This document shows, one piece after another, positions 1-11,068 of a stretch of DNA of 11,068 nt. Source of the stretch: Planctomycetota bacterium (GTDB lineage: Bacteria > Planctomycetota > Phycisphaerae > Sedimentisphaerales > Anaerobacaceae); contig JAGLTN010000121.1 of assembly GCA_023135255.1 (NCBI GenBank), positions 1 through 11,068 on the forward strand, in the 5' to 3' direction. The notes under the pieces were generated by a model. That model was not told the origin of the DNA, did not search any database, and saw only the letters and a program-made list of their open reading frames with translations. Position 1 is the stretch's first letter. Every line of letters starts with the position of its first letter. The position numbers and the translations under genes are program-made.

Positions 1-434
1 TATCAGCTCTTAAAGCAAAATCTCAAGAAGCGATAGCACAAGAAAAGACCCGTTCATCTGAAAAAGAAAATGATCATATTGCAACTATAAGACAGTTACG
101 TGCTGATGCGGAAGAAAATATCGTTAAGCTTAAAACCGAATCCACAGCAAAAGAGAAGGGCTATGAGAGGCGTATATCTCAGGTTGAGGCACAAGCACAA
201 GCGGCAATAGCACAGGAACAAGCGAAAGCTGACGGAGCTATATCGGCTCTTAAAGCACAAGCTATAAAAAGATCAAGGGCTTACGAAGAGGCGATAGCCA
301 AAGCCTCGGAAACCCTAAAAGCCGAAAGCGAATCCCGACTGCATGCCCAGGCACAGAAAGTTGTTGAAGTTGAAGCTAAGTTAAAAACCAGGGCTGGTGA
401 ATATATATCAGCTCTTAAAGCAAAATCTCAAGAA
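1..434 (+). repeat. Internal repeats in the coiled-coil gene
   Basis: The 29 bases at 1-29 recur without a mismatch at 406-434. A diverged copy begins at 241 (reading ISALKAQA instead of ISALKAKS). Offsets of 240 and 405 bp are multiples of three, so the repeats keep frame. The exact 29-bp identity between the outer copies suggests a fairly recent duplication or gene conversion. Confidence 0.85.
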
Positions 435-779
435 AAATTAAAAACTCAGACTAAAGAGATATCAAAAATCAAGGCAGAATTGGGACTAAAGATGGTGAGA
501 ATGAAGGTAGATGCCAACGATATGATAGCTAAGGAGCAAATTAAAATAAAAGAACTCGAGAAGCAGATAGGCAAACTCAGAGGCAAAAGCAACAGAGGTA
601 TTGCTGCGATTAAATCCGAATCTGACCGGGAGAAATTGGTTAGCAGTAAAATTATAACCACAGCCACATCTAAAACCGAGGAGTCAGCGGCTAAGATCAA
701 AAAGTTTGCAAAAAAGCTTAGCGGCTATACGAAAACTGAAGTCTTAGAAAATTCGTCTATGACTTCCAACAAACCGTAA
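1..779 (+). CDS. Coiled-coil protein, 3' part only
   Basis: The frame is open from the left edge (first whole codon at 3) to TAA at 777-779, about 258 codons, so the start lies outside the window. Nearly every residue suits a long helix: Ala, Glu, Lys, Gln and Ser dominate, there is no Trp or Cys, Pro appears only as the last residue, and no membrane segment is visible. The peptide I-S-A-L-K-A recurs three times, 80 and 55 residues apart, showing growth by internal duplication. It reads as a rod-like coiled coil. The last 23 bp overlap the end of the convergent gene at 757-1293. I cannot assign a function. Its position beside the chaperone/secretin operon makes a structural role in that system possible but unproven. 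Coding is near certain, identity is unknown. Confidence 0.8.
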   Translation, partial: SALKAKSQEAIAQEKTRSSEKENDHIATIRQLRADAEENIVKLKTESTAKEKGYERRISQVEAQAQAAIAQEQAKADGAISALKAQAIKRSRAYEEAIAKASETLKAESESRLHAQAQKVVEVEAKLKTRAGEYISALKAKSQEKLKTQTKEISKIKAELGLKMVRMKVDANDMIAKEQIKIKELEKQIGKLRGKSNRGIAAIKSESDREKLVSSKIITTATSKTEESAAKIKKFAKKLSGYTKTEVLENSSMTSNKP

Positions 780-1293
780 GGGTTTGGGTAGCATTGTACT
801 GACCTGAATTCTCAGGGCGTATTTTTTTTATTGAGGCTCTGACTGACAAAGTAACCTCGACAGCCCCATCGGCAGGAATATGTACTATGTTTGTGCCTTT
901 ATTGAGAAACGTATCAAAGGAACACCATGCGGTTGGTCTGCTGCCCGTCTGCTTTGCTGCGAAACCATCATATTTCAACTTATATCTGGTCAGAAGTGTA
1001 TGTGGACCAAATGACAGTTCCGCAGTATTGCTATTATCTGCCGTGATGGTTACATCGCCATTAGTATAGAGCGTAAGGATAGTTTCACCGATGGCATGTT
1101 TGTTTTTAGCAGTCAGGCTACCAAGATCAATCCCCGGAAAAGATGGTTCCGACCACTCAACAATATTCGCGACAGTGCATGATATTTTACATGCGGCGGC
1201 GTCCGGTGGCGGAATTGCCGAGACCAAACCAGGCATACATAACAAAAGATATGCTACCAGCAATACTATTGACAATCTGCCGCTTTTCATCAT
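757..1293 (-). CDS. Exported beta-rich protein, putative fibre subunit (paralogue 1)
   Basis: This 178-residue protein begins with a clear signal peptide: Lys/Arg near the start, a hydrophobic run at 8-24, and probable cleavage after VSA at 24-26. The rest alternates hydrophobic and polar residues as in a beta sandwich. It shares blocks with the proteins at 1580-2179 and 5220-5726: IVEW...FPGIDL (44-57), a strand reading LTLYTNGD (73-80), LLTRYKLKYD (100-109), GAVEVTLSVRAS (143-154) and the terminal YNATQTLTVCW (166-176). Cysteines at 35, 39, 124 and 175 could form disulfides. It is transcribed away from the secretin operon. The general plan resembles DUF4402 or spore-coat-U pilin-like domains, but I cannot confirm membership. 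Its mature form is roughly charge-balanced, unlike its two acidic relatives. No good Shine-Dalgarno precedes the ATG. Confidence 0.82.
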   Translation of the reverse strand: MMKSGRLSIVLLVAYLLLCMPGLVSAIPPPDAAACKISCTVANIVEWSEPSFPGIDLGSLTAKNKHAIGETILTLYTNGDVTITADNSNTAELSFGPHTLLTRYKLKYDGFAAKQTGSRPTAWCSFDTFLNKGTNIVHIPADGAVEVTLSVRASIKKIRPENSGQYNATQTLTVCWKS

Positions 1294-1299
1294 GCTGCC

Positions 1300-1329
1300 A
1301 TTGTATCATAATCAAGGTAGTAAAGTCAA
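1300..1329 (-). promoter_or_regulatory. Sigma70-type promoter of the minus-strand subunit gene
   Basis: On the minus strand a -35 box TTGACT (1324-1329) is followed after 18 bp by a -10 box TACAAT (1300-1305); each matches consensus at 5 of 6 positions. Transcription would begin at about 1293, which is the ATG itself, so the message could be leaderless. That agrees with the absence of a ribosome binding site before the ATG. Confidence 0.5.
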
Positions 1330-1465
1330 GAACAGTTAACAACCAGAGGTTAAAACCTGTAGAATCACGAAGGAATATTAAAAACATAATAGGACTTAGA
1401 AAATTACAACGTCCCATAAATATAGCCCAATATAGCCATCTCAGGTATATGGTTTTAAAAAAAAA

Positions 1466-1541
1466 GTGCTCGTAAAGCAAACATGTGATAAAGCCGACAT
1501 CGCGACTGGAGCTAAGAAACCGTGGTACGGGAACTACCGTG
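1466..1541 (+). promoter_or_regulatory. Possible structured leader RNA of the secretin operon
   Basis: The 286-bp divergent gap 1294-1579 holds no gene. Its operon-proximal third looks structured: GCAAAC at 1477-1482, a short stem ATGT/ACAT (1483-1486 with 1497-1500), GGAGCTAAG at 1508-1516, and a 7-bp hairpin (1521-1527 with 1535-1541, two G-U pairs, 7-nt loop). The order of elements loosely recalls the c-di-GMP-I (GEMM) riboswitch, but the conserved ACGCAAAG core is absent, so I do not call it one. No convincing promoter was found for the rightward operon. Confidence 0.25.
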
Positions 1542-1579
1542 CTGTAAAAATAGTACTAAATTAAGAAACGGATTCAATT

Positions 1580-2179
1580 ATGAATAGTTTAACTAAATTA
1601 CTACTGTTAAGTGCAATTTGCATTGCAGTAATTACTTTTACTGTAGAATTAGCATTGGCTGCAGATCCAGGAGCTAAAGAGGCCACATGTGCTATAACTG
1701 TAACTGTTGACACAATTATCGAGTGGGACGGAGATTTTCCCGCTATCGACCTTGATTCGCAGGAATCTACACTTGATTCACAGGGCGATAGTCCTGAGGG
1801 CACCTCGACGTTTACGTTGTGGACAAACTGTAATCTAACTCTGAGTTCCGACCAGACAGCTCTATCTCAGCTTTATCATAGCAGAGATGGTGGAGCTAAT
1901 GAAGATACGCTTGTAACAAAGTATAAGATATCAACTGATGAAGCCGGAGTTACCGCTACAGGTGCCACTGCTGCAGCTGTAACTGCCAGTAGTTCGGATA
2001 CCTATACAGTTCATAGTAGTTTTCTGTCCACGGCATTAGCTATAACTCATTTCAATACCGATGGTGCTGTAGAGATTACACTGGAAGTCGAAGCAACCAA
2101 CGATTCTGACAATGTCGCCGACTCTGGTGCTTATGAAGCCACACAAACAATTACCACAGCCTGGGTGAGTGACAATTAA
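1580..2179 (+). CDS. Exported acidic beta-rich protein, putative major subunit (paralogue 2)
   Basis: This 199-residue protein has a signal peptide (hydrophobic 6-27, likely cleavage after LALA at 25-28). The mature part is strongly acidic: by my count about 28 Asp/Glu against 4 Lys/Arg. It is rich in Thr, Ser and Ala, as extracellular beta proteins often are. Blocks shared with the other two family members are IIEWDGDFPAIDLDS (46-60), STFTLWTNC (76-84), DTLVTKYKIS (109-118), GAVEITLEVEA (162-172) and YEATQTITTAW (185-195). Cys37 and Cys84 could form one disulfide. ACGGA at 1568-1572 is a weak ribosome binding site 7 nt before the ATG. It is the first gene of the operon and is followed by an 81-nt gap, the only sizeable one in the operon. 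A pilin- or fimbrillin-like structural role is inferred from export, fold pattern and the neighbouring chaperone and secretin. Confidence 0.85.
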   Translation: MNSLTKLLLLSAICIAVITFTVELALAADPGAKEATCAITVTVDTIIEWDGDFPAIDLDSQESTLDSQGDSPEGTSTFTLWTNCNLTLSSDQTALSQLYHSRDGGANEDTLVTKYKISTDEAGVTATGATAAAVTASSSDTYTVHSSFLSTALAITHFNTDGAVEITLEVEATNDSDNVADSGAYEATQTITTAWVSDN

Positions 2180-2260
2180 CCAAGCTAATATTTAATCTGA
2201 TCAGGAGCTTAAAATTAATTAAGTGATATCAAAAAATCCACTTAGATAAAGGAAAAGATT

Positions 2261-3577
2261 ATGAAAAGGAATTTAACTATATCTAACCGAATTGGAGCAG
2301 GGTTAATAGCCTTGTTCTTTTTTATTTTACAGAATGTCACTTTTGCCGGGTTAGCGGTCAGCCCACTGCAACAGTGGGTCGAGGTCAAACCCGGCAGAAA
2401 AGCTACATTTTTTATTACGCTAACCAACAACAAGCGAAGTGAACAGACTCAACCCTGTCCAATCAGAGTGGACGTACTGGATTTCACAGTTTCTGATGAT
2501 GGACAGCTTTCCTTTGGGCCGGAACATAAACACTCTCGATCCGCTGTTGATTGGATTAGCTTTGAAGAGAATGAATTTGTTCTTGAGCCGGGCGAATCCA
2601 GGAAACTGAAAGCAACGGTAGTAGCCCCCCCAAATGCCGATGGTGATTACTGGGCGGCAGCCATGATAGAATTGGGTAAACACAAAGACAGCGAAAAAGG
2701 AGTACAGGTTAAGTTTAGAACAGCCTCCGGTATATTCATACACGTGGCCCGAAGAAACTATATCGAACGTGGAAGCGTTATCGAGGCAAATGTAAACGTA
2801 CCCGAGTTTGATACGACCGATAATCTTACTGAAAAAAACGCGTCAGAGACGGCTTCTGAGGAAATCAAGAAAAATCAGGTATTGGAAGTTAACGCGGAAT
2901 TGAAAAATGATGGATTGGTATCATTTCTGGCAAGAGGAAAAGCTTATCTTTATTCTGATGGCTGGCGTAGAGTAGCTACTATTCCATTGCATGCAGGCCG
3001 AAGACGGGTGTTACCAGGCGACAGTCGCTGGTTTACGGGCGTAATAGCACAGCCATTACCGGCTGGACAATATAAGCTCCGAACATTTTTTGCTTCTGAC
3101 TCGAAGTACAGGCGTAAGATGACCAGAGATATTGAGCTTTCGATAAATGAGAACCTGGCGGGTGTATGGGCGGAGAACTTTGTAAACGACGACAAGCAGA
3201 CACTTGAGATTAAACCCCAGCAGATCGAATTAAAATTAAATCCCGGGCGTTTGACCGCCATGAGATTTCAGGTTGCTAATCAGAGTCTAAGCACCGTCGT
3301 TACTAATTGCAGGGTTCAAGGCAAAGAATCACAGAACGATTGGCTTGAACTGAAGACACCTGATTTTACGCTTGCTCCAAATAGTCAGCGTTGCACAACC
3401 TGCCTGGTCAGGATACCTTCAGGAGTTCTACCCGGAAAATACAACTGGACCATTCATGTTGAAACGGAGCGGTCGGGTTTAACTACTCAAAAGCAAAACA
3501 ATGTTGAACAGCACAAAATTTCTGTTTGTGTTGTGATAGATGAGAATGTACCCGTTTTTGCAAGCAGGCAGGAATAA
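2261..3577 (+). CDS. Periplasmic Ig-like protein, putative subunit chaperone
   Basis: This 438-residue protein has a signal peptide (hydrophobic 11-29, cleavage near FAG at 28-30) and no other membrane segment. Residues 31-165 form an Ig-like unit: a VSP start, WVEVKPGRKATFFITLTNN (39-57), then WISFEENEFVLEPGESRKL (98-116) and VVAPPNADGDYWAAAMIEL (120-138). This pattern of strand, N-N turn, 'LEPGES' and 'PP...Y' is shared by PapD-like chaperones, DUF916-type proteins and other Ig-like periplasmic proteins. A middle region (about 205-295) and a third unit (about 315-425, LKLNPGR... and LAPNSQRC...) look like further beta sandwiches, so it is about twice the length of a classical PapD chaperone. 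It has an AAAGGA ribosome binding site and ends 2 nt before the secretin start. The chaperone role is inferred from fold and context; a structural or anchoring role is the main alternative. Confidence 0.72.
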   Translation: MKRNLTISNRIGAGLIALFFFILQNVTFAGLAVSPLQQWVEVKPGRKATFFITLTNNKRSEQTQPCPIRVDVLDFTVSDDGQLSFGPEHKHSRSAVDWISFEENEFVLEPGESRKLKATVVAPPNADGDYWAAAMIELGKHKDSEKGVQVKFRTASGIFIHVARRNYIERGSVIEANVNVPEFDTTDNLTEKNASETASEEIKKNQVLEVNAELKNDGLVSFLARGKAYLYSDGWRRVATIPLHAGRRRVLPGDSRWFTGVIAQPLPAGQYKLRTFFASDSKYRRKMTRDIELSINENLAGVWAENFVNDDKQTLEIKPQQIELKLNPGRLTAMRFQVANQSLSTVVTNCRVQGKESQNDWLELKTPDFTLAPNSQRCTTCLVRIPSGVLPGKYNWTIHVETERSGLTTQKQNNVEQHKISVCVVIDENVPVFASRQE

Positions 3578-3579
3578 CT

Positions 3580-5223
3580 ATGATATTTTTAATCAAAAAA
3601 AAGCAGCGTAAAACCACAGTGGTGATATTATTGGCACTGTTGAGCGGAATATTTGTCCATATTGCCGCCGCCGGTGAATTTGACGTCAGCGATTCTGATA
3701 TTAACGAAATTGTAATGGTCAATAACGTGTGGGTCGATGTACCACTTGGTCAGATTCTTCGCGATATATCGATTGAGACCGGCGTCATCATAGCTACGTG
3801 TCCCCATATGCCCGACCCTCTCATTTCTCTCGACGCAGGTATCGGCAAACCGTTAAAAGAGTGTATTAGTGAACTTGTTGCCGGACAGGGACTGTTCATT
3901 TATCAAAGAAGTAAAAAATTCTATCTTATCAGTTGTGGCGATCCAACATGCCCCAGTGCCTTGGAGACAACAACCTCTAAACGGCTTTACCTGAAATACA
4001 TAACAGCAAAGCATCTTAAGGGCTCTCTGCCAAAATTTTCTCAGAAGTATGTAACCAGCGGAGAAAGAGATAACGAAATTTTAATCTACGCACTGCCGGA
4101 TATTACAAAACATATTATGGACATTATTCACAAGTTGGATGTTCCAAGAGAGCAGGTGATGCTGGAGGTGCTTGTTGTAGACCTCTGGGAGGACACCAGT
4201 GACGAATTAGGATTGGACTGGTCGTATTCAGGCCCGCATACCTCATTCAGCATGGCAGGCGGCACCGCAGGATTTACAGGTTTAGCGAGTTACGCAAGCG
4301 TGGCAGCGAGCAATTTAACCGGATTGAGTTTGACTCTTCGCGCATTGGTTGCTGAGAAGCGAGCCAGTATAAGGTCCCGACCAAGAGTAGCTACCCTTAA
4401 CGGTGAAAAAGCTACGATAGATATATCATTGGAGGAGTATTTCACGATAGCTACGGACATTTACGGTTCTTCTTTGCGTACTGAGCTTGAGGTAATTAAA
4501 TCCGGTGTGCTGCTGGAAATGACACCACATATTGGCGATGATGGTTATATTACTGTTGATGTTCTTACCGAAGTGAGCGATGTGGCATCAAGGCGGAATT
4601 CGTCGGGTAACAACAGCATTTCCGGTGCTGATCTTCCTGTAATCCGTCGTCGTAAAGCTGACACTCGTGTCAGGGTAAAGGAAGGTGACGCAATTGTCAT
4701 AGGAGGGCTTATCGAATCTCAGGAAACCACCAATCACAAAAGGGTTCCTCTACTTAGCTCAATTCCTCTTATGGGTGGTCTTTTCAAAAGTAAAGAAGAT
4801 GCTACGGTGAAAAAGGAAGTAGTGATTTTTATTATCCCAAGACTGATGAATGAAGGAGAAATCGCCCTTTCCGACCGCCATGAGATGATAGATGAAGTAG
4901 AGGAAGTGGAAAAGCTGCGTGATGTAGCTACCCTGTTCGATGTGCGACACAAATATGATCAAAAAACAGATAGCAATGACCAGGAGATTCAGTATCTAAA
5001 GGAAGCGAAAAATTTGCTTGGAGCACAGGATCAGTCACATACCACTTCGCACAAAACTGATAGCGCAGCTGTGACTTATCCTGACAATATAGCTCAGGAA
5101 CGCAAGGCACTACAAGAGGTGATCGCCCTGCTCGATATTAAAAACGAACAGATGCGTCCCGTGATTGCCGAACGAAAGAAAAACAAAAAGTATGAAGCTT
5201 CATACGGAGTTATTAGTAAATGA
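3580..5223 (+). CDS. Outer-membrane secretin (GspD/PilQ superfamily)
   Basis: This is a 547-residue protein. A signal peptide (1-31, hydrophobic 12-30) precedes an N0/STN-like domain (about 44-120, VDVPLGQILRDIS at 52-64). An N1-like KH domain follows (about 135-190, LKYITAKHLKGSLP, then IIHKLDVPREQV at 182-193). The secretin core spans about 194-425, with SRPRVATLNGEKATIDIS (266-283) and the family signature VPLLSSIPLMGGLF (389-402) ending in VVIFIIPRLM. Such proteins form multimeric gated channels in the outer membrane for type II/III secretion, type IV pili or filamentous phage. With only one N1-type module it is shorter than GspD. A hydrophilic tail (430-547) carries three similar helical segments. 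Cysteines 74, 95, 119 and 124 lie in the N0 region. AGGA at 3570-3573 serves as ribosome binding site, and the stop overlaps the next ATG by 4 bp. No secretion ATPase accompanies it here. Confidence 0.95.
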   Translation: MIFLIKKKQRKTTVVILLALLSGIFVHIAAAGEFDVSDSDINEIVMVNNVWVDVPLGQILRDISIETGVIIATCPHMPDPLISLDAGIGKPLKECISELVAGQGLFIYQRSKKFYLISCGDPTCPSALETTTSKRLYLKYITAKHLKGSLPKFSQKYVTSGERDNEILIYALPDITKHIMDIIHKLDVPREQVMLEVLVVDLWEDTSDELGLDWSYSGPHTSFSMAGGTAGFTGLASYASVAASNLTGLSLTLRALVAEKRASIRSRPRVATLNGEKATIDISLEEYFTIATDIYGSSLRTELEVIKSGVLLEMTPHIGDDGYITVDVLTEVSDVASRRNSSGNNSISGADLPVIRRRKADTRVRVKEGDAIVIGGLIESQETTNHKRVPLLSSIPLMGGLFKSKEDATVKKEVVIFIIPRLMNEGEIALSDRHEMIDEVEEVEKLRDVATLFDVRHKYDQKTDSNDQEIQYLKEAKNLLGAQDQSHTTSHKTDSAAVTYPDNIAQERKALQEVIALLDIKNEQMRPVIAERKKNKKYEASYGVISK

Positions 5224-5726
5224 GATGCATCATAAACTATATTGTAATTGTGACATTGGCTCTGATTTTTCTGCCAGTCCTTATGGGTGCAGAGATGTAT
5301 TGGGTTTCCGAAGATTTTGATTCGATTTCACTGCCGAATATCACCAGCCAGACTCAACCATGTGAAGACAGTGCTACTATCACTTTGTATACAAGTGGAG
5401 ATGCACAAATATCCGCTGAGAATACCCCAAGTGGGCAAGCAGAGTTATCTTGTGTAACTGATACACTTGTTACAGAGTACAAGCTGACATTCGACAGCGT
5501 GGGCGGCACAACCGGCGTTGGCACAGGTGAGGGTGGGGGCAGTGAGTGGCAGTTATACGATGTCTTCCTGACAACGGGTACCGAAGGAGATGTGACACAC
5601 ATACCTGATGACAATGATGTGGATGTAACGCTTTGGGTCAGAGCAAGCAATCGCAACGATGAGGTAGCTGATGCGGACGACTATATCGCAACACAAACTC
5701 TTACAGTTTCCTGGGTTGGGCCATGA
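5220..5726 (+). CDS. Exported acidic beta-rich protein, putative minor subunit (paralogue 3)
   Basis: This 168-residue protein overlaps the secretin gene (ATGA at 5220) and the following gene (ATGA at 5723). Its signal peptide is hydrophobic from 5 to 22, with cleavage probably after MGA at 22-24. The mature part is very acidic (about 26 Asp/Glu to 3 Lys/Arg by my count). It lacks the first strand block of its relatives, starting instead near YWVSEDFDSISLP. It keeps ATITLYTSGDA (52-62), DTLVTEYKLTFD (81-92), a Gly-rich loop (95-107), VDVTLWVRAS (134-143) and the C-terminal YIATQTLTVSW (155-165). Cys48 and Cys78 could pair. The shorter N-terminus and a place between the secretin and the membrane protein suit a tip, base or adaptor subunit more than the bulk subunit; this is inference. 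Confidence 0.82.
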   Translation: MRCIINYIVIVTLALIFLPVLMGAEMYWVSEDFDSISLPNITSQTQPCEDSATITLYTSGDAQISAENTPSGQAELSCVTDTLVTEYKLTFDSVGGTTGVGTGEGGGSEWQLYDVFLTTGTEGDVTHIPDDNDVDVTLWVRASNRNDEVADADDYIATQTLTVSWVGP

Positions 5727-6283
5727 TAAAAACAGATACTGACAAAATGGTTTTGGAAGAAGAACAACAGATTTTATCTGTTGAAGAATCGGCTTTCGAC
5801 TTGCTGATGTCTGAAATTACCGCCGAAAAAGATGAAGAACAGGATTTGGATCTGGGGCAAATTGTTCACAATAGCGATATCCTTTTGGGAATTATAACTG
5901 AACAGGTCAGATCGAAACGCATTTGGCAAATTGCAGTTGCATGTTTAATGATATTTGTTGTTATAATTTCTTTTATTTGCCTCGGCCTGTATATGGAGCG
6001 TAAAAATCATATCGAAAGATTTAGCCAGGCACAAGCAAACGTCCAGAAAGCAAGTAATGATTTTTCGCAAATCAGCCAAAAAGCAAAAACTCTTGAAAAG
6101 CAGTTGGCCAATTCTGATAAAGAACTTGAGCATGCTCAGAGCCAGCTTAGTAACTCAAACTCACAAGTAGAAAAGCTGCAAAACCAACTGGCTGATACCA
6201 GCCAACGCCTTAAAGCATTGCAAAACCGTAATGTCGAGGCAGTAAAGCGACTTAATGAACGACTCCAAAAACTCTCTGATTGA
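5723..6283 (+). CDS. Single-pass membrane protein with long coiled coil
   Basis: This 186-residue protein has no signal peptide. An acidic N-terminal part (1-62, rich in Glu and Asp) leads to Arg-Ser-Lys-Arg at 63-66 and one membrane segment at about 68-90. A heptad-like helix rich in Gln, Ser, Lys and Leu follows from about 95 to 183 (LEKQLANSDKELEHAQSQL and similar). Positive charges before the segment favour a cytoplasmic N-terminus and a periplasmic coiled coil. It overlaps the preceding gene by ATGA and is the last gene of the operon. The layout (short cytoplasmic part, one membrane span, periplasmic coiled coil) would suit an inner-membrane partner reaching toward the secretin, as GspC-type or TolA-like proteins do. 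There is no sequence evidence of homology to either. Confidence 0.8.
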   Translation: MIKTDTDKMVLEEEQQILSVEESAFDLLMSEITAEKDEEQDLDLGQIVHNSDILLGIITEQVRSKRIWQIAVACLMIFVVIISFICLGLYMERKNHIERFSQAQANVQKASNDFSQISQKAKTLEKQLANSDKELEHAQSQLSNSNSQVEKLQNQLADTSQRLKALQNRNVEAVKRLNERLQKLSD

Positions 6284-6416
6284 CCCATCGAAACGATTAA
6301 AAACCACCAAACACCATCTGCGCCTGGTATTTCAAGCAGATAAAAGAGTACCAGCAATCTTCATTTGTAGCAGCCACTACTTAATCTGACAGGTACACTT
6401 CTTGCTGTCTGTGAAA

Positions 6417-6495
6417 ATTGCAATCACTCGTCAAAAAGAAACTGCATTATTTAATAAGTTATAAACAATTTAGTATGGATTTAACGTATTGCAAT
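6417..6495. repeat. Two copies of the palindrome ATTGCAAT upstream of ccmE
   Basis: The perfect 8-bp palindrome ATTGCAAT occurs at 6417-6424 and 6488-6495. The core TTGCAA appears again at 6526-6531. The second copy overlaps the -35 box of the predicted ccm promoter and the third lies next to the predicted transcript start, which is where an operator would sit. The binding protein is unknown, and chance in AT-rich DNA cannot be excluded. Confidence 0.35.
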
Positions 6496-6517
6496 CCGGA
6501 CGCGTTTCGCATATAAA
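6489..6517 (+). promoter_or_regulatory. Sigma70-type promoter of the ccm operon
   Basis: TTGCAA (6489-6494) and TATAAA (6512-6517) are separated by 17 bp. The predicted start is near 6524, giving a leader of about 34 nt before the ATG of ccmE. Confidence 0.5.
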
Positions 6518-6557
6518 ATGTAAGGTTGCAAAAGTATTATGGATTTGGTTGGTTAAT

Positions 6558-6962
6558 ATGAATAATAAAAGAAAAATAATAAAGGCTGTTATTGCTGTGA
6601 TAATCATCGGGGCAGGTGGATTGTACCTTGTTGGTCAGGCGGCAAAATCTTCGTGGGCCTATTACTGCGATGTTGATGAGTTTTTACAGGAGCCTAAGAT
6701 CGGTTCGGTTGTAAGGCTTGCGGGTGTTGTTAAAGATGGGTCAATCGTTAAAGAGTCGGCTGGGGACAAAATGGAGTTTGTGCTTTTGGGACAAAAGAAT
6801 TTTATTGAAGTTAAGTATGATGGAATAGTTGCTAAGAATTTCCAGGCCGGTAGAGAGGTTGTTGTCGAAGGTGTAATGGGAGCCGATGGTAAGTTTAAGG
6901 CTAAAGAAATCATTACAAGGTGTGAGTCGAAATATAAAACTAAATTGAAGAAAAGTCTTTAA
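6558..6962 (+). CDS. ccmE: CcmE haem chaperone, variant with Cys-x-x-x-Tyr motif
   Basis: CcmE holds haem covalently in the periplasm and hands it to the cytochrome c ligation machinery. This 134-residue protein has one N-terminal membrane anchor (7-26) followed by an OB-fold domain: VVRLAGVVKDGSI (51-63), FVLLGQKNFIEVKYDG (74-89) and VVVEGVMGADGKFKAKEI (101-118). The classical haem-binding His-x-x-x-Tyr is replaced by Cys122-Glu-Ser-Lys-Tyr126, as in the variant System I reported from archaea and some anaerobes such as Desulfovibrio. The ATG at 6558 is preferred; the frame opens earlier at a TTG (6489), but that lies in the predicted promoter and would add a non-conserved stretch before the anchor. 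The ribosome binding site is weak. The gene stops 8 nt before ccmA, which confirms identity by context. Confidence 0.88.
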   Translation: MNNKRKIIKAVIAVIIIGAGGLYLVGQAAKSSWAYYCDVDEFLQEPKIGSVVRLAGVVKDGSIVKESAGDKMEFVLLGQKNFIEVKYDGIVAKNFQAGREVVVEGVMGADGKFKAKEIITRCESKYKTKLKKSL

Positions 6963-6970
6963 GGCCTGCG

Positions 6971-7711
6971 ATGGCAGAGGAAAATCTGAAAAAAAATAAC
7001 AGTGCAGCTTTGGAAGCGGAAAACATCAGTAAGAGTTTCGCCAATAAGGATGTGCTTAGGGGGATCAGCTTTAAAGTTGAAGCTGGGGATGGGGTTTGCG
7101 TGTACGGCAGTAATGCATCAGGCAAGACTACTTTGCTTCGGATATTGGCGGGGATTTTGCAGGCGAAAGATGGGACAGTGAAAATTGGAGGATGGGATAT
7201 AAAAAAATCGGCGGAGAAAGCGTTGCCGATGATCGGGGTTATTTCACATGGGACGATGACATATCCACAGTTAACGGTTGAGGAAAATTTAAAGTTCTTT
7301 GCGGACATTTATAATTTGAGTGACAAAAAAGAGCGAGTAACAGAGGTGATCGATGAGATGAATCTGTCTAAGTTTCGCTATGATGTCGTAAGCAGCCTGT
7401 CACGAGGGACAAGACAGAGGCTTGCAATCGGACGGGCTGTTTTGCACAGACCTAAAGTAATACTGGCGGATGAGCCTTTCACAGGGCTTGATAGTAAATC
7501 GAAGCAAAAGTTTATTGATATTATTAATAAATTCAAAAAAGCTGGAGGGGCTTTAGTTTTGACAAGTCACCATGTTGAGTTGGCTGGCAAGTGCTGCGAG
7601 AAAATAGTGGTGCTGGACGGCGGAAAATTTGTGGCGGAAGCTAATATTGGCGATGACGATGTCAGGAGATTTTGTGAAGATCATTCGACGAGTACAAAGG
7701 AAAAGATTTGA
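6971..7711 (+). CDS. ccmA: CcmA, ATPase of the CcmABCD haem-release ABC transporter
   Basis: CcmA hydrolyses ATP in the CcmABCD complex to free holo-CcmE. All ABC ATPase motifs are present in 246 residues: Walker A GSNASGKT (46-53), Q-loop region near MTYPQLTVEEN (96-106), signature LSRGTRQR (143-150), Walker B VILADEP (163-169), D-loop GLD (172-174) and switch His200. The signature reads LSRGTRQR rather than LSGGQ, the form usual in CcmA and related exporters. It is about 40 residues longer than E. coli CcmA, with extra length at both ends. AAGG at 6961-6964 is a suitable ribosome binding site 6 nt before the ATG. Its stop overlaps the ccmB start by 4 bp. Taken alone it could be another short ABC ATPase, but the neighbours settle the call. 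Confidence 0.93.
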   Translation: MAEENLKKNNSAALEAENISKSFANKDVLRGISFKVEAGDGVCVYGSNASGKTTLLRILAGILQAKDGTVKIGGWDIKKSAEKALPMIGVISHGTMTYPQLTVEENLKFFADIYNLSDKKERVTEVIDEMNLSKFRYDVVSSLSRGTRQRLAIGRAVLHRPKVILADEPFTGLDSKSKQKFIDIINKFKKAGGALVLTSHHVELAGKCCEKIVVLDGGKFVAEANIGDDDVRRFCEDHSTSTKEKI

Positions 7712-8397
7712 GCAATAGTATAAACATAATCAAAGCTATCTTTGTGAAAGATATTATTAACGAGCTTAGGAGTAAGCAGACTTTTGCTTCGATGGTTGTG
7801 CTTAGTATTATCATTGCGTGGATATTCAGACTTGCGAGCAGCGGGGTCGAATCGGCGATGGCGGCAGCGGTTATTATGGTCTCTGTTGTGTTTTCTTCGA
7901 TACTGTGCTGTGAGAGAAGTTTTGTGGTTGAGCATGATGAGGGGTGCATAGATGGGCTTTTGTCGGCGAGTGCTGACAGGGGGAATATTTATATCGGCAA
8001 GCTGCTTTTTAATGTCACTATGCTTTGTATTTTTGACTGCGTTATGGTGCCTGTGGTTTGTGTGTGTTTTAATTTGACGCCCGCGGGAAATCTGTTGAAG
8101 CTGATTGTTATTCTGCTTCTGGTCAATATCGGGGTATCGGCAGTCGGGACGCTTTTGGGCAGTATTGTGATGAGCATTAAGAGCAGGAGCTCTGTTTTGA
8201 GCATACTTATAATGGCTTTGATAATGCCTATGATGATACCTGCGATATCGGGGTTGCTGATGGTCTTTTCGGCTGGGGCTGACGGCGGGATGTTTTCGGC
8301 TGGGCAAAGCTTTAGTGAAATAGCGGGGATGATGGCTGCTTATGACGCAATATTTGTTACTGTGTGCTGGCTGGTTTTCGGATTTACGGTTGACTAA
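7708..8397 (+). CDS. ccmB: CcmB, membrane subunit of the haem-release ABC transporter
   Basis: CcmB is the permease-like partner of CcmA. This 229-residue protein has about six hydrophobic segments and the family's early motifs: KDIINELRSKQTFASMVV (14-31) and a conserved cytoplasmic loop CERSFVVEHDEGCIDGLL (68-85) followed by GKLLFN. Length agrees with E. coli CcmB (about 220). The start is a TTG at 7708, overlapping the ccmA stop as TTGA. An AAAGGA at 7696-7701 lies 6 nt upstream and supports it, and the first in-frame ATG (7792) would cut off the conserved N-terminal motif. The gene stops 12 nt before ccmC. Confidence 0.9.
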   Translation: MSNSINIIKAIFVKDIINELRSKQTFASMVVLSIIIAWIFRLASSGVESAMAAAVIMVSVVFSSILCCERSFVVEHDEGCIDGLLSASADRGNIYIGKLLFNVTMLCIFDCVMVPVVCVCFNLTPAGNLLKLIVILLLVNIGVSAVGTLLGSIVMSIKSRSSVLSILIMALIMPMMIPAISGLLMVFSAGADGGMFSAGQSFSEIAGMMAAYDAIFVTVCWLVFGFTVD

Positions 8398-8409
8398 GTG
8401 GAGAAATCG

Positions 8410-9027
8410 ATGAGAGTAACAGTTTTAATAATAAGCTTTGTTTTGATGATAGCTTCTGGTGTGATAGCGTTCACTAAAGGCGCAATTGAGCCTGTGGTTC
8501 GCAACATTGTCTATATACATGTGCCTGCGTCTATATGCTCGCTGGTTTGCTTTGGCGGATTGTTCGTTTTTTCAATCATGTATCTTATAAAGAAAAAACC
8601 TGTTTTCGATTATCTTGGGGCTGCATCTGCGGAGGTTGCTTTTGTTTTTGCTACGGTGCTTAATATTACGGGGATGATATTTGCCAAAGCTGAGTGGGGA
8701 CTTTGGTGGACGCCAAGCATGAGGCTTATTAGTTCTGCGATATTGTGGTTTCTGGCGGCGGCTTATTTGATACTGAGATCGAGTTTTAATGAGCAAGGAA
8801 ATAAGGCTAATCTTTGTGCGGTGTTCGGAATAATCGCTTTTGTTGATGTGCCTTTTGTTTATATAAGCGCCAGGCTGATGCGTGACATACACAGACCGAG
8901 CTTTAGCTTTGACAGCAGTTGGCAAAGTGCGGCATTGGGTTTGGCGATAGTGGCGACAATAATGCTGGCGTCGGCGCTTATATGGATGCGGGCGGATATT
9001 GAAAAATTAAATAAGAGATTGAATTGA
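8410..9027 (+). CDS. ccmC: CcmC, haem-handling membrane protein
   Basis: CcmC presents haem to CcmE on the outer face of the inner membrane. This 205-residue protein has six membrane segments (about 4-21, 34-60, 69-90, 106-123, 135-152 and 174-193). It keeps the Trp-rich loop EWGLWWTPSMRL (95-106) and both external histidines expected to ligate haem: His37 in VYIHVPAS and His161 in RDIHRPS. The loop reads WWTPSMR where most relatives have WWxxDxR, so the usual Asp is a Ser. The ATG at 8410 is chosen because GTGGAG (8398-8403) makes a good ribosome binding site 6 nt before it; a GTG at 8398 is possible but lies inside that site. It is shorter than E. coli CcmC (about 245). Confidence 0.92.
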   Translation: MRVTVLIISFVLMIASGVIAFTKGAIEPVVRNIVYIHVPASICSLVCFGGLFVFSIMYLIKKKPVFDYLGAASAEVAFVFATVLNITGMIFAKAEWGLWWTPSMRLISSAILWFLAAAYLILRSSFNEQGNKANLCAVFGIIAFVDVPFVYISARLMRDIHRPSFSFDSSWQSAALGLAIVATIMLASALIWMRADIEKLNKRLN

Positions 9028-9051
9028 GATTGGTCTTAGCTGGAGTTATTG

Positions 9052-9177
9052 ATGAATTATTTAATCGGAGCATTTGCGGTATCGTGGGCGGTATATTTTG
9101 TTTACCTGATTTACCTGAGCTTTAAATTAAACAGCCTGAACAGACGATTCGAGAGCAAATATCCACCGGGGAAATAG
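9052..9177 (+). CDS. ccmD: CcmD-like single-span small protein
   Basis: This 41-residue ORF has an ATG at 9052, TAG at 9175-9177 and a strong ribosome binding site TGGAG (9041-9045) 6 nt upstream. It has one hydrophobic segment (4-23, rich in Tyr, Val and Ile) followed by a basic stretch with Lys25, Arg31 and Arg32. CcmD proteins are small single-span proteins of this layout that hold CcmE to CcmABC, and they usually follow ccmC. Sequence conservation in CcmD is low, so the call rests on size, topology and place 24 nt after ccmC. Confidence 0.72.
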   Translation: MNYLIGAFAVSWAVYFVYLIYLSFKLNSLNRRFESKYPPGK

Positions 9178-9358
9178 AGTTTGGGAAAGCGGGATGAAAT
9201 TAAATAACAGCTGGCTTTTTGCAGGTATTTATTTTTTATAATCTCACGAATAATTTATGTTCTTTATGAAAATCCGGCAAATAGTGAGGGAAAAGCGGAA
9301 GTTTATCGGACCAATCCAGCAGCATCCGTAAAATCAGTGAATTTAAAAATCTACTTCT

Positions 9359-9387
9359 TTGGCAAGGGGCCTTTTAATTTCTATACT
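9359..9387 (+). promoter_or_regulatory. Strong sigma70-type promoter of the PEP-CTERM gene
   Basis: TTGGCA (9359-9364) and TATACT (9382-9387), each 5 of 6 to consensus, are exactly 17 bp apart. The predicted start is near 9394, giving an 80-nt leader. The 9178-9358 stretch before it holds nothing I can support. Confidence 0.65.
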
Positions 9388-9394
9388 TTCTTAG

Positions 9395-9419
9395 ACGTTG
9401 GTAAGTTCCAACGTTTTTT
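9395..9419 (+). promoter_or_regulatory. Hairpin with T-tract at the predicted transcript start
   Basis: ACGTTGG (9395-9401) pairs perfectly with CCAACGT (9408-9414) around a 6-nt loop, and a T-run spans 9414-9419. By shape it is an intrinsic terminator, possibly for the ccm operon. Because the predicted promoter at 9359-9387 would start transcription at its foot, it may instead be a 5'-end hairpin that protects the message of the exported protein. Confidence 0.5.
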
Positions 9420-9473
9420 ACAGGTAATCAAAAAATGGGTTTGAAATAGGTTCATTTAATGGGGGGTTTAAGA

Positions 9474-10103
9474 ATGAAAAGATTTATCACAATTGCAGTT
9501 CTGGTATTTGTTTTTTCATCAGCAGCAAGTGCGACTCTGATGACATGGAACGATGACAACGGAAATTATGGTTATGGTTTTTACGATATAGTAAAAATCT
9601 TCAGCAGCGTTTCGCCTTACAACGATTATACAGTGCGAGCCGGTGAGCTTGACGTCACTTATGGCGGCGTGGACTATATGGGCTACTGTGTTGACGTAAT
9701 GCAGGGTCTTGGCGATTATGATGTAACTGTGTTACTGCCGACATCCGATCCACTTTTGACTGCATCTTATTTGTATGAAACAGAGCATAGCAATGTTTCA
9801 AGCAATGTAGCTGCAGCGGCATTACAAGTTGCGATATGGGAAATTATCAGTGAAAACTACGGCGCATACGGCTATGATGTTACAGATTCGACAAGTAATT
9901 TTTATATCGCAAATAATACAGCTGTCAGCTTAGCAGCTAATAATCTGCTTAACGGGTTGGCTGTTCCTATTGGCTACAGCCCAGCAATAAGCACCAAAGT
10001 ATTAGCAAGCACAGTCGGGCAGGATGTTATGGTTCCGGAGCCTTCAACGATTATTCTTTTGGGACTTGGCGGATTATTCTTTATGAAAAAACGAAAAGCA
10101 TAA
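9474..10103 (+). CDS. PEP-CTERM exported protein with possible thioester pair
   Basis: This 209-residue protein has a signal peptide (hydrophobic 4-19, cleavage near ASA at 18-20) and a C-terminal PEP-CTERM sorting signal: VPEP (187-190), a hydrophobic span (192-203) and a basic end MKKRKA. Such signals are cut by an exosortase and go with an exopolysaccharide-producing, usually biofilm-forming cell. The body has MGYCVDVMQ (69-77) and AALQVAIWEI (115-124). This Cys...Gln-x-A-I-W pattern resembles bacterial thioester domains, in which a Cys and a Gln form an internal bond able to attach covalently to surfaces. Cys72 is the only cysteine. The start at 9474 is chosen over an in-frame ATG at 9459 because the six-G run 9461-9466 makes a ribosome binding site 7 nt before it. 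A strong terminator follows, so the gene is probably monocistronic. Confidence 0.9.
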   Translation: MKRFITIAVLVFVFSSAASATLMTWNDDNGNYGYGFYDIVKIFSSVSPYNDYTVRAGELDVTYGGVDYMGYCVDVMQGLGDYDVTVLLPTSDPLLTASYLYETEHSNVSSNVAAAALQVAIWEIISENYGAYGYDVTDSTSNFYIANNTAVSLAANNLLNGLAVPIGYSPAISTKVLASTVGQDVMVPEPSTIILLGLGGLFFMKKRKA

Positions 10104-10133
10104 GAACTGCATAATCTTCAGCAATTCAGATGG

Positions 10134-10161
10134 GGCTGTTCCAGATGGAACAGCCTTTTTT
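10134..10161 (+). terminator. Intrinsic terminator after the PEP-CTERM gene
   Basis: GGCTGTTCC (10134-10142) pairs perfectly with GGAACAGCC (10147-10155) around the loop AGAT, followed by six T residues (10156-10161). It lies 30 bp after the stop codon. Confidence 0.93.
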
Positions 10162-10228
10162 ATTTAGGCATTTTTGCACATTTTAAAAGCCCTTGGCTGA
10201 GATCGGCAAGAAAGATAATAATTTTTTG

Positions 10229-10257
10229 TTAGCAAAGCAAGTATTTTTACGTATAAT
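10229..10257 (+). promoter_or_regulatory. Promoter candidate for the malic enzyme gene
   Basis: A perfect -10 box TATAAT (10252-10257) is preceded at 17 bp by a poor -35 box TTAGCA (10229-10234). The predicted start near 10264 gives a leader of about 65 nt. No other gene is supported in 10162-10328. Confidence 0.45.
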
Positions 10258-10328
10258 CCTGGTTCTGTTTGTATTCAGTAATATTTCAAAAATCGTGTTT
10301 TTTTGGACAGGAAAGCAGTGTGTAGATT

Positions 10329-11068
10329 ATGTGCGAAATAAAAGGTTCCAGCTGGCAGCAGAGATATTCAGCTTCTGAAATATTCACCTTGAGGTGTAAA
10401 ATTCTTGATAAGCCCGGCAAATTAGCAGAATTGTGCCATGTTTTAGGTGAAGCTGATATCAATATCGGACAAATCAGTCAGGTGAGCGTTGAGGGTAATT
10501 ATAAAATAAGAGATATTACGATTTTCTTTTCTGGTAAAGACCTGATAGCTAAATTGCGCAAGCTTGCGGATAAAACCCGTGGTTTTGAAATAATAAAAGT
10601 CACAGATGATATCCTTGAGATGCACAGGCGAGGCTCAATAGAGATGGTAAGCAGAATTCCTATCAAGAGCCTGACGGATATGCGTATGCTTTATACTCCT
10701 GGTGTTGCTTCGGTTTGTAAACAGGTCGAAGCTGATATTGAAAAGGCATGGGAGTATACGGGGATATGTGACAGGGTAGCAATCGTTACTAACGGCACCG
10801 CGGTACTTGGGTTAGGGGACATTGGAGTTTTGCCATCACTTCCTGTTATGGAAGGTAAGGCTGCTATTTTTGCGGAGTTTGTAAACATCAGCGGTGTGCC
10901 TATACTTGTAGATTCGAAAGATCCAGAGGTTATCATCGAAACTGTAATGACAATAGCTAAGGGATTTGGCGCTATTCAGCTTGAAGATATTTCTGCGCCT
11001 GCTTGTTTTGAGATTGAGAACAGGTTAAAAAAGGAGCTGGACATTCCGGTATTTCATGATGACCAGCA
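10329..11068 (+). CDS. Malic enzyme with N-terminal ACT domain, 5' part
   Basis: Malic enzyme oxidatively decarboxylates malate to pyruvate with NAD(P) in the cytoplasm. The visible 246 residues begin with an ACT domain (about 19-95, LRCKILDKPGKLAEL at 21-35), a small-molecule sensor fold found in one bacterial class of this enzyme. The malic enzyme N-terminal domain follows, with the active-site region YTPGVA (122-127), NGTAVLGLGDIG (155-166), the catalytic Lys177 in EGKAA, and metal-binding acids in QLEDISAP (217-224) and HDDQ (243-246). The frame runs off the window before the NAD-binding domain. An in-frame TAG at 10323 limits the start, and the ATG at 10329 is the only one that includes the ACT domain, though its ribosome binding site is poor (AGGAAAG about 12 nt upstream). 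NAD or NADP preference cannot be read here. Confidence 0.93.
   Translation, partial: MCEIKGSSWQQRYSASEIFTLRCKILDKPGKLAELCHVLGEADINIGQISQVSVEGNYKIRDITIFFSGKDLIAKLRKLADKTRGFEIIKVTDDILEMHRRGSIEMVSRIPIKSLTDMRMLYTPGVASVCKQVEADIEKAWEYTGICDRVAIVTNGTAVLGLGDIGVLPSLPVMEGKAAIFAEFVNISGVPILVDSKDPEVIIETVMTIAKGFGAIQLEDISAPACFEIENRLKKELDIPVFHDDQ

What the first reader, a model, noticed from the sequence alone, without database searches (positions are those of the whole stretch)
1580..6283. Chaperone-secretin operon for Ig-like exported subunits, without usher or ATPase
Five tightly linked genes encode an exported beta-rich subunit, an Ig-like chaperone-like protein, a true secretin, a second subunit and a membrane coiled-coil protein. 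Known chaperone-dependent fibres use an usher, and known secretin systems use an ATPase with pseudopilins or a needle. This set joins parts of both and lacks the motor. ATGA overlaps at 5220 and 5723 show that secretin, subunit and membrane protein are made together. The secretin call is firm; the fibre role is inference. It may be an undescribed surface-fibre or secretion system.
Basis: partly seen in the sequence, partly recalled or inferred. Interest (0 to 1): 0.88.

Follow-up and report, generated by a model that had tools for sequence, protein, structure and literature searches.

The report
Usher-less chaperone–secretin fibre cassette
A conserved gene set in some planctomycete bacteria encodes pilus-like protein beads, a chaperone that probably carries them by lending a strand, and a secretin ring in the place where known pili of this kind use a different channel, the usher; it may be an undescribed way to build surface fibres.

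The parts
757..1293 (-). subM: third exported subunit, with N-terminal donor-strand-like segment, encoded divergently
   Evidence: 35% identical to subA; relatives at the same place in L012, L036, L038, L040, short (102 aa ORF) in L037, cut by the contig end in L016 and L039 and L015
1162..1197 (-). putative donor strand of subM (residues 33-44)
   Evidence: same alternation as in subA
1580..2179 (+). subA: rod-type subunit, 199 aa, signal peptide, pilin-like fold in the model
1682..1717 (+). putative donor strand of subA (residues 35-46): conserved hydrophobic alternation, no strand in the monomer model
2261..3577 (+). chap: periplasmic chaperone, 438 aa, three Ig-like domains, WxLIP- and CsuC/CfaA-like in fold
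2693..2716 (+). putative strand-lending segment of the chaperone (residues 145-152; positions 148, 150, 152 hydrophobic in 88 of 88 rows)
3580..5223 (+). secr: secretin, 547 aa; PF03958-like domain 135-192 (below cut-off), PF00263 domain 255-423, C-terminal extension
4342..4848 (+). secretin domain (residues 255-423)
   Evidence: E 6.5e-40
5220..5726 (+). subB: subunit without the donor-strand segment, candidate tip or first subunit; ATGA overlap with secr
   Evidence: longer relatives
5723..6283 (+). mcc: single-span membrane protein with coiled coil; ATGA overlap with subB; relatives in only some loci

Best explanation
An export and assembly cassette for donor-strand-linked surface fibres. 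SubA and subM are the repeating beads: each is a pilin-like sandwich that carries an N-terminal donor strand. SubB lacks that strand, so it can accept but not donate, and is the tip or first subunit (in relatives it ends a longer protein, like the pilin domain of a tip adhesin). In the periplasm the Ig chaperone holds each subunit by lending the alternating V-x-V-x-L/F segment before its G1 strand. Subunits are then passed on by strand exchange and leave through the secretin, which takes the place of the usher. Shown by computation: gene set, conservation, co-occurrence, predicted folds, strand patterns, no usher found. Inferred: strand lending and exchange, fibre formation, secretin as exit pore, no motor needed.
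Confidence: 0.6

Rival explanations
1. The secretin is the outer-membrane channel of a type II-secretion or type IV-pilus-like machine whose motor and pseudopilins are encoded elsewhere; the small beta proteins are its substrates and the Ig protein their periplasmic carrier.
For: T2SSE matches in 12 of 12 cassette genomes, 13 in the own genome. In G362 the chaperone-secretin pair is followed by an N_methyl protein, two T2SSE ATPases and further prepilin-like ORFs.
Against: No T2SSE match on the cassette contigs of the nine fragmented f1 and f18 genomes tested; in the single-contig genomes the nearest is about 0.19 Mb (G420) and 0.09 Mb (G419) away. No prepilin motif by my own pattern in 13 f1/f18 loci, L073 and the window, but that pattern missed one of four prepilin-like starts in L076. 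The own genome has five other secretin matches, two on contigs with a T2SSE. Two subunit classes, with and without donor strand, are not expected of mere substrates (inference).
Confidence: 0.25
2. A diderm counterpart of the WxL/WxLIP surface system: the Ig protein stays bound to the subunits as a surface complex, no polymer forms, and the secretin only lets them out.
For: WxLIP from Enterococcus faecium is among the best matches of the chaperone model; PF06030 above cut-off in the L033 relative; WxLIP is predicted to fill a gap in the WxL sandwich with a strand (PMC10599100, passages read).
Against: No C-terminal membrane stretch in the window's chaperone; no WxL family among the 25 of 30 Pfam families shown for 76 subunits; the donor-strand segment of subA/subM and its absence in subB suit a polymer (inference).
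Confidence: 0.12
3. Unrelated neighbours or a lineage-specific accident without common function.
For: Present in few genomes: 8 of 89 in the family, 5 of 392 phylum-wide at E<=1e-10.
Against: Order kept across genera with the chaperone at 47-66% identity and, with subunits and chaperone, in a distant family at about 30%; co-occurrence nearly complete; chaperone beside secretin in 8 of 10 loci.
Confidence: 0.03

Closest known systems
Chaperone-usher pili (type 1, P, CFA/I, archaic Csu)
   Same: Pilin-like subunit fold, N-terminal alternating segment like a donor strand, two subunit classes with a strand-less tip-type one, Ig chaperone with alternating segment before G1, no motor at the locus
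   Different: No usher and no PapD_N found in the genomes; a secretin is the only outer-membrane channel gene recognised in the cassette; no significant sequence relation; chaperone has a third Ig domain
WxL/WxLIP clusters of Firmicutes
   Different: Described there as firmicute surface proteins, WxLIP with a C-terminal membrane helix; no WxL family seen in the subunits; that those clusters lack a secretin is recalled
Type II secretion / type IV pilus secretins (GspD, PilQ, HofQ)
   Same: Canonical secretin domain, E 6.5e-40; GspD model 7.3e-47
   Different: Below the curated cut-offs of those models; no T2SSE on the f1 and f18 cassette contigs tested
TasA/TapA and archaeal donor-strand fibres
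   Same: Strand-exchange fibres without an usher (recalled; title of PMC10151520 seen in a listing); TasA fibre is rank 10 for subA
   Different: Recalled as systems without a secretin; only a weak fold match here

Membership tests
Chaperone-usher pathway | Outer-membrane usher (PF00577) | tested here: not met
   0 of 12 cassette genomes, E. coli control positive; genomes are incomplete assemblies
Chaperone-usher pathway | PapD-type chaperone (PF00345) | tested here: not met
   0 of 13 genomes; not among the nine families listed for the window's chaperone at E<=1
Chaperone-usher pathway | Pilin-like subunit fold | tested here: met
Chaperone-usher pathway | N-terminal donor strand in rod subunits, absent in the tip pilin domain | tested here: met
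   sequence pattern only: 88 with, 29 without, of 117; 89 and 29 of 118 by a second pattern; unpaired in the model
Chaperone-usher pathway | Detectable sequence homology of chaperone and pilins | tested here: inconclusive
   hhalign not significant
Type II secretion / type IV pilus | Secretin | tested here: met
   PF00263 E 6.5e-40
Type II secretion / type IV pilus | GspE/PilB ATPase and pseudopilins at the locus | tested here: not met
   T2SSE: none on the cassette contigs of nine f1/f18 genomes, far away in two; prepilins by my own pattern only; both present next to the distant pair L076
WxL/WxLIP cluster | WxLIP fold (PF06030 + PF11797) | tested here: inconclusive
WxL/WxLIP cluster | C-terminal membrane helix of WxLIP | tested here: not met
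   only the N-terminal hydrophobic stretch
WxL/WxLIP cluster | WxL domain in the partner | tested here: inconclusive
   not among the 25 of 30 Pfam families shown for 76 subunits

The most novel reading that the evidence does not exclude
A separate 'chaperone-secretin pathway': motor-free assembly of donor-strand fibres in which a secretin ring, unrelated to ushers, is the exit and probably the assembly platform, found in several lineages of Planctomycetota.
Probability: 0.42. Interest if true: 0.88.

Novelty: new variant of a known kind. Interest (0 to 1): 0.75.

Why it matters
If true, the outer-membrane usher, thought to define chaperone-assembled pili, can be replaced by a secretin, so the bead-and-chaperone chemistry and the exit channel are separable modules. 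It would also show a secretin working with no dedicated motor, give planctomycetes a candidate gene set for surface fibres, and tie firmicute WxLIP proteins and pilus chaperones to one mechanism of strand lending.

Tried and rejected
Profile-profile link to K-12 fimbrial proteins: not significant. Sequence match of the subunit profile to solved structures: none at E<=1; of the chaperone profile five glycosidases only, best E 0.017. Pfam for 76 subunits: best-supported family DUF4402 in 3 of 76, E 0.02, not taken up. RNA hairpin between subA and chap as a differential-expression device: z -3.23 in L015 and -2.73 in L037, between -1.45 and -0.14 in the other five of seven folded, so not a conserved feature. 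Promoter and terminator scans are within about 1.3 sd of shuffles (16 against 12.1, sd 3.1; 5 against 4.4, sd 2.1). Secretin tree of 21 rows: the nine f1 secretins are one group (99/99); the chaperone-linked secretins group together only weakly (83/58, with the long-branched own L081 inside), so a common origin of the pairs is not shown. Coiled-coil Pfam hits of mcc are generic and were set aside. Papers: in the held library I found no description of such a system; the searches were made; most subscription papers are not held.

Limits of the counts: the phylum searches scored at most four, eight or three first-look candidates a genome, so misses are possible; the family searches scored all candidates. 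Fisher p 1.3e-10 takes related genomes as independent. Rows set aside: L034 is the reverse complement of L015, L035 lies inside L016, L013 starts as G454:C10 does, and L014 holds the G453 locus, so these were not counted twice. In one search two of the 120 listed subunits of more than 214 aa and one unparsed row were left out before classing, and the column profile of the strand-less class used 27 of its 29. Structure predictions used chosen subsets: alignments of 76 rows for subA (A3) and 88 for the chaperone (A4), drawn from the 120 proteins listed for each search plus window and locus sequences. subB and a chaperone-subunit complex were not modelled (two jobs, single chains).

Full report
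WHAT IS THERE. Five + strand genes lie at 1580-6283: subA (199 aa), an 81-base gap, chap (438 aa), a 2-base gap, secr (547 aa), then subB (168 aa) and mcc (186 aa), each of the last two starting in an ATGA overlap. These three are the only subunit-family matches found in the own genome, which is 83% complete. Five of the six proteins have one hydrophobic stretch, at the N-terminus; mcc has one at 64-94.

THE SECRETIN. PF00263 E 6.5e-40. GspD, PilQ and SctC models match at E 7.3e-47 to 6.5e-42 but below their curated cut-offs, so it is a secretin without a known system name. 23 distinct solved sequences match, best a T2SS protein D. The own genome has five other secretin matches, 24-33% identical.

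CONSERVATION. A scan of GTDB contigs gave five related loci, all planctomycete MAGs (orders). Family search: chaperone in 8 of 89 genomes, subunits in 9 of 89, all 8 shared; the ninth, G453 (=L014), keeps secretin, subB and a subM fragment that abuts the secretin, as if the middle had been lost. Fisher p is 1.3e-10, but the genomes are related. All 26 subunit matches lie at the cassette locus or on its contigs. Phylum search: chaperone in 5 of 392, subunits in 4 of 392, all four chaperone-positive; these searches scored only four and eight first-look candidates a genome. f1 order: subM<- subA chap secr subB (mcc). f18 order (L030-L032): subA subB chap secr, chaperone 29-30% identical. L032 has two subA-like genes. 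In all 12 genomes with a chaperone match at E<=1e-10 the secretin gene is next downstream; in G454 this is read across a contig break (L036 and L013), and in L039 the secretin is in two ORFs. mcc relatives were found in L012, L013, L038 and L040, the last two at about 25% identity.

WIDER SET. A wider profile gave 11 rows at 10 distinct loci in 8 of 392 genomes at E<=1e-6. Eight of these loci have a secretin beside the chaperone-like gene: the window, G010 (two loci), G098, G080, G362:C137, G305 and G365. G010's second set has a small subunit-like ORF, chaperone (569 aa) and secretin (447 aa). G305 has two small secreted-looking ORFs, chaperone (392 aa) and secretin in a row. In G365 the secretin comes first. 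G362:C14 (L072) and G130 (L074) have small beta proteins and no secretin on 10.7 and 16 kb.

WHAT IS MISSING. Usher PF00577: 0 of 12; PapD_N PF00345: 0 of 13; the E. coli control rang in both. T2SSE ATPases: 12 of 12 genomes have them, but none lies on the cassette contig of G000, G438, G448, G454, G456, G472, G010, G098 or G080; those contigs are 7 to 77 kb. In the single-contig genomes the nearest is about 0.19 Mb (G420) and 0.09 Mb (G419) from the cassette. My own prepilin pattern found nothing in the window, 13 f1/f18 loci and L073, but it also missed one of four prepilin-like starts in L076. The assemblies are 59-93% complete, so absence is not proof.

RESULTS AGAINST. hhalign with seven K-12 chaperones and fifteen K-12 pilins: chaperone 7.1 (reversed 4.9) and 1.3 (reversed 3.1) for the two profiles, pilin 18.8 (reversed 0.2) with the signal peptide in the match, so a common origin with chaperone-usher proteins is not shown; likeness is of fold and pattern. 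In G362 (L076, contig begins at the chaperone) the pair is followed by an N_methyl protein, two T2SSE ATPases and further prepilin-like ORFs. This keeps the motor-in-trans rival alive. The secretin tree groups the chaperone-linked secretins only weakly (83/58).

MECHANISM. Secreted subunits meet the chaperone in the periplasm, which lends its alternating strand; subB is handed over first; subA and subM follow, each giving its N-terminal strand to the one before; the chain leaves through the secretin. Folding energy, as in usher pathways (recalled), could drive it; whether any motor helps is open. mcc may tie the secretin to the inner membrane in the lineages that have it (inference).

LITERATURE. 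Eight searches of the held library listed no chaperone-secretin fibre system. Read in passages: PMC10599100 and the appendage review PMC7616799, whose two mentions of a secretin concern a type IV pilus. All others were seen in listings only.

VERDICT. The gene set is real, conserved and probably one machine. A donor-strand fibre exported by a secretin is the best reading (0.6); it fails membership of the chaperone-usher family by the usher and of type II/IV systems by the motor at the locus, yet works like the former in its parts.

Noticed in passing
L076 (G362:C137), 151-16783: Chaperone (580 aa) and secretin followed by an N_methyl/FecR protein, two T2SSE ATPases, a GspF-like ORF (recalled) and further prepilin-like ORFs; possibly the ancestral or a hybrid setting of the pair.
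   Followed up: partly
L075 (G305:C101), 6745-11165: Two small secreted-looking ORFs, a 392-aa chaperone and a secretin in a row in yet another family; the subunits do not match the subA profile.
   Followed up: partly
L104 (G365:C163), 6141-11007: Secretin followed by a 560-aa chaperone-like protein, with small ORFs on both sides, in a 99% complete genome.
   Followed up: partly
L074 (G130:C46), 5587-11582: Four small beta proteins in a row, a chaperone-like gene (279 aa), then proteins with Ig-like and SpaA/SdrD-like domains and no secretin found; may be another fibre system.
   Followed up: partly
L072 (G362:C14), 6855-9142: Two small secreted-looking proteins beside a shorter chaperone-like protein (294 aa); no secretin found on the stretch.
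   Followed up: partly
L014, 8680-10855: SubM fragment abuts the secretin; subA and chaperone are missing, as if deleted (or misassembled).
   Followed up: no
L039, 3183-4459: Secretin is split in two ORFs while the chaperone ORF looks intact.
   Followed up: no
L036, L038, L040, next to subM: Flagellin-like and FliS-like ORFs (names recalled from sequence) next to the divergent subunit gene.
   Followed up: no
window 3-779 +: Long coiled-coil-like ORF running in from the window's left edge; a similar one lies at the same place in L012.
   Followed up: no
window 6489-9027 +: Cytochrome c maturation genes (CcmE-, CcmA-, CcmB-, CcmC-like) in a stretch with stronger GC skew (about 0.26-0.38) than the cassette (about 0.03-0.14).
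   Followed up: partly
window 9459-10103 +: PEP-CTERM protein, i.e. a second kind of exported surface protein near the cassette.
   Followed up: no
window 10329-11066 +: Open ORF that looks like an ACT-domain malic enzyme (recalled, not searched).
   Followed up: no
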